A stretch of DNA of 64,000 nt, from assembly GCF_900445235.1 (NCBI RefSeq), contig NZ_UFSM01000001.1, positions 3,921,501 to 3,985,500 of the forward strand. Reading direction: 5' to 3'. Under the pieces are notes generated by a model. The model searched no databases and was not told the DNA's origin. It worked only from the letters and a program-made list of their open reading frames with translations. Every line of letters begins with the position of its first letter. The stretch's first letter is position 1. This stretch comes from Aminobacter aminovorans (GTDB lineage: Bacteria > Pseudomonadota > Alphaproteobacteria > Rhizobiales > Rhizobiaceae). A program made the position numbers and the translations under genes. This document shows positions 1 through 64,000 of this stretch, one piece after another.

Positions 1-127
1 GGACCTCGGCGCGCGCCACCATGGCGGGCAGGACCAGGAAAACCAGCGCCAGCATCAGCGTCGCCGCTGATGCACGCGTCGTCGAGAAAGTGGGGGCCTT
101 GAAACGCATTGCCATGAGCCTGGTCAT
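1..127 (-). CDS. Second M16-type peptidase, N-terminal fragment
   Basis: Only the first 42 codons are in the window; the gene runs off the left edge. They encode a basic start followed by a hydrophobic stretch that ends in a small-residue cleavage region (AMVARAEV), a typical Sec signal peptide, so the product is exported. The start lies 4 nt after the stop of the upstream M16 peptidase gene. In rhizobia such a peptidase is commonly followed by a second M16 subunit that often lacks the zinc site. That identity is inferred from position; no catalytic domain is visible here. A second in-frame ATG at 115 is an alternative start. Confidence 0.55.
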   Translation of the reverse strand, partial: MTRLMAMRFKAPTFSTTRASAATLMLALVFLVLPAMVARAEV

Positions 128-131
128 CAGA

Positions 132-1508
132 TCACTTCTCGACTGATTTCGCCGGCAGCAGATAGCCGGCAACCGAATGGTCGGGATTGAGGTACTTGGT
201 GGCAACCGCCTTGATCTGGTCGGTGGTGACCGTGCGTATCCGGTCCGGCCACTGTTCGATGTCGGCAACCGTGCCGCCGGTCGCCAGCGTGCTGCCATAG
301 ATGTTGGCCATGCTTGCCTGGTTGTCGCGGGCAAAGATCATCGAGCGGACGAAACGGTCCTTGGCCTTTTCGAGCTCGTCCGATGTCACGCCGTCGTTGA
401 TGATGCGGCGGATCTCGACGTCGACGGCGGCTTCCACCTGCTGCAGCCCGGCTTCGCCACGCGGCGCGCCATAGACGGTGAAGCTGGTGTCGTCGACCAT
501 CGTGCCCTGGAAGAAGGCGCCGGCGGAGGAGGCAATGCCGTCCTTGACCACCAGGCCCTGGTAGAGCCGGCTGCGGCTGCCGCCACCAAGGATCTCCGAC
601 AGAAGGTCGAGCGCTTCGGCTTCGCCCGGCTCGGCCGTCTGGTAGGACGGCACCACCCAGGCCTTGGAGAAGCTCGGCACGCTGACACGCTCGTCGGTCA
701 GTTCGACGGTGCGCTTGGTGTTCTGCTCCGGCTCGACCGGACGGATGCGCGGCGGCAGCTCGGGGCCGCGCGCGACCTTGCCATAGGTCTTTTCGGCCAG
801 TGCCTTGACCGTCTCCGGCTCGACGTCGCCGGCAACGATCAGGATCGCGTTGTTGGGGGCGTAATACTGGTCGTAGAAGGCAGTGGCGTCGACGCGGTTG
901 AGCTTCTCGATCTCATGCATCCAGCCGATGACGGGAATGCGATAGGGCTGGTTCTGGTACAGCGTCGCGTCGACTTCCTCGTTGAGCAGCGCGCCCGGAT
1001 TGTTTTCGACGCGCGAGCGGCGCTCTTCCAGGATGACGTCGCGCTCAGGCCCGATCACCGCATCGGTCAGCACCAGGTTGCGCATCCGGTCGGCCTCGAA
1101 GCTCATCATCGTTTCGAGTGCCGCGGGCGTCACCGTCTGGTGGTAGGCGGTGTAGTCATAGGTGGTGAAGGCGTTTTCGCTGCCGCCGATCTCGGCGATC
1201 TTCTGGCCGAACTCGCCGGCCTTGTGGTTGCTGGTGCCCTTGAACATCAGATGTTCGAAGAAATGGGCGATGCCCGACTTGCCGGGCACCTCGTCGGCAC
1301 TGCCGACCTTGTACCAGACCATATGGGTGGCGATCGGCGCACGATGGTCGGGGATGACGACGACCTGCATGCCATTGTCGAGCGTGAAACTGGTGACCTT
1401 CCAGTCGCTGCGCGGCGCTTCGGCCAGAGCCGGCGCCGACGAGGCCAGCCCCAGGGCCAACAGGGCTGGCAGCGAGGCTTTCGCCCGCAAGAATCTCAAG
1501 ATCATCAA
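132..1508 (-). CDS. M16 family zinc metallopeptidase (insulinase/processing peptidase type)
   Basis: The 458-residue product has a signal peptide (about residues 1-30, ending ALAEA), so it is probably periplasmic. The inverted zinc motif HFFEH is at residues 82-86 (His82, Glu85, His86) and a downstream acidic pair, Glu161/Glu162, supplies the third ligand about 76 residues later, as in active M16 peptidases. The length fits one M16 half-subunit. It is followed 4 nt later by a second exported gene, which suggests a catalytic/non-catalytic pair in one operon. Substrates cannot be told from sequence. A neighbouring ATG one codon downstream is an equally possible start. Confidence 0.93.
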
Positions 1509-1617
1509 CTGCCTCTGAATGTGGACGTGCCCGCCTTATAGGCTTCGGCACAAAGCGGCGGGAAGTGAATTGTTCGTAATCTTCCGGTCCGAAAGAGGCC
1601 GAAGTCGGGCGCCGCGG

Positions 1618-2172
1618 CTATTCCGCCTCGATGAAGCGGATCACCGTCTCGCCATAGGCGCGTTCGTCGACGATGGAAAAGCCGGGGCCCGGCTCGAAGG
1701 CAGCGGCAGCGGCTTCCTCGACGACGCAGAGCGCGCCTGATGCCAGCCAGCCGCCGGCGCGGGCCGAACGCAAGGCGCGTTCGCCCAGGCCCTTGCCATA
1801 GGGCGGATCGGCAAAGACCAGGCCGAAGGGCCCGAGCGTGCCGGCGTCGCCGAGAGCGGTTGCGTCACGGCGGAAGATCTTGGTCCGTCCGGTCAGGCCG
1901 AAGCTCTCGACATTGGTGCGGACAAGCCCGCGGCCTTCCGCCGATTCCTCGATGAAGACGCAATAGGCAGCGCCGCGCGACAGCGCCTCGATGCCGAGCG
2001 CGCCGGTGCCGGCGAAAAGATCGAGCACGCGCGCGCCGTCCAGCCTGCCGCCAAAGCGGTGGGCAAGCATGTTGAACACCGCTTCACGCGTGCGATCCGT
2101 GGTCGGGCGAATGGCGTTGTCGCGCGGCGTGGCCAGCGGCCTGCCGCGCAGATCACCACCGACTACCCGCAT
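1618..2172 (-). CDS. rsmD: 16S rRNA (guanine(966)-N(2))-methyltransferase RsmD
   Basis: The 184-residue protein begins with MRVVGGDLRGRPL, typical of RsmD. It has a SAM-binding loop (LDLFAGTGALGIEALSRG, about residues 49-66) and the N6/N2-amino-methyltransferase motif FADPPYGKGL near residue 120. RsmD methylates G966 of 16S rRNA in the small subunit. Its ATG overlaps the stop of the upstream pseudouridine synthase gene by one base (TGATG), so the two are translationally coupled as an rRNA-modification pair. The length matches family members. Confidence 0.95.
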   Translation of the reverse strand: MRVVGGDLRGRPLATPRDNAIRPTTDRTREAVFNMLAHRFGGRLDGARVLDLFAGTGALGIEALSRGAAYCVFIEESAEGRGLVRTNVESFGLTGRTKIFRRDATALGDAGTLGPFGLVFADPPYGKGLGERALRSARAGGWLASGALCVVEEAAAAAFEPGPGFSIVDERAYGETVIRFIEAE

Positions 2173-4361
2173 CAGCCGCGATCCCGGCGCGGACCGCCGG
2201 GCCGTCCGCCACGCGGGCCGTCAGAACGGGGCTTATCCGAACGAGGCTTGTCGAAGTCGGCCTTGCCGCGCGGCTTGGCAGCGTAGTCGGCCTTGGCCTT
2301 TTCACTTTGCGGACGCGCGCCCGGAGCCATCCAGACATTTGCCTTGCGCGCACCAGGCGTCTCGAACGGCTTCTTTTCGCGCTCGTCACCCTTCTTGCCG
2401 CCAAACTTCGGCTTGTCACCAAACTTCGGCTTGTCGCCAAACCTGGGCTTGTCACCGAACTTCGGCTTGTCGCCAAATTTCGGCTTGTCGCCATAGCTCG
2501 GCTTGTCACCGAAGCCGGCAGGGCGTTCGGTCGACAGGCGACCCAGAACGTCCTCACGATGACGCTCGCGATCGCGCTTGCGGTTCTTGATCAGGCCGCC
2601 TTCGCCGATGTCGAGGCGGGCGGTGCGCGGGGCGCGCGGCGCCTCTTCCTCGCGACGTTCCTCGCGGCGGAAGGTAGGCTTGTTGGAGAAGGGCTTGACG
2701 ATGTCGGCGTCGAAATTGGCGCCCGACTCCTCGATCAGCCGCTCGCCGAGCTGGTCGCGCAGCATCTTGCCCTTGATCTCCTGAACATGGCCCTCGGGCA
2801 GCTCGCCGAGCTGGAACGGTCCGTAGGAGATGCGGATCAGGCGGTTCACCTCGAGGCCGAGCGCGCCGAGGATGTTCTTGACCTCGCGGTTCTTGCCTTC
2901 ACGAAGGCCGATGGTGATCCAGGCATTGCTGCCCTGCTCGCGGTCGAGCGTCGCTTCGATCGAGCCGTAGAACACGCCCTCGACGGCAATGCCGTCCTTG
3001 AGACCGTCCAGCGTCTTCTGCTCGACCTTGCCATGGACACGCACGCGGTAGCGGCGCAGCCAGCCGGTCGCCGGCAGTTCGAGCACGCGCGACAGGCCGC
3101 CATCATTGGTCAAAAGCAACAGGCCTTCGGTGTTGATGTCGAGGCGGCCGATGGTCATCAGGCGCGGCAGCTCTTGCGGCAGCACGTCGAAGACGGTCTT
3201 GCGGCCCTCGGGATCGCGGTTGGTGGTGACCACGCCCGCCGGCTTGTGGAACAGGAACAGGCGGGTGCGCTCGATCGGCGGGATTTCCATGCCGTCGAGA
3301 TGGATGATGTCATCCGGCATGACGTTGACCGCCGGCGACGCCAGGATCTTGTTGTTGACCTTGACGCGGCCGGCAGCAATCAGCTCCTCGGCATCGCGGC
3401 GCGAGGCGAGGCCCGCACGTGCCAGGCGCTTGGCGATACGCTCGCCCGGCTCCGGCGCATCCTCGGGAGCGCGCGGGCGCGGCTTGAAGCCATCGCTCGA
3501 CGGGCGACGGTCGCCATCCGGCCTCGGACGGAACGCCCTCGCCTCGCCGCCTTCACGCTTTTCGTAAGGCCTGCCACCTTCAGGGCGCGGGCCCGAACGG
3601 AACGGGCGGTCGCCACTTGCGGGGCGGGCCTCGCCGTCGCGCGAACGGAATTCGCGATGCGGGCGCTCGCCGCCTTCGGCGGGACGCGGGCGATACGGCT
3701 TGTCGCCACCAAAGGAGCGGCCGCCTTCACGCTTTTCGTAGGGCTTGCCTTCGGGACGCGGGCCCTTGCTGAACGAGCGCTCGCCGCTGGCGGGACGTGC
3801 TTCACCATCGCGCGGACGGAACTCACGGTGCGGGCGCTCGCCACCTTCGGCCGGACGCGGGCGAAACGGCTTGTCGCCAAAGTAGCGGCCGCCTTCGCGC
3901 TTCTCGTAGGGCTTGCCCTCGGGCCGCGGGCCCTTGTTGAAGGTGCGTTCGCCGCTTGCAGGGCGGGCTTCACCGTCACGCGGACGGAACTCGCGCTTGG
4001 GACGTTCGCCGCCCTCGGCAGTTGCGGCTGGACGCGCACGATAGGGCTTGTCGCCACCAAAGGAGCGGCCGCCTTCGCGCTTATCGTAAGGCTTGCCCTC
4101 GGGACGCGGGCCCTTGTGGAACGTGCGCTCGCCACCTGCCGGCCGCGCGTCATCGCGCGGACCGAAATCGCGCTTGGGACGATCGGGACGATCGCCACCA
4201 CCTGCACTCGCAGGGCGGGGTGAATACGGCTTCTTGGCAAATGGCTTGCCAGCGCCTTCGCTGCGCGGCTTGCCGAATTTCTTCGCACCGCCGTCGCGGC
4301 CGCCTGCTCCAGCCGGTTTTGACCCGCCCTTGCGGGGGAATTTCTTACGATCGTCGTCCAT
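2172..4361 (-). CDS. RsuA/RluB-family rRNA pseudouridine synthase with long low-complexity tails
   Basis: The enzymatic core spans about residues 305-550: an S4 RNA-binding domain (GERIAKRLARAGLASRRDAE) and the RsuA/RluB catalytic motif GRLDINTEGLLLL with Asp408 as nucleophile. The family converts uridine to pseudouridine in 16S or 23S rRNA. The remaining 300 N-terminal residues are Arg/Gly/Pro-rich and contain four ~57-60-residue repeats built around KGPRPEGKPYEKREGG. The C-terminus carries KFGDKP hexapeptide repeats. At 729 residues the protein is about 2.5 times the usual bacterial length; such tails are known in alphaproteobacterial members. The tails are basic and probably bind RNA, which is an inference. 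The stop overlaps the rsmD start. Confidence 0.92.
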   Translation of the reverse strand: MDDDRKKFPRKGGSKPAGAGGRDGGAKKFGKPRSEGAGKPFAKKPYSPRPASAGGGDRPDRPKRDFGPRDDARPAGGERTFHKGPRPEGKPYDKREGGRSFGGDKPYRARPAATAEGGERPKREFRPRDGEARPASGERTFNKGPRPEGKPYEKREGGRYFGDKPFRPRPAEGGERPHREFRPRDGEARPASGERSFSKGPRPEGKPYEKREGGRSFGGDKPYRPRPAEGGERPHREFRSRDGEARPASGDRPFRSGPRPEGGRPYEKREGGEARAFRPRPDGDRRPSSDGFKPRPRAPEDAPEPGERIAKRLARAGLASRRDAEELIAAGRVKVNNKILASPAVNVMPDDIIHLDGMEIPPIERTRLFLFHKPAGVVTTNRDPEGRKTVFDVLPQELPRLMTIGRLDINTEGLLLLTNDGGLSRVLELPATGWLRRYRVRVHGKVEQKTLDGLKDGIAVEGVFYGSIEATLDREQGSNAWITIGLREGKNREVKNILGALGLEVNRLIRISYGPFQLGELPEGHVQEIKGKMLRDQLGERLIEESGANFDADIVKPFSNKPTFRREERREEEAPRAPRTARLDIGEGGLIKNRKRDRERHREDVLGRLSTERPAGFGDKPSYGDKPKFGDKPKFGDKPRFGDKPKFGDKPKFGGKKGDEREKKPFETPGARKANVWMAPGARPQSEKAKADYAAKPRGKADFDKPRSDKPRSDGPRGGRPGGPRRDRG

Positions 4362-4437
4362 GGTGGCCTTTGCCCTTTTCGGCGGCTAGATAACAGGAAG
4401 CTCGGGGGTTAGCGAGGGGTAACAGGATGGTTGAGGC

Positions 4438-4890
4438 GTGAAACGGCCCGATTACATGGCATTGGCCTTCGACGAGGCCGAAGCGGCAGCGGCGCGCGGC
4501 GAAGTGCCGATCGGCGCGGTCATCGTCCAGGGCAACGAAATCGTCGCCCGTGCCGGCAACCGGACCCGCGAACTCAACGATGCCACCGCGCATGCCGAAA
4601 TACTGGCGATCCGCCAAGCCTCCGAGCGGCTCGGCCAGGAGCGCCTGACCGGGCTCGACCTCTATGTGACGCTCGAACCCTGCACCATGTGCGCCGCCGC
4701 GATCTCGTTTGCCCGCCTGCGCCGGCTCTATTTCGGCGCCGCCGACGACAAGGGCGGCGCGGTGGTCAGCGGTATCCGCTTCTACGCCTCCCCCACCTGC
4801 CATCATGCACCCGATGTATATGCCGGCATCGGCGAAACACGCGCCGCCGAGATGCTCAAGAGCTTCTTCAAGGATCGGCGCGAGGACTAG
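4438..4890 (+). CDS. tadA: tRNA(adenine34) deaminase TadA
   Basis: TadA deaminates A34 to inosine in the tRNA-Arg(ACG) anticodon. In this 150-residue protein HAE (His52, Glu54) and PCTMC (Cys82, Cys85) form the zinc site and proton shuttle, and GEVPIGAVIV near the N-terminus is family-typical. The start chosen is GTG at 4438, with AGGA about 10 nt upstream; ATG at 4456 would give a shorter N-terminus and cannot be excluded. The gene diverges from the pseudouridine synthase gene, 76 nt away, and is followed by a hairpin terminator. Confidence 0.93.
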   Translation: MKRPDYMALAFDEAEAAAARGEVPIGAVIVQGNEIVARAGNRTRELNDATAHAEILAIRQASERLGQERLTGLDLYVTLEPCTMCAAAISFARLRRLYFGAADDKGGAVVSGIRFYASPTCHHAPDVYAGIGETRAAEMLKSFFKDRRED

Positions 4891-4894
4891 GCTA

Positions 4895-4920
4895 CGTTTC
4901 TTCGAAACGCTCTTTTTTGT
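4895..4920 (+). terminator. Rho-independent terminator after tadA
   Basis: CGTTTC at 4895-4900 pairs with GAAACG at 4904-4909 around a 3-nt loop, followed by a T-rich tract (CTCTTTTTTGTTTT). Confidence 0.6.
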
Positions 4921-4966
4921 TTTGCGCAATTCCTACGGAAAACCGCTTCACACTTTTCCTGGAAAT

Positions 4967-5005
4967 GCCCCGCAAAAACGAAAACGCCCTGAACCAGTCA
5001 GGGCG
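4967..5005 (-). terminator. Terminator of the lipoprotein gene (minus strand)
   Basis: CGCCCTGA (4985-4992) and TCAGGGCG (4998-5005) form an 8-bp stem with a 5-nt loop. Read on the minus strand the stem is followed by GTTTTCGTTTTTG, a good U-rich tail, 29 nt after the lipoprotein stop codon. Confidence 0.8.
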
Positions 5006-5033
5006 CCCGGTCAGTCTGCAATTGTGGCCAGGA

Positions 5034-5666
5034 TCAGAACGGCCACCAGCTCGTGCTCTTCTTGGCGAGCTTCTTCTTGCGGCGTTCCTTCTTGATCTCG
5101 TCTTCGCCGAGCTCATCCTGGGCAGCGGACGCTGCCGCCTGGCGGTAGGCCAGCGGCGGTTCGCTCAGATATTTGCGGCTCGTGGTGCTGCCCTGCTTGT
5201 TCTCGCGGAGGCGGCGTTCAATTTCGATCTTGCGCTGGGCCGGGGTCCACTTGCTCATGTCGGGGCCGTTCAGCGCCGACATGTCGTTGACCACTTCCGG
5301 CTCGAAATTCGGATTGTCGCGATTCTTGGTCGCGTTGTCGCGGATGCGGGCGCGGCGTGCCTCCGGCGATTCGGGCCAGTCGGCGCTCGCCGTGGTGACG
5401 ATGCTGTCCTGCGGCGCCGGCAGTGCGGCGACCTGGCCGGTCTTCGGCTTCACCAGCTCCGGACGCGGCTTGTATTCGATGCTGTTGGTCTTCGGCTTCA
5501 ACGACATGATGTTGGTCAGGTCGGACGCGAGCTGGGTCGTCGCCGACTTGTCGGTGCCGTAGGTGGGCGCGCTCATGCAGCCCGTAAGCGCCAGGCCGGA
5601 AACGGCGAGCGACGCAAGCAAAGCTCCGCGCGCGCTGATGCGGTCCGTCATGCCAGTAATTTTCAC
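5034..5666 (-). CDS. Putative lipoprotein of unknown function
   Basis: The 210-residue product starts with a basic N-region and hydrophobic stretch ending in the lipobox LTGC, so Cys30 would be lipidated and the protein anchored in the outer or inner membrane. The mature part is polar. Its C-terminal half is strongly charged (RRARIRDNATKNRDN, KKERRKKKLAKK) and ends WWPF. I recognise no enzymatic domain. It lies downstream of ileS on the same strand and is followed by its own terminator. A Met at codon 6 is an alternative start that keeps the signal peptide. Confidence 0.75.
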   Translation of the reverse strand: MKITGMTDRISARGALLASLAVSGLALTGCMSAPTYGTDKSATTQLASDLTNIMSLKPKTNSIEYKPRPELVKPKTGQVAALPAPQDSIVTTASADWPESPEARRARIRDNATKNRDNPNFEPEVVNDMSALNGPDMSKWTPAQRKIEIERRLRENKQGSTTSRKYLSEPPLAYRQAAASAAQDELGEDEIKKERRKKKLAKKSTSWWPF

Positions 5667-5837
5667 TCGAACGCCTCTCGCTAGATGCCGGCCTTGAGCC
5701 GGGTCCCGGTCCGTATGCTCATCCGACGGAATTCCGGCGACAATTTGTCTGCCGGAGTTTCGCGCTTTTACCTTAATGGGCCGTCAAGGGCAACGACCGG
5801 CCGGAGATGTCCGCCGGTCGTTGCATTTCAGCACCTG

Positions 5838-8759
5838 TTAGAGGCGGCCAAGCGCCTGCAGTTCGTGCAGGGCGGCGGCATCGCGCGCCGAGACGTCGGC
5901 AAAGGCCGCGTCGGAGCCGACATCGCCCGTATAGCGCCAGGAACGCGCGCATTTGACCAGTCCGCGGTCTTCCGCCTTCTCGACGACGACGGCGACACCG
6001 GGAACTTCGCGCAACACGAAGGAATCGGCCGGCGCCGCCCCATGCGAGATGACGAGATCGCTGGTGATGCTGATCTCGGCCAGATCGATGCCCGCCAAGG
6101 CTTCTTCCAGCACCGCGTCGCTCATATGGACGACCGGCACCGCCTCCAGCGACGAGCCGATGGTCTTCTTGGCCCGCTCCAGCTCCAGCGCGCCCGTGAC
6201 GACGCTGCGCACCTGACGGACCTTGCGCCACTTTTCGGCCAGCGCCTCGTCGCGCCAGGCAGCCGGCACCTCGGGGAACTGTTCGAGATGCACCGACTCG
6301 GCTGCGGGGTTGCGCTCGAGCCACGCCTCTTCGGTGGTGAAGGGCAGCATCGGCGCCAGCCACTTGACCAGGCAGTTGAACAGCGCGCGCACGACATGGA
6401 CGGCTGCCTTGCGGCGGGTGCTCGACGGCGCGTCGCAGTAGAGCACGTCCTTGCGGATGTCGAAGTAGAAGGCCGACAGCTCGACGACCATGAAGTCGAT
6501 CAGCGCGCGGGTGATGCGCTTGAACTCGAACTCGTCATAACCCTTGCGCACCAAGGCATCGAGCTCCGACAGCCGGTGCAGCATCAGCCGCTCCAGCTCC
6601 GGCATCTCGGCCAGCGCTACATCCTCGCCATCGTCATGGGCGAGCGTGCCCAGCATCCAGCGGATGGTGTTGCGCAGCTTGCGGTAGGCGTCGATATTGG
6701 TCTGCAGCACGTTCTTGCCGAGGCGCTGGTCTTCCCAATAGTCCGTCGTCATCACCCACAGGCGCAGGATGTCGGCGCCCGACTGCTTCATGACGTCCTG
6801 CGGCACGACGGTGTTGCCGAGCGACTTCGACATCTTGCGGCCTTCCTCGTCCATGGTGAAACCATGGGTGACGACCGTGTTGTAGGGCGCGCGGCCGCGC
6901 GTGCCGCAGCTTTCGAGCAGCGACGAGTGGAACCAGCCGCGATGCTGGTCCGAGCCTTCGAGATAGACGTCGGCCGGCCATTTCAGGTCGGGGCGATCCT
7001 CCAGCGTGAAGGCATGGGTCGAGCCCGAATCGAACCAGACGTCGAGGATGTCCATCACCTGCGTCCACGCCTCATTGGCGCGCGACCCCAGGAAGCGCTC
7101 GCGCGCCCCCTCGGCGAACCAGGCATCGGCGCCCTCCGCTTCGAAGGCCTCAACGATGCGGGCGTTGACCGCCTCGTCGTTCAGCACGTTGCCGTCGGCG
7201 TCGGCGAAGATGGCGATCGGCACGCCCCAGGCGCGCTGGCGCGACAGCACCCAGTCGGGACGGTCCTCGATCATGGCGCGCAGCCGGGTCTGGCCGGCGG
7301 CCGGCACGAAGCGGGTGTCGTCGATGGCCTTGAGCGCGCGGCTGCGCAGCGTCGTGCCGTCGCCGAGCTGCTTGTCCATATAGACGAACCACTGCGGCGT
7401 GTTGCGGAAGATGATCGGCTTCTTCGAACGCCAGCTATGCGGGTAGCTGTGCTTGAGCCTGCCACGCGCAAACAGCGCGCTTGCCTTGATCAGCTCGTCG
7501 ATGACCGCCTTGTTGGCGTCGCCCTTCTTGCCGTTGTCGTCGATGACGCGCGCCGCACCGCCCTCGCGGTCGGGACCGAAGCCGGGCGCGTCCTTGGTGA
7601 AGAAGCCGCCATCGTCGACGGTAAACGGGATCGCCGGGTCGATGCCGCGTTCGCGCAGATCCTTCGCCGCATCCATCCAGGCTTCAAAGTCCTCGCGGCC
7701 GTGGCCCGGTGCGGTGTGCACGAAGCCGGTGCCGGCATCGTCGGTGACATGATCGCCGGCGATCATCGGCACGGCGAAGCCGTAGCCGCCGCCGAGACCC
7801 TTGAACGGATGCGAAAGTACAAGCATTCCAAGCTCTTCGCCCGAAAGGCTGCGGATCAGATTCAACGTCACCTTGGCCTTGGCCGCGGATTCGTCAGCCA
7901 GTGCGGCGGCAAAGATCAGCTTCTCGCCCGGCTGCGGGCCGAAATCGTTCTCGGCAGCGGTGACCTCATAGAGGCCATAGGCGATGCGCGGCGAATAGCT
8001 GACGGCGCGGTTGCCCGGGATGGTCCAGGGCGTGGTCGTCCAGATCACGACATGAGCGCCGGCCAGGGCTTCCGAGCCGGACGCCACCGGGAATTTCACC
8101 CAGATCGTGTCGCTCTCATAATCCTGGTACTCGACCTCGGCCTCGGCGAGTGCGGTGCGCTCGACGACCGACCACATCACCGGCTTGGAGCCGCGATAGA
8201 GCTGGCCCGACTTTGCGAACTTCAGCAATTCGCCGGCGATCCGCGCCTCGGCGTGGAAGTTCATCGTCGTGTAGGGGTTCTTGAAGTCGCCGACGACGCC
8301 AAGGCGCTGGAACTCCTCGGCCTGGATCTTGATCCAGCCGGCGGCGAATTCACGGCATTCCTTGCGGAACTCGTTGATCTCGACCTCGTCCTTGTTCTTG
8401 CCGGCGGCGCGGTACTTTTCCTCGATCTTCCATTCGATCGGCAGGCCGTGGCAGTCCCAGCCCGGCACGTAGTTGGAGTCGTAGCCGCGCATCTGGAACG
8501 AGCGGGTGATGACGTCCTTGAGGATCTTGTTCAGCGCATGGCCGATATGGATGTTGCCGTTGGCGTAGGGCGGGCCATCGTGCAGCACATACTTCTCGCG
8601 GCCGGCCGCACTTTCGCGCAGGCGCTTGTAGAGGTCCATCTTCTGCCAGCGCGCCACCGTCACCGGCTCCTTCTCGGGCAGGCCGGCGCGCATCGGGAAT
8701 TCCGTCTGCGGCAGGTAAAGGGTCTTGGAATAGTCGATCTTTTCGAACGTATCGGTCAT
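5838..8759 (-). CDS. ileS: Isoleucyl-tRNA synthetase
   Basis: Class I synthetase that charges tRNA-Ile in the cytosol. HIGH (in [12 protein letters not shown], residues 71-74) and KMSKS (in [10 protein letters not shown], about residue 640) form the ATP site. [10 protein letters not shown] and [13 protein letters not shown] are typical of IleS, and the editing domain is complete. I chose the start at [13 protein letters not shown] (973 residues); upstream Mets at 8771 and 8792 are possible but add residues not typical of the family. The C-terminal zinc-finger region reads KCARSW...VSARD, so only one of the four usual cysteines remains. Confidence 0.97.
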
Positions 8760-8990
8760 TTGTCTTGCCATCTTGCCCGGCAAAGCTGCCACGGGCGTTC
8801 AACTGTCATGATCTGGAAAAGGCGCCGGTAGCGCGCAGGCAAAAAGTCCCGGACTTGCGGACAGCCTCAGGCCACCCGGAAGGCCGGGCCCGTAATTCGT
8901 ATCGACGTCGCGAAGACGGGCGCGAAAAATCTCATGGCCGCGCTTTTAGCGGAGCCGGAGCGCGGAATAAAGCGCCTAATTCGCTTGCGA

Positions 8991-9797
8991 TCAAAGCTTG
9001 AAGTCGAAGCGATAGCTGGTCGACACGCCGATCGTCAGCTGGTCGCGCGAACCGCGCTCCTTGACGATCGTCGAATCCGCCGCCGATCCCATCAGGCGCG
9101 AATATTCGGTGAACAGGCTGGCGGTGACATTGTCGGTCGCCTTCCAGGTGATCGCGCCGCCGACGCCGGCCGAACGCATGCCGCCGCTCGGATCGTACTG
9201 GCTGATGCCGGAGGCCGCCGCTTCCTGCGCGCTGACGCCGTAATAGGTGTCGAAATAGTCGTCGGAAGCAAAGGAGACGCGCGGGCCGCCTGACACCCTG
9301 ATGTCGGGGGTGACGTCGTGGAAAGCATCGACGGCGATATCGGCGACGATGCCGCTATGAGCGCGGATGCCGTGGCGAACCTCGGCGCGGGCGCGCATCC
9401 AGTCGGTGGGATAGAATTCGAAGAAGCCGCCGATTTCGCCGCCCCAGCGCACGTCGTGCAGGCCCTGCAGCTCATGCTCGGCGTCGCGGCCGAAGATGAT
9501 CTTGCCGTTCAGGCCGGCGCGGACGCCGCCATCGTCGATCAGCGCCAGCGAGATGTTGTCGTTGCGCGAGGAAAAGCGCACGTCATTGCCGGCCTTGCCG
9601 AGCGAAATGATCGGCTGGGCGCTGAACAGATATTTCTTGGAGCCCTCGAAGCGGGGCGCAACCATGCCGGTGGCGCCGAGCGTCAGATACCAGTCGCCGG
9701 AGAGAAAGCCGAAAGCGCCCTCGCCCGCCATTGCCGGTCCGCTGACCAGAGCAAGAGCGGAAACCGCTGCGGAAATACGACCGAAAGACCTCATCAC
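8991..9797 (-). CDS. MipA/OmpV family outer membrane protein
   Basis: The 268-residue product has a signal peptide (cleavage after SGPAMA). The mature part is rich in alternating amphipathic strands and Gly/aromatic residues, with GDWYLTLGATGMVAPRFEGSKKY near the N-terminus, which is characteristic of the MipA/OmpV family. The C-terminus ends YRFDFKL, a beta-barrel-like final strand. Some family members scaffold murein-synthesising complexes, others are general outer-membrane proteins; the role here is unknown. The gene is separated from ileS by about 200 nt with no obvious feature. Confidence 0.85.
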   Translation of the reverse strand: MMRSFGRISAAVSALALVSGPAMAGEGAFGFLSGDWYLTLGATGMVAPRFEGSKKYLFSAQPIISLGKAGNDVRFSSRNDNISLALIDDGGVRAGLNGKIIFGRDAEHELQGLHDVRWGGEIGGFFEFYPTDWMRARAEVRHGIRAHSGIVADIAVDAFHDVTPDIRVSGGPRVSFASDDYFDTYYGVSAQEAAASGISQYDPSGGMRSAGVGGAITWKATDNVTASLFTEYSRLMGSAADSTIVKERGSRDQLTIGVSTSYRFDFKL

Positions 9798-10007
9798 AAC
9801 CCCGCGTACGCTACGAACCCAATCGCCAGGACCATTCGGTTTGACGCAAACAATGTAAAATTTGAATTAAATTCGATCCTTCGCACTGACGTTTATTTCC
9901 CTCTCCGGTTGCCCGCCACTGGACCGACTCGCCTGCCAAGACTAGCCTCCCTGTCGGGCGCAGTGCCACCGTTATTGAGACTTGTTCAAATCAGGGAGAC
10001 GGGTTCG

Positions 10008-10574
10008 ATGGCAATTTCCGATCAGATGCCGCAAGGCGACGTCGCCGCGTTGCGCTCCAAATGGGGCTGGTTCGTGCTGCTCGGCGTAGCACTCACCGTG
10101 CTGGGGGTCGTCGCCGCAGGCAACCTGATGATCGCGACCGTCGCGTCGGTCTATTTCGTCGGCTGGCTGATGATCCTGGCCGGCGTCTTCGAAATCATCC
10201 ACGCCTTCGGCATAAAGAACTGGGGCGGCTTCCTGCTCTGGCTGCTCGGCGGCGTGCTCTACATCGTTGCCGGCTTCCTGGCTTTCAGCAACCCGCTTTT
10301 GGCGTCGGCCATCCTGACATTGTTCCTGGCCGCCAGCCTCGTCGCTTCGGGCCTGATGCGCATCTGGATGGGCATCAAGGGAAGAGGCCTTTTGTCGAGC
10401 TGGGGCTGGATCGTCGCCGCAGGCGTGGTGACGTTGCTCGCCGGCATCGTCATCGCCATCGGCTGGCCGGTGAACAGCCTGATCGTGCTGGGCGCCTTCC
10501 TGGCGATCGATCTGATCTTCCAGGGCATCAGCTACATCGCCTTCGGCTTAGGCGCGAAGAACGCCAACGCCTAG
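10008..10574 (+). CDS. HdeD-family (DUF308) membrane protein
   Basis: The 188-residue protein is almost entirely made of hydrophobic segments; about six transmembrane helices can be counted. Family-typical stretches are FVLLGVALTVLGVVAA, GWLMILAGVFEIIHAF and a WGGFLLWLLGGVLYIVAGF block. HdeD of E. coli is linked to acid resistance; the role in rhizobia is not established. The start is the ATG at 10008, preceded by AGGGAG at a good distance; an in-frame extension upstream has no ribosome-binding site and no homology signal. The gene converges on ribF, 15 nt away. Confidence 0.88.
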   Translation: MAISDQMPQGDVAALRSKWGWFVLLGVALTVLGVVAAGNLMIATVASVYFVGWLMILAGVFEIIHAFGIKNWGGFLLWLLGGVLYIVAGFLAFSNPLLASAILTLFLAASLVASGLMRIWMGIKGRGLLSSWGWIVAAGVVTLLAGIVIAIGWPVNSLIVLGAFLAIDLIFQGISYIAFGLGAKNANA

Positions 10575-10589
10575 AGCCTTCCGGCTTTT

Positions 10590-11573
10590 CTAGAACGCGA
10601 TGACCTGATCGAGGTCGGAGAGAGGGCGCACGCCTTGCAGCAGCGCCCTCGCCTCGGCCTCGTCCTGCTTCATCTGGACGACGAGCGCATCGAGGCCTTC
10701 GAACTTGACCTCGCCCCTGAGGTAGCCGAACAGCGACACCGCAGCGACCTCGCCATAGAGGTCGCCAGAAAAATCGAAGACGAAGGTTTCAAGCAGCGGC
10801 GCGAGATTGTCGCCGACCGTCGGGCGTCGGCCAAAACTTGCCACGCCGTCATGCAACGAGCCGTCGGCGCGGCGGAAACGGACGGCATAGATGCCTTCCT
10901 TCAAGCCGGTCTCGGCAGACAGCCGCATGTTGGCGGTCGGAAAGCCCAGCGTGCGGCCAAGCTGCGCGCCGCCGACGATCTCAGCCTCGACGGTGTAGCG
11001 ATAGCCGAGCAGACCGGCCGCTTCCGCCGCCTCGCCCTGCGACAGCAATTCGCGGATGCGGCTCGACGAGATGATCTCCGTGCCTTCGTCGCGGAAGGCG
11101 TCGACAAGCGTCACGCCGAAGCCATGACGCTCGCCCGCCTCCATCAGGAAGGCGGGGCCGCCCTGGCGGTTCTTGCCGAAGTGGAAATCAAAACCGGTGA
11201 CGACGTGGCTGATGCCCAGCCGCTGTTCCAGGATGGTGGTCACGAAATCCTCAGCCGACAGGCTGGCGAATTCGCGCGTGAACGGCGTTTCGACGACGCC
11301 GGCAAAGCCGAGCGCCTCGACCAGCCGCGCCTTGACCGGCGGCGGCGTCAGCACGAACAATGGCACCTCGGGCCGGAACACCTTTCGCGGATGCGGCTCG
11401 AAGGTCAGCACAAGGGCTGCCACGCCGCGCCGGCGCGCCTCTTCGAGCGCGCGCTCGAGCACCGCCTGATGGCCGCGATGGATGCCGTCGAAATTGCCGA
11501 TGGCAACGACGCTGCCGCGCAACGATGCCGGCACCGGTTCTTCCCCCGAAATGCGAAGAAAGCTCTGTTTCAT
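10590..11573 (-). CDS. ribF: Bifunctional riboflavin kinase/FAD synthetase
   Basis: RibF phosphorylates riboflavin to FMN and adenylylates FMN to FAD. The N-terminal FAD synthetase half shows the nucleotidyltransferase signature GNFDGIHRGH (about residues 27-36) and SSSRIRELLSQG. The C-terminal riboflavin kinase half shows TLGFPTANM (about residues 208-216). The length of 327 residues is normal. The gene lies 8 nt downstream of the HAD hydrolase gene and is probably cotranscribed with it, an arrangement common in rhizobia. Confidence 0.96.
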   Translation of the reverse strand: MKQSFLRISGEEPVPASLRGSVVAIGNFDGIHRGHQAVLERALEEARRRGVAALVLTFEPHPRKVFRPEVPLFVLTPPPVKARLVEALGFAGVVETPFTREFASLSAEDFVTTILEQRLGISHVVTGFDFHFGKNRQGGPAFLMEAGERHGFGVTLVDAFRDEGTEIISSSRIRELLSQGEAAEAAGLLGYRYTVEAEIVGGAQLGRTLGFPTANMRLSAETGLKEGIYAVRFRRADGSLHDGVASFGRRPTVGDNLAPLLETFVFDFSGDLYGEVAAVSLFGYLRGEVKFEGLDALVVQMKQDEAEARALLQGVRPLSDLDQVIAF

Positions 11574-11581
11574 CTTGGCGC

Positions 11582-12442
11582 TTACCGCAGCCTGGGAATG
11601 GTCGCCACCGGCGAATAGCCATGCTTGTCGAGGAACGCCGCCAGTCTATCGGGATCGGGCGCATGCGCTTCGCCATAGTCGCGGGCGTGGATGCCGCCCG
11701 AGACGTAGAGCACGTCTATGCCGTTGTCGGCCGCGCCCTTGACGTCGGTGAACATGCCGTCGCCGATCGCCAGCGCGTCGGTCAGCTTGACCTCGCGGCC
11801 GAGCACCTCGCCGGCCGCAGCCAGTGCCGCCTCATAGATCGGCCGATGCGGCTTGCCCGACACCAGCGTGCGGCCGCCAAGCTGGCCGTAGTCGCGGGCC
11901 AGGGCGCCGGCGCACCAGATCAGCTCGTGGCCGCGCTCGACGACGATGTCGGGGTTGGCGCAGATGAACGGCAGGTTGCGCGCACGCAGGCGGCGCAGCA
12001 TTTCGGCATAATCGTCGGGCGTTTCGGTCTCGTCGTCGAAAAGCCCGGTGCAGACCACGACGGAGGCCTCGAACTCCTCGACAAGATCGATATCGAGACC
12101 GTCATAGATCGGAAAATCGCGGTCGGGGCCGATGTGGAAGACGCGGCGTGGACCCGAGCGGATCAGCTCGCGGGTCACGTCGCCGGAGGTTACGACCCTG
12201 TCCCAGGCGCTTTCGGGCACGCCGAGGCTGGCCAGTTGGGCGATGACACCGGCGCGCGGACGTGGCGCATTGGTGATCAGCACGACAGCCACGCCCTTTT
12301 CGCGCGCCGCATTGAGCGCTGCGGCAGCTTCGGGGAAGGCATCGACGCCGTTGTGGATGACGCCCCAGACATCGCACAGCAGGGCCTGATAGCGGCCGGT
12401 GAGCGCTTCGAGCGACGCGATTGATTGCGGCAAGCCTGCCAT
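11582..12442 (-). CDS. TIGR01459 family HAD-type hydrolase
   Basis: The 286-residue HAD-superfamily phosphatase resembles the class IIA (NagD-like) group. Motif I is LLCDVWGVIHNG (nucleophile Asp), motif II is VLITNAPRP, and the C-terminal motif is AIGDGMFTDVKGA. Its substrate is unknown. GAAGGA lies 7 nt before the ATG at 12442, whereas an upstream ATG at 12466 has no ribosome-binding site, so the shorter form is chosen. It precedes ribF with an 8-nt gap, suggesting a link to flavin or nucleotide-phosphate metabolism by context only. Confidence 0.92.
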   Translation of the reverse strand: MAGLPQSIASLEALTGRYQALLCDVWGVIHNGVDAFPEAAAALNAAREKGVAVVLITNAPRPRAGVIAQLASLGVPESAWDRVVTSGDVTRELIRSGPRRVFHIGPDRDFPIYDGLDIDLVEEFEASVVVCTGLFDDETETPDDYAEMLRRLRARNLPFICANPDIVVERGHELIWCAGALARDYGQLGGRTLVSGKPHRPIYEAALAAAGEVLGREVKLTDALAIGDGMFTDVKGAADNGIDVLYVSGGIHARDYGEAHAPDPDRLAAFLDKHGYSPVATIPRLR

Positions 12443-12708
12443 TGTCTGTCCTTCGGTCAATCCCAACGGGAGGCCTTGGCTGAACGGCCAGGCAGCCCGG
12501 AATTATCCGAACCGACCCGTCCTGTCACCAGCTTTTGCCCTGATGGCAGCTATGCCAGCGGCAAAGGCACCGTCACCGTCGAAGCGGGCCGGGGCCGGCT
12601 TGGTAAATGCTTGGCTAATCCGGAGCTGCGACTTCTCGGTAGATTAGGGGCCTCAAATTTAACGATTATGTGGGATTTTGCCGGGGTTGAGCTCGGGGAC
12701 CCCCATCC

Positions 12709-14688
12709 ATGATCCGCAATTTTTTGCGCGACCGGCGCGGTAGCTATGCAATCCTCACAGTCGCAGCAATGGTACCGATCATGGGGGCCCTGGCCCTCGC
12801 GATCGACTACTCGGAAATGTCGCGCCAGCGCGAGATCACGCGCAACGCGCTTGACGCCGCCGGCATCGCCACGGCCAGGCGCCTCATCGAAGGCGCCACA
12901 GACGACCAGCTCAAGACCTATGCGACCGACTTCTTCCAGGCCAATCTCGGCCCGGTGAAGCCGTCGAACACGACGCTTACGGTTACGCTGCCCAACAACA
13001 ATTCGGGCGGCGGCACGCTGAAGCTGGAAGCCAATCTCAAATATGATCCATATTTCGTGCCCGCCGCCGCCGCCCTGCTCGGCAAGAGCAGCACGTCGAA
13101 CCAGATGGATTTTTCGGTCAAGTCCGAGATCCGCCTCAAGAACACGCTTGAGGTCGCGCTTGTCCTCGATAATTCGGGATCGATGAGCTATCTCGGATCC
13201 GGCACCGGCCAGAAGCGCATCGACCTGCTCAAGGCTGCGTCCAAGCAGCTGGTCGACAAGATGGCCGAGCAGGCCGCGGCGATGAAGCAGATCGACAAGC
13301 CGGTGCAGTTCGGCCTGGTGCCCTTCGCCGCCTCGGTGAACATCGCACCCGACAATGACGACCAGTCGTGGATGGACACGAACGGCCTTTCGCCGGTCCA
13401 TCACGAGAATTTCGACTGGTCGAAGATGACACAGGCCAACATGACCAGCGCCGACATCGCCCAGATCGGCGAGAAGTTTGCCGAATATTCAGGCGGCATG
13501 TGGCGCAAGAAGGGCGCCGGCTGGGGCGCAGAGGCCGGCGAGCCGCTGACCCGCTTCAGCCTGTACCAGGACATGACCGCGCAGACGGACCGCGAAGCGA
13601 TCCCCAACAAGTTCAGGCGCGTGTGCAAGCGCTACAGCAACAGCAGGTGCCAGGAATATACCGACAAGCCCGAATACGCCTACACCGTCACCCAGTACAC
13701 CAGCTGGCAAGGTTGCGTCGAAGCCCGCCCGGCGCCCTACAACAACGACGACACCGTTGCCTCCTCGACCAAGCCGGAGACGCTGTTCGTGCCGATGTTT
13801 GCGCCCGACGAAGCCAGGCATCTGTGGACCGACCTGAACAATGACGGCATTCCCGACCTGAACACCGACAACTGGAACTACGATAACGACTGGTGGGCGG
13901 ACTGGGAAAACACGACGACCAAGCCCAGGCAGGCCGACATGCGGAAGTATTTTCGCGTCAAGCCCTACGACGCGGCCGCCGCCCCTGACGGCAATGGTCC
14001 GAACTACTCCTGCACCACCAATCCGATCACCCCGCTGACCGACATCAGCCTGACCGGCGGGCGGGACGAGATCAAGAAGGCCATCGACGAGATGGAGCCT
14101 TCGGGCAACACCAACGTGCCGGAAGGAACGGCCTGGGGCTGGCGGGTCGTATCGAGCGGCGCACCGTTCACCGGAGGCAGGTCGGAAACCGAGAAGGGCA
14201 ACGACAAGGTGGTGATCGTGCTGACCGACGGCGCCAACACCTATAGTCCCTTCGGCGACTCGAGCTATGCCAACAACCGCTCGACCTATGCCGCCTATGG
14301 TTATGCCGGCAAGGGCTATGACGGCACCACCACCTCGCGCATCTTCATGGGCACCAGTTCGTCAGTGGGCAAGTCGACCTATACCAGCGACAACTTCCAG
14401 GCGGCGATGGACGAGCAGATGCAGAAGGTGTGCGCCAACGCCAAGGGCCCGAATTCCCGCAAGGTGACAGGCGAAGGCAATGACGCCGTCGTCGTCATGA
14501 CCGTGTCGCTCGACCTCAGCGAAGGCAAGACCGCCGAAAAGAAGGCGATCGACGCGATGAAGGCCTGCGCGTCCTATTCGCGCACGACGGTCGGCAAGAA
14601 ACTCTACTGGAATGCCACCGGCGCCAATCTGATGCAGGTGTTCAAGGAAATCGCCGACGAGCTGTCGAACCTGCGCATCGTCGGCTGA
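12709..14688 (+). CDS. TadE/TadG-like pilus-assembly protein with von Willebrand A domain
   Basis: The 659-residue protein begins with a TadE-type N-terminus: RDRRGSYAILTVAAMVPIM followed by a hydrophobic helix. A von Willebrand factor A domain has the metal-site motif DNSGSMS (Asp154, Ser156, Ser158) and VIVLTDGANTYSPFG near residue 505. A long insertion of roughly 200 residues separates the two halves of the VWA fold. Such proteins anchor in the inner membrane and are associated with Flp/Tad pilus assembly. No tad genes are nearby, so it stands alone. The start has only a weak upstream GGGGA. Confidence 0.87.
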   Translation: MIRNFLRDRRGSYAILTVAAMVPIMGALALAIDYSEMSRQREITRNALDAAGIATARRLIEGATDDQLKTYATDFFQANLGPVKPSNTTLTVTLPNNNSGGGTLKLEANLKYDPYFVPAAAALLGKSSTSNQMDFSVKSEIRLKNTLEVALVLDNSGSMSYLGSGTGQKRIDLLKAASKQLVDKMAEQAAAMKQIDKPVQFGLVPFAASVNIAPDNDDQSWMDTNGLSPVHHENFDWSKMTQANMTSADIAQIGEKFAEYSGGMWRKKGAGWGAEAGEPLTRFSLYQDMTAQTDREAIPNKFRRVCKRYSNSRCQEYTDKPEYAYTVTQYTSWQGCVEARPAPYNNDDTVASSTKPETLFVPMFAPDEARHLWTDLNNDGIPDLNTDNWNYDNDWWADWENTTTKPRQADMRKYFRVKPYDAAAAPDGNGPNYSCTTNPITPLTDISLTGGRDEIKKAIDEMEPSGNTNVPEGTAWGWRVVSSGAPFTGGRSETEKGNDKVVIVLTDGANTYSPFGDSSYANNRSTYAAYGYAGKGYDGTTTSRIFMGTSSSVGKSTYTSDNFQAAMDEQMQKVCANAKGPNSRKVTGEGNDAVVVMTVSLDLSEGKTAEKKAIDAMKACASYSRTTVGKKLYWNATGANLMQVFKEIADELSNLRIVG

Positions 14689-14705
14689 CAAGACGGCAGA
14701 AATGA

Positions 14706-14740
14706 AAATGGCGCCGTCCTCGCGGACGGCGCCATTTGCC
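14706..14740. terminator. Bidirectional terminator between VWA gene and emrB
   Basis: A perfect 14-bp stem (14706-14719 with 14724-14737) surrounds a TCGC loop between two converging genes. The outer A/T pairs give a U-rich end on both strands. Confidence 0.8.
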
Positions 14741-14760
14741 TGTCGGTCTAGTTTCGCCCG

Positions 14761-16299
14761 TCAGTCCATATGCGCTGCCGGGGCAGCGCCGGCCACCTGC
14801 ACCTTTGGCTTGCGCAGCAAAAGCGCCAGCGGAATGGCACAGAGCGAGACGATCATCATCAGCTTGAAGTCGTCGATGTAGGAGATCATCAGCGACTGGA
14901 TGTTGACCAGGCCGTCGACCTGCGACAGCGCCGTCGGGTTGCCGGCGACCGCCCCCGGCGACAGTGCCATCAGGTTGGGGTTGAACGGCGTGACATTGGC
15001 CGACAGCTCGGCATGGTTGATCTGGACATTGCGCGTCAACAGCACGGTGACGATCGAAATACCTATCGACGAGCCGATGTTGCGGACAAGGCTGAACAGG
15101 CTCGCGGCATCGGTGCGGTATTGCGGCGCCAGCGTCGCGAAGGCCACCGTCGACAGCGGCACGAAGACGAGGCCGAGTCCCAGCCCCTGCACGACGCCGG
15201 TCGAGATGATCAGGAACGCATCCATCTGCGGCGTGAAGCCGGTCATGTAGTAGAGCGAAAGGGCGGTCAGCAGCAGCCCGGCGACGACCAGGTAGCGGTT
15301 GTCGACCATGCGCACCAGGCGTCCGACGAGCAGCATCGAGATCATCGTGCCGACGCCGCGCGGCGCCATGACCAGGCCGGTGGTGATGGTCGGATAGCCA
15401 TAGATGCGCGAAAGCATCGGCGGCAGCAGCGCCAGGCTCGCCAGCAGGATCACGCCGATGACGAAGATGAACACCAGCCCGGTGACGAAGTTGCGGTCGG
15501 TGAAGATCTTGGGATCGAGGAAGGTATTCTCCGACATCGCCATATGGACGGCGAAGATCCAGAAGCCGGTGATGGCGAGGCCGAGCTCGATCCAGATCTC
15601 GACGGCCGAGAACCAGTCGACCTCGCCGCCGCGGTCGAGCATCAGCTGCAGCGCGCCGACGCCGAGCGACAGCATGGCAAAGCCGAAGAAGTCGAAGCCG
15701 CGCAGGCGCTTGGCGATGGCAGGCAGATAGGCGGCCGAGCCCAGGAAGGCGACGATGCCGACCGGCAGGTTGATGAAGAACACCCAGCGCCAGTTGAAGC
15801 TCTCGGTCAGCCAGCCGCCAAGCGTCGGGCCGATGATCGGGCCGACCATGATGCCGGCGCCCCACAAGGCCATGGCCTGGCCGTGGCGCTCCTTGGGATT
15901 GATGTCGAGCAGGAAGGTCTGGCTCAGCGGCACGATGGCCGCGCCGAACACGCCCTGGAGGACGCGGAACAGCACCATCGTCTCCAGGCTCCAGGCGACG
16001 CCGCAGAGCATCGACATGATGGTGAAGCCGACGACCGAGACAAGGAACAGCTCCTTGCGGCCGAAACGGTCCGACATCCAGCCGGTCAGCGGCGTCATGA
16101 TGGCGGCGGCGACGATGTAGGAGGTCAGCACCCAGTTGATGGTGTCCTGGGACGCGCCGAGATCGCCGACCATCGAAGGCAGCGCGACATTGGCGATGGT
16201 GGTGTCGAGCACCTGCATCACGGTCGCCAGCATGATGGCGATTGTGATCAGGCCGCGATGCGGCACATCGGTGAGGGATTTTGCAGCTGACTGGCTCAT
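14761..16299 (-). CDS. emrB: DHA2-family MFS multidrug transporter (EmrB type)
   Basis: The 512-residue inner-membrane protein has about 14 transmembrane helices, as in the drug:H+ antiporter-2 family. MFS motif A reads GWMSDRFGRKELFLVS (about residues 77-92) and NWRWVFFINLPVGIV is a family hallmark. It should work with the upstream membrane-fusion protein to export toxic compounds. It lies 117 nt after emrA; that gap holds a stem-loop (CCGGCCGC at 16354-16361 with GCGGCCGG at 16368-16375) that may adjust emrB expression. Controlled by the MarR gene upstream, by inference. Confidence 0.93.
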   Translation of the reverse strand: MSQSAAKSLTDVPHRGLITIAIMLATVMQVLDTTIANVALPSMVGDLGASQDTINWVLTSYIVAAAIMTPLTGWMSDRFGRKELFLVSVVGFTIMSMLCGVAWSLETMVLFRVLQGVFGAAIVPLSQTFLLDINPKERHGQAMALWGAGIMVGPIIGPTLGGWLTESFNWRWVFFINLPVGIVAFLGSAAYLPAIAKRLRGFDFFGFAMLSLGVGALQLMLDRGGEVDWFSAVEIWIELGLAITGFWIFAVHMAMSENTFLDPKIFTDRNFVTGLVFIFVIGVILLASLALLPPMLSRIYGYPTITTGLVMAPRGVGTMISMLLVGRLVRMVDNRYLVVAGLLLTALSLYYMTGFTPQMDAFLIISTGVVQGLGLGLVFVPLSTVAFATLAPQYRTDAASLFSLVRNIGSSIGISIVTVLLTRNVQINHAELSANVTPFNPNLMALSPGAVAGNPTALSQVDGLVNIQSLMISYIDDFKLMMIVSLCAIPLALLLRKPKVQVAGAAPAAHMD

Positions 16300-16416
16300 T
16301 CGACCAACCCTTGGGACCTGATGGTCGTCAAGCGGCGACCAGAAGCCGGAGTGCCGGCCGCATCAGCGCGGCCGGAACGACTTCGAAAATTCACTTGGAC
16401 ATTGAGGTGACGGCGC

Positions 16417-17565
16417 TTATTCCGCTGCCACCGCGTGACCGAAAATGCTGCCGAAGCCGCGCGACACGCCGGTGTCGATCGACACCGAGGCGCTCATGCC
16501 GGTGCGCATGGCGAGGCCTGCCTCTGTCGTATCGACCTTGATCCTGACGGGAATGCGCTGGGTGACCTTGACCCAGTTGCCGGTGGCGTTCTGGGCCGGC
16601 AGCAGCGAGAACTCGGCGCCGGTGCCCGCGCCGATCGCCTCGACCGTGCCGCGGAAGGTGCGGTCCGGATAGGTGTCGAGCACGATCTCGGCCTCCTGGC
16701 CCGGCTTCATGTGGGTCAGCTGCGTTTCCTTGAAATTCGCCTCGATCCAGGTGTCGCCTGTCTCGACGAGGCTGAACAGCGCGGTGCCGGTGCCGACGAA
16801 CTGGCCGACCTTGAAGGACGCGGCCTGCGAGACGACGCCGTCGGCGGGCGCGCGAACCGTCGTCTGGGCCAGGTTGAAGGCAGCGCTGTCGCGGGCGGCG
16901 AGCGCCGACAGGACCGTCGGGTGCTTGTCCGTCTCGATATCGGGATTGCCGCCAAGCGCTGCCTTGGCGCTGGCGATGCCCTGCACCGCGGCACTGTGCT
17001 GCTCCTGGGCCTTGTCGAGATCCATGCGGGCTTCGTCGAGCGACGACTTGGTGTTGACGCCCTTGGTGACCAGGCCGTTGCTGCGGTCGAACTGCGCCTG
17101 GGCGTAGTCGAGGCCACTGGCAGCGACCCGCTCCTGGGCCACCGCCTGGCTGTAGGCGGCGCGAAGCTGCTCGACATTGAGGCGGGCTGCGGCCAGGGCT
17201 GCGTCCGACTGCGCCAAGGCAATCCTGTAGGGCTCGGGATCGACCTCGAACAGCACGTCGCCTGATTTCACCGTCGTGTTGTCGGTAACGTCGACCTTGA
17301 CGATGCGGCCCGCGGCTTCCGAGGCGATGTTGACCTTGGCCTGGCGCAGATTGGCGTTTTCGGTTTCCTGATAGCGGCCACCGGTCACCCAGAAATAGCC
17401 GCCGCCGACCACCAGGGCCAAAGGCAATGCCGCCATCAACAGAACGCGGCCACGCTTCTTCGGCGCCGGCGCAGGGGGCGCGATCACGGGCTGGAGCTGG
17501 GTTGCGGCCGCGCTATCCAGCTCGACCTTTGCGCTGTTCTCGTTCACTTTCGCCACCGCGTTCAT
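16417..17565 (-). CDS. emrA: HlyD/EmrA-family membrane fusion protein
   Basis: The 382-residue periplasmic adaptor subunit has a Pro-rich cytoplasmic lead, one transmembrane helix (LLMAALPLALVVGGGYFWV, about residues 42-60), an N-terminal barrel-sandwich half (IASEAAGRIVKVDV), a long helical hairpin rich in Ala/Gln, and the second lipoyl half (VRAPADGVVSQ). It bridges EmrB to an outer-membrane channel. The ATG at 17565 overlaps the marR stop codon as ATGA and is preceded by AGAGACGAAGAA, so translation is coupled to marR. Confidence 0.93.
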   Translation of the reverse strand: MNAVAKVNENSAKVELDSAAATQLQPVIAPPAPAPKKRGRVLLMAALPLALVVGGGYFWVTGGRYQETENANLRQAKVNIASEAAGRIVKVDVTDNTTVKSGDVLFEVDPEPYRIALAQSDAALAAARLNVEQLRAAYSQAVAQERVAASGLDYAQAQFDRSNGLVTKGVNTKSSLDEARMDLDKAQEQHSAAVQGIASAKAALGGNPDIETDKHPTVLSALAARDSAAFNLAQTTVRAPADGVVSQAASFKVGQFVGTGTALFSLVETGDTWIEANFKETQLTHMKPGQEAEIVLDTYPDRTFRGTVEAIGAGTGAEFSLLPAQNATGNWVKVTQRIPVRIKVDTTEAGLAMRTGMSASVSIDTGVSRGFGSIFGHAVAAE

Positions 17566-18032
17566 TTCTTCGTCTCTCTCAAACAATTCGCATCCGTGGG
17601 CTCGCCAGCGGAAAGGTTGTCGATAATGGTGCGCAGGCCATGGACCGTGGCCAGGCGCTCTTCATCGGAAAGTCCTGCCAGCGCCTTCTCGTACACTTCA
17701 CCGGCCACTGCCTTGACCTTGGAAAAGGCTTCCAGCGCCTTGTCGGTCGGAAAGATCATGCGCACACGTCTATCGGCGGCGCCCTGGCGCCGCTCGATCC
17801 AGCCGCCCTCCTCCATCCGATCCAGCAGTCGCGAGACGCTGATCGGCTCGATTTCGAGAAGCTCGGCAAGACGCGCCTGCGCCACGCCCTCTTCCTTGAC
17901 CAGCCGGACCAGCAGGCGCCATTGCGCCGCCGACAGCCCGAATTCGCTGCCGCGCTGCTCGAAACTGCGCCGCACCAGCCTTGCCGCGTCGTGGATCAGG
18001 AAGCCCAGCCTGTCGATGCCTTCGTTTTTCAT
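17562..18032 (-). CDS. MarR-family transcriptional regulator of the emrAB operon
   Basis: The 156-residue protein is of MarR type. The winged helix covers AQWRLLVRLVKEEGVAQARLAELLEIEPISVSRLLDRME and the wing contains RRQGAADRRVRMIFPT. MarR dimers repress efflux genes until a ligand binds. The first Met (18041) lies upstream of the likely transcription start given the -10 box at 18044-18049, so the ATG at 18032 is chosen; the transcript would be almost leaderless. A palindrome next to the -10 box suggests autoregulation. emrA follows with an ATGA overlap. Confidence 0.9.
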   Translation of the reverse strand: MKNEGIDRLGFLIHDAARLVRRSFEQRGSEFGLSAAQWRLLVRLVKEEGVAQARLAELLEIEPISVSRLLDRMEEGGWIERRQGAADRRVRMIFPTDKALEAFSKVKAVAGEVYEKALAGLSDEERLATVHGLRTIIDNLSAGEPTDANCLRETKK

Positions 18033-18043
18033 GAGCGGCATAT

Positions 18044-18059
18044 ATTATAAGCATGCTTA
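18044..18059 (-). promoter_or_regulatory. marR-emrAB promoter -10 box and palindromic operator candidate
   Basis: On the minus strand TATAAT (18049-18044) is a consensus -10 hexamer. It abuts and partly overlaps a perfect 12-bp palindrome, TAAGCATGCTTA (18048-18059), where a bound MarR dimer would block RNA polymerase. No good -35 box is visible. Confidence 0.65.
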
Positions 18060-18202
18060 CCATTCAAGCGGCGTTTTTGCATTGCACAGCTGCATTCACG
18101 TCCCGGCATTCACATCATCGTGTGCCGGCGCGGCGATTAGGCGACTGTTAATCATGCCCGCTCATCGTCTAGGAGATCGCGACGAAAAACAGGATCGATC
18201 GC

Positions 18203-18817
18203 ATGCCGGACCCCTCGCCCAACCGGCGTCATATCCTCAAGCTTGTTGCTGGCCTTGGCGCTCTGGCGCCGCTGCCACTTTGGGCCAACCCGATGCCGAC
18301 GGTGGAAGACGTCGCCTTCGACCCCGACATTCCCGCACTCGGCAATCCGGACGGCGACGTCACCATCGTCGAATTCACCGACTACCAATGCCCCTATTGC
18401 AAGCTGAGCTTCCTGCAGCTGTCGGAGGTGATGAAGGAAGATACGGGCATCCGCCTGGTGCTGCGCGACTGGCCGATCTTCGGCGAGATCTCGCGCAATG
18501 CCGCCCTGCTGACCCTGGCCTCCAACAGCCAGGGCCGCTATGCCGACGCCGTGCACACGCTGATGGCGACACGCGACCGGCTGACATTCCGCAGCACCGC
18601 CAAACTGCTCGGCGAGGCCGGCATCGATGTCGAGCGCGCGCGCGGCGACCTCGCGGCCGGGCAGGACGTGCTGGTCGGGGTGCTTCAGCGCAATGCGGCA
18701 CAGGCCAGCGCCTTCCAGCTTCAGGGCACGCCCGGCTTCCTGATCGGCAAGGCGCTCTACAAGCGCGGCATGACCTCAGACGACTTCCGCAAGGCCGTTG
18801 GCCAGGCACGCGCCTGA
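18203..18817 (+). CDS. DsbA-family thiol oxidoreductase
   Basis: The 204-residue exported thioredoxin-fold protein has an N-terminal signal (NRRHILKLVAGLGALAPLPLWA) with an Arg pair that is weakly Tat-like. The active site is CPYC (in DYQCPYCKLSF, about residues 66-69) and the cis-Pro loop is QGTPGFLIG near residue 175. CPYC suggests a disulfide oxidase or isomerase acting in the periplasm. It diverges from marR. The rhizobial family of such short DsbA-like proteins has no firmly assigned substrate. Confidence 0.9.
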   Translation: MPDPSPNRRHILKLVAGLGALAPLPLWANPMPTVEDVAFDPDIPALGNPDGDVTIVEFTDYQCPYCKLSFLQLSEVMKEDTGIRLVLRDWPIFGEISRNAALLTLASNSQGRYADAVHTLMATRDRLTFRSTAKLLGEAGIDVERARGDLAAGQDVLVGVLQRNAAQASAFQLQGTPGFLIGKALYKRGMTSDDFRKAVGQARA

Positions 18818-18855
18818 CACCCCCAAAAACTCGCTGTCGCGGAGCTGTCATTCCC

Positions 18856-18883
18856 TTGACAGCCGAGGGGTGGCGGACTATCT
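18856..18883 (+). promoter_or_regulatory. groES: groESL sigma-70 type promoter
   Basis: TTGACA (18856-18861) and CTATCT (18878-18883) are separated by 16 nt, directly upstream of the CIRCE element. They match the housekeeping promoter type of rhizobia. Confidence 0.75.
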
Positions 18884-18893
18884 CAGCGGCACG

Positions 18894-18920
18894 TTAGCAC
18901 TCGCCTGAAGTGAGTGCTAA
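18894..18920 (+). promoter_or_regulatory. CIRCE operator (HrcA binding site)
   Basis: A perfect inverted repeat TTAGCACTC-N9-GAGTGCTAA just after the -10 box matches the CIRCE consensus exactly. HrcA binding here represses groESL at normal temperature. In the mRNA it lies in the 5' leader, 55 nt before the groES ATG. Confidence 0.97.
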
Positions 18921-18975
18921 CCAAGTCCGGTTCAGCCGGACCGAGGGTTCTCAACAGTTCACCGAGGAAGTTCAA

Positions 18976-19272
18976 ATGGCAAAGTCGAAGTTCCGCCCGC
19001 TTCATGACCGCGTGGTCGTTCGCCGGGTCGAATCCGAATCCAAGACCGCCGGCGGGATCATCATCCCTGATACGGCCAAGGAAAAGCCGCAGGAAGGCGA
19101 AATCGTCGCCGTCGGCTCCGGCGCGCGCGATGAAGCCGGCAAGCTCGTTCCGCTGGACGTCAAGGCTGGTGACCGCGTGCTGTTCGGCAAGTGGTCGGGC
19201 ACCGAAGTGAAGCTCAATGGCGAAGACCTTCTGATCATGAAGGAATCCGACATCATGGGCATCATCGGCTAA
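18976..19272 (+). CDS. groES: Co-chaperonin GroES
   Basis: The 98-residue protein ([17 protein letters not shown]) forms the heptameric lid of the GroEL chamber. The mobile loop ([19 protein letters not shown]) and the C-terminal [13 protein letters not shown] are classic. The ATG at 18976 is preceded by GAGGAAG. CIRCE and a sigma-70 promoter lie upstream and groEL follows 64 nt downstream. A longer in-frame reading from 18910 would begin inside CIRCE and is rejected. Confidence 0.99.
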
Positions 19273-19315
19273 TCGCCACCCATCCGCACCATCCAATCTG
19301 AAATTCGGGCCGTAA

Positions 19316-20992
<1,677 letters not shown>

Positions 20993-21020
20993 GAAGTCCA
21001 GCTTCCAGAAGCTTACGGAA

Positions 21021-21045
21021 AGGGCGCCTTCGGGCGCCCTTTTTC
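21021..21045 (+). terminator. groESL terminator
   Basis: AGGGCGCC (21021-21028), loop TTCG, GGCGCCCT (21033-21040), then TTTTT. A strong intrinsic terminator 29 nt after groEL. Confidence 0.92.
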
Positions 21046-21049
21046 GTTA

Positions 21050-21406
21050 CAGTAGTTGGCGCTGAGCAATCGGCTCTTTACCGGGGCGCACGACCGAAAC
21101 GCCGGCGTTTGCGAATACAGCGATGCGCTTGCCATCGAGTAACAGAAGTGTTTGCCGCCTGGCTTGCGGATACCGCCGCGGGCGTTTTCGGGCGCCCTTC
21201 TTGCCCCTGTCAGCAAGACGCGCCCACGGCGCCGGATTGACAGCGTGCATCCACCGGCCTAGTGAGCGCCCGGGGCATGAAGGGCCCGCCGCCCGCAGCG
21301 CAAGCACGGTAAAGCCTTCGCCATGTCAGTCGAAACCGACGCATCAGACCAATGGCAATGCGGGCCCCATTTGATCTCCGTTTGATGCGCTATCGGAGAC
21401 GACGAG
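21050..21406. other. Intergenic region without recognised gene
   Basis: These 357 nt lie between the groESL terminator and the MATE gene. Open frames here have no ribosome-binding site or recognisable motif. The region must carry the promoter of the MATE gene, but I see no convincing -35/-10 pair. Confidence 0.6.
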
Positions 21407-22804
21407 ATGACCTCCCTCGACCCTAAGGGCGCGAATGCCTTCCTGCATGCCCCCTTGCCCGGCCTTTTCCTCAGGACGGCTTTACCCATCATCCTGATCA
21501 TGGCCACCAACGGCCTGCTCGCCATCGTCGATGCCTATTTCCTCGGCGCCTATGTCGGGCCCGACGCGCTGGCAGCCGTCACCCTGATGTTCCCGGCCTT
21601 CATGCTGCTCGTTGCCTTGTCGACGCTGGTGGCAAGCGGCATGGCGAGCCAGCTCGCCCGCCTGCTCGGCGCCGGTGACCTCGACAAGGCGCGGGCGACA
21701 TTCCTCGATGCGCACGGCCTGGCCCTGCTCGTCTGCGCGCTGGCGATCGCTGCGTTTCTGCTCGGCGGCAGGGAACTCGCCTTGCGGCTCGCCAACGGAT
21801 CGCAGCCGCTTGCCGAGATGGGCTACAGCTACATCTCCATCCTGGTCTGGGCTGCGCCGCTGATGTTTGCGCTGTCGCTCAATGGCGACGGGCTGCGCAG
21901 CGAAGGCCGCCTCGGCATCGTCGCGGCGGCCAATCTGCTGACGTCGGTTGCCAATGCCGGCTTGAACTACCTGCTCATCGTCGGCTTCGACTACGGTGTA
22001 TCAGGCTCGGCGGTGGGCACCGTGCTGGCCCAGCTGATGGCCGTCGCCTTCATCGTCGTCTACAGGCTGCGCGCCGGCACGGTGCTGCAATATGCGCTGG
22101 TTCCCTCGATGCGCTGGACTGCCGCCTGGCGGCAATTGTTGTCGCTCGGGGCGCCGCAGAGCCTGAGCTTCATCGGCATCTCGCTGCTCGCCGCTTCGGT
22201 CATCACGGCGACGCAGCTGTGGGAAGGCGAGGCCTATGCCACGACCGTTGCCGCCTACGGCATCATCACCCGCATCATGACCTTTGCCTTCCTGCCAATG
22301 CTCGGGCTGAACATGGCGATGCAGACCATTGTCGGCAACAATTTCGGCGCCGGCCTGTGGCTGCGCTCGGATGCCGGCCTCAAGCTCGGCCTCGTGCTGG
22401 CGCTGGGCTATTGCGCGCTGTTCGAGGCGGCGATGCTGCTGAGCCATGGCAGCCTGGGCGCGATCTTCGTCGACGATCCGGCGACACAGAGCGAAGTCGC
22501 CCGCATCCTGCCGATGACGGTGTCGCTCTACATCCTGGCCGGCCCTGTGATGATGCTGTCGGGTTACTTCCAGGCCATCGGCGATGCCCGCCGCGCCCTG
22601 CTGCTCAGCGTCGCGCGCACCTATCTGTTCGCCATCCCGCTGACCATCGGCCTGCCCTACATGCTGGGCGAACGCGGCATCTGGCTGGCCGCGCCCATGG
22701 CCGAACTGCTGATGGTACTGGTGGTCTCGGCGCTGCTGTTGCATGCAAGGGCGAGAACCGGCTTTGCCTGGGGCCTGTTCCGGGCCAAAGCCGCCATCGC
22801 CTGA
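21407..22804 (+). CDS. MATE family efflux transporter
   Basis: The 465-residue inner-membrane protein has about 12 hydrophobic helices in two MatE repeats (LPIILIMATNGLLAIVDAYFLGAYVG near the start; GAPQSLSFIGISLLAASVI at the start of the second half). MATE proteins export cationic drugs or metabolites using Na+ or H+ gradients. The substrate is unknown. A weak purine-rich site (GAGACGACGAG) precedes the ATG. A strong terminator follows 6 nt after the stop. Confidence 0.92.
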   Translation: MTSLDPKGANAFLHAPLPGLFLRTALPIILIMATNGLLAIVDAYFLGAYVGPDALAAVTLMFPAFMLLVALSTLVASGMASQLARLLGAGDLDKARATFLDAHGLALLVCALAIAAFLLGGRELALRLANGSQPLAEMGYSYISILVWAAPLMFALSLNGDGLRSEGRLGIVAAANLLTSVANAGLNYLLIVGFDYGVSGSAVGTVLAQLMAVAFIVVYRLRAGTVLQYALVPSMRWTAAWRQLLSLGAPQSLSFIGISLLAASVITATQLWEGEAYATTVAAYGIITRIMTFAFLPMLGLNMAMQTIVGNNFGAGLWLRSDAGLKLGLVLALGYCALFEAAMLLSHGSLGAIFVDDPATQSEVARILPMTVSLYILAGPVMMLSGYFQAIGDARRALLLSVARTYLFAIPLTIGLPYMLGERGIWLAAPMAELLMVLVVSALLLHARARTGFAWGLFRAKAAIA

Positions 22805-22809
22805 GACGG

Positions 22810-22834
22810 CGTCGAAAAAACTTCGACGTTTTTT
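22810..22834 (+). terminator. Terminator after the MATE gene
   Basis: CGTCGAA (22810-22816) pairs with TTCGACG (22822-22828), followed by six T residues. Confidence 0.85.
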
Positions 22835-22930
22835 CGAAACGGGCGGAACCTTTCTGCCGCCCGCGCATTGATGTGATGTCGTCGGTACCGGAAGAAGCAA
22901 TTCAGAAGGAAAATCGAACGGCGAAAAGGA

Positions 22931-22971
22931 CGCCTCCAGCACTCTCAAAGGTGCGGGAGGCGTTCTTTTTT
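22931..22971 (+). terminator. Second intrinsic-terminator-like hairpin
   Basis: CGCCTCC (22931-22937) and GGAGGCG (22956-22962) enclose an inner GCAC/GTGC stem, followed by TTCTTTTTT. No gene sits between it and the previous terminator, so it may act as a backup or belong to a lost gene. Confidence 0.7.
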
Positions 22972-23042
22972 GTGCCTTCGGCGAACCATCGCTTTGTGCC
23001 TTCGGCGAACGATTGCTTTGTGCCTTCGGCGATCCGGCGCAA
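22971..23042. repeat. Three tandem 24-nt repeats
   Basis: The unit starts TGTGCCTTCGGCGAAC and recurs at 22971, 22995 and 23019 with few changes; the third copy is degraded at its end. It directly follows the T-tract of the hairpin at 22931-22971 and lies just downstream of the converging patatin gene. The period is a multiple of three, but no credible protein uses it. Confidence 0.85.
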
Positions 23043-23052
23043 TGCTCGCGGC

Positions 23053-24522
23053 TCAGTTTGCGCCGCCCGAGGCGACCTGCTGTTGGCCAAGCACGTGGTC
23101 GAGCACGCGGGCATGGCTGCGGATGTCGGCGACGGCCTCCTGGAAGCTGTCATTACTCCGAAGCGCCTCGCGTCCTGCCGCAATCGTCAGGTCGACCTGT
23201 TCGACGGGCAGCTTCAGCCGCGTCGGCACGCGGTTCAGCTTTGCCTGGGCCGCAGGGTCGAGATCGGCAAATGACAGATGTTCGAGGACGAGCCGCACAT
23301 CGCGGCAATTCCAGCCGGCCAGCGAACCGCGATAACGTCTGACCGTTTCCGCCGACAGGCTGCAGCGGTAGCGGATCAGTTCGCCGCGCCACTCCTCCAC
23401 GGCAAATTTGAGCGCATCGAGCTGATCGCGAACGGCAGCTGAGAAGGTCGTGTTGGTCACCGCCTCGAGCAGGTCGCCGAGGCCCGGACCGCGTATGGTT
23501 TCGCCCCAGTCGACATCGTCCTCGCGACCGGCATCGGCAACGATGAACAACAAGGTCCGCAACTTGACGGCCGCGGCCGGCGACAGCGGACCGTAGGGCG
23601 TGCCGGCCGACGAGCGCTCGATGGTGAAACCGGTAATGCCGAGATTGTCGGTCAGCCCGCCGTCGAGCAGCTTCACATAGTCGAGCCGGTCCTCGTGCTG
23701 ATAGGTCTTCAAGGCGCCGGCATAGGCCTTGAGCCGCACCGAGGCATCGGGATCGGCAAGCGCGCGGCTCAGCCACGCAGGCTGGCTGTAGCCGCATTTC
23801 GGCATGGTCGCCGACAGGACGACCGGTGCGAAGACCATGGGAACCGCGGCTGACGCTGCAACGGCATCGGACAGCCTGACCTTGTCGAGATCGCTGCACA
23901 GGGCAGCGAAAGTGTCATAGGTGAACAGGAACGGCGTGCGATTGTAGATGTCGGAGGCGTTTATCCAGACGATCGGGGCATCGGGTCGCCTGAAATTCGC
24001 ATAGGTCGCGCCGTTGAAAAGATTGTCCTCGAGCCATCTGGCGAAGCCGTTGCGGTCGTTGACGCCGCCATTGAGCGCGCGCGCCAGGTTGACCGGCGAT
24101 AGCGTCGACGTCCTGAGATAGGCTTCGGCGTCCTTGACCAGGAAGCGCTCGCGGAAATCACGGTAGTCGTCCCGCCCCCTGTAGCCGAAATAGGATGCCG
24201 CCACCGCCCCGCCCGAAGCGCCCGATATCATGCGGATATCGTCGACGAGGCTGCGCGCCACCGGATGTTCGTCGATGATGGTGTCGTCGAGTTCGCGCAA
24301 CACGCCATAGGCGAAAGCTGCCGCCCGCGTGCCGCCGCCGGAAAAACTCAGGCCCACCACCGTCGAGCCGTCATCGCCGATATCGGGGATGAATTCCGGC
24401 GAGGCCTGGCCGACATGGGCGGTCAGCGTGTTGATCGGGCCGACGTCGCTCGCGACGCAGCCGGCTGCCGACACTCCCGCCACCACGGCCCAGGCCGCGC
24501 GCATTGCCAACCGCATCCCCAC
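23053..24522 (-). CDS. Patatin-like phospholipase family lipoprotein
   Basis: The 489-residue product has a lipobox-like signal (VSAAGC, Cys22), so it is a membrane-anchored lipoprotein. The patatin features are all present: oxyanion loop SGGGTR (61-66), nucleophile elbow GASGG with Ser103, and the catalytic Asp287 in DGGLTDN. Patatin enzymes are lipid acyl hydrolases with a Ser-Asp dyad. Its substrate and whether it faces the periplasm are unknown. It stands alone, converging on the MATE gene across two terminators and the 24-nt repeats. Confidence 0.9.
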   Translation of the reverse strand: MGMRLAMRAAWAVVAGVSAAGCVASDVGPINTLTAHVGQASPEFIPDIGDDGSTVVGLSFSGGGTRAAAFAYGVLRELDDTIIDEHPVARSLVDDIRMISGASGGAVAASYFGYRGRDDYRDFRERFLVKDAEAYLRTSTLSPVNLARALNGGVNDRNGFARWLEDNLFNGATYANFRRPDAPIVWINASDIYNRTPFLFTYDTFAALCSDLDKVRLSDAVAASAAVPMVFAPVVLSATMPKCGYSQPAWLSRALADPDASVRLKAYAGALKTYQHEDRLDYVKLLDGGLTDNLGITGFTIERSSAGTPYGPLSPAAAVKLRTLLFIVADAGREDDVDWGETIRGPGLGDLLEAVTNTTFSAAVRDQLDALKFAVEEWRGELIRYRCSLSAETVRRYRGSLAGWNCRDVRLVLEHLSFADLDPAAQAKLNRVPTRLKLPVEQVDLTIAAGREALRSNDSFQEAVADIRSHARVLDHVLGQQQVASGGAN

Positions 24523-24588
24523 CTCCGATGCCCGACAAGATCCGGCTGAGCCTAGCTCACCGTTTCATAAAGCGCATCCAGATTTGCC

Positions 24589-24903
24589 CTAGCCTGCAAC
24601 GACTTCGCTGATCTGCACGATGGGGGCGATGTCGGTATAGTTGGCGACATCAGCGGCGATCTCGGCGCGGTGGGGAGCCAATGCTTCCTGGAAGGTCGCC
24701 AGGTAAGGCGAGTAGACGTGGCATGCTGCGACGAACTCCGGCGCGCTTCCGGCTTCGCGACCCGCAAGGCCCTTGTCGATCTCGTAGCGCAGGCAGGCAT
24801 CGCCGAGCCGTTCCTGGAGCAGTGGCATATGGCGGGTGCGGTAGTAGTCGTGATCGAAGGTCGAACCGCCATCGGCCCTGTAGTAGACACTCATCTTGAT
24901 CAT
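24589..24903 (-). CDS. EthD-family small protein
   Basis: The 104-residue protein has the dimeric ferredoxin-like EthD pattern: an N-terminal strand (IKMSVYYRADG), then FDHDYYRTRHMPLLQERLG. EthD proteins occur with ether-degrading P450 systems but most members, like this one, are orphans of unknown function. AGGAG lies 8 nt before the ATG at 24903. The gene is followed at 66 nt by the start of the patatin gene on the same strand, so the two may be cotranscribed. Confidence 0.85.
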   Translation of the reverse strand: MIKMSVYYRADGGSTFDHDYYRTRHMPLLQERLGDACLRYEIDKGLAGREAGSAPEFVAACHVYSPYLATFQEALAPHRAEIAADVANYTDIAPIVQISEVVAG

Positions 24904-25291
24904 GGTCGGGCTCCTGCCTGAACGTCTCTCCGAGCGTTCGCCGGGCCTTTCTAGCTCGCCGACTGGTGACGCGCATCCCGATTTGGTTGATCCAGTTTGG
25001 CGAGAGCATGGTGGTTTTCGCTATGCTCTTCGAAGCAGCGGCCACGGCACGGAAGTTCCTGAGATTGCTGAACACGCAGTCGACGATGTTGCGGCACCGA
25101 CAGAAGCAGGCGCTGGACGGCGGGCGGCGTTTGCGGCTGGCCCATCAGCAGCTCCCTTCAAGACCAGAACCTTGCAGCTCCCGCCAGCAGGTCATCAGCG
25201 ACCCGACCAGGCAACATCGCGGCAACCGGGCGCCGGAACCGTAATGCATGCCGAACGTTGTGCTGCGCCACATAGCCACAGGAGATGCGAA
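24904..25291. other. Intergenic region without recognised gene
   Basis: These 388 nt separate the divergent EthD-like and CsbD genes. Several open frames exist on both strands but none has a ribosome-binding site plus a plausible protein. It presumably holds both promoters. Confidence 0.55.
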
Positions 25292-25471
25292 ATGGTGAAC
25301 AAGGATCAGGTCAAGGGCGTTGCCAAGCAGGTAACCGGTTCGGTCAAGGAAGCCGCCGGCAAGGCCACCGGCGACAAGACGACCCAGGCCAAGGGCACGG
25401 CCGAGAAGATCGCCGGCAAGGTGCAGAAGGCCTATGGCGACACCAAGGAAAAGATCAAGAAGGCGCTTTGA
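25292..25471 (+). CDS. CsbD family stress protein
   Basis: The 59-residue highly charged protein (VNKDQVKGVAKQVTGSVKEAAG) consists of CsbD-type amphipathic repeats rich in Lys, Ala and Gly. CsbD proteins are induced in general stress in several bacteria; the biochemical role is unknown. CAGGAG sits 6-7 nt before the ATG. A strong terminator follows 21 nt after the stop, so the gene is monocistronic. Confidence 0.93.
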   Translation: MVNKDQVKGVAKQVTGSVKEAAGKATGDKTTQAKGTAEKIAGKVQKAYGDTKEKIKKAL

Positions 25472-25492
25472 CCGCCCGATCTCGTGACCATA

Positions 25493-25518
25493 AAGGCGGC
25501 TTCGGCCGCCTTTTTTCG
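25493..25518 (+). terminator. Terminator of the csbD-like gene
   Basis: AAGGCGGC (25493-25500), loop TTCG, GCCGCCTT (25505-25512), then TTTT. Confidence 0.9.
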
Positions 25519-25688
25519 TCGCCCCGTTCCGGTCCCGATTCTGGTCCGGGGCCGGTCCCGGCTGTCGATCCGCAAACGACCTCCCAGTTGAACCGATTAG
25601 GATTTCGGCACGCCCCAATCTCCGCTTGAAGCGATGTGTGCAACGCGATAGGCCGATGCCCGCAACGAGATTTTTCGGAGACCTGATC

Positions 25689-27086
25689 GTGACAGCCCAG
25701 AAGACCAGAACCGAGACAGACACCTTCGGACCGATCGAGGTCGCCTCCGACCGCTATTGGGGTGCGCAGGCGCAGCGCTCGCTGGGCAATTTCAAGATCG
25801 GCTGGGAAAAGCAGCCGCTGTCGGTGGTGCGGGCGCTCGGCATCGTCAAGCGCGCCGCCGCCGAAGCCAACATGGCGCTCGGCCGGCTCGACCCCAAGAT
25901 CGGCAACACCGTGGTTGCCGCTGCCCAGGAAGTCATCGACGGCAAGCTCAACGACCATTTCCCGCTGGTGGTCTGGCAGACCGGCTCGGGCACGCAGTCG
26001 AACATGAATGCCAATGAGGTGATCTCCAACCGCGCCATCGAGATGCTGGGCGGCGAGATGGGCTCGAAGAAGCCGGTCCACCCCAACGACCACGTCAATA
26101 TGAGCCAGTCGTCCAACGACACCTATCCGACGGCCATGCACATCGCCTGCGCCGAGCGCATCGTCCACGACCTGCTGCCGGCGCTGAAGCACCTGCATGC
26201 CGCCCTCGACAAGAAGGCGCGCGAATTCGACCACATCATCAAGATCGGCCGCACCCACACCCAGGACGCGACGCCGCTGACGCTGGGCCAGGAATTCGGC
26301 GGTTATGCCGCCCAGGTCGCCTCGTCGATCAAGCGCATCGAGCTGACCCTGCCCGGCCTGCAGGAACTGGCCCAGGGCGGCACCGCCGTCGGCACCGGCC
26401 TCAACGCGCCGGTCGGCTTCGCCGAAAAGGTCGCCGAGAGCATTGCCGCCATCACCGGCATCGCCTTCGTCACCGCGCCGAACAAGTTCGAGGCACTCGC
26501 CGCCCACGATTCGATGGTCTTCTCGCATGGCGCCATCAATTCGGCCGCCGCTGCCCTGTTCAAGATCGCCAACGACATCCGCTTCCTCGGCTCGGGCCCG
26601 CGCTCCGGCCTCGGCGAGCTGTCGCTGCCGGAAAACGAGCCGGGCTCGTCGATCATGCCGGGCAAGGTCAACCCGACCCAGTGCGAAGCACTGACCCAGG
26701 TCTGCGTCCAGGTGTTCGGCAACAATGCAGCGCTGACCTTCGCCGGCAGCCAGGGCCATTTCGAGCTCAACGTCTACAACCCCGTCATGGCCTACAACTT
26801 CCTGCAGTCGGTGCAGCTGATGGCCGACGCTGCGATCTCCTTCACCGACAATTGCGTCGTCGGCATCGAAGCGCGCGAAGACAACATCAAGGCAGCGCTC
26901 GACCGCTCGCTGATGCTGGTGACGGCGCTGGCGCCGACGATCGGCTACGACAACGCCGCCAAGATCGCCAAGACCGCGCACAAGAACGGCACCACATTGC
27001 GCGACGAAGCGCTGGCGACGGGGTTGGTCAGCGCCGAGGATTACGACCGCATCGTTCGTCCCGAGGACATGACCCGTCCGGGCTGA
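25689..27086 (+). CDS. fumC: Fumarate hydratase class II
   Basis: Oxygen-stable fumarase that interconverts fumarate and malate in the TCA cycle as a cytosolic homotetramer. The superfamily signature [13 protein letters not shown] (about residues 316-328), [10 protein letters not shown] (catalytic His) and [12 protein letters not shown] are present. The GTG at 25689 is chosen as start because GGAG lies 8 nt upstream and it yields 465 residues, close to E. coli FumC. ATGs at 25626 and 25656 would add a non-conserved extension. Confidence 0.95.
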
Positions 27087-27122
27087 TCGTCTTCCCGCTG
27101 ATCACAGGTTTGATCCATCGAA

Positions 27123-27156
27123 ACGGCGCGGCAGTCACCTGCCGCGCCGTCTCTTT
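27123..27156 (+). terminator. fumC terminator
   Basis: A 12-bp perfect stem (27123-27134 with 27139-27150), loop TCAC, followed by CTCTTTT. Confidence 0.88.
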
Positions 27157-27300
27157 TGGTACGTGCCGCGCATCGTCCGGCCAATGGTTTCGGAGCAAAC
27201 CGTTCTCTTGGTGAACGATCTGTCGACATATTCGCACCTTTAGTGAACAGTCCGAATCCACTAGGTGTTGGGCATCGAATTTCAACGGAGCCCCAAGCCC

Positions 27301-27726
27301 ATGTCCAATGCTTCCATTGCCACCGCAAAGTCCGGCCTCAGCACCAACGCCTCGGCCCTCACCCTCGCCGGCCGCGTGCTTCTGTCGGCCATCTTCATCC
27401 TCGCCGGCTTTGCCAAGCTGACCGCCATTTCAGGCACCGCCGGCTGGTTCGCCAGCATCGGCCTGCCGCTGCCGACCGCAACCACCGTCGTCGTCGGCCT
27501 GGTTGAACTGGTTGGCGGCATCGCCATCCTGGTCGGCTTCCAGACCCGCATCGCTGCGATCGTGCTCGGCCTGTTCACTCTGGCTGCCACCGCGGTTGCC
27601 CATCTCGACTTCGCCGACCAGGTCCAGGTGATGTTCCTGCAGAAGAACCTCGCCATTGCCGGCGGCCTGTTCGTGCTCGCCGCCTTCGGCGCCGGCGCCC
27701 TGTCGATCGACGGCCGCCGCCGCTAA
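27301..27726 (+). CDS. DoxX family membrane protein (copy 1)
   Basis: The 141-residue protein has four hydrophobic helices and the DoxX pattern: GRVLLSAIFILAGFAKL, then WFASIGLPLP and LVELVGGIAILVGF. DoxX-like proteins are inner-membrane proteins of poorly known function; some interact with thiol redox or superoxide systems. GGAG lies 12 nt before the ATG at 27301. The next gene is a clear paralogue, so this is a tandem duplication, but each copy has a separate transcript end because a terminator lies between them. Confidence 0.9.
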   Translation: MSNASIATAKSGLSTNASALTLAGRVLLSAIFILAGFAKLTAISGTAGWFASIGLPLPTATTVVVGLVELVGGIAILVGFQTRIAAIVLGLFTLAATAVAHLDFADQVQVMFLQKNLAIAGGLFVLAAFGAGALSIDGRRR

Positions 27727-27750
27727 ACCGCCGATATCCTCCCAACAATG

Positions 27751-27775
27751 GCCCGGGCTCGTCCCGGGCTTTTTT
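27751..27775 (+). terminator. Terminator between the two DoxX genes
   Basis: GCCCGGG (27751-27757) pairs with CCCGGGC (27763-27769), followed by six T residues. The bases after the T-tract are duplicated (17-nt units at 27773-27789 and 27790-27806, one mismatch). Confidence 0.88.
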
Positions 27776-27868
27776 GTGCCCTGGCACTGTTTGTGCCCTG
27801 GCCCTGCCGCCGGTTCGCGACGGTGATGACATCGAAGGTGAGCCGGTGCATCCTGCGGCGACGAGGAT

Positions 27869-28288
27869 ATGCCGATGCTCAACAGCCTGTTGCTGCTTCT
27901 AGCCAGAATTCTGATCGCCGCGCTGTTCGTGCCGGCGGGCATCGGCACGCTGTCCAACATCTCAGGCGCGGCAGGCTATTTCGCCGGCATCGGCTTTCCC
28001 CTGCCAACCATCGTCGCTTTGGCAGTCGGGCTGTTCGAACTGGCCGGCGGCTTGCTGGTGCTCACAGGCTTCCAGTCGCGCATCGTGCCCGTGCTGCTGG
28101 CCGCCTTTGCGCTCGCCGCCGGCTTCATCGGCCATTACGGCCAGGGCGGCGACAATGCTGCCATGGCCTTCATGCACCAGCAGGCGCTGATGAAGGACAT
28201 CGCCACCGCGGGCGGCTTGCTGGCGCTCTCAGTTGCAGGCGCAGGGGCGCTGTCGCTCGACCGGATCCTGAAGCGCCAGCCTATTTGA
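27869..28288 (+). CDS. DoxX family membrane protein (copy 2)
   Basis: The 139-residue paralogue of the preceding gene shares ISGAAGYFAGIGFPLP, GLFELAGGLLVLTGFQSRI and AGAGALSLDRIL at the matching positions. It has four transmembrane segments. GAGGAT overlaps the first ATG (27869), so the second ATG (27875), spaced 6 nt from it, could be the true start. Function is unknown beyond family membership. Confidence 0.88.
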   Translation: MPMLNSLLLLLARILIAALFVPAGIGTLSNISGAAGYFAGIGFPLPTIVALAVGLFELAGGLLVLTGFQSRIVPVLLAAFALAAGFIGHYGQGGDNAAMAFMHQQALMKDIATAGGLLALSVAGAGALSLDRILKRQPI

Positions 28289-28312
28289 CCGCGATGCCAT
28301 TTGACCGAGATG

Positions 28313-29845
28313 CTATTTGACTGAGATGCTCGGGCCGTCCTCGACCGCCAGCACCAGCTTGCGGCCGGTGACCTTGGCAAGCTGGGCGAGACGCCCGGCG
28401 GGGCGTTCGCCATAGAGCTGGCCGAACTCCGACGGGATCACCAGCGCGAGCGCATTGCCCCTGTTTTCCCAGCGCAGCTTCGGCATCACCCCCGGCATCG
28501 AGGCCGAGAGCAGATAGACCACGCGCATCATCGCGCCGAGGATGCGGGCACGCTCGAGATAGCGCGGCGTCGCCAGTTCCTTGAGTTCCGGGGCGAAGCT
28601 GTCGTTGAAGACGCCGTCATGGCGGAACAGATTGGCGAGCGCCAGGAAGGCGCGGCCGGGATGATCGACGCCGATGAACGAGGCATGCGCGATGATGTTG
28701 AGCGACTGCCGCCCGCGATATTCCGGGTGCGCCCGCCAGCCGATGTCGGCGAGCAGGCAGGCGGCGTGGCGATAACGCGCCTCCTCCTCGGTCTCCTCGA
28801 TGCCGAAGGCGGCGAAGGACTGCTTGGTCCACTCGGTCAGTTCATGGGCATGGCGCACCGAGCGTGCGCGCAGCACGGCCAGTTCCTCGGCTGCCGAAAT
28901 CAGCGGATCGGCGCGCTGTTCCTGCTCTTCGAGCAGCGAAAACAGAAAACCCTCGCGCACGCCGAGCGCCGACACCACGATCTTCTCCGGCTTCATCGCC
29001 GTGATGATCTCCTGCAGCACCAGCGCGCCATAGGGCAGCAGCGAACGGCGGTTCTTGGACACGCCTTCGATGCCCTTGATCTTCTCGACCTCGCCGCGCG
29101 CCACCTGGCGCAGGAACGGCACGAGGCTGACCGGATCCATCTCGTAGTGGTGCATCACCTCGAGCGGGTAGTTGGAGGTGTTCATGTGCAACCGGGCGAG
29201 GTTTCGCCAGGTGCCGCCGACGGCATAGAAGGTCCTGCCCTGCCCGCCCTTGAGCAGCTTGGCGCGGGCGAGTTCGGCCTGCGCGATCTTCGCCGCCGTA
29301 ACCGGCGAGCCCTTGGCCATGTCCTGCAGCCTGAGGCCGCCCAGCGGCAAGGTGATGCCGTCGCCGATGGCTTCGCCCCTGACGTCGACGAGTTCGAGGC
29401 TGCCGCCGCCGAGGTCGCCGGCGATGCCGTCGGCGGGATGGAAGCCGGAGATGACGCCGAGCGCCGAATAATGCGCTTCCTCGCGGCCGGTCAGCACCTG
29501 GATCTTGGTGCCCAGCACATCCTCGGCGCGCTGGATGAAATCGGGACCGTTGATGGCCTCACGGGCGGCGGCGGTTGCCAGCACATACATCTTCTCGGCG
29601 CCGGCCTGCTCCGACAGCGCCCGGAAGCGCCGGAACTCCTCCATCGAGCGGGTCACGCCCTCGGGGTCGAGCTTGCCGGTGGAGACGATGCCGCGGCCAA
29701 GGCCGGCCAGCATCTTCTCGTTGAACAGAAGGGTCGGCGAACGCGCCAACCCTTCATAGACGACAAGACGTATGGAGTTCGAGCCGATATCGATGATCGA
29801 CAGCGGTCGGCGGTCCTTGAGCCGGCCCTGCGAAAGCTGCGCCAT
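28313..29845 (-). CDS. ppx: Exopolyphosphatase (Ppx/GppA family)
   Basis: The 510-residue protein has the actin-like ATPase fold: phosphate-1 motif IDIGSNSIRLVVYEG (about residues 18-32) and phosphate-2 motif AGDLGGGSLELVDV (about 142-155), followed by an HD-like C-terminal half. It hydrolyses polyphosphate and/or pppGpp. Its ATG overlaps the ppk stop codon (TGATG), so synthesis and degradation of polyphosphate are translationally coupled. The length is that of the two-domain form. Confidence 0.95.
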   Translation of the reverse strand: MAQLSQGRLKDRRPLSIIDIGSNSIRLVVYEGLARSPTLLFNEKMLAGLGRGIVSTGKLDPEGVTRSMEEFRRFRALSEQAGAEKMYVLATAAAREAINGPDFIQRAEDVLGTKIQVLTGREEAHYSALGVISGFHPADGIAGDLGGGSLELVDVRGEAIGDGITLPLGGLRLQDMAKGSPVTAAKIAQAELARAKLLKGGQGRTFYAVGGTWRNLARLHMNTSNYPLEVMHHYEMDPVSLVPFLRQVARGEVEKIKGIEGVSKNRRSLLPYGALVLQEIITAMKPEKIVVSALGVREGFLFSLLEEQEQRADPLISAAEELAVLRARSVRHAHELTEWTKQSFAAFGIEETEEEARYRHAACLLADIGWRAHPEYRGRQSLNIIAHASFIGVDHPGRAFLALANLFRHDGVFNDSFAPELKELATPRYLERARILGAMMRVVYLLSASMPGVMPKLRWENRGNALALVIPSEFGQLYGERPAGRLAQLAKVTGRKLVLAVEDGPSISVK

Positions 29846-32058
29846 CAGGTGGCCGCTGCCTCCGCCTTCTTGCGGCGCTTGAACTGGGCAATGCGTTTGG
29901 GCGCGTGAGACTTCAGCGCGTCACCCCGTCCGGAGAGGCTCGGATTGGTCATGAAATATTCCTGCGCATTGAACGGCTCTTCGCCCTCGTCGAGCGTTAT
30001 CCGCCGCGAGGTTCCATCCGCCAATACTTCGAAACTTTGCTGGTTGTCCATGATATTTCCCAGCATGACCTGGCCCAGCACCTGCTCGTGCACGGTCGAA
30101 TGTTTGGCGATCGGCACCATGCATTCGACGCGGCGGTCGAGGTTGCGCGGCATCAGGTCGGCCGAGCTGATATAGACGATCGCCTCGTCCGAGGGCAGGC
30201 CATGGCCATTGCCGAAGCAATAGATGCGGCTGTGCTCGAGGAAGCGGCCGACGATCGACTTGACGCGGATGTTCTCCGACAGGCCGGGGACCTGCGGCCT
30301 GAGGCAGCAGATGCCGCGCACCACCAGATCGATCTCGACGCCGCTGCGGCTGGCGTCATAGAGCGCGTCGATCACGTCGGGATCGACAAGCGAGTTCATC
30401 TTCATCCAGATCTGCGCCGGCCGGCCGGCACGGGCGTGCTCGACCTCGTCGGCGATGTGCTTGAGGATGCGGCTGCGCAGCGTGTAGGGCGACAGCGCGA
30501 TGCACATCTCGTCGGCCGGCTCGGCATAGCCGGTGATGAAGTTGAAGATATGCGCCACGTCACGCGCGATCGCCGAATCGGTGGTGAAGAACGACAGGTC
30601 GGTATAGATGCGCGCGGTGATCGGGTGGTAGTTGCCGGTGCCGAGATGGACGTAGTTGCGCAGGCGGCCGTCCTCGCGGCGCACCACCAGCGACATCTTG
30701 GCGTGGGTCTTGAGTTCGAGGAAACCGAACACAACCTGCACGCCGGCGCGCTCGAGATCGCGGGCCCAGCGGATGTTGGCCTCCTCGTCGAAACGCGCCT
30801 TGAGCTCGACCAGTGCGGTCACCGACTTGCCGGCCTCGGCAGCGTCGACGAGCGCGCGCACGATCGGGCTGTCGTTTGACGTGCGGTAGAGCGTCTGCTT
30901 GATCGCCACCACTTCCGGATCGATCGCCGCCTGGCGCAGGAACTGCACGACGACGTCGAAGGATTCGTAAGGGTGATGGACGACGAAGTCCTTCTCGCGG
31001 ATTGCCGCGAAGCAGTCGCCGCGGTGATCACGGATGCGTTCGGGAAAGCGCGGGTTGAAGGGCGGGAACTTGAGGTCGTCACGCGCGAGCGAGACGATCT
31101 CCGAGATCTGGTTGATCGCCAGCGGCCCGTTCAGCACGCTGATGCGGTTGGCGGCGACACCGAGCTCGCCGGCGACGAATTCGCGCAGCTCGGCCGGCAT
31201 CAGGCTGTCGAATTCGACGCGGATCACCGAGCCGCGGCGGCGGCGCTTGAGCGCGGTCTCGAACAGCCGGACAAGATCCTCCGACTCCTCCTCGACCTCG
31301 ATATCGCTGTCGCGGATGATCTGGAAGGTGCCCGAGCCCTTGACCTCATAGCCGGGAAAGAGCTTGCCGATGAACAGGTTGACCGTTTCCTCGATCGGGA
31401 TGAAGCGCACCGAGCGCTTGCGGTCGGGCAAGCGGATGTAGCGCTTGAGGGCGACCGGCAGGCGCAGCAGCGCCGTCATCTCCTCGCCGCTCTTGCGGTG
31501 GCGCAGCTGCAGGGCGATCGAGAAGCCGAGATTGGGGATGAAGGGGAACGGGTGCGCCGGGTCGATCGACAACGGCGTCAAGACGGGGAAGATCTGCCCC
31601 ATGAAGTGATCTTCGAGCCAATTACGCTCTTCCTTGGTCAGGTCTGCCGAAGCGATGGTCTCGATGCCTTCGCGCTTGAGCAGTTCCAGCAGGCTGGCGA
31701 GGCTTTTCTGCTGGTCCTCCTGCAGCCGCTCGACCTCGTGCAGCAACTGGTCGAGCTGCTGTTCAGGCGTGCGGCCGTCGGCGCTGCGGATGGTGATGCC
31801 CTCGCGCACCTGCCCGGCGAGACCGGCGACGCGGACCATGAAGAACTCGTCGAGATTGCCGGCCGAGATCGACAGGAAGCGGACGCGTTCGAGCAGCGGA
31901 TGGGTGGGGTTCTGCGATTGCTCGAGCACACGCCGGTTGAACTGCAGCCAGGAAAACTCGCGGTTGACGAAGCGATCCGGATTGCCATCGATGGCCCCGG
32001 TCGGCGACTTGTCGTTGACGAAATCGGTATGGACCGGCTTCAACTGATTCATAAACAA
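29845..32058 (-). CDS. ppk: Polyphosphate kinase 1
   Basis: The 737-residue kinase polymerises the ATP gamma-phosphate into polyphosphate. The N-terminal domain has [18 protein letters not shown]. The catalytic histidine regions are visible as [20 protein letters not shown] and [12 protein letters not shown], corresponding to the two conserved histidines of E. coli Ppk. It is the first gene of the ppk-ppx pair. A Met at codon 3 is an alternative start. Confidence 0.97.
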
Positions 32059-32204
32059 ACCTTCCCCACTGCCGCGTTCCGCCGCTTATCCGGCTCAACT
32101 TATCCTCTGACAGGCAATTGCGACAGTTTCATTTCAGCATCTTGCAAACCCGCCGCTTATGATACAAACGCTCTGCAACAAGGTTCCTTAGAAGGGAAAA
32201 TACC

Positions 32205-32453
32205 ATGGCCGGCGGCTCCATCCCCCACTTCCAGAACGACGCTGGACATGCCGTGATCGAGATCGGCGTCAAGGAATTCATGTGCGTCGGCGCCACGGCA
32301 CCGTTCGACCATCCGCATGTGTTCCTCGACATGGGCGCCGACGCCGAGAAGGTCTGCCCCTATTGCTCGACGCTGTATCGCTACTCCTCGAAGCTGAAGG
32401 CGACCGAGACCCAGCCGGCGGGTAGCCTCTACGTCGTCGACCGCGCCGCCTAA
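32205..32453 (+). CDS. zf-CHCC zinc-finger domain protein
   Basis: The 82-residue protein has the CHCC pattern: Cys27, His36 (in FDHPHVFLDMG), Cys51 and Cys54 (VCPYCSTLYRY). It resembles the NDUFS6/13-kDa accessory subunit of alphaproteobacterial complex I, which binds zinc. Assignment as an actual complex I subunit is an inference from family; there are no nuo genes nearby. A 15-nt gap separates it from the monooxygenase gene downstream on the same strand. Confidence 0.88.
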   Translation: MAGGSIPHFQNDAGHAVIEIGVKEFMCVGATAPFDHPHVFLDMGADAEKVCPYCSTLYRYSSKLKATETQPAGSLYVVDRAA

Positions 32454-32468
32454 GACCCCAGCACGATC

Positions 32469-33719
32469 ATGCAATCGCGGCCGGTCGTCATTGCAGGCGC
32501 CGGCATCGCCGGACTGACCGCAGCACTTGCCTTTGCCCGGCATGGCGTCCGCGTCCGCATCCGTGAACGCTCGCCGGTGCTCGAAGAAGTCGGCGCCGGC
32601 CTCCAGATCTCTCCCAATGCCACCCGCATTCTCGACCGCCTCGGCGTGCTCGACCTCGTCAGCGCCGCTGCCGTGCGCCCCGAAGCGGTGGTGCTGCGCG
32701 ACGCGGCAACGCTTGTCGAGCGCGCCCGCGTGCCGCTTGGCGCTGCGGCCGAGCGACGCTGGAAAGCCCCTTACCTCGTCGCCCATCGCGCCGATCTGCA
32801 GTCGGCGCTGCTGGCACGCGCAAGCCAAAGCCCGCTGATCGAGATCGCCACCGGAGCGACCGTGGACACGGTCGAGGCGCGGGCGGACGGCCTCAGCGTG
32901 TCGGTGATGCAAGGCGGCATCGTCTCCCACGAGCAGACCGGCCTGTTCGTTGCCGCCGACGGCGTCTGGTCGGACAGCCGACGCCTTGTCGGCCCGCATG
33001 AAAAGAGCCGGTTCTCGGGCGAGCTCGCCTGGCGCACGACGATCCCCGTCGACAGCGAGCTCGGCCGGCAGTTCGCCGCACTGACCTCGCTTGCGACTGT
33101 CACGACCTTCCTGCATCCGGGCTTCCATCTCGTCGCCTATCCGGTCCGCGCCGGCCATGCGGTCAATCTCGTCGCCTTCACCCCAGGCACAGCGATCGCG
33201 GAGCAATGGTCCGGCGAAACCGATGCCGATGCGCTGCGGCGCGCCATGCAGGGCACCTCCGCTGCGCTCTCCAGGCTTGTCCAGGAGGCCGGGCCGTGGA
33301 CGGTGTGGCCGCTGCACACAGTCGATCCGACCCGACCCTGGACCTCGGCATCCGGCATCGTGCTGATCGGCGATGCGGCGCACGCCATGACGCCCTTTGC
33401 CGCCCAGGGCGCGGCCATGGCGATCGAGGATGCCTGCACGCTGGCCGACGCCGTCGTTACGGCCTCGAACATGGCGGCCTCGAATATGGCGGCCGTGCTT
33501 TCGCAGTGGGAAGCGGCGCGCAAGATCCGCGTCGCCAAGGTGGCCCGGCGCGGCGCGCTCAACCATTTCGCCTGGCATGCGAGCGGGCCCGTGGCGCTCG
33601 CACGCAACCTGTTCCTCAGGCTCAAGTCGCCGGCGAGCCTGGCTGCCGACCTGGACTGGCTCTATGGCTGGACGCCGCCAGGCTGGACGCCGCCAGAACC
33701 GCCGGTTGGCCGGTTGTAG
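32469..33719 (+). CDS. FAD-dependent monooxygenase (salicylate hydroxylase-like)
   Basis: The 416-residue group A flavin monooxygenase has GAGIAGLTAALAFARHG (Rossmann GxGxxG, residues 10-15), the DG motif VAADGVWSDSRR (about residue 160) and the GD motif VLIGDAAHAMTPFAAQGA (about residue 300). Such enzymes hydroxylate aromatic acids using NAD(P)H; the substrate is unknown. Two in-frame 15-nt tandem duplications are visible: SNMAA twice (33466-33495) and GWTPP twice near the C-terminus (33666-33695). Its last 58 nt overlap the converging DUF2459 gene. Confidence 0.9.
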   Translation: MQSRPVVIAGAGIAGLTAALAFARHGVRVRIRERSPVLEEVGAGLQISPNATRILDRLGVLDLVSAAAVRPEAVVLRDAATLVERARVPLGAAAERRWKAPYLVAHRADLQSALLARASQSPLIEIATGATVDTVEARADGLSVSVMQGGIVSHEQTGLFVAADGVWSDSRRLVGPHEKSRFSGELAWRTTIPVDSELGRQFAALTSLATVTTFLHPGFHLVAYPVRAGHAVNLVAFTPGTAIAEQWSGETDADALRRAMQGTSAALSRLVQEAGPWTVWPLHTVDPTRPWTSASGIVLIGDAAHAMTPFAAQGAAMAIEDACTLADAVVTASNMAASNMAAVLSQWEAARKIRVAKVARRGALNHFAWHASGPVALARNLFLRLKSPASLAADLDWLYGWTPPGWTPPEPPVGRL

Positions 33720-34378
33720 AGGCCGAGCGACAAGTTCAGCGTCACGGGCAGCGGGTTCCACCAGCCTGTCGTCAGGCCGGCTTCCCTCAGCGCCGCCGCC
33801 GTCCAGGTGTTGCAGCCGGCAAGTGCGTTGAACTTGCCATGGGCATTGAAGAAGCCGTCATATTCGCCATAGGCAACCCCGAAAATGCGCTGGGCGACGC
33901 CATCATCATCTCTGACGAAACTGCGGTCGATGAAATCGAGCATGGCGGCAAACCCCGCCTCGCCGAGCTCGAAACGCTGGACGGCCGGCTGTGGCAGGTC
34001 GACTTCGCCGGCAAGATCGACATGCATCACCGAGTCATCGAGGGTGAGTGCGGCAAACACCGGCCCAGGTTTCAGCTCCGACCAGGTCGGGGTGCCGATA
34101 TAGAATTCCTTGCTGCCCCAGCCGAACACCAGGTAACGCGCCGCCGGCAGGTCGGCCTGGATGCCGAAATCGAGCAGGAAGCCGAATTTTTCGAGCACGG
34201 CATCGTCGATCGGCACGGCGATGTCGGTGTGGATCGGGTTGGTGAAGACGAGGATATGGCGCGGTGTCGCCTGATCGGCGGCACGCCCGAACAGCGGCCG
34301 CGGCACCAGCGTGCCCAGGGCGACCGCCGTCACGGCCACAAGCACGACAGCGCCCAGCAGACGTAGAACTTCTCTCAC
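33662..34378 (-). CDS. TIGR02117/DUF2459 family protein
   Basis: The 238-residue protein has an N-terminal transmembrane or signal segment (VLRLLGAVVLVAVTAVALGTLVP) and the DUF2459 pattern: HTDIAVPIDD, YLVFGWGSKEFYI, and a CNTWTAAALREAGL near the C-terminus with a conserved Cys. The family is of unknown function. The start is GTG at 34378, because upstream in-frame sequence belongs to the aap terminator and antisense aapP. The C-terminus ends in GGVQP repeats created by a 15-nt tandem duplication shared with the antisense monooxygenase gene. Confidence 0.85.
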   Translation of the reverse strand: MREVLRLLGAVVLVAVTAVALGTLVPRPLFGRAADQATPRHILVFTNPIHTDIAVPIDDAVLEKFGFLLDFGIQADLPAARYLVFGWGSKEFYIGTPTWSELKPGPVFAALTLDDSVMHVDLAGEVDLPQPAVQRFELGEAGFAAMLDFIDRSFVRDDDGVAQRIFGVAYGEYDGFFNAHGKFNALAGCNTWTAAALREAGLTTGWWNPLPVTLNLSLGLYNRPTGGSGGVQPGGVQP

Positions 34379-34414
34379 CTGCCGTCGTCCCCGCTTCGCA
34401 GCACCTGATGCAAC

Positions 34415-34449
34415 AAAAAAGCCCGGCCGAAATGCGGCCGGGCTTTTTT
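34415..34449. terminator. Terminator of the aap operon (bidirectional)
   Basis: GCCCGGCCG (34421-34429) pairs with CGGCCGGGC (34435-34443), flanked by A6 and T6, so it can end transcription on either strand. It lies 18 nt after the aapP stop on the minus strand. Confidence 0.92.
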
Positions 34450-34466
34450 GTCCATGCGGCAAATCC

Positions 34467-35270
34467 CTAGTGGAGGATCTGGCTGAGGAACAGCTTGGTG
34501 CGCTCGTGGCGTGGATGGTCGAAGAACTCGCCCGGTGTGTTCTCCTCGACGATCTGGCCCTGATCCATGAAGATGACGCGGTTGGCGACCTTGCGGGCGA
34601 AGCCCATCTCATGGGTCACGCACAGCATGGTCATGCCCTCTTCGGCGAGGCCGACCATGGTCTCCAGCACTTCCTTGATCATTTCCGGATCGAGCGCCGA
34701 GGTCGGCTCGTCGAACAGCATGATGCGCGGGTTCATGCACAGCGAACGGGCGATCGCCACGCGCTGCTGCTGGCCGCCCGACAGCTGGCCCGGATATTTG
34801 TTGGCCTGCTCGGGGATCTTGACGCGACGCAGGAAGTGCATCGCCTGCTCCTCGGCCTGCTTCTTCGGCGTCTTGCGCACCCAGATCGGCGCCAGCGTGC
34901 AGTTCTCCAGGATCGTCAGATGCGGGAACAGGTTGAAGTGCTGGAACACCATGCCGACTTCGCGGCGGACCTCGTCGATCTTCTTGAGATCGTTGGTCAG
35001 TTCCTTGCCGTCGACGATGATCTTGCCCTTCTGGTGCTCTTCCAGCCGGTTGATGCAGCGGATCATTGTCGACTTGCCCGAGCCGGACGGACCGCAGATG
35101 ACGATGCGCTCGCCGCGCATGACCCTGAGATTGATGTCCTTGAGCACGTTGAACTCGCCATACCACTTGTGCATGCCGACAATGTCGATCGCCACGTCGG
35201 TATCGGAGATGTGCATCTTTGCCCGATCGACCTTGATCTCGTCGGCGCTGACTGCGTTTTCTATGGCCAT
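34467..35270 (-). CDS. aapP: General L-amino acid ABC transporter ATP-binding protein
   Basis: The 267-residue ATPase subunit has Walker [10 protein letters not shown], signature [15 protein letters not shown] and Walker [15 protein letters not shown], plus an H-loop His in CVTHEMGFA. It belongs to the polar amino acid transport group. It is the last gene of aapJ-aapQ-aapM-aapP, the broad-specificity amino-acid uptake system described in Rhizobium. An intrinsic terminator follows directly. Confidence 0.97.
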
Positions 35271-35293
35271 GGGCCGTTCCCTTTTGTTGTTCG

Positions 35294-36451
35294 TTATCGC
35301 TTGTGCCCGGTGTCGAGGCGATGCTCCATATAAATGGAATATCGCGACATTCCAAAGCAGAACATCCAGAAGATCAGCGCCGCAAAGACCAGCCCTGACG
35401 CCGGCGTCTGGGGTGAAGCCCAGGCCGGATCCGAAAAGTTCTGCCTGACGACGCCGAGCAGGTCGAACATCGAGATGATGTAGACCAGGCTGGTGTCCTT
35501 GAACAGGCCGATGAAGGTGTTGACGATGCCCGGGATGACCAGCTTCAGCGCCTGCGGAAGGATGATCAGCCCGGTCTTCTGCCAGTAGCTGAGGCCGAGC
35601 GAATCGGCGCCCTCATACTGGCCCTTGGGGATTGCCTGCAGGCCGCCGCGCACCACTTCGGCCATATAGGCCGAGGCGAACAGCGACACGCCGATCAGCG
35701 CCCGCAGGAACTTGTCGAAGCTGACGCCCGCCGGCAGGAACAGCGGCAGCATCACGCTTGCCATGAACAGCACCGTGATCAGCGGCACGCCGCGCACCGT
35801 TTCGATGAAGATGACGCTAAGCATCTTGACCACCGGCATCTTGGAGCGCCGTCCGAGCGCCAGGAGGATGCCGAGCGGCAGCGACACGACGATGCCGACA
35901 TATGACAAGGTCAGCGTCACCAGCAGGCCGCCCCAGAGCGGGGTCTCGACATGCGGCAGGCCAAGCATGCCACCGATCAGCAGGATCGCAGCGACGACAG
36001 GGAATGCCACCAGGAACAGGAATGCGTTCAGTCCCTTGTATGGTGCGCGGGGCATCAGCAGCGGCACCAGCAGCGCCACGAACATGATCGCCACCAGGAT
36101 GACCCGCCAGCGCTCCTCGAACGGATAGCGGCCGACCATGAACTGGCCGAACTTGGCGTTGACGAAGGCCCAGCAGGCGCCGGACCAGCCTTCCGGCTGG
36201 ATGCCGCCTTGCGCCACCGTGGCGCAGAAGGTGCGGTCGGTGCCGGTCCATTGCGCCTGGATCAGCGCCCAGTTGACCAAAGGCGGCAGGATCATCGCGA
36301 CGATGATCATGCCGATGATGGTCAGCACCGAATCGAACGGATTGGCGAACAGGTTCTTGCGAACCCAGGCCACCGGCCCGCGCTCGCGAAGAGGTGCCGG
36401 TTGCGGCAGCGCCATTTCGGTGCGGACATAATGAAGGTCGTTTTGCGACAT
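35294..36451 (-). CDS. aapM: General L-amino acid ABC transporter permease AapM
   Basis: The 385-residue inner-membrane permease has about eight hydrophobic helices. The C-terminal half contains the EAA-type loop that contacts AapP ([22 protein letters not shown]) and [23 protein letters not shown] sits 6 nt before the ATG at 36451, while an ATG at 36490 lies inside aapQ. A large periplasmic insert containing CATVAQGG is typical of AapM. Confidence 0.96.
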
Positions 36452-36461
36452 GTCCGCCTCC

Positions 36462-37652
36462 TTACCTTTCCACCAATGCCATCTTGGCATTGAACCAGTT
36501 CATGAAGGCCGAGGTGATCAGGCTGAGCCCGAGATAGACGACCATCCAGATCACCACGATCTCGATTGCCTGTCCGGTCTGGTTCAGCACCGTACCGCCG
36601 ACGGCGACGAGGTCCGGATAGCCGATGGCAATGGCCAGCGACGAGTTCTTGGTCAGGTTGAGGAACTGGCTGGTCAGAGGCGGGATGACGATGCGCATCG
36701 CCTGCGGCACCACCACCAGCCTGAGCGCCTGGCCGGAGCGGAGGCCGAGCGCCGACGAGGCCTCGGTCTGGCCCTTGTTGACGCCGCGAATGCCGGCGCG
36801 CACGATCTCGGCGATGAAGGCTGCGGTGTAGAAGGACAGCGCCAGATAGAGCGACAGGAACTCTGGCTTGACCTGCAGCCCGCCGGTCAGGTTGAAGGTC
36901 GACTTCTGCGGGAAGTTGAAGCTCAGCGGAAAGCCGGTGACGACGAGCGCCAGCAGCGGCAGGCCGACGATCAGGGCCAGCGAGGTCCAGAACACCGGGA
37001 AGGTCGCACCGGTTGCCATCTGCCGCTGCCTTGCCTGCCGGGCGACGAACCACGACATCGCAGTGCCGAGCAGCAGCGCCACACCGACCAGCCACGCCCC
37101 CTCGCCCCACATCGCCTTGGGAAAATAGAAGCCGCGGCTGTTGAGATAGGAGCCGAAGGGCAGCTCGATGCTCTCCTTGGGCAAGGGCAGCACGGAAAGC
37201 ACGCCGAAATACCAGAAGAAGATGACCAGAAGCGGCGGAATGTTGCGGAACAGCTCGACATAGACCGTGCAGATCTTGCGGATCAGCCAGTTGTTGGAGA
37301 GCCGGCCGATGCCGATCAGGAAGCCGAGAATCGATGCCGTGACGATGCCGGCAAGTGCGACCACGATCGTGTTGATCAGGCCGACCAGCAAGGCCCGCTT
37401 GTAGGTCGAATCGGAATCGAAGGCGATCAGCGTGTCGCTGACGTCGAAACCGGCGCGTCCGTTGAGAAAGGCGAAACCGGAAGCGATGTTGGCGCGCTTG
37501 AGGTTTTCGACCGTGTTGCCGATGATCCAGTAGACGAACGCTGTCAGCGCAACGACCACCAGGATCTGGAAGAAGATGCCGCGCACCTTCGGATCGTAGA
37601 GAAGCGACGCGCGGCCGCCCCCTACGTCATGGGGAATGTCCTGCGTAGCCAT
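36462..37652 (-). CDS. aapQ: General L-amino acid ABC transporter permease AapQ
   Basis: The 396-residue permease has the HisM-type pattern: [39 protein letters not shown] and the EAA loop [22 protein letters not shown]. With AapM it forms the channel heterodimer. The ATG at 37652 has GAAGGGA 8 nt upstream and is preferred to 37667. It lies 63 nt downstream of aapJ and 10 nt upstream of aapM. Confidence 0.96.
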
Positions 37653-37715
37653 CGGAAGTCCCTTCAAAAGAGGAGCCGGAAGGCGGCAGCGCCGCCCTCC
37701 GGGTGAGACTTCGGA

Positions 37716-38744
37716 TCAGCGGATCGGCGGTGCGTACTGCAGGCCGCCCTTGGTCCAGAGCGCATTGATGCCACGGGCGATCTTCAGCGGGCTGCCCTGG
37801 CCGACATTGCGTTCGAAGACTTCGCCGTAGTTGCCCACGGCTTTGACGATGTTGACGACCCAGTCGTTGCCGAGGCCGAGATCGGTGCCGATCTTGGTGT
37901 CTGCTTCGGTGCCGAGCACGCGCTTGACCTCGGGGTTGCCCGACGCCTTCATCTCTTCGACATTGGCCTGGGTGATGCCGAGCTCTTCAGCGGTCAGCAG
38001 CGCGAAATAGGCCCATTTGACGATGTGGTACCACTTGTCGTCGCCCTGGCGCACGGCAGGTCCGAGCGGCTCTTTCGAGATGATCTCGGGCAGCACGACG
38101 TGATCGTCCGGCGAGCCGAGCGTCAGGCGGATGCCATAGAGGCCCGACTGGTCGGTGGTGTAGACGTCGCAACGGCCGGCGTCATAGGCGGCATTGACCT
38201 CTTCGAGCTTCTCGAAGACGACCGGGTTGTACTCCATCTTGTTCGCCTTGAAGTAGTCGGCGAGATTGAGTTCGGTCGTGGTGCCGGTCTGCACGCAGAC
38301 GGCGGCGCCCGAAAGCTGCAGCGCCGAATTGACGCCCGGCAGCTTCTTGGCGTTGATCATGAAGCCCTGGCCGTCGAAATAGGTGACGCCGACGAAGTTG
38401 AGGCCGAGTGCGGTGTCGCGATTGATGGTCCAGGTGGTGTTGCGCGACAGAAGATCGATCTCGCCCGACTGAAGTGCGGTGAAACGCTCCTTGGCGGAGA
38501 GCGGCGTGAACTTGACCTTGGTGCCGTCACCGAACACTGCAGCGGCCACTGCGCGGCAGAAATCGGCGTCCAGACCCTGCCAGTCGCCCTTGTCGTTCGG
38601 CGCCGAGAAACCGGCCAGGCCGGTGCTGACGCCGCATTGCAGGAAGCCCTTTGCCTTGACGTCCTCAAGGGTGCCGGCAGATGCGGCGGTCGCCACCATG
38701 CCGAGCGTGGCTGCCCCGAGAATGCCTGAAATGATGTACTTCAT
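37716..38744 (-). CDS. aapJ: General L-amino acid-binding periplasmic protein
   Basis: The 342-residue solute-binding protein has a signal peptide MKYIISGILGAATLGMVATAASA. The SBP family 3 pattern follows: GVSTGLAGFSAPND and GLDADFCRAVAAAVFGD. It captures a broad range of L-amino acids in the periplasm and hands them to AapQM. The start at 38744 is chosen because it gives a perfect signal peptide; a longer reading to 38825 adds unsupported residues. As first gene of the operon its promoter should lie in 38745-39000, but none is clear. Confidence 0.97.
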   Translation of the reverse strand: MKYIISGILGAATLGMVATAASAGTLEDVKAKGFLQCGVSTGLAGFSAPNDKGDWQGLDADFCRAVAAAVFGDGTKVKFTPLSAKERFTALQSGEIDLLSRNTTWTINRDTALGLNFVGVTYFDGQGFMINAKKLPGVNSALQLSGAAVCVQTGTTTELNLADYFKANKMEYNPVVFEKLEEVNAAYDAGRCDVYTTDQSGLYGIRLTLGSPDDHVVLPEIISKEPLGPAVRQGDDKWYHIVKWAYFALLTAEELGITQANVEEMKASGNPEVKRVLGTEADTKIGTDLGLGNDWVVNIVKAVGNYGEVFERNVGQGSPLKIARGINALWTKGGLQYAPPIR

Positions 38745-39002
38745 GACCCACGAACCCTTCTGTTTTTTACAGGCTTTTTGCCTGCCTTTTTGAATTGTGA
38801 ACTCAGCATCCCCTATCCGGCCCAAATCCGGATTGCGCGTCCTTGCCGGCGCGCTTTGCTGCAGTCCGGTTCACGGATGCATCGAAGGCGATAATTCTTA
38901 TTAGGTCAAGCAATAAAGGCCCGGCACTGCCGGCTGCGCCTTTAGTATTAGATATCGGCGGGAATGATTGCTGCGGCCGGTGTCGGCTTCACTTCGAAGA
39001 CG

Positions 39003-39884
39003 TTAGCCGGCGGCGCGTTTTCGTCTGCCGGAACCAGTGGCTCTGGGCAGCAGCTTTCCCGTCACCAGCCGGAAGCCGACCCGGCGCACGGCAAAGAACC
39101 GCGCAGCTGCGATCGTCACGATCAGGCCGAACAGGAAGCCGGCGGTGATGTCGGAGGGATAATGTGCTGCCGCCGGAATGCGCAGGGCCGACAGCGCCAG
39201 GCCGACGATGCCGATCGACAGCCAGTGGCGCGGAAACCAGATCATCAGGATCGCCGCCACCGTGCCGAGGGTCGTGGCATGGCCGGAAGGAAAGCTCGAC
39301 GAATAACGCGTCACCACGAACGGATCGAAATGATAGGCGCCATATTCGCCATAGAAGGCCGGCCGGGCGCGGCCGAAGAACAGCTTGACGATGTTGACCG
39401 CGATGCCTGTGAAGGCGACCATTCCGAAGACGAAGGCGGCCTGGCCGAACAGCGTCACCAGCCGGGCCTTCAGGCCATGACCCACGCCGCGCCAGTCGGC
39501 GGCGGCGGTCGCGAGATAGACCAGCAAGGCGGGCACGAGATACCATTCCGACTTGCCGATATCGCTCAGCCAGGCCAGCCATGCGGTGAAGCCGTTGCGG
39601 TTGCTGAGCATGAAGTTCATCACCGCCGAATCGATGGTGAACAGAAGCGCGACGGCAACGGCGCCGCATAAAAGCAGCAAGGTCAGCCCGCGCGACCACA
39701 CCGGCTGCGGCGCGCCAACGGGGCGGCGCCGGATGCGGCGCGAGGAAAACGCCACCGTCTCCCTGAGACGCCCGGCAAACCCCTTGGGCCAGATCTGGCC
39801 CAGCCGAACGGGGCCCTGCGGCGGTTGCACGGGTCGTGCCGTCGCACTATGGCTGGCGTCTTCACTGAAAGGGTGCGGATTCAT
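39003..39884 (-). CDS. PAP2-superfamily membrane phosphatase
   Basis: The 293-residue protein has about five to six transmembrane helices and the three phosphatase motifs: KLFFGRARP, SSFPSGHATT and a final AAAHYPSDI. Such enzymes dephosphorylate lipid phosphates such as phosphatidic acid or undecaprenyl pyrophosphate at the outer face of the inner membrane. The first ~75 residues are polar and Arg-rich and precede the first helix, so the true start may lie downstream. The ATG used here overlaps the start codon of the divergent metC-like gene by two bases. Confidence 0.85.
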   Translation of the reverse strand: MNPHPFSEDASHSATARPVQPPQGPVRLGQIWPKGFAGRLRETVAFSSRRIRRRPVGAPQPVWSRGLTLLLLCGAVAVALLFTIDSAVMNFMLSNRNGFTAWLAWLSDIGKSEWYLVPALLVYLATAAADWRGVGHGLKARLVTLFGQAAFVFGMVAFTGIAVNIVKLFFGRARPAFYGEYGAYHFDPFVVTRYSSSFPSGHATTLGTVAAILMIWFPRHWLSIGIVGLALSALRIPAAAHYPSDITAGFLFGLIVTIAAARFFAVRRVGFRLVTGKLLPRATGSGRRKRAAG

Positions 39885-41058
39885 GACTCGAGACAATGGC
39901 AGGACCAAAGGCGTCAACACGCGGCTGACGCATTCCGGGCACGATCCACACGGCTTTCATGGCTTTGTCAATCCGCCGGTCGTGCACGCCTCGACAGTTC
40001 TGTTCCCCAACGCTGCAACGATGGCCGCGCGTGCTCAAAAATACACATATGGCACCCGCGGAACGCCGACCAGCGACGCCCTTTGCCACGCCATCGACGA
40101 GCTCGAAGGCTCAGCCGGCACCATCGCCGTGCCCTCGGGCCTGGCTGCGGTGACGATTCCCCTGCTCGGCTTCCTGTCGTCGGGCGACCACATCCTGATC
40201 ACCGATTCCGTCTATCTGCCGACCCGCCATTTCGCCGACACCATGCTCAAGCGCCTCGGCGTCGAGGTCGACTATTACGATCCGCATGTCGGCGCAGGCA
40301 TTTCGGCGCTGATCAAGCCGAACACCAAGGTGGTGTTCACCGAATCGCCGGCGTCCAACACCTTCGAGATCCAGGACATTCCGGCGATCGCCAAGGCAGC
40401 GCATGCCGCGGGCGCCATCGTCATGATGGACAACACCTGGGCGACGCCGCTCTATTTCAAGGCGCTCGACTTCGGCGTCGACGTCACCATCCATGCCGCG
40501 ACCAAATATCCCGCCGGCCATTCGGACGTTTTGAGCGGCACCGTGTCGGCCAATGCCGCCTGCTGGCCGAAGCTTCACGACGCCTTCGTCACGCTCGGCT
40601 GCTGCGCCGGCCCCGACGATGTCTACCAGGTGCTGCGCGGCCTGCGCACCATGGGCGTCCGGCTCGCCCATCACGAGAACAGCACGCTCGAGATCGCGCG
40701 CTGGCTCGAAGGCAAGCCGGGCGTCGCCCGCGTGCTGCACCCCGGCCTCGAAAGCCATCCCGACCACCTTCTCTTCAAGCGCGACTTCTCCGGCTCGAGC
40801 GGCATCTTTTCCGTGGTGCTTTCTGGCGGCGGCACGCCAAAGGCGCATGCCTTCCTCGACGCGCTCGAGATCTTCGGCCTCGGCTATTCCTGGGGCGGCT
40901 ACGAAAGCCTGGCGGTGCAGGTCAGCCTCGCCGACCGCAAAATCGCCAACGGTCCTTATGAAGGCCCGATCATCCGGCTGCAGATCGGCCTGGAAGACGT
41001 GGCCGACCTGAAGGAAGACATCGCCGCGGGCCTGCAGGCGGCGAACGCGGTGAGCTGA
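39883..41058 (+). CDS. metC: Cystathionine beta-lyase-like PLP enzyme
   Basis: The 391-residue Cys/Met-metabolism PLP enzyme has Lys208 in HAATKYPAGHSD as the Schiff-base lysine, Asp183 in VMMDNTWATPL, and YTYGTRGTPTSDAL for phosphate binding. The rhizobial MetC-type enzymes cleave cystathionine to homocysteine; related family members (gamma-lyases) cannot be excluded. The ATG at 39883 has AAAGGG about 10 nt upstream. It overlaps the divergent PAP2 start. Confidence 0.9.
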   Translation: MTRDNGRTKGVNTRLTHSGHDPHGFHGFVNPPVVHASTVLFPNAATMAARAQKYTYGTRGTPTSDALCHAIDELEGSAGTIAVPSGLAAVTIPLLGFLSSGDHILITDSVYLPTRHFADTMLKRLGVEVDYYDPHVGAGISALIKPNTKVVFTESPASNTFEIQDIPAIAKAAHAAGAIVMMDNTWATPLYFKALDFGVDVTIHAATKYPAGHSDVLSGTVSANAACWPKLHDAFVTLGCCAGPDDVYQVLRGLRTMGVRLAHHENSTLEIARWLEGKPGVARVLHPGLESHPDHLLFKRDFSGSSGIFSVVLSGGGTPKAHAFLDALEIFGLGYSWGGYESLAVQVSLADRKIANGPYEGPIIRLQIGLEDVADLKEDIAAGLQAANAVS

Positions 41059-41194
41059 TGGCTGGGCAGCAGGCAAGGCTGCTGCGCCTGAGCCTGGCCC
41101 CCGGATACGTCGTCCCGCCACCTCAACTTGACAGGCAGCGTCGCCATCACGACGTTTGCCTTCCTGACCTGGCAAGCTCTTCGGGGAGATCGAC

Positions 41195-41725
41195 ATGACC
41201 GCATCCGGCCGCCCTTCCGAAATCGTCCACTGGAGCGAGATCGAAAAGCCCGACGGTGAAACCTTCATCGGCACATCGGAACTCAGGGGGCTCGGCGCGC
41301 CGCTCGCCGTTCATTTCGGCCTCGAGCGGCTCGGCATCCACCATGTCAGGCTGCCGCCGGGCCGGCGCACCTCGTTTCCGCATGCCGAAAGCCTGGAGGA
41401 AGAATTCGTCCACGTGATCGAGGGCGAACCCGATGTCTGGCTGGACGGGGTGCTGCATCGGCTGAAGCCAGGCGATTCCGTCGGCTTTCCCGCCGGCACC
41501 GGCCTGGCGCACAGCTTCCTCAATAACACCGACGGCGAAGTCCGCCTCCTGGTGGTCGGCGAAGCCAACAAGGACGAGAACCAGATCGTCTATCCCGTCA
41601 ATCTCGAGCGCAAGGCGATCCGCGGCGACTGGTGGCACGACGCACCAAAACGTGTGCTCGGCGATCATGACGGCTTGCCGGACCGGGTGCGTGCGGCGCG
41701 GGACACCGGCGAAGGCCGCGATTAG
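41195..41725 (+). CDS. Cupin-domain protein
   Basis: The 176-residue single-domain cupin has motif 1 RTSFPHAESLEEEFVHVIEGEPD (metal-type His and Glu) and motif 2 PAGTGLAHSFLNN. The C-terminal extension NRKAIRGDWWHDAP-like tail is seen in rhizobial relatives. The ligand or reaction is unknown; many such proteins bind small polar metabolites. A GGGGAG site sits 6 nt before the ATG. Confidence 0.85.
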   Translation: MTASGRPSEIVHWSEIEKPDGETFIGTSELRGLGAPLAVHFGLERLGIHHVRLPPGRRTSFPHAESLEEEFVHVIEGEPDVWLDGVLHRLKPGDSVGFPAGTGLAHSFLNNTDGEVRLLVVGEANKDENQIVYPVNLERKAIRGDWWHDAPKRVLGDHDGLPDRVRAARDTGEGRD

Positions 41726-41807
41726 CCCGGGATCAGCCCTTGTCGTGTGGCGGCAGCAGGCTGGCCACGCAGGCGCGCCCTCGATCCAGCGGGCGCGCAA
41801 ACTCATG

Positions 41808-42509
41808 TCAGGCCGCTGACACATCCCGATGCCGGCCGGCCTTTCGCCGCCATTCTTCCCAGACGAACGCGTAGCACCAGACCTGTTCATGCGTTTCATC
41901 AAGGCGGCCGACGATGGCATTGCGGCGATCTTCGTCGGCCTTGCCGTAGCGATGAAACTGGACCTGGATGAGATCGACATGGGCGATGAAGCCGCTTTCG
42001 ATCAGCCGCGGCAACACCTCGTATTCGCCACCCTCGATGTTGATCTTCAAGACGGCGACATGGGCAACGCCGATCGCCTGCAGATAGGATGATGCCTCGA
42101 CGCTTCGGCACCTGACCGTGGCGTTTGCGCCGCTGGCACCCGAGGCGTCGCCGTCGTCGGCGATGGTGAACTCGCCGTCGGCCGCGCCCAAAGCCACCGG
42201 GTGGACCTTGACCCTTGGGTCGCCGGCAAATCGTCTGGCCAGATCCGCAGCGAAGCCCGGATGTGCTTCGAAGACATGCATCTGGACGTCGTAGCGATCG
42301 AGAATGCCTGCTGCCCATTGGCCCTGATAGCCGCCGAGATCGACGACCACGTCGCCCGGCCGCAACGCCGGGAAGTCATAACGCCTGGCCTCGCCATTGT
42401 CGGCCAGCCAGCGCGCATGCTCGGCCATATGGCGCCTGACGTGGCGAGGGCCGGCATATCTCAGCCATCTTTTCCTGATCGACCTGAGCAGTCCCACCTG
42501 ATCATCCAT
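41808..42509 (-). CDS. FkbM family methyltransferase
   Basis: The 233-residue SAM-dependent methyltransferase has GDVVVDLGGYQGQW (SAM loop, about residues 50-63), VFEAHPGFAADL (acidic ribose binder), and the FkbM-type VLKINIEGGEYEVL near residue 155. Members O-methylate sugars or polyketides; in rhizobia they often modify surface or nodulation-type glycans. The substrate is unknown. It stands alone before the outer-membrane genes. Confidence 0.85.
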   Translation of the reverse strand: MDDQVGLLRSIRKRWLRYAGPRHVRRHMAEHARWLADNGEARRYDFPALRPGDVVVDLGGYQGQWAAGILDRYDVQMHVFEAHPGFAADLARRFAGDPRVKVHPVALGAADGEFTIADDGDASGASGANATVRCRSVEASSYLQAIGVAHVAVLKINIEGGEYEVLPRLIESGFIAHVDLIQVQFHRYGKADEDRRNAIVGRLDETHEQVWCYAFVWEEWRRKAGRHRDVSAA

Positions 42510-42802
42510 TCCACAGTGGTGGCGCGCGACATGCTCGCGCGGCGTTCATCAATCCCGGTCGCACTGCCCGGGGCGGCGTCATGTCATTCGAAGATCTCGC
42601 TCGATCCTAGACCCAAAAGCCGCGACGAGCCGCAGAAAACTGCTGAGATCGTCGAGGCCGTGCTCGGGCCATGAACGCTGATGCATCCCCGACCAGGACA
42701 AGCCGGCGCCATCCCTGCCGGATTTACAATCGTCCCTGATCCTTCAAACGCAAGAAGGCTCCACTGCCTCGAGGCAGCGGGGCGGGAGACGTGTCGGACG
42801 CT
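42510..42802. other. Intergenic region upstream of the first omp gene
   Basis: No gene recognised. A hairpin CTGCC-TCGA-GGCAG at about 42761-42774 sits in the middle and resembles the terminator at 45844-45876 on the minus strand, but there is no minus-strand gene for it to end. The region between FkbM and the omp promoter contains nothing else I can name. Confidence 0.5.
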
Positions 42803-42893
42803 TCGACGTGACGGAGGATGATCAGGCGACTTGCCTGGCCTGACTGCCCGTGATAGTTGCAAACACGTATCGCGAACGCTGCCCTGTTCGCTC
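42803..42893 (+). promoter_or_regulatory. omp promoter and conserved leader, copy 1
   Basis: CTTGCC (42830-42835) and GATAGT (42852-42857), 16 nt apart, fit a rhizobial housekeeping promoter. A TCGACGTGACG box begins at 42803. The 47 nt at 42847-42893 match 44014-44060 at 44 positions. Within them GCGAAC (42872-42877) and GTTCGC (42886-42891) form an inverted repeat with an 8-nt loop in the 5' leader. Confidence 0.7.
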
Positions 42894-42919
42894 GGCTAGA
42901 GCAAAGAATTGGGCACGCT

Positions 42920-43657
42920 ATGAAACTCACCACGACCACATCGATCCGCAAGGCATCATCCGTGATGCTGCTTGCCTGTTCCCTGCCATTCGCCACCTGC
43001 GCGCAAGTGGCTGCCTCCGATGCCCTCTCCCCGGCGCCCACAGGGTTTGTGTGGACCGGCGGCTATGCCGGCATACATCTCGGTTATGGCGGCGGCCGCA
43101 CCACGGTCACCGAGTTGGATGACTATTCATTCTCGGCCGGCGACGACACCCAGTTCAAATTCAATTCGAACGGCTTCCTCGGCGGCGTTCACGCCGGCTA
43201 CAACTGGCAGTCCGGCCAACTGGTCTATGGCGTCGAGCTCGATATCACCGGCGCCGACATCGACAAGACAGTCGCCAACTCGATGATCCCGGGCTCCGAC
43301 GAGAGCTTCTCGACCAGCATCGACTGGTTCGGCACGGCCCGCGCCCGGCTGGGATATTCGATCGACCGCTTTCTGCCCTTCGTCACCGGCGGTGTCGCCT
43401 TCGGCCACATCAGAAGCAGCTACGACGACAACGATTCCGGCCAGGGCAACCACGCCGTCGCCGACGACGTCGTCGCCGGCTGGACCATAGGCGCCGGTGC
43501 GCAATATGCCCTCACCGACAACTGGTCGCTGCGCGCCGAATATCTCTATGTCGACCTCCAGGACAGCCGGGGATCGTTCGAGGATGGCGACACCTACAGA
43601 TATGACTTCGACAACAACATCCATGCCCTGCGGCTCGGCGCGAGCTACAGGTTCTAG
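42920..43657 (+). CDS. Outer-membrane beta-barrel protein (Omp25/RopB-like), copy 1
   Basis: The 245-residue porin-like protein has a signal peptide ending ATCAQVAAS. Mature sequence WTGGYAGIHLGYGGG starts the barrel, GFLGGVHAGYNWQ follows, and the last strand ends LRLGASYRF with a terminal Phe as required for BAM insertion. These are eight-stranded outer-membrane proteins common in Rhizobiales. The ATG at 42920 has no strong ribosome-binding site. It shares its promoter and leader with the next omp gene. Confidence 0.9.
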   Translation: MKLTTTTSIRKASSVMLLACSLPFATCAQVAASDALSPAPTGFVWTGGYAGIHLGYGGGRTTVTELDDYSFSAGDDTQFKFNSNGFLGGVHAGYNWQSGQLVYGVELDITGADIDKTVANSMIPGSDESFSTSIDWFGTARARLGYSIDRFLPFVTGGVAFGHIRSSYDDNDSGQGNHAVADDVVAGWTIGAGAQYALTDNWSLRAEYLYVDLQDSRGSFEDGDTYRYDFDNNIHALRLGASYRF

Positions 43658-43970
43658 CTCGCGACGGCCAGGCCGTTGCCGGCCATGCGACGCCTGAACC
43701 GGATTCCGCCCAGTATGAAGGCCGCCAGACGGACATCCGCTGGCGGCGACGCGCTGCCCGGCAGGCGAGCCATGGACCGGCCATCTGCAGAAAACATCGT
43801 TTGCACGTCTATCCGTGCCGTCAATCAACGCGTCCGGGAGTTGCAAGCCACCCTGGCGGAGGACGAATTTGAGCTTCGACGGCGAGCTATTGAAAAACCG
43901 ATGGGAAGCATATGCGTCGACCGGCTCGACCCGACAGCGTCGCAATGCCGCAAAAGAAGGGCCGGTCGCC
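43658..43970. other. Intergenic region between the two omp genes
   Basis: These 313 nt precede the second omp promoter. I see no gene or clear terminator. Weak open frames on both strands lack ribosome-binding sites. Confidence 0.5.
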
Positions 43971-44060
43971 TCGACGTGACGCACCGGCTCAGCCGGCTTG
44001 TCTTGCATTGGTGCCCATGATAGTCGCAAACACATATCGCGAACGCTGCCCTGTTCGCTC
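43971..44060 (+). promoter_or_regulatory. omp promoter and conserved leader, copy 2
   Basis: TCGACGTGACG begins at 43971. CTTGTC (43997-44002) and GATAGT (44019-44024) are 16 nt apart, exactly as in copy 1. The leader inverted repeat is GCGAAC (44039-44044) and GTTCGC (44053-44058). The ATG follows at 44094. Confidence 0.7.
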
Positions 44061-44093
44061 ATTAGGTTGAGCTTTAGATTGGGGCACGAAGAT

Positions 44094-44783
44094 ATGGATT
44101 CCATGTCCATCGTTCGCGAGAACTTCAAGAAAACTCTGTGTGCGTTGCTGTTGAGCGCCAGTTTTCTAGGCCCCGGTGCAGCACGTGCCGGTGAGGATGG
44201 CCCTGTTGATTGGTCGGGCGTCTATCTGGGCGGCATGATTGGATACGGCTCTGGCAATACCAGCGCATTCGATGGCGAACATTCCGATGAAATCGGCTAC
44301 TCGGGGGCCATCGGCGGCCTGACGGCTGGCTACAACAAGCAATTCGGCAACTTGGTCATTGGCGTCGAGGGTGACGTTGAGGCGGCGAGCATGTCGGGTG
44401 AAGGCGACGGGGGCGAGGACTGGGGCTGCGGTGATGAGGACATCTGCACGTTCCAGGTTGATTGGGCCGCAACGCTGCGAGCTCGTCTGGGATATGCGGT
44501 GGGGCCCGTCCTGCCCTTTGTTTCAGCCGGTGTGGCGATAGGTCGTGTCAGTGGTGAACTTGATGGCGCATGTCCAAGCGACAATTGGTGCGGCAGCGAC
44601 ACCCAAGCGGGATGGACCGCAGGCGGCGGCCTGGAATGGGCTTTCAACGACAAATGGTCGGCCAAGGCCGAATACCTGTTTGTCGATCTGGGAAGAGCCC
44701 ATTTTGGCGATGGAAACGGCGATGGCTTTTACGCCGACTTCAAGTTCCATACCGCGCGGCTAGGCGTTAACTATCACTTCTAA
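44094..44783 (+). CDS. Outer-membrane beta-barrel protein (Omp25/RopB-like), copy 2
   Basis: The 229-residue paralogue of the preceding omp has a signal peptide ending GAARAGED. WSGVYLGGMIGYGSG opens the barrel and ARLGVNYHF ends it with Phe. GYNKQFGNLVIGVEGDVEAA and RARLGYAVGPVLPFVSAGVAIG match the first copy. Two Cys pairs (CGDEDIC; CPSDNWC) lie in predicted loops and could form disulfides. A Met at codon 4 is possible. Same regulatory leader as copy 1. Confidence 0.9.
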   Translation: MDSMSIVRENFKKTLCALLLSASFLGPGAARAGEDGPVDWSGVYLGGMIGYGSGNTSAFDGEHSDEIGYSGAIGGLTAGYNKQFGNLVIGVEGDVEAASMSGEGDGGEDWGCGDEDICTFQVDWAATLRARLGYAVGPVLPFVSAGVAIGRVSGELDGACPSDNWCGSDTQAGWTAGGGLEWAFNDKWSAKAEYLFVDLGRAHFGDGNGDGFYADFKFHTARLGVNYHF

Positions 44784-44804
44784 TCGCCGTTCGACGACAA
44801 AACG

Positions 44805-44828
44805 CCCCGCCACCTTTCGGCAGCGGGG
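44805..44828 (+). repeat. GC-rich hairpin, repeated at 45852
   Basis: CCCCGC and GCGGGG enclose ACCTTTCGGCA; the same 24 nt recur at 45852-45875 with one change. Here there is no T-tract, so it is a poor terminator for the omp gene. Confidence 0.55.
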
Positions 44829-44889
44829 TGATTAGGTGGTTAGTCGGCGGCACTGCATAATAAAGGGGTCAAGCCAAGGGGATGTGCCG

Positions 44890-45081
44890 ATGCCGGAGAC
44901 AAAAGACGTCAAAAACCTTAGCCTGCTCACCAGGATTCGTCTGATAGCGCGTGATTCAGACGATATCAAACTTGAGCCTTGGAAGTTTCACGAGATGGGC
45001 GAGCGCTACCGTGAAATGTATGAAAAGTATGACTTGGTGCGCGCGCTACAGACGTTTTGCGCCTTTGCCATGATCGTGTGA
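44890..45081 (+). CDS. Small charged protein of unknown function
   Basis: The 63-residue open frame starts at an ATG with AAGGGGAT upstream. The product is polar, with a mix of acidic and basic residues (LLTRIRLIARDSDDIKLEPW, KFHEMGERYREMYEKYDL), and could form helices. I recognise no family. It lies near the left limit of the prophage-like region and might be phage or host. Confidence 0.45.
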   Translation: MPETKDVKNLSLLTRIRLIARDSDDIKLEPWKFHEMGERYREMYEKYDLVRALQTFCAFAMIV

Positions 45082-45313
45082 TCGCCTTTATGATTTGGAC
45101 CTTCTCCGGCCCTCTCTGAGTTGCGGAGGGGGTACCGCCCCAATACCCTACATTCCGAACTGCTTCATGATAGATGAGTTCTTCAGTTGGCGCCGTATCA
45201 ACCTGCGTCCAGTTGCAGGCTGCTGACCATCGATTGTGTGGATTGCATTTTCACTTGTCATGAGGCTGGCCGGGTTTCAAAAATGCCCGACAGGCACAGA
45301 GGGGCGCCTAGCA

Positions 45314-45814
45314 ATGGCAAGCGAAGACCATCCTTTGTTGCGCGCCTTGATTGCGGCTGTGTCCTTGTTCGTCCTGCCTTTTCCGGTAGCGCATGCTTTC
45401 GAGTTTCCGATCGACCATACCGGATACGGCCAGCATCTGCGCGAACTCTGCCTGATCAAAGCAAGGGTCGCCATGCCGGACACAGAATTTGTTGCCTCGG
45501 CCCGCTTCTGCAGCCTGTATATCGAGACACCCTTGGTATCGGCCGCATCCTGCACCGACACGCCGGAAACATGCACAAGGCGCTTCCTGAGCGACTACTT
45601 CAACGTGCGCCTGTCGAGGCCGATCGAGAACTTGACGCGCTGCGACGACCGGGGATGCAAGGTGTACTACAATTTTCGCGACGCGGAGAACCGCTACGAG
45701 TCGGCGACGGAATGCGGTTTCGACATCGGCGGCATCGCCGGGGTCGTCGAGGGGAAAGTTGTCACCATGGTGGTGAACGTTTCTATAAACAGAAACTGCC
45801 TGAGAGACGGATGA
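45314..45814 (+). CDS. Putative secreted protein, Cys-rich, unknown function
   Basis: The 166-residue product has a signal peptide (LLRALIAAVSLFVLPFPVAHA) and several cysteines in the mature part (ELCLIKAR, RFCSLYI, SCTDTPETC, RCDDRGC, ATECGFD, INRNCLRD), compatible with a disulfide-stabilised periplasmic protein. I recognise no family. GAGGGG lies about 11 nt before the ATG at 45314. It converges on the prophage lysis cassette. Confidence 0.6.
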   Translation: MASEDHPLLRALIAAVSLFVLPFPVAHAFEFPIDHTGYGQHLRELCLIKARVAMPDTEFVASARFCSLYIETPLVSAASCTDTPETCTRRFLSDYFNVRLSRPIENLTRCDDRGCKVYYNFRDAENRYESATECGFDIGGIAGVVEGKVVTMVVNVSINRNCLRDG

Positions 45815-45843
45815 TCTCGCGGCCCGCATGAAAACTGGAGACG

Positions 45844-45876
45844 AAAAAAGGCCCCGCTACCTTTCGGCAGCGGGGC
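45844..45876 (-). terminator. Terminator of the lysis cassette (minus strand)
   Basis: On the minus strand the stem is GCCCCGCT (from 45876) with AGCGGGGC ending at 45851, then CTTTTTTCG. It lies 54 nt after the last small ORF of the cassette. Confidence 0.8.
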
Positions 45877-45929
45877 TCCTGGGAGGTCAGTGGCGCCAGC
45901 ATAGCATGTTGCCGGCACAGCGAAAATGA

Positions 45930-46229
45930 TCAGGGCAGCTTGAAGCCGCCGCCCATCATGAAGGCGACAATGGCCAGGATGATGCCGCTGATGACCAGCT
46001 TGGCGATCCAGTTGAGCGTGCCGCTGACGCCGTCGATCTTGGCGTCGAGCGTCGAAAACCGCATGTCCATGTGCTTGAACTGCTCGTCCTTGCGGGCCTC
46101 GGCGATGTCGCTCTGGCGCTGCCGGGCTTCCAGCGCCGCGAGGCGCTGGTCGCGGCTTGCGCCTTGATGCTCGAGAGCCACCAGCCGGGAACGCAGGTCG
46201 CTGTCCATCTCGCTGTTCCGTTCGCTCAT
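45930..46229 (-). CDS. XhlA-like coiled-coil protein with C-terminal membrane anchor (prophage)
   Basis: The 99-residue protein has about 70 polar residues with heptad-like Leu/Ile spacing (RLVALEHQGASRDQRLAALEAR; MDMRFSTLDAKIDGVSGTLNW) followed by a single transmembrane helix (AKLVISGIILAIVAFMMGG). The layout resembles XhlA, a membrane partner of phage holins. It is the last gene of the cassette. Its ATG overlaps the stop of the 33-codon ORF upstream as ATGA. Confidence 0.75.
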   Translation of the reverse strand: MSERNSEMDSDLRSRLVALEHQGASRDQRLAALEARQRQSDIAEARKDEQFKHMDMRFSTLDAKIDGVSGTLNWIAKLVISGIILAIVAFMMGGGFKLP

Positions 46230-46327
46230 TGCAGCGCCCTCCCCGCCAGCCAGCCAGTCGACAGGCCAAAGCCGATCAACAGGAGGTCGTCGATGGGTAT
46301 GACGAGAACCGTGGCCCGTGCGATCAT
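46226..46327 (-). CDS. 33-residue membrane peptide of the lysis cassette
   Basis: A 33-codon frame encodes a single hydrophobic segment (LLLIGFGLSTGWLAG) after a short basic start. Both ends overlap neighbours by 4 nt (ATGA with the lipoprotein stop, ATGA with the XhlA-like start), which makes translation likely. It could be a holin modulator or a linking frame that keeps ribosomes on the mRNA. No family recognised. Confidence 0.55.
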   Translation of the reverse strand: MIARATVLVIPIDDLLLIGFGLSTGWLAGRALQ

Positions 46328-46539
46328 GTCGACCTGCCGCAGAGTTCTTCGCGCAGCTTGAGGCTGGCCAGGTGGCGCGCTGCCTCGTCGTCGCTCATGG
46401 CGTCATAGACCTGTTGCCGATAGCGCATGTCGGGGCCAAGGCAGATGCTGCCCCGGGCTGTGGTGCAGGCGGCAGCACCGGTCAGCACGACGATCAGAAG
46501 CAGGATCCGCGTGACGAGATCGAGCAGCCGGCGCTTCAT
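46324..46539 (-). CDS. Small lipoprotein, Rz1-like o-spanin candidate
   Basis: The 71-residue product has a basic N-region, a hydrophobic stretch (RILLLIVVLTGAAAC) and a Cys at position 25 that could be lipidated, though the -3 residue is Ala, so the lipobox is weak. The remainder has a second and third Cys (GSICLGPD, ELCGRST). Position downstream of an Rz-like protein suggests an o-spanin, but the Pro-rich region of classical Rz1 is missing. Coupled to neighbours on both sides by ATGA. Confidence 0.6.
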   Translation of the reverse strand: MKRRLLDLVTRILLLIVVLTGAAACTTARGSICLGPDMRYRQQVYDAMSDDEAARHLASLKLREELCGRST

Positions 46540-46610
46540 GGCCGTGTCCTCTTAGCCCGTGTCCTCTTAGCCCGTGTCCTCATGGACGTGTCCTTCTGGT
46601 TGGTCCTCAT
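46536..46610 (-). CDS. 24-codon linking ORF made by a duplicated gene junction
   Basis: The frame begins with ATGA overlapping the stop of the Rz-like gene and ends with TGA overlapping the start of the lipoprotein gene. It encodes a Lys/Arg/Thr-rich peptide ending AKRTRAKRTRP, and the upstream protein also ends LAKRTRP. The DNA shows about three copies of a 15-nt unit (GGCTAAGAGGACACG), so the junction with its ribosome-binding site was tandemly duplicated. Likely a translational relay more than a functional peptide. Confidence 0.45.
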   Translation of the reverse strand: MRTNQKDTSMRTRAKRTRAKRTRP

Positions 46611-46843
46611 GGCCGCGTCCTTTTGGCGAGCTCGGCGCGCAGTTGATCCCGGGACATCGCGCCGACATCGGATTGCACCTCGTCGGCGATGTCCCTCGCC
46701 TTCTGCTCGGCCTTCGCCTGTATCTCGCGCTCGCGGCGGACGCCGCGGCTGTTGCCTCGGAGGAAGGCGACAAGAGCCGCCAGCACGCCGCCGATGATCG
46801 CGATCAGCGTCGGGCTGGAGAGGAGGAAGCCGAGCATGGTCAT
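46607..46843 (-). CDS. Rz-like i-spanin candidate (membrane helix plus coiled coil)
   Basis: The 78-residue protein has an N-terminal membrane helix (LGFLLSSPTLIAIIGGVLAALVAFL) followed by a highly charged helical region (REREIQAKAEQKARDIADEVQSD), the shape of an inner-membrane spanin subunit. The ATG at 46843 overlaps the preceding stop as ATGA, which sets the start; a second Met two codons later is possible. Function assigned by shape and position only. Confidence 0.65.
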   Translation of the reverse strand: MTMLGFLLSSPTLIAIIGGVLAALVAFLRGNSRGVRREREIQAKAEQKARDIADEVQSDVGAMSRDQLRAELAKRTRP

Positions 46844-46959
46844 GAGCCCCTTCCCCGACGCTGCCGCATGGCGGCGATGGCGAGCACGACGGCGACGAGC
46901 CTTAACACGCAGCCCATTGCGGTCAGCACCTCGCCGACAGTGACGACGCGCGCCGTCAT
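46840..46959 (-). CDS. 39-residue single-helix membrane protein
   Basis: The frame starts at ATG overlapping the stop of the upstream holin-like gene (ATGA) and ends overlapping the next start. The product has one hydrophobic segment (VLRLVAVVLAIAAM) and a basic tail (RQRRGRGS). A possible holin or antiholin partner; no family recognised. Confidence 0.5.
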   Translation of the reverse strand: MTARVVTVGEVLTAMGCVLRLVAVVLAIAAMRQRRGRGS

Positions 46960-47156
46960 TTCGCCCAGCCGAAGCTGCGCGCCGCCCAATACCAGCCCTC
47001 GGCAACCAGCGGCGCGATGATGCCGAGGCCGGTGCTGACCCAGGCGACGATCTCGGGATCGGCGATGAGCGCCTGCTGTTCCTCGGGCAGGATCCAGCCG
47101 AGCGCCAGCAGCGGAAGCGTCACATAACGAAGCAGGATACGGATGATCGGGGCCAT
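46956..47156 (-). CDS. Holin-like small membrane protein
   Basis: The 66-residue protein has two hydrophobic segments (IIRILLRYVTLPLLALGWIL and AWVSTGLGIIAPLVAEGWYWAA) separated by an acidic loop, which is the shape of a class II holin. It starts 2 nt after the endolysin stop codon. Holin function is inferred from topology and gene order. Confidence 0.6.
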   Translation of the reverse strand: MAPIIRILLRYVTLPLLALGWILPEEQQALIADPEIVAWVSTGLGIIAPLVAEGWYWAARSFGWAK

Positions 47157-47158
47157 GG

Positions 47159-47839
47159 TCAGCGTCCTCCGGGAAACCAGGCGGCAATCGCCCTGGTGAT
47201 GAGGTGCAGGAAGAAGGCCAGCCCCTTGGCCGGCTCGGCGGCATCAGGCAGCGGTACGGGTTTGACAGGCGCTGGCGTGGCCGGCTCCTTGGTCCCCACT
47301 GACGCAGGTGACACCGGGGCCGCGTCAGGCGCGGCCAGTTTCAGTGCCGCCGCGCGAACGCCGGAGACGCGCGCGGTCCAGCCCGTGCCGAAGCTCGGCC
47401 AGGTGTTCAGGCCGCGCAGGAACCTCATCCGCCTGTCGCACAGGTCGTTGATGACGGTGGCGCGCATCATCGCTTTGGTCGCATTCAGCGTGACCGGGCC
47501 GATGCGGCCGTCCTGGACGACGCCGACGACGCCCTGCAGATACCTGGCTGCCCTGCCCGGCCCGCTGTTCACGGCGAAGTCGAAGACGGCATAGTCGACA
47601 CCGTCGGGAAGCTCGGCGCCATGCACCGCGTCCCAGTAGAAGCGCCGGTAGACGGTGGCCAGTTGCGCGTCGCTGATGCCACGCAGATCGTCCTTGGTCG
47701 CGCCCGGCTTCACGTAGCGGCGGAAATTCGCCAGCGTCACCCCCTTCATGGTGGCGCCGCCGGGATCGGCCGGATGATCCGACCAGCCCCCCTCATGTTT
47801 CAGGACGAGCGCAAGCGCCCGCGCGAAATTGCGGTCCAT
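47159..47839 (-). CDS. Prophage endolysin, glycoside hydrolase 108 N-acetylmuramidase
   Basis: The 226-residue enzyme has the GH108 motif HEGGWSDHPADPGGATMKGVT, with Glu16 as the catalytic acid, followed by VYRRFYWDAVHG and a C-terminal peptidoglycan-binding-like half (VVQDGRIGPVTLNAT). A Pro/Ala-rich linker leads to a hydrophobic C-terminal tail (GLAFFLHLITRAIAAWF) that could anchor it to the membrane. It opens the lysis cassette. The family cleaves the glycan strand of peptidoglycan. Confidence 0.93.
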   Translation of the reverse strand: MDRNFARALALVLKHEGGWSDHPADPGGATMKGVTLANFRRYVKPGATKDDLRGISDAQLATVYRRFYWDAVHGAELPDGVDYAVFDFAVNSGPGRAARYLQGVVGVVQDGRIGPVTLNATKAMMRATVINDLCDRRMRFLRGLNTWPSFGTGWTARVSGVRAAALKLAAPDAAPVSPASVGTKEPATPAPVKPVPLPDAAEPAKGLAFFLHLITRAIAAWFPGGR

Positions 47840-48090
47840 GAGAAATTCCTTCGGTTGGGGGTTAGTTTGAGCAGCCAGCAGGCGCGGTGACGCAACGTCG
47901 CGTTCGTCCGACGATCGGACATCGGCGGAATGGCTTGATCACATCGGGGCCAGGCACCATATTGCGATTGCGCCTCTCACCGTTTCGGGAGTGACGCTTT
48001 CGGTTGCCGGCTTTCCCGGCATGCCACCTCAATAGCAGCGCTGACGCATTTCAAACGACCGCTGGCGCTGTTCTCAAAATTGGAGGCTAA

Positions 48091-48354
48091 ATGTCTATTG
48101 CAACGCCCTTCGCGCTGCCGGCAGAAGTTCTGTCCGAAATTGCAAATGGAACGCCCGCCATCCAGGCTTACCGCCAATATCTGGGCTATTCGATCGGCGC
48201 CGTCGCTGTGACAAGTGGGCTTACGGTCGATGAAGTCGAAAGCATCGAGGCCGGACATCGCTTCGAAAAGGGATACCGGGACCGCATTGCGCGAGCCCTC
48301 GGCCTTCCGGATGGCATTTTCGACCAAATGTCGGACGTCTCGGACGCCGCGTAG
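48091..48354 (+). CDS. Small HTH-like protein of the prophage
   Basis: The 87-residue protein has a helix-turn-helix-like core (AYRQYLGYSIGAVAVTSGLTVDEVESIEAG) followed by RIARALGLP, resembling XRE-type domains. It may regulate prophage genes or be an orphan regulator. GGAGG at 6 nt before the ATG is a strong ribosome-binding site. Single domain, no ligand region. Confidence 0.7.
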   Translation: MSIATPFALPAEVLSEIANGTPAIQAYRQYLGYSIGAVAVTSGLTVDEVESIEAGHRFEKGYRDRIARALGLPDGIFDQMSDVSDAA

Positions 48355-48490
48355 TCCTGATAGGCCCCGCAGCAGTGAGCGGGGCCATCCCTCTTCCTCC
48401 ACCGGGGTCGGCCAGGTGCCAGACGGCCCCGCAGCGGCATGGAACGGTCAGCCGTCCAAGGAGTTAAGCGATCTTCTTAGGGAGGCGAAT

Positions 48491-48604
48491 ATGACGGCCG
48501 ATCTGAAGTCGTCTCGCAGCGACAATGACCTTAAAAGACGCGCTCTATATCTCCGTGGCTCAGGGGCTCACGTGTCGAGCACATGGCACCTGTCGACCAT
48601 TTGA
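48491..48604 (+). CDS. 37-residue small polar ORF
   Basis: AGGGAGG lies 6 nt before the ATG, a strong initiation signal. The peptide is polar and basic with no recognised family. Its last codons overlap the start of the next small ORF in another frame. Could be a real small protein or only a leader. Confidence 0.35.
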   Translation: MTADLKSSRSDNDLKRRALYLRGSGAHVSSTWHLSTI

Positions 48605-48696
48605 GCGACGTTCCAGGACCGCAATGGACTGACCTGTTCTACATCGCCGTGGCGTTCGGTGCGGCTAGCGGCATCTTCTGGCTGGCCGGCTACTAG
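48583..48696 (+). CDS. 37-residue single-span membrane protein
   Basis: The frame encodes a short soluble start and one hydrophobic helix with an aromatic border (WTDLFYIAVAFGAASGIFWL), ending AGY. The initiation site is weak, but translation could be coupled to the overlapping polar ORF upstream. Membrane-peptide shape makes it more credible than chance. Confidence 0.45.
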   Translation: MAPVDHLSDVPGPQWTDLFYIAVAFGAASGIFWLAGY

Positions 48697-48845
48697 CGCA
48701 GCGGCCATGGCATACGGATCACGGTGCGATCAGCCACCCTCACGTTTCAGGACGAGCCCGTCGCCGGTGTAGATTGCGGCCACTGGTGATTTGCTTTGAT
48801 GATGAAGTCGTTCAATCTGCCGGCATCAACGGGAGGGAGGGCTGC

Positions 48846-49082
48846 ATGAAGTGGGTGATCCTCATCGCCGGCGTGTTCCTGTTCTTCAACGGAATGTTCA
48901 CGCGAACCTACAGCTTTGACAACGAAAGCCCGGCCAGACATTGCTACCAGATGGATTACGTCGGCCTCTATGGATGTTTCGGCAGTCCGATGATGCCGGC
49001 GCTGATCGCCTGGGGTGCAACCCTGATCGGGGCCGGCCTGATTGCCTGGTCGGTATTTCGCGGCAGGCACAAGTCGGCCTGA
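48846..49082 (+). CDS. Small two-helix membrane protein
   Basis: The 78-residue protein has two hydrophobic segments (WVILIAGVFLFFNGMF and ALIAWGATLIGAGLIAWSVF) separated by a loop with two cysteines (ARHCYQMDY, LYGCFGSP), compatible with a small periplasmic disulfide loop. GGGAGG precedes the ATG at 48846, so that start is preferred over the upstream frame. No family recognised. Confidence 0.6.
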   Translation: MKWVILIAGVFLFFNGMFTRTYSFDNESPARHCYQMDYVGLYGCFGSPMMPALIAWGATLIGAGLIAWSVFRGRHKSA

Positions 49083-49202
49083 CTGCTCCGGCCACAGTTG
49101 AATGCGCACGCCAGGCGAGGTGCCGGAGCACGTGGCAGGCAATGCGAATACATGGCGCCGAGGTGATCTTGCCGGCCGCAACGCAGGAGCGCGCCGGTTG
49201 AA

Positions 49203-49901
49203 ATGAGTTCGACAACGCTGGACGGCATTGGTATGCCGTCGCGAATGGGCTGTCTGCGTCGACTGCGAACCAAATTAGGGCTTCGAAAGGAGCGACCGCC
49301 AACGGTCGATTTCCTTTCCACCGCCAAGCATGCCGATCATGAGCCACTGCTCGGCATCGAGATCGGTCGGAAGACCTATGGAGTGGGCAAGGCAACGCTC
49401 ATCGGCTACTACCCGAAGGACAAACCCCTATCTGTCGGGTCATTTTGTTCGATTGCGGACGAGGTAGTCTTTTTCTTCCGCACCGACCATCGGCCCGATC
49501 TGGTTTCGACTTATCCCGGTTACTCGATAGCCAGCACGGGCGATCTGTTCGACGATTCTGTATTCAAGGGACCAACTGTCGTTGGCCACGATGTTTGGAT
49601 AGGCTACCGCGCCATGATCATGCCGGGGGTCAGGATCGGCAATGGTGCGGTCGTAGCCGCAGGAAGCGTCGTTACCAAGGACGTCCCGCCGTACGCAATC
49701 GTTGCCGGGAACCCGGCCAAACTCGTTCGAATGCGCTTTGACCACGATACAGTTTCGGTGCTGCAAGCGGTCCAATGGTGGAACTGGAGCCCTGACAAAA
49801 TCCGCGCGAACATCGATCTGTTCCGCCTACGCGGCCCAGAATTTGCAACGCGAATCGAAGAATCGAGCAATCAGCCTACGCAGCCTGCGTTTGCGCCTTA
49901 G
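49203..49901 (+). CDS. Left-handed beta-helix acetyltransferase (CatB-like)
   Basis: The 232-residue protein has hexapeptide repeats in the C-terminal part (VVGHDVWIGYRAMIMPGVRIGNGAVVAAGSVVTKDVPP), typical of the xenobiotic/sugar acetyltransferases, plus the GNPAKLVRMRF and WWNWSPDKIR blocks of the CatB group. In this group acetyl-CoA is used to acetylate sugars or antibiotics. Next to glycosyltransferase genes within the prophage-like region it is more likely to modify a surface glycan. AT content is higher than in the flanking host genes. Confidence 0.87.
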   Translation: MSSTTLDGIGMPSRMGCLRRLRTKLGLRKERPPTVDFLSTAKHADHEPLLGIEIGRKTYGVGKATLIGYYPKDKPLSVGSFCSIADEVVFFFRTDHRPDLVSTYPGYSIASTGDLFDDSVFKGPTVVGHDVWIGYRAMIMPGVRIGNGAVVAAGSVVTKDVPPYAIVAGNPAKLVRMRFDHDTVSVLQAVQWWNWSPDKIRANIDLFRLRGPEFATRIEESSNQPTQPAFAP

Positions 49902-49904
49902 TCC

Positions 49905-50145
49905 CCTGGGGGAAAGCAATCTGCAGCAGCGCCTTCGCAGCGTGACAGTCCGTGTTGTTCGCCAACGATCACGAGGGGCATAGCTGGCAGTGCCGGCTGC
50001 CAGCAATCACCGAAACTCATCGGTCGAACTTCTTCTGGGACAATGTCGAAATGCCGAACGAAGGTTGGCGTATGCAGTGACCAAGCCTCCGCTAAATGCA
50101 AGGCTCTGGCTTTGGCCCACTACGACAGGGTGCAGATGAGAAGAC
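49905..50145 (-). pseudogene. Decayed fragment of a glycosyltransferase gene
   Basis: On the minus strand this stretch matches the C-terminal part of the glycosyltransferase at 50943-51866: VVGQSQSLA, LAEAWSLHTPTFVRHFDIVPEE and LANNTDCHAAKALLQIAFP correspond to its last 85 residues. The three pieces are in different frames, with a one-base insertion near LAEAW, an in-frame stop and a deletion in between. It is a remnant of a duplicated or recombined gene. Confidence 0.75.
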
Positions 50146-50199
50146 GGTTGAAAGTCGAGACAGGCCGCGATACCTGAAGGTGGCAATGGGGACTTCTCT

Positions 50200-50925
50200 G
50201 TGCGAGCTATTTACCTGAACCTCGACCGTTCACCTGACAGGCGGCAATGGATGGAGGATCAAGCGAAGTCCCTGGGGGTAAAGCTAGACCGTCTAGCTGC
50301 TGTGGACGGGGCCTCGCTCGCCAAGTCGGAAGTACTCTCAGCAGGCGCTTTAGGCTGCTTTCAGAGTCACCGAGCCGCATGGGCGATGGTGGCTGAAGTT
50401 GAAGACCAATATGCGGCCGTTTTCGAAGACGACACTCACCTAAGCTCCGATCTGCCCAAGTTTCTAGCCGATCAATCGTGGATCCCCGGAGACGCCGACA
50501 TCGTGCACCTGGGGTGCGCTCGGCGGCATTGCGAAGTGACCGGGAAAGCTCTGCCGGCCCTCGGGCGCAAGCTCTATCGACCCACCGGAGAGAACGCTAG
50601 CGCAGAGGCCTACATCATCTCCAAGCATTGCGCCGCAAAGCTGCACCGCGATTTCGTGTCGATTGACCGGGAATTCGATCAGATCCTGTTCAACGGCGGG
50701 CGACCCGACCTGGTGATCTACAAGCTGTTCCCCGCTCTTGGCATCCAGGATCAGTTTGTCAGCCAATCACGTTTCGATGGTCTGATCTCGCGCCCATTCG
50801 CCGGGCGGTCCGCAAAGTTGCGCGGCTTCGCAAAGGTAAGGCACGAGTTCCAGAGGTCAATGCGGCAGGCTGCGTCCGCTTTAGGCCTAGTGAGTACCAA
50901 ACGGGTTCGCGTGGGCTATCGATAG
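50200..50925 (+). CDS. Glycosyltransferase family 25 (LPS/LOS-type)
   Basis: The 241-residue protein begins AIYLNLDRSPDRRQWMEDQA, has GALGCFQSHRAAW and the acidic motif VFEDDTHLSSDL, all characteristic of GT25 enzymes that extend lipopolysaccharide or glycan chains. It starts with GTG at 50200. The neighbour on the left is an acetyltransferase and on the right, on the other strand, a further glycosyltransferase. A surface-modifying role is an inference from family and context. Confidence 0.87.
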   Translation: MRAIYLNLDRSPDRRQWMEDQAKSLGVKLDRLAAVDGASLAKSEVLSAGALGCFQSHRAAWAMVAEVEDQYAAVFEDDTHLSSDLPKFLADQSWIPGDADIVHLGCARRHCEVTGKALPALGRKLYRPTGENASAEAYIISKHCAAKLHRDFVSIDREFDQILFNGGRPDLVIYKLFPALGIQDQFVSQSRFDGLISRPFAGRSAKLRGFAKVRHEFQRSMRQAASALGLVSTKRVRVGYR

Positions 50926-50942
50926 GCTGCTGCCAGCAACAC

Positions 50943-51866
50943 TCAGGCCGGAAGCGCTATCCGCACCAAAGCTTCAGCAGCGTGTCGGTCGGTGTTGTTC
51001 GCCAACACCCAATCGCGCGGCGCGTATGCATCCGTCCCTCTGGTCAGCAGGCGTTTCAGGTCATCATTGCTCGACCAGAAGGCTCCAGTTGATGGCGTCA
51101 GGTATGGGGCAGCACTACAAGGAGTGCCCTCTTCCGGGATGACATCAAATCGGCGGACGAATGTCGGCACGTCCATTGACCACGCCTCGGCTAGGGCAAG
51201 GCCTTGGCTTTCGCTCTGACCGACGACGACACAGACTATCGCGTGGTCCAGAGCCCGCTTGAACTCCTCGGGTTGGTAATGCCCATAGCGGATCGTGACG
51301 GGCTCGAAGCCCGCAGATCGGACCACTTCCGCCGCCTCTTCTGCGGCTTCCGGCTGCCGCTTCTCATAGAGCAGGACGTTACGGCGCGGCCCTCCTGTTG
51401 GTGCCCAATGATCGGCGTCCACCCCCGCCGGCCAGACTGCAATCCTGCCGATCAGGCGCGGCTCATCAGCTTCATAGGCTGCTTTGACCCATCTGCTTGG
51501 CACCAGCACCATATCAATCTCGGGAGAAGCGAGAACCGAGTCCTCTTCAAAGGCGCGGACAACAATGTTCGGCCCTACGATCAACCGGTCGCATAGACCG
51601 TTCCTCTTTGCTGCGATACCGGTACGCACGGAACGGGCGTCGGCGACAGCATGAACAGTCTTTGCCCGAAGCCTGCCGTAGCGCCGTGCATACAGCCAGT
51701 CGACGCCGGAAATCTGCTGCAGACCTTCGACAAGGCTGCGAGTGACGCCGCGGTGACCGCCGTATCGGCGTTCCTCGCCACGCAACTTCTCACGCACTTG
51801 CAGCCATAGATCGTTCAAGAACGGCCGTTGCTTTCCTGTGAGAATGACTAAGTCGTGGCGCTTCAT
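50943..51866 (-). CDS. Glycosyltransferase (GT4-like, GT-B fold)
   Basis: The 307-residue protein has GPNIVVRAFEEDS and VLVPSRWVKAAYE in the N-terminal half and QSESQGLALAEAWSMDVPTFV with the conserved Glu near residue 225, as in retaining GT-B enzymes. It is shorter than many GT4 proteins. The gene directly follows the small phage genes downstream of the tail fibre on the same strand, and a broken second copy lies at 49905-50145. Confidence 0.8.
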   Translation of the reverse strand: MKRHDLVILTGKQRPFLNDLWLQVREKLRGEERRYGGHRGVTRSLVEGLQQISGVDWLYARRYGRLRAKTVHAVADARSVRTGIAAKRNGLCDRLIVGPNIVVRAFEEDSVLASPEIDMVLVPSRWVKAAYEADEPRLIGRIAVWPAGVDADHWAPTGGPRRNVLLYEKRQPEAAEEAAEVVRSAGFEPVTIRYGHYQPEEFKRALDHAIVCVVVGQSESQGLALAEAWSMDVPTFVRRFDVIPEEGTPCSAAPYLTPSTGAFWSSNDDLKRLLTRGTDAYAPRDWVLANNTDRHAAEALVRIALPA

Positions 51867-51897
51867 TGCTACGCCATAGCTGGTCCCATTTTCGGCG

Positions 51898-52164
51898 TCA
51901 AAGCTTAGATGCGGCAGTGAAGAATGTATCCACGCATGACGACGAGTACCCGAACGCAGCGAATCCCGATCGCAACATGGCGTCGTTTCGATTGAAGGTC
52001 ATGCTCTCGACATAAGCGATCTGAACAAGCTTGGTCTGAGAAGACACCCAGGCTTCAACAGATGCAGTTAGCTCGTTGATCTCCAACTGCATCTTAAATT
52101 GACGAGAAGAGACGACGTCGGGAACAGGCGATGGCGGAGCGGGCCGGATAGTAATGACGGTCAT
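51898..52164 (-). CDS. Small prophage protein downstream of the tail fibre
   Basis: The 88-residue protein is polar with a central helix (LEINELTASVEAWVSSQTKLVQIAYVES). Its ATG overlaps the stop of the preceding gene (ATGA). The position after a tail-fibre gene suggests a fibre assembly or accessory role, by context only. Confidence 0.65.
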   Translation of the reverse strand: MTVITIRPAPPSPVPDVVSSRQFKMQLEINELTASVEAWVSSQTKLVQIAYVESMTFNRNDAMLRSGFAAFGYSSSCVDTFFTAASKL

Positions 52165-52445
52165 TTGCTGTCCTCCATTTCGTCGGCGTGAGCAGCTTCA
52201 TCAATTGCGTAGTGCTCAGCAAACCAAGCAGCTATGCCTATCCCAACCCCATCAGGGTTGCTGAAATCGGCTGTCCACAGACCGCGCAGAGATCGATCGA
52301 CGGGGATGTCGGCAGCGGCAACGATCTTAAAGGGCACACCTGCAGGCACATCCTTGCGTGCAATCTCTTCGACTGGCAGCCCGCTCTTTTCAGCCGGGAT
52401 TACCACGGCGACGCCGTCGCCAATTGGATAAATGATGCGATCCAT
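52161..52445 (-). CDS. Small prophage protein, tail-fibre associated
   Basis: The 94-residue acidic protein (MDRIIYPIGDGVAVVIPAEK start, then EEIARKDVPAGVPFKIV and LRGLWTADFSN) has no recognised domain. The ATG at 52445 follows the tail-fibre stop after one base; an in-frame Met at 52457 would overlap it by 11 nt. It is coupled to the next gene by an ATGA overlap. Confidence 0.65.
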   Translation of the reverse strand: MDRIIYPIGDGVAVVIPAEKSGLPVEEIARKDVPAGVPFKIVAAADIPVDRSLRGLWTADFSNPDGVGIGIAAWFAEHYAIDEAAHADEMEDSK

Positions 52446-52446
52446 G

Positions 52447-54264
52447 TCAGTCTCCAAAGATAGCCACGTTGGTGATATCGCAATCGAGCGCAGTATTGTT
52501 TACGGCACGTGTACGTATCTGACAGGTCGTAGTGTTCTGCGTGATAGTTTGCACGCAGCCAACATTGTACGCACCGGCACCCGCATCAGAGCGCGCGGAA
52601 CCCACGGCTGCATAGTTGGAATTTCCCATCGTAACGCCGAGGTTGAGCGTGTAGTCACCAGTTCCGTTGTCAGTGATGGAGGTGACGTTAAAGCTGTCGC
52701 GGATGGCGACCATGCCGGTGCCGTTGAAGTTCACCCATGCTTTGGCAACCCCTTGCGCGGTGGTGATAGCCGTCGCGACTGGCACCCCGTTCTGCTGCAG
52801 TTCAGTCGCGTTGATCTTTCCTGTGCCGGGGTCGCCCCCGGCCGCACCGTTCATCCAGAAGCCGGAGCCGATGGTGAACTTGACCGCGTAGGCACCGCCC
52901 CAATAGGTACGGAAATCCAAGATACTGGATTCCGACCCCGCAACGTTGTTCATGATCGTCGCAACGATGTCACCATAATTGATCTTTGTCCCGGCGGCGT
53001 TCTTCCCTGGAAAGCGGATGATGCCGATGTTCCCGGTAACCACGGCGTCCCGGTACAGTTCCAACGTGGGCGCCGCTCCTACTGCCCCGCTGGTGTTGGT
53101 CGCGACAATCGAGCCTTGGGCATTCAATGTTCCAGTGATCACAGGGCTTGTTAGCGTCTTGTTGGAAAGCGTCTGTATGCCTGCTAGCGTTACCTCCCCC
53201 GCATCGCCTGCCCGCTCGAAGATCAGCCAATGCGCCGCACCGTTGGTCAGCGTGCCCGAGCCCCCGACATAGACAAGGGTGAGCTTACGATAGCCCGTCC
53301 CGTCCACGATGGAGCCCGTCACGTTGTAGCTGTGCCGGATCGTTGCGTTCGTTTTGGAGCGGATCGTCAGGACACCGCGTACCGCGCTCGTGCTGTCGTC
53401 CCATGTGTCGAGCACGCCGGTCGCCGTCACGCCGTCACTGTCGACATTGTCGATATAGGCGCTGGTTGCCGAGCCGGGAGCCACATTGTTGAGCCGGAAG
53501 ATGCCGGCACCCGGGTCGGCATCGGTCGTCGTGGTCGAGAAATTGTAGGGCAGCGCTGCCACGGAGTTGGCTGCGGCAGTTGCGCTGTTGGCCGATGCAG
53601 TGGCGCTGTTTGCCGCATTGGTGGCCGAGGTCGCCGCATTTGACGCCGAAGTCGACGATGAGCTTGCCGAAGCCGCCGCAGCGTCGGCCGACGCCTGCGC
53701 GGCCAATACGGCCGCCGACAGCTGGCCGAGCGGAAACACCACCTCGAAACGCGCACCGGTGAAGAACAGCACCGTCTGTCGTCCGGCGGTGAATTCGGTC
53801 GCGCCGATGTCGGCGCCGTTGCCATATTTGACGCCATAGCTGCCGACACCGGAGACGGTGATCGTCGCAGCACCACTGTTGTTGGCCGCAGGCGTCATCA
53901 AATAGAGCCTGTCGGCCTGGAACCCTGGCGGCTGGGAAACGACGACAGCGTTGCCCGTGCCGCCGGTCACGGTGAGCTTGTCGACGGCGGCGCGGCCGAA
54001 CAGCCTGCCATAGGTCATCGGTACCCATGACGCCCCGGTGGCGTCCCATTCCTTCAGCACGGCCGGATCGACATTCTTGTCGAGCCAGAGCTTGTCGGTG
54101 GCGGGTGCGACGATGCCGTCGACCATGTTGCTGAACACACCGGCCGCCCTGAGCGCCGACAACACCAGCTCGGACACCCTGATATATTTGCCGGTCTCGC
54201 TGGTCAGCGTCGTTCCGGTGAGGAACAGGCCCCAATGCAGCGCGTTGTCGAATTCTGTCGCCAT
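52447..54264 (-). CDS. Phage tail-fibre-like protein
   Basis: The 605-residue protein has a conserved N-terminus (TEFDNALHWGLFLTGTTLTSETGKYIRV) seen in rhizobial prophage fibres, a beta-rich region (DKLTVTGGTGNAVVVSQPPG), a long Ala/Ser-rich coiled coil (about residues 188-240), and a Gly/Asn/Thr-rich C-terminal region likely to form a beta-structured receptor-binding tip. It should mediate host attachment. Confidence 0.8.
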   Translation of the reverse strand: MATEFDNALHWGLFLTGTTLTSETGKYIRVSELVLSALRAAGVFSNMVDGIVAPATDKLWLDKNVDPAVLKEWDATGASWVPMTYGRLFGRAAVDKLTVTGGTGNAVVVSQPPGFQADRLYLMTPAANNSGAATITVSGVGSYGVKYGNGADIGATEFTAGRQTVLFFTGARFEVVFPLGQLSAAVLAAQASADAAAASASSSSTSASNAATSATNAANSATASANSATAAANSVAALPYNFSTTTTDADPGAGIFRLNNVAPGSATSAYIDNVDSDGVTATGVLDTWDDSTSAVRGVLTIRSKTNATIRHSYNVTGSIVDGTGYRKLTLVYVGGSGTLTNGAAHWLIFERAGDAGEVTLAGIQTLSNKTLTSPVITGTLNAQGSIVATNTSGAVGAAPTLELYRDAVVTGNIGIIRFPGKNAAGTKINYGDIVATIMNNVAGSESSILDFRTYWGGAYAVKFTIGSGFWMNGAAGGDPGTGKINATELQQNGVPVATAITTAQGVAKAWVNFNGTGMVAIRDSFNVTSITDNGTGDYTLNLGVTMGNSNYAAVGSARSDAGAGAYNVGCVQTITQNTTTCQIRTRAVNNTALDCDITNVAIFGD

Positions 54265-54635
54265 GTCTTATCCTCAAAGCAAAGCGGCTCGCCGAGGCGA
54301 GCTGTTCAGGGTGTTTTTCAGGGGGAAATGCCGATGTTCTTTGCGCCTGACGCGAACCATGCGCTGGCCGCCATCGATCGACATCTATTCAGCAGCGATT
54401 ATCGCCAGGCAGGGCAAATGGGCTGCGAAACGGACTGGGGCCGGACCTCGAGAGGCTGTGCTGTTCAGCCAGACTGCCATGGCCTGCCGGATGGACGTGG
54501 TCAGAACCAAGAACTCGAGGAGCACGCCCCGCGCCGTCCAAAACGCCCTGTCCGATCCAGGATGGGATCGGACGATTGAACGGCGCCACGACCGCGGTTT
54601 CCCGATCCTCCGCCGCAACACAGGATTTTACGCCG
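54265..54635. other. Intergenic region upstream of tail fibre and small membrane gene
   Basis: The region holds one weak candidate: an 83-codon plus-strand frame at 54328-54579 with a strong AGGGGGAA site, whose first 30 residues look protein-like and the rest does not. A hairpin GCTCGC-CGAG-GCGAGC begins near 54288. No gene is called. Confidence 0.4.
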
Positions 54636-54881
54636 ATGCTCGACAAATTCCTGATCTGGTTCTCATGGATCCACGCCGCCATCGGCGCCGGCGCGATTAC
54701 GCTTTTCATCCTGTACCGGTCGTTCTTTCATGCAGAGAACAGAGAGGAGAACGTCCGTTTTCTGCGCCAGAATCCGATGGCCATACTCTGGATATTCGCC
54801 GGAGCGTTTACCGCCATCATGATTTCAGTGGGCCTGGTGGACCGTTTCATCAATGGTTACAGAACCGGCGAACTGTTCTGA
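54636..54881 (+). CDS. Small two-helix membrane protein of the prophage region
   Basis: The 81-residue protein has two hydrophobic helices (FLIWFSWIHAAIGAGAITLFILY and PMAILWIFAGAFTAIMISVGLV) with a charged loop (HAENREENVRFLRQN) between them. The ATG at 54636 is chosen; AGGA is about 11 nt upstream. It is isolated on the plus strand among minus-strand phage genes and may be a moron. No family recognised. Confidence 0.6.
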   Translation: MLDKFLIWFSWIHAAIGAGAITLFILYRSFFHAENREENVRFLRQNPMAILWIFAGAFTAIMISVGLVDRFINGYRTGELF

Positions 54882-55194
54882 CCAAATGACGGCACCGCGC
54901 CGGCGCTGATATACAGATACCGCACTTCGGATGGTCTGCGCCAAGCTTGATCGCCCCACGCAGAATCGGCACAAATCCGGTGGCGCGAGCGCCCCTGGGC
55001 ACCCCGACGTGTCGGGGCACCATTGCTTGTTCGCTTGTGGGCGATGGACATAAGGCATCGGCGCCATCGTGCTGCTCTATTCCGTCCGCGCGGCATGGGG
55101 TGAGCGCGATTTTGTCGCCGAGAGCCGGCCTTGAAAGAGTCTGCAATTTCAGGTTGAATACACGTTATACGCGAAAGAAAGCGAAACTCGGACG
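54882..55194. other. Intergenic region upstream of the repeat-module gene
   Basis: These 313 nt contain a hairpin CCCCGA-CGTG-TCGGGG (55002-55017) without a T-tract. I see no gene and no convincing promoter. Confidence 0.45.
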
Positions 55195-57315
55195 ATGGGC
55201 CTGTTTATCGAACTGTTGATTGACCCTGCACGGATGACCTTCATGGCATTTCTGTTGGCGACCGCTCTCGAACTCAAGAACAGGACTGCCTCAACGATCT
55301 GTCTCGGGGCGATCGTGTTTGCGGTCCTGATGCCCTTGGTATTCAGGCCGACCGAGGCTCCCGGCAAGCACATAGCGTTGGGCCTGATCGCGAACCTGCT
55401 TCTGCTCGCGATCTTCTACCGTTTTCATACCCTGGTGTTGCGCCGCCTTGACCAAGGTTCAAACCGACTACTCATGGAACTGTTCGATCTGTTTCGCAGC
55501 AGAAAAGCCCTCAGTGAGCGCGCACTCCTCGCGGAGGCCCGCGCCAGAAGCCAAAACCGCGCTTTGCTGCGCTCGGCCATCTCCACGATCGGTGGCGAGC
55601 GGATAGCCGCCGGGTCCGATACCCAGCTTGCGGCGCGCTCGGCGTCGCTGCTGACCAGGCACGTCATGACGCCCGGCTCGGCCGACGACGGTGCCGAGCG
55701 CTTGCTGGCGGGCATGTTCGCCCAGATCGCCGCCGCACATTTCTCGCGCAAGATCGGTACGAATTTCGACAGTGCCGTCGCGCAGGCGGTGCTCGAAATC
55801 ACCGACATCGCCGATCGGCATGAGCTCGGCAACATCATCGGCATTTACTATGAGCTGTGCGCGGAAAATAACGAACTGACCGCAACAGTCAGGCAATTCT
55901 TTGCCGACTGGATGGCTGATCCAACGCAGGAAAAGCTGGATCGCTTGGGCAGCCTGCGTCTCCTGCTCATCAGGCTGATGACCGATGACGGACTCGGCGA
56001 TTTTCAGAAAACGACAGGCTCGCCTTCATCACCACCAGCGCAGCGCCTCATCCTGTTGGTGGATTGGCACAATCGTCCAGCGGTCATCGGTGAAGCCGGA
56101 GCGTTGGCCATGCTCAAGCCCAATTCGCCTTGGGTGGAGGTCAACTTCAGGGATGTGTTGTGGACCGCTCGAAAGCTCCGCGGACCAGGCTGGCGCGGAC
56201 ACTTCAGGAGCTTCGGCGAACTCAACCCGCCGACGCACTTGCTTGACCAGATTTCGCGTCCACCCCGACAGCGGGAACCGATCGTCCGGTCAGCTGCAGC
56301 GCCCGCCTCGGCGCCATCGCCTGCGCTTCCCACCGGCACATCGGGGGAATCCGGATGTGCCGCACCACCTCCGGACACGACGCTCGATGAGCGCCCCATC
56401 CTTTTGGTGAATTGGGACAACCGTCCAGCGATCATCAGCGGAGGCGGAGCATTCGCCATGCTCGAGCCCAGTTCCCCGTGGGTAGAGGTGGACTTCAGAG
56501 ATGTGTTGTGGACTTCCGACATGCTCACTGAAGCGGCATGGCGCGAACGCTTCAAGAGCTTCGGCGAACTGAACCCGCCGACGCACTTGCTCGACCAGGT
56601 TTCGCCTTCACCCCGAGCGCAGGAACCGGTCGCCTCGCAAGCTCCGCCGCCCGCCGCTTCGGCGCCGCCATCGCCTGCGCTCCCGGCCGGCGCAGCCGGG
56701 GAATCCGCAAGTGCTGCACTGCCTGAAACGAAACCCTATGTACGCACCACCCAATTCATGAATTGGGACAGTCGTCCAGCGGTCATCGGTGAAGCCGGAG
56801 CATTCGCCATGCTCAAGCCCAACTCCCCTTGGGTAGAGGTAGACTTCACCAATGTGTTGTGGACCGCCGGCGTGCTCCCTCAAGCGGACTGGCGCGAACG
56901 TTTCAAAAACTTCGGCGAGCTGAACCCGCCGATGCTCGACCAGGTTTCGCCCCGAGCGCAGGAGCCGATCGTCCGGTCCGTTGCGGCGCCCTCTGCTTCG
57001 ACGCCGCCATCGCCTGCGCTCCCGGCCGGCGCAGCCGGTGAATCCGCAAGTGCTGCACCACCTGACACCAAACCCTACAAGCGCCCCACCAATTTGGTGA
57101 ATTGGGACAACCGTCCGGCGATCATTGGTGATGCAGGAGCATTTGCCATGCTCAAGCCCAACTCTTCTTGGGTAGAGGTGGACTTTTTGGATGTCTGGAG
57201 AACCGCCGACATACTCTCCGAAGAGGCCTGGCGCGAACGCTTCAAGCGCTTCGGCGAACTGAACCCGCCGATGATCGACCAGGTTTCGCCTGCAGCAGCA
57301 CGCGACATCGAATAG
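55195..57315 (+). CDS. 706-residue membrane protein with four tandem modules
   Basis: The N-terminus has two hydrophobic segments (about residues 10-25, 35-50) and a third (HIALGLIANLLLLAIFY), then a helical region of about 180 residues. From residue 288 four copies of a ~67-residue module follow: consensus W-x-RPA-I-x(3)-GAFAMLKP-x-S-WVEV-F-DV, then SE-x(2)-WRERF-x-FGELNPP. They are joined by Pro/Ala linkers. No known family. The gene is on the opposite strand from the virion genes and a fifth copy of the module lies inside one of them. Likely a moron. Confidence 0.6.
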   Translation: MGLFIELLIDPARMTFMAFLLATALELKNRTASTICLGAIVFAVLMPLVFRPTEAPGKHIALGLIANLLLLAIFYRFHTLVLRRLDQGSNRLLMELFDLFRSRKALSERALLAEARARSQNRALLRSAISTIGGERIAAGSDTQLAARSASLLTRHVMTPGSADDGAERLLAGMFAQIAAAHFSRKIGTNFDSAVAQAVLEITDIADRHELGNIIGIYYELCAENNELTATVRQFFADWMADPTQEKLDRLGSLRLLLIRLMTDDGLGDFQKTTGSPSSPPAQRLILLVDWHNRPAVIGEAGALAMLKPNSPWVEVNFRDVLWTARKLRGPGWRGHFRSFGELNPPTHLLDQISRPPRQREPIVRSAAAPASAPSPALPTGTSGESGCAAPPPDTTLDERPILLVNWDNRPAIISGGGAFAMLEPSSPWVEVDFRDVLWTSDMLTEAAWRERFKSFGELNPPTHLLDQVSPSPRAQEPVASQAPPPAASAPPSPALPAGAAGESASAALPETKPYVRTTQFMNWDSRPAVIGEAGAFAMLKPNSPWVEVDFTNVLWTAGVLPQADWRERFKNFGELNPPMLDQVSPRAQEPIVRSVAAPSASTPPSPALPAGAAGESASAAPPDTKPYKRPTNLVNWDNRPAIIGDAGAFAMLKPNSSWVEVDFLDVWRTADILSEEAWRERFKRFGELNPPMIDQVSPAAARDIE
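56056..56256 (+). repeat. Module R1
   Basis: First copy of the ~200-nt module: begins VDWHNRPAVIGEAGALAML and ends FGELNPPTHLLDQIS. Most divergent in its middle (KLRGPGWRGHF in place of SE-x-x-WRERF). Confidence 0.8.
56404..56604 (+). repeat. Module R2
   Basis: Second copy: begins VNWDNRPAIISGGGAFAML and ends FGELNPPTHLLDQVS. Confidence 0.8.
56755..56949 (+). repeat. Module R3
   Basis: Third copy: begins MNWDSRPAVIGEAGAFAML and ends FGELNPPMLDQVS, two codons shorter than R1 and R2. Confidence 0.8.
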
Positions 57316-57318
57316 AGA
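57094..57318 (+). repeat. Module R4
   Basis: Fourth copy: begins VNWDNRPAIIGDAGAFAML and ends NPPMIDQVS, then the stop codon. Similarity to R5 continues past the stop (shared GAATAGAGA and a further CTCCAGC). Confidence 0.8.
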
Positions 57319-57626
57319 TAGGCAGCTTCCATCTCCAGCGAAGGCTGCCCGCCTACCGCCATTGGCTACTGTCGGAGCCGATGCCATGTTGTTGGGCCAG
57401 CGTCCTCAGACTTCCGGTTCCGCTGGCTGCCGGCAAACTCCGCGCGGCTCCGGCATCTCCTGTTGTAAGGCCGCCGGACGTATCCACCGTTCGGCAGAGA
57501 GCCGGCGTGCGGGAATTGGGCAAAGCGGCACCCTCTTTTTCCCTCGACAGTGTCCTTCCACAGTCCAGCCCCGACATGTGTCGACATGAGTTGCGGCCAG
57601 TTGCCGTCCCCTGGAAAGCGCCGCCC
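57319..57626. other. Intergenic region between converging genes
   Basis: The first ~30 nt continue the module similarity on the minus frame (SLEMEAAYLYS, compare KLEKEEKALYS in the 1514-residue protein). The remainder holds nothing I recognise. Confidence 0.45.
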
Positions 57627-60600
57627 CTATGCGGCCAGGGTGAGCTCAGGCTCGACACCTCTGAAATCGTCCGGCAACCCGAAGCCACCCTCGATGAGCC
57701 AGCGCCAATAGGGCAGCGTCAGGAACGGCGCCATCCTGGAGCGGCGGTCGACATCACCAGGCAACATGGCGAGATCAGTTGACGAGGCGCGAGCGGGAAT
57801 GCCGAGCAACCGCGCCGCATCTGTTCCAAGCCGGAATGACGGGCCGAGCCGAGAGCCGTAGGCGTCCCGATCGGCGACACGCGCGGCGGGCCGACCTGCG
57901 TAGGCTGTCGGATCGGGCAACTGCCCGTTTGCCAATGCATGGAAGTCCGGGCCGCCCAGCTTTTCCCAGGCATTGTTGATCTCCATGCCGACCGACATGA
58001 TGCCGGAGCGGTCCAGCCCTGCGGCAATCCATGTTTCGGAATCCTCTGCAAGCTCGCGGCCCGATTCCATGGCCTCGAGCCAGCAGACCAGCATGCCAAG
58101 CGCAGACATGCCCAGCGTGCCCGAGACGAACGAGCCCGGACCGTCCTGCAGGCCGTGCATCGATGCACGCTGATTGGCGGCCAGCGCGAAGCTCGTGAAT
58201 TGTTGCAAGGCCCTGCCCTCCGGCGTGTGCGCGAACAGCGGCACATCCGCCAGGCTGCTGTCGGCCACCGTGTTGTCGACGTCCTTGTTGACGGCGGCAG
58301 TGAAGGCGCGGCGCGCTTCGTCATCGGTCCAGCGCTCGATCAGCGGGATATGGACGGTGTCTTCGACCTCGCGGTACCAAAAGAACTGAATCGCAATTCT
58401 TGTGGCCATTTCCTCGTCGATACCGACCAATTCCATGTATTTACGGTCAGGTTCGGCCAGGCCCGCGTAGCCCCGGAATCCCGGCTGTGTTACCACAAGA
58501 TTAGTGACTTGGGACCATCGTCCAGCAGTCATCGACGAAGCAGGAGCATTCGCCATGCTCAGGCCCACCTCCCCCTGGGTGGCGGTCGACTTTCTGGATG
58601 TATGGGAAACCGCCGACGTGCTCTCCGAAGCGCCCTGGCGCGAGCGCTTCAAGAGCATCGGCGAACTCAACTCGCCGATGGTGTCGCTCGACCAGGTCTC
58701 GCCTGCGGCAACCCGCGCCGCCGAATAGAGAGCCTTTTCCTCCTTCTCCAGCTTGAGGAATTCCTCGGACGTGGGATCGAGCTTTCGCGTGAGATTGTAC
58801 AGCTCTTCTCCGCGTCCGAACTTCGCGTCATGCAGGTTCGGTTCCCACAGCTGGACCTCACCCACGGTTCCATCGTCAAAGCGCAGGATGACCTTGCGGT
58901 CGAAGTAGCCGTTGGGCTTTTCCTTCCAGCCTTCATCCACAACGTCGTATCGCTCCGCCAGCTTCGCAACGACATCGTCGGCCTGGGCAGGTGTCTCGAC
59001 CACGAAGCCGGTCCGGACCACATCCGTCAGGTGAGACGCGTCGTCATATCCCTTGCGCGCAATCTTGTCTGCCGCTGTTTCCTTGTCCTTGAATCCAGGG
59101 TTTACGAAGGTTGAGCCGGTTGCCTCGGCGACTTCGTCTCCCGGAACTGCAAGGTCGGCCTGCCATTTGCCGGCGACCGCATAGAGCTCATGGAGCGACA
59201 CAGTCGGCTGCTGCGAGAAATCGCCAACGACGACCTCCCGAGCAGGCAGGGAAGCGCCATCGCTCGCCGCAAGCGCATTCTTCAGGATGCGGTTCTGAAC
59301 CAGCACCGAAGAAGCGTGCGTGTTCAAATCGGTCAGGAACGGCAGCAGCCTCATTCCAGAGAAGGTGGAGCCCATGTTGTCGACCAGCTGCTCGAAGGGC
59401 GAATTCATCGCATGGGGATCGGTCAGCCCCGCCATGGTGGCGATACGCGAGCGCAACAGGTGTTTCACCACCGCGCAAAGGAGCCTGGCATCGGCGGCCG
59501 CGAACTTGATCGCGCCGAGATTGGTGATCAGCGGCGCGATACCTTCATTCATGTACCGGCCGAGCCCGTACACCATTGCCGGCCGCACCGCATCTCCCAG
59601 CGACGAAACCAGCATGCCGGCGAGCCGGCCCATGACCTCGAACAGCCCCGCCGTCCGCAACACGCGGGCGAAGTCGGTGTGCCGGCTGTCGAGCCCGGAC
59701 TGCCCGCGCAGAAAATCGCGCATGGCAGTGGCGTCCTCGATGTCGCTGCTTTCCCGACTGATCATGTCCCGGAGTGCCTCAGCCTTGGCTGCTTCGTCCA
59801 GGTCGGATGCCTGGACCTGCTCACGCAGCTGCCGGTAATCCTCTGCCAGCCGGCTGAGCTGGCTTTGAAGTGTCGGCTTGCCCGGGCCGCCAAGGCGCCT
59901 GTCCAGCCGCGCCAATGCGATGTCGGCCGCAATGACGCGTGCAAAGCGCCGGCCGATCAATTCGATGTCGTGTTCAAGAAACTCCTCGATGAGATCCAAA
60001 TCGATGTCGAAGGGGCGTCCCTTCAGCAGTGCGTGCGTCGACATAACGATGTCATAGAACGGCATGTCCTGGTTTGCCCGACTGGCGGCCTGGGAAAAGA
60101 TGTCGTCGACGACGCCGTTCACATAGTCCGCCCGCTCCTCGGGCGACCGAAACCGATGGCTATTCGGCTTGGCCTCCGGCGCCAACTGGTCGGGCGCGTC
60201 GGGTTTCACGCCCTTGATGCGGGCGGGCTTGCCCATCTTGTCAGCCTTGAGCTCAAGCTCGGCAAGCTTTTGGTCAACCCACTGCCTCACAATGGTCTTG
60301 AAGCGGGCTTCGCCGGCTTTCAGCCGCGGGGCGTTCCCGAAGCGGGCCAGAAACAAAATAGCGCCCTGGTCGCTTACGCCAGCCGGCAGCAGCCCCGCCT
60401 TGATTGCCAGCTGCTTCAGCGGAGAAAACACTGCTTTGCGCCAGGTAACTGCGGCTTTGTGTACCGCTTCGTTGTCGCTGTTATCTGCCCGACGTATGGC
60501 CTTGCCGACGGCGATTTTGAACTCATCCCAGCTCATGTTGAAGCCGCGGACCTTGCGCGCTTCGTTGTAGATGGCGCGCATTCTGGTCAGAGCCTTGGCG

Positions 60601-62171
60601 ACCCCGGCGCGACCCCAGAATTTCACTTCACTTTCCAAGGCTATTTCGCCGTCGCCGCGCGCAATGTTTTCAACATGGGAGCCGGTTTCGACCAGGTCGG
60701 CCATGAGCGAACGATGAACGGCAGACGGACTGTCCAGGGCGCGCCGCAGCGGCCCGAGATGATCGGTGGCCGTGCCAGCCGTCCCGGCGCCCGCGGCGTT
60801 GTCGAAGTCTTTGATGGTGCCGTCCGCAGCAGTGCCCGCGACCTGTTCTTCGGCAAAGCCCGCCCTGACGTCAGCCGGCGCAACGCCGCTGTCGTCGGCC
60901 TCTGCCAAAACACGGGAGACCGTGGCCAGCGGCTTGCCGCCTACAGCGCTGTCGACGTCTTTGACGTAACCATCCGCAGCAGCTCCTGCGACCTGTTCTT
61001 CGGCAAGGCCCGCCCTGACTTCAGCCGGCACAGCCCCGCTGTCATTGGCCTCCGCCAATACACGGCCGACCGTGGCCGGCGGCCTGCCGCCCACAGCGCT
61101 GTCGACGTCTTTGACGTAACCATCCGCAGCAGTGCCCGCGACCTGTCCTTCGGCAAGGCCCGCCCTCACGTCAGCCGGTGTCACGCCGCTGTCGTCGGCC
61201 TCCGCCAATACACGGCCGACCGTGGCCAGCGGCTTGCCGCCCACAGCGTTGTCGACGTCTTTGATGTTGCCATCCGCGGCAGTGCCCGCGACCTGTTCTT
61301 CGGCAATGCCCGCCCTGACTTCAGCCGGCACAGCCCCGCTGTCGTGGGCCTCGAACAAAACACGGTCGACAGTGGCCAGCGGCTTTTCGCCCACAGCACT
61401 ATCGGCATCTTTGATGTTGCCGTCCGAGCCCGCGACCTGTTCTTCGGCAAGGCCCGCCCTGACTTCAGCCGGCACAGCCCCGCTGTCGTGGGCCTCGAAC
61501 AAAACACGGTCGACAGTGGCCAGTGCTGCCTTGCGTTGAGCCGCCGAAAAAAGTGCGCCGATACCCCCACCAAGGAGCGTGCCGAGCACCGCACCGCTGC
61601 CAATGGCAAGGATGCTTTCTTCGAGAGGCCGCGTCTGCTGTGTGGCCTGCAACGCCGTTTCGGACACGGTGGCACCGAGCGCACCGGCAAAGCCGGTCGA
61701 CAGTGCCGTGCGGGCAATGGTGCCGCCAACAGTCGCCCCACGCACCAGCGCCCCGCCCGGGAGGAGCGATGGCCAGTCGAACGCCTGAGCGCCGAATTGT
61801 GCAAATGTCGCGGTCCAGCCGCCAGCTTCGAGAATGCGGTCGTCTTCCCGCTCCATGTCGATCTGGCTTTTCATGGCTGCGTGCGCGCGCCAGTTGCGCA
61901 GCGTGGTGAAGCGTTGCCAATGCGGTTCGTAAGCCGTGCCGCGAATGTCGTTCCAGGCAGCTTCGCCGGTATAGCTCGCTTCGGGCGTCGTCCGATCAAT
62001 GCCGGCCAGCTTGTTGTTGGCGGCCGAGCCGAACGTGTTGCCGTCTCGCCATGCTGCCCCGATCACCGTCGCCGTGTCGGGATCGAGCTCCGGCTCGTCC
62101 ATCTCAGTGTAGTCGAGCGCGCGAAAGGTGCCCAGCACAGGACGCTCATCGGGATACTCAATCTGCGGCAT
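57627..62171 (-). CDS. Large polyvalent virion protein of the prophage (1514 residues)
   Basis: Very long protein typical of internal or injected virion proteins of podovirus-like phages. The N-terminal ~200 residues include Gly/Ala-rich membrane-like segments (GSGAVLGTLLGGGIGALFSAA). Residues ~214-464 are about five 50-residue repeats (unit LATVGRVLAEADDSGVTPAD). Long helical regions follow. Around residues 1024-1144 a segment resembles a RelA/SpoT-like fold (HLTDVVRTGFVVETPAQADD; VGEVQLWEP). Residues ~1157-1224 are the antisense of module R5. The C-terminal ~270 residues (GIDEEMATRIAIQFF; SGRELAEDSETWIAAGLDRS) resemble rhizobial phage virion proteins. It overlaps the upstream gene by 14 nt. 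Confidence 0.8.
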   Translation of the reverse strand: MPQIEYPDERPVLGTFRALDYTEMDEPELDPDTATVIGAAWRDGNTFGSAANNKLAGIDRTTPEASYTGEAAWNDIRGTAYEPHWQRFTTLRNWRAHAAMKSQIDMEREDDRILEAGGWTATFAQFGAQAFDWPSLLPGGALVRGATVGGTIARTALSTGFAGALGATVSETALQATQQTRPLEESILAIGSGAVLGTLLGGGIGALFSAAQRKAALATVDRVLFEAHDSGAVPAEVRAGLAEEQVAGSDGNIKDADSAVGEKPLATVDRVLFEAHDSGAVPAEVRAGIAEEQVAGTAADGNIKDVDNAVGGKPLATVGRVLAEADDSGVTPADVRAGLAEGQVAGTAADGYVKDVDSAVGGRPPATVGRVLAEANDSGAVPAEVRAGLAEEQVAGAAADGYVKDVDSAVGGKPLATVSRVLAEADDSGVAPADVRAGFAEEQVAGTAADGTIKDFDNAAGAGTAGTATDHLGPLRRALDSPSAVHRSLMADLVETGSHVENIARGDGEIALESEVKFWGRAGVAKALTRMRAIYNEARKVRGFNMSWDEFKIAVGKAIRRADNSDNEAVHKAAVTWRKAVFSPLKQLAIKAGLLPAGVSDQGAILFLARFGNAPRLKAGEARFKTIVRQWVDQKLAELELKADKMGKPARIKGVKPDAPDQLAPEAKPNSHRFRSPEERADYVNGVVDDIFSQAASRANQDMPFYDIVMSTHALLKGRPFDIDLDLIEEFLEHDIELIGRRFARVIAADIALARLDRRLGGPGKPTLQSQLSRLAEDYRQLREQVQASDLDEAAKAEALRDMISRESSDIEDATAMRDFLRGQSGLDSRHTDFARVLRTAGLFEVMGRLAGMLVSSLGDAVRPAMVYGLGRYMNEGIAPLITNLGAIKFAAADARLLCAVVKHLLRSRIATMAGLTDPHAMNSPFEQLVDNMGSTFSGMRLLPFLTDLNTHASSVLVQNRILKNALAASDGASLPAREVVVGDFSQQPTVSLHELYAVAGKWQADLAVPGDEVAEATGSTFVNPGFKDKETAADKIARKGYDDASHLTDVVRTGFVVETPAQADDVVAKLAERYDVVDEGWKEKPNGYFDRKVILRFDDGTVGEVQLWEPNLHDAKFGRGEELYNLTRKLDPTSEEFLKLEKEEKALYSAARVAAGETWSSDTIGELSSPMLLKRSRQGASESTSAVSHTSRKSTATQGEVGLSMANAPASSMTAGRWSQVTNLVVTQPGFRGYAGLAEPDRKYMELVGIDEEMATRIAIQFFWYREVEDTVHIPLIERWTDDEARRAFTAAVNKDVDNTVADSSLADVPLFAHTPEGRALQQFTSFALAANQRASMHGLQDGPGSFVSGTLGMSALGMLVCWLEAMESGRELAEDSETWIAAGLDRSGIMSVGMEINNAWEKLGGPDFHALANGQLPDPTAYAGRPAARVADRDAYGSRLGPSFRLGTDAARLLGIPARASSTDLAMLPGDVDRRSRMAPFLTLPYWRWLIEGGFGLPDDFRGVEPELTLAA
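58501..58701 (+). repeat. Module R5, antisense inside the virion gene
   Basis: Fifth copy of the module on the plus strand: begins VTWDHRPAVIDEAGAFAML and ends SPMVSLDQVS, with a plus-frame stop at 58726-58728. The minus-strand virion frame passes through it without interruption. In this phase the third codon positions of both strands face each other. Confidence 0.85.
60780..61530 (-). repeat. Five 144-150-nt tandem repeats in the virion gene
   Basis: The unit encodes LATVGRVLAEADDSGVTPAD followed by VRAGLAEEQVAG and a DGxIKDxDxAVG end. Units are 48 or 50 residues and differ by a few substitutions each. They follow directly after a hydrophobic N-terminal region. Confidence 0.85.
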
Positions 62172-64000
62172 CGTCGCTCCACATGGCGTCGTTCATCGCA
62201 TGGCCGAAGGTGACTGGCAGTTTCTCGGGATCGAAGGTTGGCTTTGCCGGAGTCTCAAGCGGTCGCTTTCGGATTGTTTCGGACTGGGATCGACCAAGCT
62301 CGCGGGCAGCTTCGGCAGCGCGCGCCTTCATCCAGTCGGGACCGACCGTTTCCTCGAGCGCACGCGTGGCGGCAGCATCGCCGGCGCGTACAGCGTCACT
62401 CGCCGCGTCCTGGCGCGCGCGCTCGGCCATGGAGAGCTTGCCGAGCTTGTCGCTGTATTGCTTGAACGTTGCGGCATCGACACCCCATGGCGGGCCGAAG
62501 ACCTCGCTGAATTTGGTCTGGCCGCCGGAGGTGTATTGATAGAACAGGCGATAGCGCGGGGGGCGTTTTCCCTCGATGTCGGCGCGGGTCTTGTCGGACG
62601 CCAGGATCGCGACGTTCTCGACCTTCCGGCCAAGCTTGGCGGCGTAGTCACTGGCGGTCTTCATGGCATCTTCGCGCAGATAGTCGAAACTGTCTCCGAT
62701 CGCCGGATAGTGCAACTCGGGCGGCATCCGCATCAGATTCGGAGAGCCCGAAACGTTGCTGACGTTCCAACGGCGCTTGAGGTCGGTGAGCGCCGCGGCC
62801 TTCGCCGCAGCGGCATCGCCGCCATATTCGTAGAATTTTTCTTCGGCAATCTCGCGATATTCGGTCAGCAGACCGTTGGGCTGCTGCGGGACGATGCCGG
62901 CGCCGGGCGCCGAGAACAGCCAACCTTGGTCAAAGGAGCTCGTCACATCAGAGACGCTCAGATACTTGATGAACCTGGCCGCCTTGGTCTTCAGCACTTC
63001 GCGATTGGCCACCATCAACGGATCGGACGCGGCGAGAATGCGGGTCGCTGCCTCTTCACCGCCGAGGCCGAGATCAACGACCAGGTGGCGGAAGACGCCG
63101 AGCTTTTCGCGCGCCTGTGCGCCACCTTCGAAGGCGCCGAAGGAGACGGGTGCAAGAGGCTCGAGAGCGTCGGCCTTCGACATGGCCGCCGCGAAAGTCG
63201 CCGGATCGGTCGACGCCACACCCTTGCGAATTTCGGCCTGTACGCGTTTGGGGATGTAGCCGGTGCGCGCGACAAACTCCGATGTGATTGCCTTTTGCTT
63301 GACGGCATCTTCGGCTGCGGCAAAGAGCTTGTCATAGGTCTTGTCGGCAATCCTGGTCTGGTCACCGTCGAAGCTGTCGACGTCGACCTTGCCGCTGGCC
63401 AGGGCGCCGATCATCGCATTGACGCCGCCGCTTTCCTGCTGTGCGATGCGAAGGGTCTTCACGAGGTCGGCCTTGTCGCTGCTTTCGAGCGTCGTGTCGG
63501 CCAGGATCACGCTTTCCCGAACCGTGTCCGGCTCGCTGGCAATCAGCTCATTGTAGTTGTCCTTCGACGTCGCGCGCTGCTGCGTGACCTGCTGGCTGTG
63601 TTCCGTCTCGCCCCAAGACGCCAACTGGTCACGACGCTCATAGGGGATCTTGTCGAGGTCGGCGTCCTCCGCCTGCGGGTTCTCGCCTGCGATACGAAGC
63701 GCGTTGTCACGGCGCCCCGTCCAATTGTGTGCGCCGCGGGCATTGCTGGCCGACCATCCTGCTGGTCGCTCGTAACCGGTGAAGGCTGCGGCGGCTTCTT
63801 CTGCGCTTCTTGACCTCGCGAGATTTTCGCCTGCCGCGCGCTCGCTCGTGCGCAACTCGTGATCGATGAAATCGATCTGGGTATTGAAGTCGTGCCAGTC
63901 GGTGCCTTGCGATGCAGCGAACGCCTTGAGCGCCTGCGCGCGCTTTCCGTTCCACTGAGCAATGCCAATGCTGTCCGAGCCGTCGCTGCCGTCACCAGCG
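62158..64000 (-). CDS. Virion protein with tail-lysozyme-like N-terminal domain (5' end outside window)
   Basis: The frame is open to the right edge, so the start lies outside. The visible start contains IGIAQWNGKRAQALKAFAAS, IDFIDHEL and EAAAAFTGYERPAGW, the pattern of phage tail lysozymes that cut peptidoglycan during DNA entry. The following ~500 residues are helical and Ala/Asp-rich without recognised domain (GYIPKRVQAEIRKG; PNLMRMPPELHYPA). It overlaps the next gene by 14 nt, so the two virion proteins are coupled. Confidence 0.8.
   Translation of the reverse strand, partial: AGDGSDGSDSIGIAQWNGKRAQALKAFAASQGTDWHDFNTQIDFIDHELRTSERAAGENLARSRSAEEAAAAFTGYERPAGWSASNARGAHNWTGRRDNALRIAGENPQAEDADLDKIPYERRDQLASWGETEHSQQVTQQRATSKDNYNELIASEPDTVRESVILADTTLESSDKADLVKTLRIAQQESGGVNAMIGALASGKVDVDSFDGDQTRIADKTYDKLFAAAEDAVKQKAITSEFVARTGYIPKRVQAEIRKGVASTDPATFAAAMSKADALEPLAPVSFGAFEGGAQAREKLGVFRHLVVDLGLGGEEAATRILAASDPLMVANREVLKTKAARFIKYLSVSDVTSSFDQGWLFSAPGAGIVPQQPNGLLTEYREIAEEKFYEYGGDAAAAKAAALTDLKRRWNVSNVSGSPNLMRMPPELHYPAIGDSFDYLREDAMKTASDYAAKLGRKVENVAILASDKTRADIEGKRPPRYRLFYQYTSGGQTKFSEVFGPPWGVDAATFKQYSDKLGKLSMAERARQDAASDAVRAGDAAATRALEETVGPDWMKARAAEAARELGRSQSETIRKRPLETPAKPTFDPEKLPVTFGHAMNDAMWSDDAAD

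What the first reader, a model, noticed from the sequence alone, without database searches (positions are those of the whole stretch)
55195..58728. A ~200-nt coding module in five copies, four in sense tandem and one antisense inside a virion gene
Seen directly: modules R1-R4 (56056-57318) are in-frame repeats of the 706-residue plus-strand protein. R5 (58501-58701) lies in the minus-strand 1514-residue virion gene, on its opposite strand, and both frames stay open. Similarity between R4 and R5 continues past the plus-strand stop (GAATAGAGA, CTCCAGC) into minus-frame residues SLEMEAAYLYS / KLEKEEKALYS, so the shared unit is larger than the plus-strand protein module. My hand count of R4/R5 differences by plus codon position is about 12, 9 and 19 for positions 1, 2 and 3. 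Because third positions of the two strands coincide in this phase, that pattern does not tell which strand is selected. Inference: either a mobile in-frame protein element, or an overprinted sense/antisense gene pair that spread.
Basis: partly seen in the sequence, partly recalled or inferred. Interest (0 to 1): 0.78.

Follow-up and report, generated by a model that had tools for sequence, protein, structure and literature searches.

The report
Likely immunity gene inside phage toxin
Inside a phage particle gene sits a toxin-like enzyme domain, and on the opposite DNA strand at the toxin's end lies a small gene that most likely protects cells from that toxin; the same arrangement recurs in other phages, and the family databases searched do not hold it.

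Summary
The five repeats are real. The minus-strand gene is an internal virion protein with an inserted domain related to Tas1/Apk alarmone-synthetase toxins (toxSAS). R5 lies at that domain's 3' end, antisense. A scan of viral contigs gave 70 loci with the toxin domain. In 43 of 70 a homologue of the R1-R5 module is encoded antisense at the toxin's end; none in sense. In 34 of the 40 strong cases the toxin frame reads through the whole module; in 6 it ends at or near the module's 3' end, so the Ser-rich read-through tail is dispensable. Module ORFs have Shine-Dalgarno-like sites (37 of 40; random ATGs 163 of 800). Changes are more conservative in the module frame than in the tail frame in 7 of 7 pairs. 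The module folds well only with its family alignment (pLDDT 79 against 44). Best reading: R5 belongs to an overlooked family of immunity proteins encoded antisense inside phage-borne toxSAS genes; the 706-residue protein is a relocated array of four modules. In this window R5 has lost its start region, so the array may have taken over. Neutralisation is inferred, not tested.

The parts
55195..57315 (+). 706-aa protein: hydrophobic N-terminus, middle region, four modules; candidate relocated immunity array
   Evidence: ORF; hydrophobic windows at residues 32-50 and 57-82
56056..56259 (+). module R1
56404..56607 (+). module R2
56755..56958 (+). module R3
57094..57315 (+). module R4 to the stop codon
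57316..57345 (-). probable relic of a toxin-domain end after the R4 stop
   Evidence: 16 and 18 of 30 nt in register with R5 and the A. ciceronei copy
57627..62171 (-). 1514-aa internal virion protein that carries the cassette
   Evidence: phrog_16310 and phrog_342 on both flanks of the insert
58692..59243 (-). toxSAS-like (Tas1-related) domain inserted in the virion protein
   Evidence: profile A3 to PDB 6ox6_A, E=4.7e-7; absent in 9 of 11 homologues
58501..58728 (+). module R5, antisense to the toxin end; open but without a clear start site here
   Evidence: homologues
58497..58691 (-). Ser-rich read-through tail of the virion protein, antisense to R5
   Evidence: tail frame less conserved than module frame
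58487..58503 (+). place where about 33 nt present in A. ciceronei, with the start region of the antisense gene, are absent

Best explanation
A toxin-immunity cassette sits inside a phage internal virion protein gene. The minus frame encodes a toxSAS-like domain (shown by a profile match to Tas1), expected to travel in the virion and enter the infected cell (inferred). At the toxin's last helix, tail to tail on the other strand, lies a gene for a small protein, the module. It is a real conserved protein family (shown by conservation, start sites, recurrence and fold prediction). It most likely binds and neutralises the toxin so that the producing cell or lysogen survives (inferred from the linkage). 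In most of the phages found, the toxin frame runs on through the whole module gene, leaving a Ser-rich tail under little visible selection. In the Aminobacter phages the module was also copied into a separate + strand gene with a hydrophobic N-terminus and two to four modules, placed like a lysogenic-conversion gene (inferred). In this window the antisense copy has lost its start region, so the array is probably the working immunity protein (inferred).
For: Toxin: profile A3 matches PDB 6ox6_A Tas1, E=4.7e-7, including the Tas1 C-terminal stretch. Cassette: phrog_16310 flanks end at 1158 and resume at 1161; 9 of 11 virion homologues have no residue in the insert columns; L082 has the cassette at the same site, 1156 to 1165. 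Recurrence: of 70 toxin loci, 43 have the module antisense near the toxin end at E<=0.01, 40 at E<1e-8, none in sense; the 40 are 23 at 80% identity, 19 of them read-through. A model of Aminobacter modules alone finds 30 of 70 at E<=1e-3, two of these being its own lineage. Genomes: G1154 module E=4.9e-17, tail-frame model 0.019 with heavy composition bias; G443 E=2.8e-4, top of 160 segments, tail model 0.91. Start sites: SD-like word of 4 nt or more in 37 of 40, 5 or more in 32 of 40; random ATGs 163 and 41 of 800. Selection: module-frame z 1.69-5.60, tail-frame z 0.33-2.56, module larger in 7 of 7 pairs, some sharing sequences. In 6 of 40 loci the toxin frame ends at or near the module's 3' end (overlap -7 to 85 nt). 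Fold: pLDDT 79.0, pTM 0.62 with 37 sequences, 43.8 alone.
Confidence: 0.78

Rival explanations
1. Only the minus frame matters: the Ser-rich stretch is part of the toxin or virion protein and the + ORF is incidental; the 706-aa protein arose when that stretch came to be read in reverse.
For: Both frames are open, which chance gives in 45% of redraws. Third positions coincide in 39 of 40 loci, so crude codon counts cannot separate the frames. The tail frame is somewhat conserved in some pairs.
Against: Module-frame conservation exceeds tail-frame in 7 of 7 pairs and across families; SD-like sites in 37 of 40; in 6 of 40 loci the toxin frame ends at or near the module's 3' end; 3 of 8 tandem modules have stops in the minus frame.
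Confidence: 0.04
2. The module is a mobile in-frame protein element (like Rickettsia palindromic elements, recalled) that inserts in either orientation into genes.
For: In-frame copies in both orientations in one locus; an in-frame insertion in the virion gene.
Against: All 5 genomic matches lie in this one locus; in viral contigs the module is antisense at the toxin end in 43 of 70 loci and never in sense; the insertion is toxin plus module, not module alone.
Confidence: 0.03
3. The module is a toxin-linked small protein with another job: chaperone, loading adaptor or activator of the toxin, or a locus acting mainly as antisense RNA.
For: No immunity-fold match; its transcript would be perfectly antisense to toxin mRNA (from the sequence); ejected proteins may need chaperones (inference).
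Against: Known (p)ppApp toxSAS are paired with small immunity proteins (PMC11782079, PMC12226406). Protein-level conservation and a separate multi-module array in sense argue against RNA alone. The array persists in L017, whose virion gene lacks the toxin.
Confidence: 0.15

Closest known systems
Apk2/IapK MuF polymorphic toxins of temperate phages (PMC12226406)
   Same: Phage virion-associated protein with an alarmone-synthetase toxin domain and a linked small immunity gene
   Different: Apk2 has a MuF N-terminus and a C-terminal toxin, and iapK and aph1 follow it. Here the toxin is internal in an internal virion protein (or sits in other carriers), and the candidate immunity gene is antisense inside the toxin reading frame
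Tas1-Tis1 (Apk1), T6SS effector and immunity protein (PMC11782079, PMC12691689, PDB 6ox6)
   Same: Homologous toxin domain (E=4.7e-7), ending just where the antisense module begins
   Different: Delivery route; likeness of the module to Tis1 was not detected and remains undecided
RelA/SpoT domains in polyvalent proteins (Iyer et al. 2017, PMC5512222)
   Same: Synthetase domain in large phage proteins; ddrB-ParB and ART-PolyVal carriers occur here too
   Different: The passages read mention no antisense partner gene; the search term 'antisense' has no occurrence in that main text
Antisense-encoded bacterial proteins reviewed in PMC7457138
   Same: Protein gene embedded antisense in another gene
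   Different: Passages read describe individual or genome-wide candidates, not a recurring toxin-partner pair

Membership tests
toxSAS / exported alarmone synthetase (Tas1-Apk) family | Sequence homology to the Tas1 SYNTH domain | tested here: met
   6ox6_A E=4.7e-7, stretches at chain 249-375 and 400-436
toxSAS / exported alarmone synthetase (Tas1-Apk) family | ATP-binding residues named for Apk1 (R330, E382, the Q beside it, N370, K353; PMC12691689 passage). Numbering offset of 21 is my inference from the alignment | tested here: inconclusive
   R, E and Q kept (DVVR, GEVQ); the N position holds K (GYFDRK); K353 falls in a gap
toxSAS / exported alarmone synthetase (Tas1-Apk) family | Toxicity and pyrophosphokinase activity | not testable with these tools
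   none
Tis1/IapK immunity family | Tis1-like sequence or fold | tested here: inconclusive
   No Tis1 match by profile and none among the fold matches listed; this excludes nothing
Tis1/IapK immunity family | Gene adjacent to a cognate toxSAS | tested here: met
   43 of 70 toxin loci
Tis1/IapK immunity family | Neutralises the toxin by occluding the acceptor site | not testable with these tools
   none
MuF polymorphic toxins | N-terminal MuF domain | tested here: inconclusive
   No MuF family listed for the window gene or the relatives scanned, at the thresholds used
Mobile in-frame protein elements (Rickettsia palindromic element type, recalled) | Many copies in unrelated genes | tested here: not met
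   5 of 5 genomic matches in one locus; toxin-linked in the viral loci
Type I toxin-antitoxin (antisense RNA) | Antitoxin acts as RNA, not protein | tested here: inconclusive
   Protein-level conservation and SD-like sites argue for a protein; an additional RNA effect is not excluded

The most novel reading that the evidence does not exclude
Phage-borne toxSAS genes commonly carry their immunity gene antisense within their own reading frame, and the nesting itself is functional: the toxin cannot easily be transferred, trimmed or recombined away from its immunity gene, and the immunity transcript is a perfect antisense to toxin mRNA, so RNA and protein control meet in one locus. Because annotation rules drop genes nested in others, a whole immunity family, and perhaps others beside different toxins, has stayed unseen. 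Aminobacter phages then released the immunity gene from this lock as a membrane-anchored multi-module array.
Probability: 0.35. Interest if true: 0.92.

Novelty: new variant of a known kind. Interest (0 to 1): 0.84.

Why it matters
Immunity genes are usually sought next to the toxin gene, in the same direction. Here the likely immunity gene is on the opposite strand within the toxin frame, and an annotation standard against genes contained in other genes is quoted in PMC7457138. If confirmed, it names a family without a useful entry in the three libraries searched, explains Ser-rich tails of the phage proteins found here, makes antisense protein-coding genes testable with a simple toxicity assay, and suggests looking antisense to other phage toxins.

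Tried and rejected
Rejected: (a) openness of both frames as evidence. (b) Codon-position counts alone, since third positions coincide. (c) Mobile in-frame element. (d) Module-profile hits in 9 class genomes other than the own genome and G443: of 4 loci opened, L030, L031 and L032 are ClpA-like and L036 lies in long repetitive frames; the rest were weak and not opened. (e) tblastn of modules and toxin domains in the plasmid and phage collections found no relative of use except two tandem Photobacterium synthetase genes, where no antisense module was found. (f) Weak CBM96 and haemoglobin matches, not pursued. (g) Promoter scans found none. (h) The single-sequence fold of the module was poor. Tis1 is not among the fold-search rows shown, which decides nothing.

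Limits: the 70 viral loci are redundant (40 strong modules are 23 at 80% identity); L084/L085 are the contigs of L015/L016, and L015 equals L014 over the fetched stretch. Start codons were chosen with SD score as first criterion among in-frame candidates, whereas the background used single random ATGs, so the SD contrast is inflated to some degree. The iterated profile was built from hits on either strand. G443's toxin is cut and out of frame with the part upstream, so that locus is probably decayed. The structure alignment and tree left out R1.

Full report
Observation. The five copies exist as described and are the only matches in the genome at E<=0.01. R1-R4 belong to the 706-aa + protein; R5 lies antisense in the 1514-aa minus gene. 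Both frames are open over R5, but openness is not evidence: 45% of synonymous redraws of the tail keep it. Similarity of R4 and R5 continues past the common TAG: 16 of 30 nt in register, matched by 52 of 20,000 random windows, and 18 of 30 against the A. ciceronei copy, matched by 7 of 20,000.

What the minus gene is. Its flanks match phrog_16310 and phrog_342, 'internal virion protein with endolysin domain'. The region between has no counterpart in phrog_16310: the left flank ends at profile position 1158 and the right one starts at 1161. Of 11 homologues aligned, 2 (L014 and L016, nearly the same phage) carry the insert and 9 have no residue in its columns. The insert begins with a domain that a three-sequence profile links to Tas1, PDB 6ox6_A, E=4.7e-7, in two stretches, the second reaching chain residue 436 of 439. 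That stretch aligns to the segment ending LYSAARAA, and the last codons of R5 overlap just there. The minus gene is therefore an internal virion protein with a toxSAS-like cassette. Its product is unknown: of the residues named for Apk1 in PMC12691689 (passages), R, E and Q are kept, the Asn position holds Lys, and the Lys is not aligned.

What R5 is. In A. ciceronei the antisense copy is an 80-codon ORF with AAGGA upstream of ATG. In the window about 33 nt are absent there, which keeps the virion frame but leaves R5 with GTG 58504 as first start codon and no clear ribosome site. Two other genomes gave the same arrangement elsewhere. G1154 has a polyvalent-type protein with the toxin, a Ser-rich tail and an antisense ORF that a model built only from Aminobacter-phage modules finds at E=4.9e-17; the tail-frame model reaches 0.019 with heavy composition bias. 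G443 gives 2.8e-4 against 0.91, in a locus that looks decayed.

The wide scan. A five-sequence toxin alignment found 70 loci in IMG/VR. Searching all frames of all 70 (10,600 segments) with an iterated module profile gave 43 loci with the module at E<=0.01, antisense and near the toxin end, and no match on the toxin's strand. Forty reach E<1e-8. They are 64-87 aa; 38 start with ATG and 2 with GTG. An SD-like word of 4 nt or more precedes 37 of 40, of 5 or more 32 of 40; random ATGs in the same loci give 163 and 41 of 800 (the start choice favours SD, see limits). In 34 of 40 the toxin frame reads through the whole module. In 6 (L102, L104, L105, L115-L117) it ends at or near the module's 3' end, overlapping it by -7 to 85 nt. 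At 80% identity there are 23 distinct modules, 19 read-through. The 3' end of the antisense ORF lies -33 to +78 nt from the end of the toxin match. Of the 30 loci without a strong module, nine have another SD-preceded antisense ORF at the same place, some beginning rather like the module (MRFFLIDGSIPA..), and 21 have none that I found.

Which frame is selected. I therefore compared how conservative the amino-acid changes are in each frame with random placement of the same nucleotide changes. In 7 of 7 overlapping pairs the module frame is the more conserved (z 1.69-5.60 against 0.33-2.56; three of the pairs share sequences). In one search the plus frame had the higher z in 13 of 13 comparisons, tandem and overlapping. 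For the overlapping window-A. ciceronei pair it was 1.80 and 1.18 (p 0.024 and 0.13) in the two directions, against 0.37 and -0.40 for the tail, so that pair alone is only suggestive. The tail frame shows some conservation in places (z 2.56 for L086-L087; z 2.05, p 0.018, one way for L080-L081). Three of eight tandem modules have stops in the minus frame over the core, the two antisense ones none.

The array. A tree of the 37 modules (R1 left out) puts the nine Aminobacter-phage modules, tandem and antisense, in one group next to L082, inside the antisense family; branching within is poorly supported. R4 is 86% identical to the A. ciceronei antisense copy and keeps what looks like a relic of the toxin end after its stop. 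The array therefore probably derives from the antisense gene (inference). It lies on + between genes on -, as lysogenic-conversion genes often do (recalled), and has a hydrophobic N-terminus. L017 keeps a two-module array although its virion gene lacks the toxin, as expected if the array protects against toxins of other phages.

Carriers. Besides the internal virion protein (window, A. ciceronei, L082), the domain follows portal-like proteins (L086, L090, L112), ddrB-ParB proteins (L080, L107) and an ART-PolyVal protein (L087). These are 10 carriers scanned against Pfam and 6 of the viral loci against PHROGs, not all 70. The cassette thus occurs in several carriers, as polymorphic toxin domains do.

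Mechanism. Shown: toxin homology, cassette insertion, recurrent antisense gene, protein-level conservation, predicted fold. Inferred: delivery with the virion, neutralisation by the module, protection of lysogens by the array, loss of R5 expression in this window. Known toxSAS are held by immunity proteins (PMC11782079, passages; PMC12226406, abstract and sections 3, 16 and 17): Tis1 and IapK occlude the acceptor site. I expect the module to bind the toxin in a comparable way, but its relation to Tis1/IapK is undecided.

Print. Seven searches of the held library gave papers on toxSAS, MuF toxins, polyvalent proteins and antisense proteins. In those opened (PMC12691689: passages and section 9; PMC11782079: passages; PMC12226406: as above; PMC11699363: abstract and passages; PMC5512222, PMC7457138, PMC11278526: passages) I saw no antisense immunity gene nested in a toxin. 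The supplementary homologue lists of PMC12691689 could not be read here and may include these toxins.

Noticed in passing
window about 61130-61540 (minus, within the virion protein): Several tandem repeats of about 50 residues (..PLATVDRVLFEAHDSGAVPAEVRAGLAEEQVAG..) in the first part of the 1514-aa protein.
   Followed up: no
window 54576-54881 (+); L017 8333-8578: A small membrane-like protein (..FLIWFSWIHAAIGAGAITLFI..) conserved just upstream of the module array in both phages; perhaps part of the same conversion region.
   Followed up: no
L118, L119-L121, L125, L127, L128, antisense near the toxin end: Other SD-preceded antisense ORFs (MRFFLIDGSIPA.., MRLFRFD..) at the same place, perhaps divergent module relatives or other immunity families.
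   Followed up: partly
L129, L136-L149: A toxin subtype in shorter ORFs (476-501 aa) ending soon after the match, with no SD-preceded antisense ORF found.
   Followed up: partly
L020 (Photobacterium plasmid) 2738-3538 and 3695-4582: Two tandem alarmone-synthetase-like frames; the plasmid gene table lists nothing there.
   Followed up: no
window 59190-62213 (+): A 1007-aa open frame antisense to the virion gene, probably a by-product of high G+C and codon usage.
   Followed up: no
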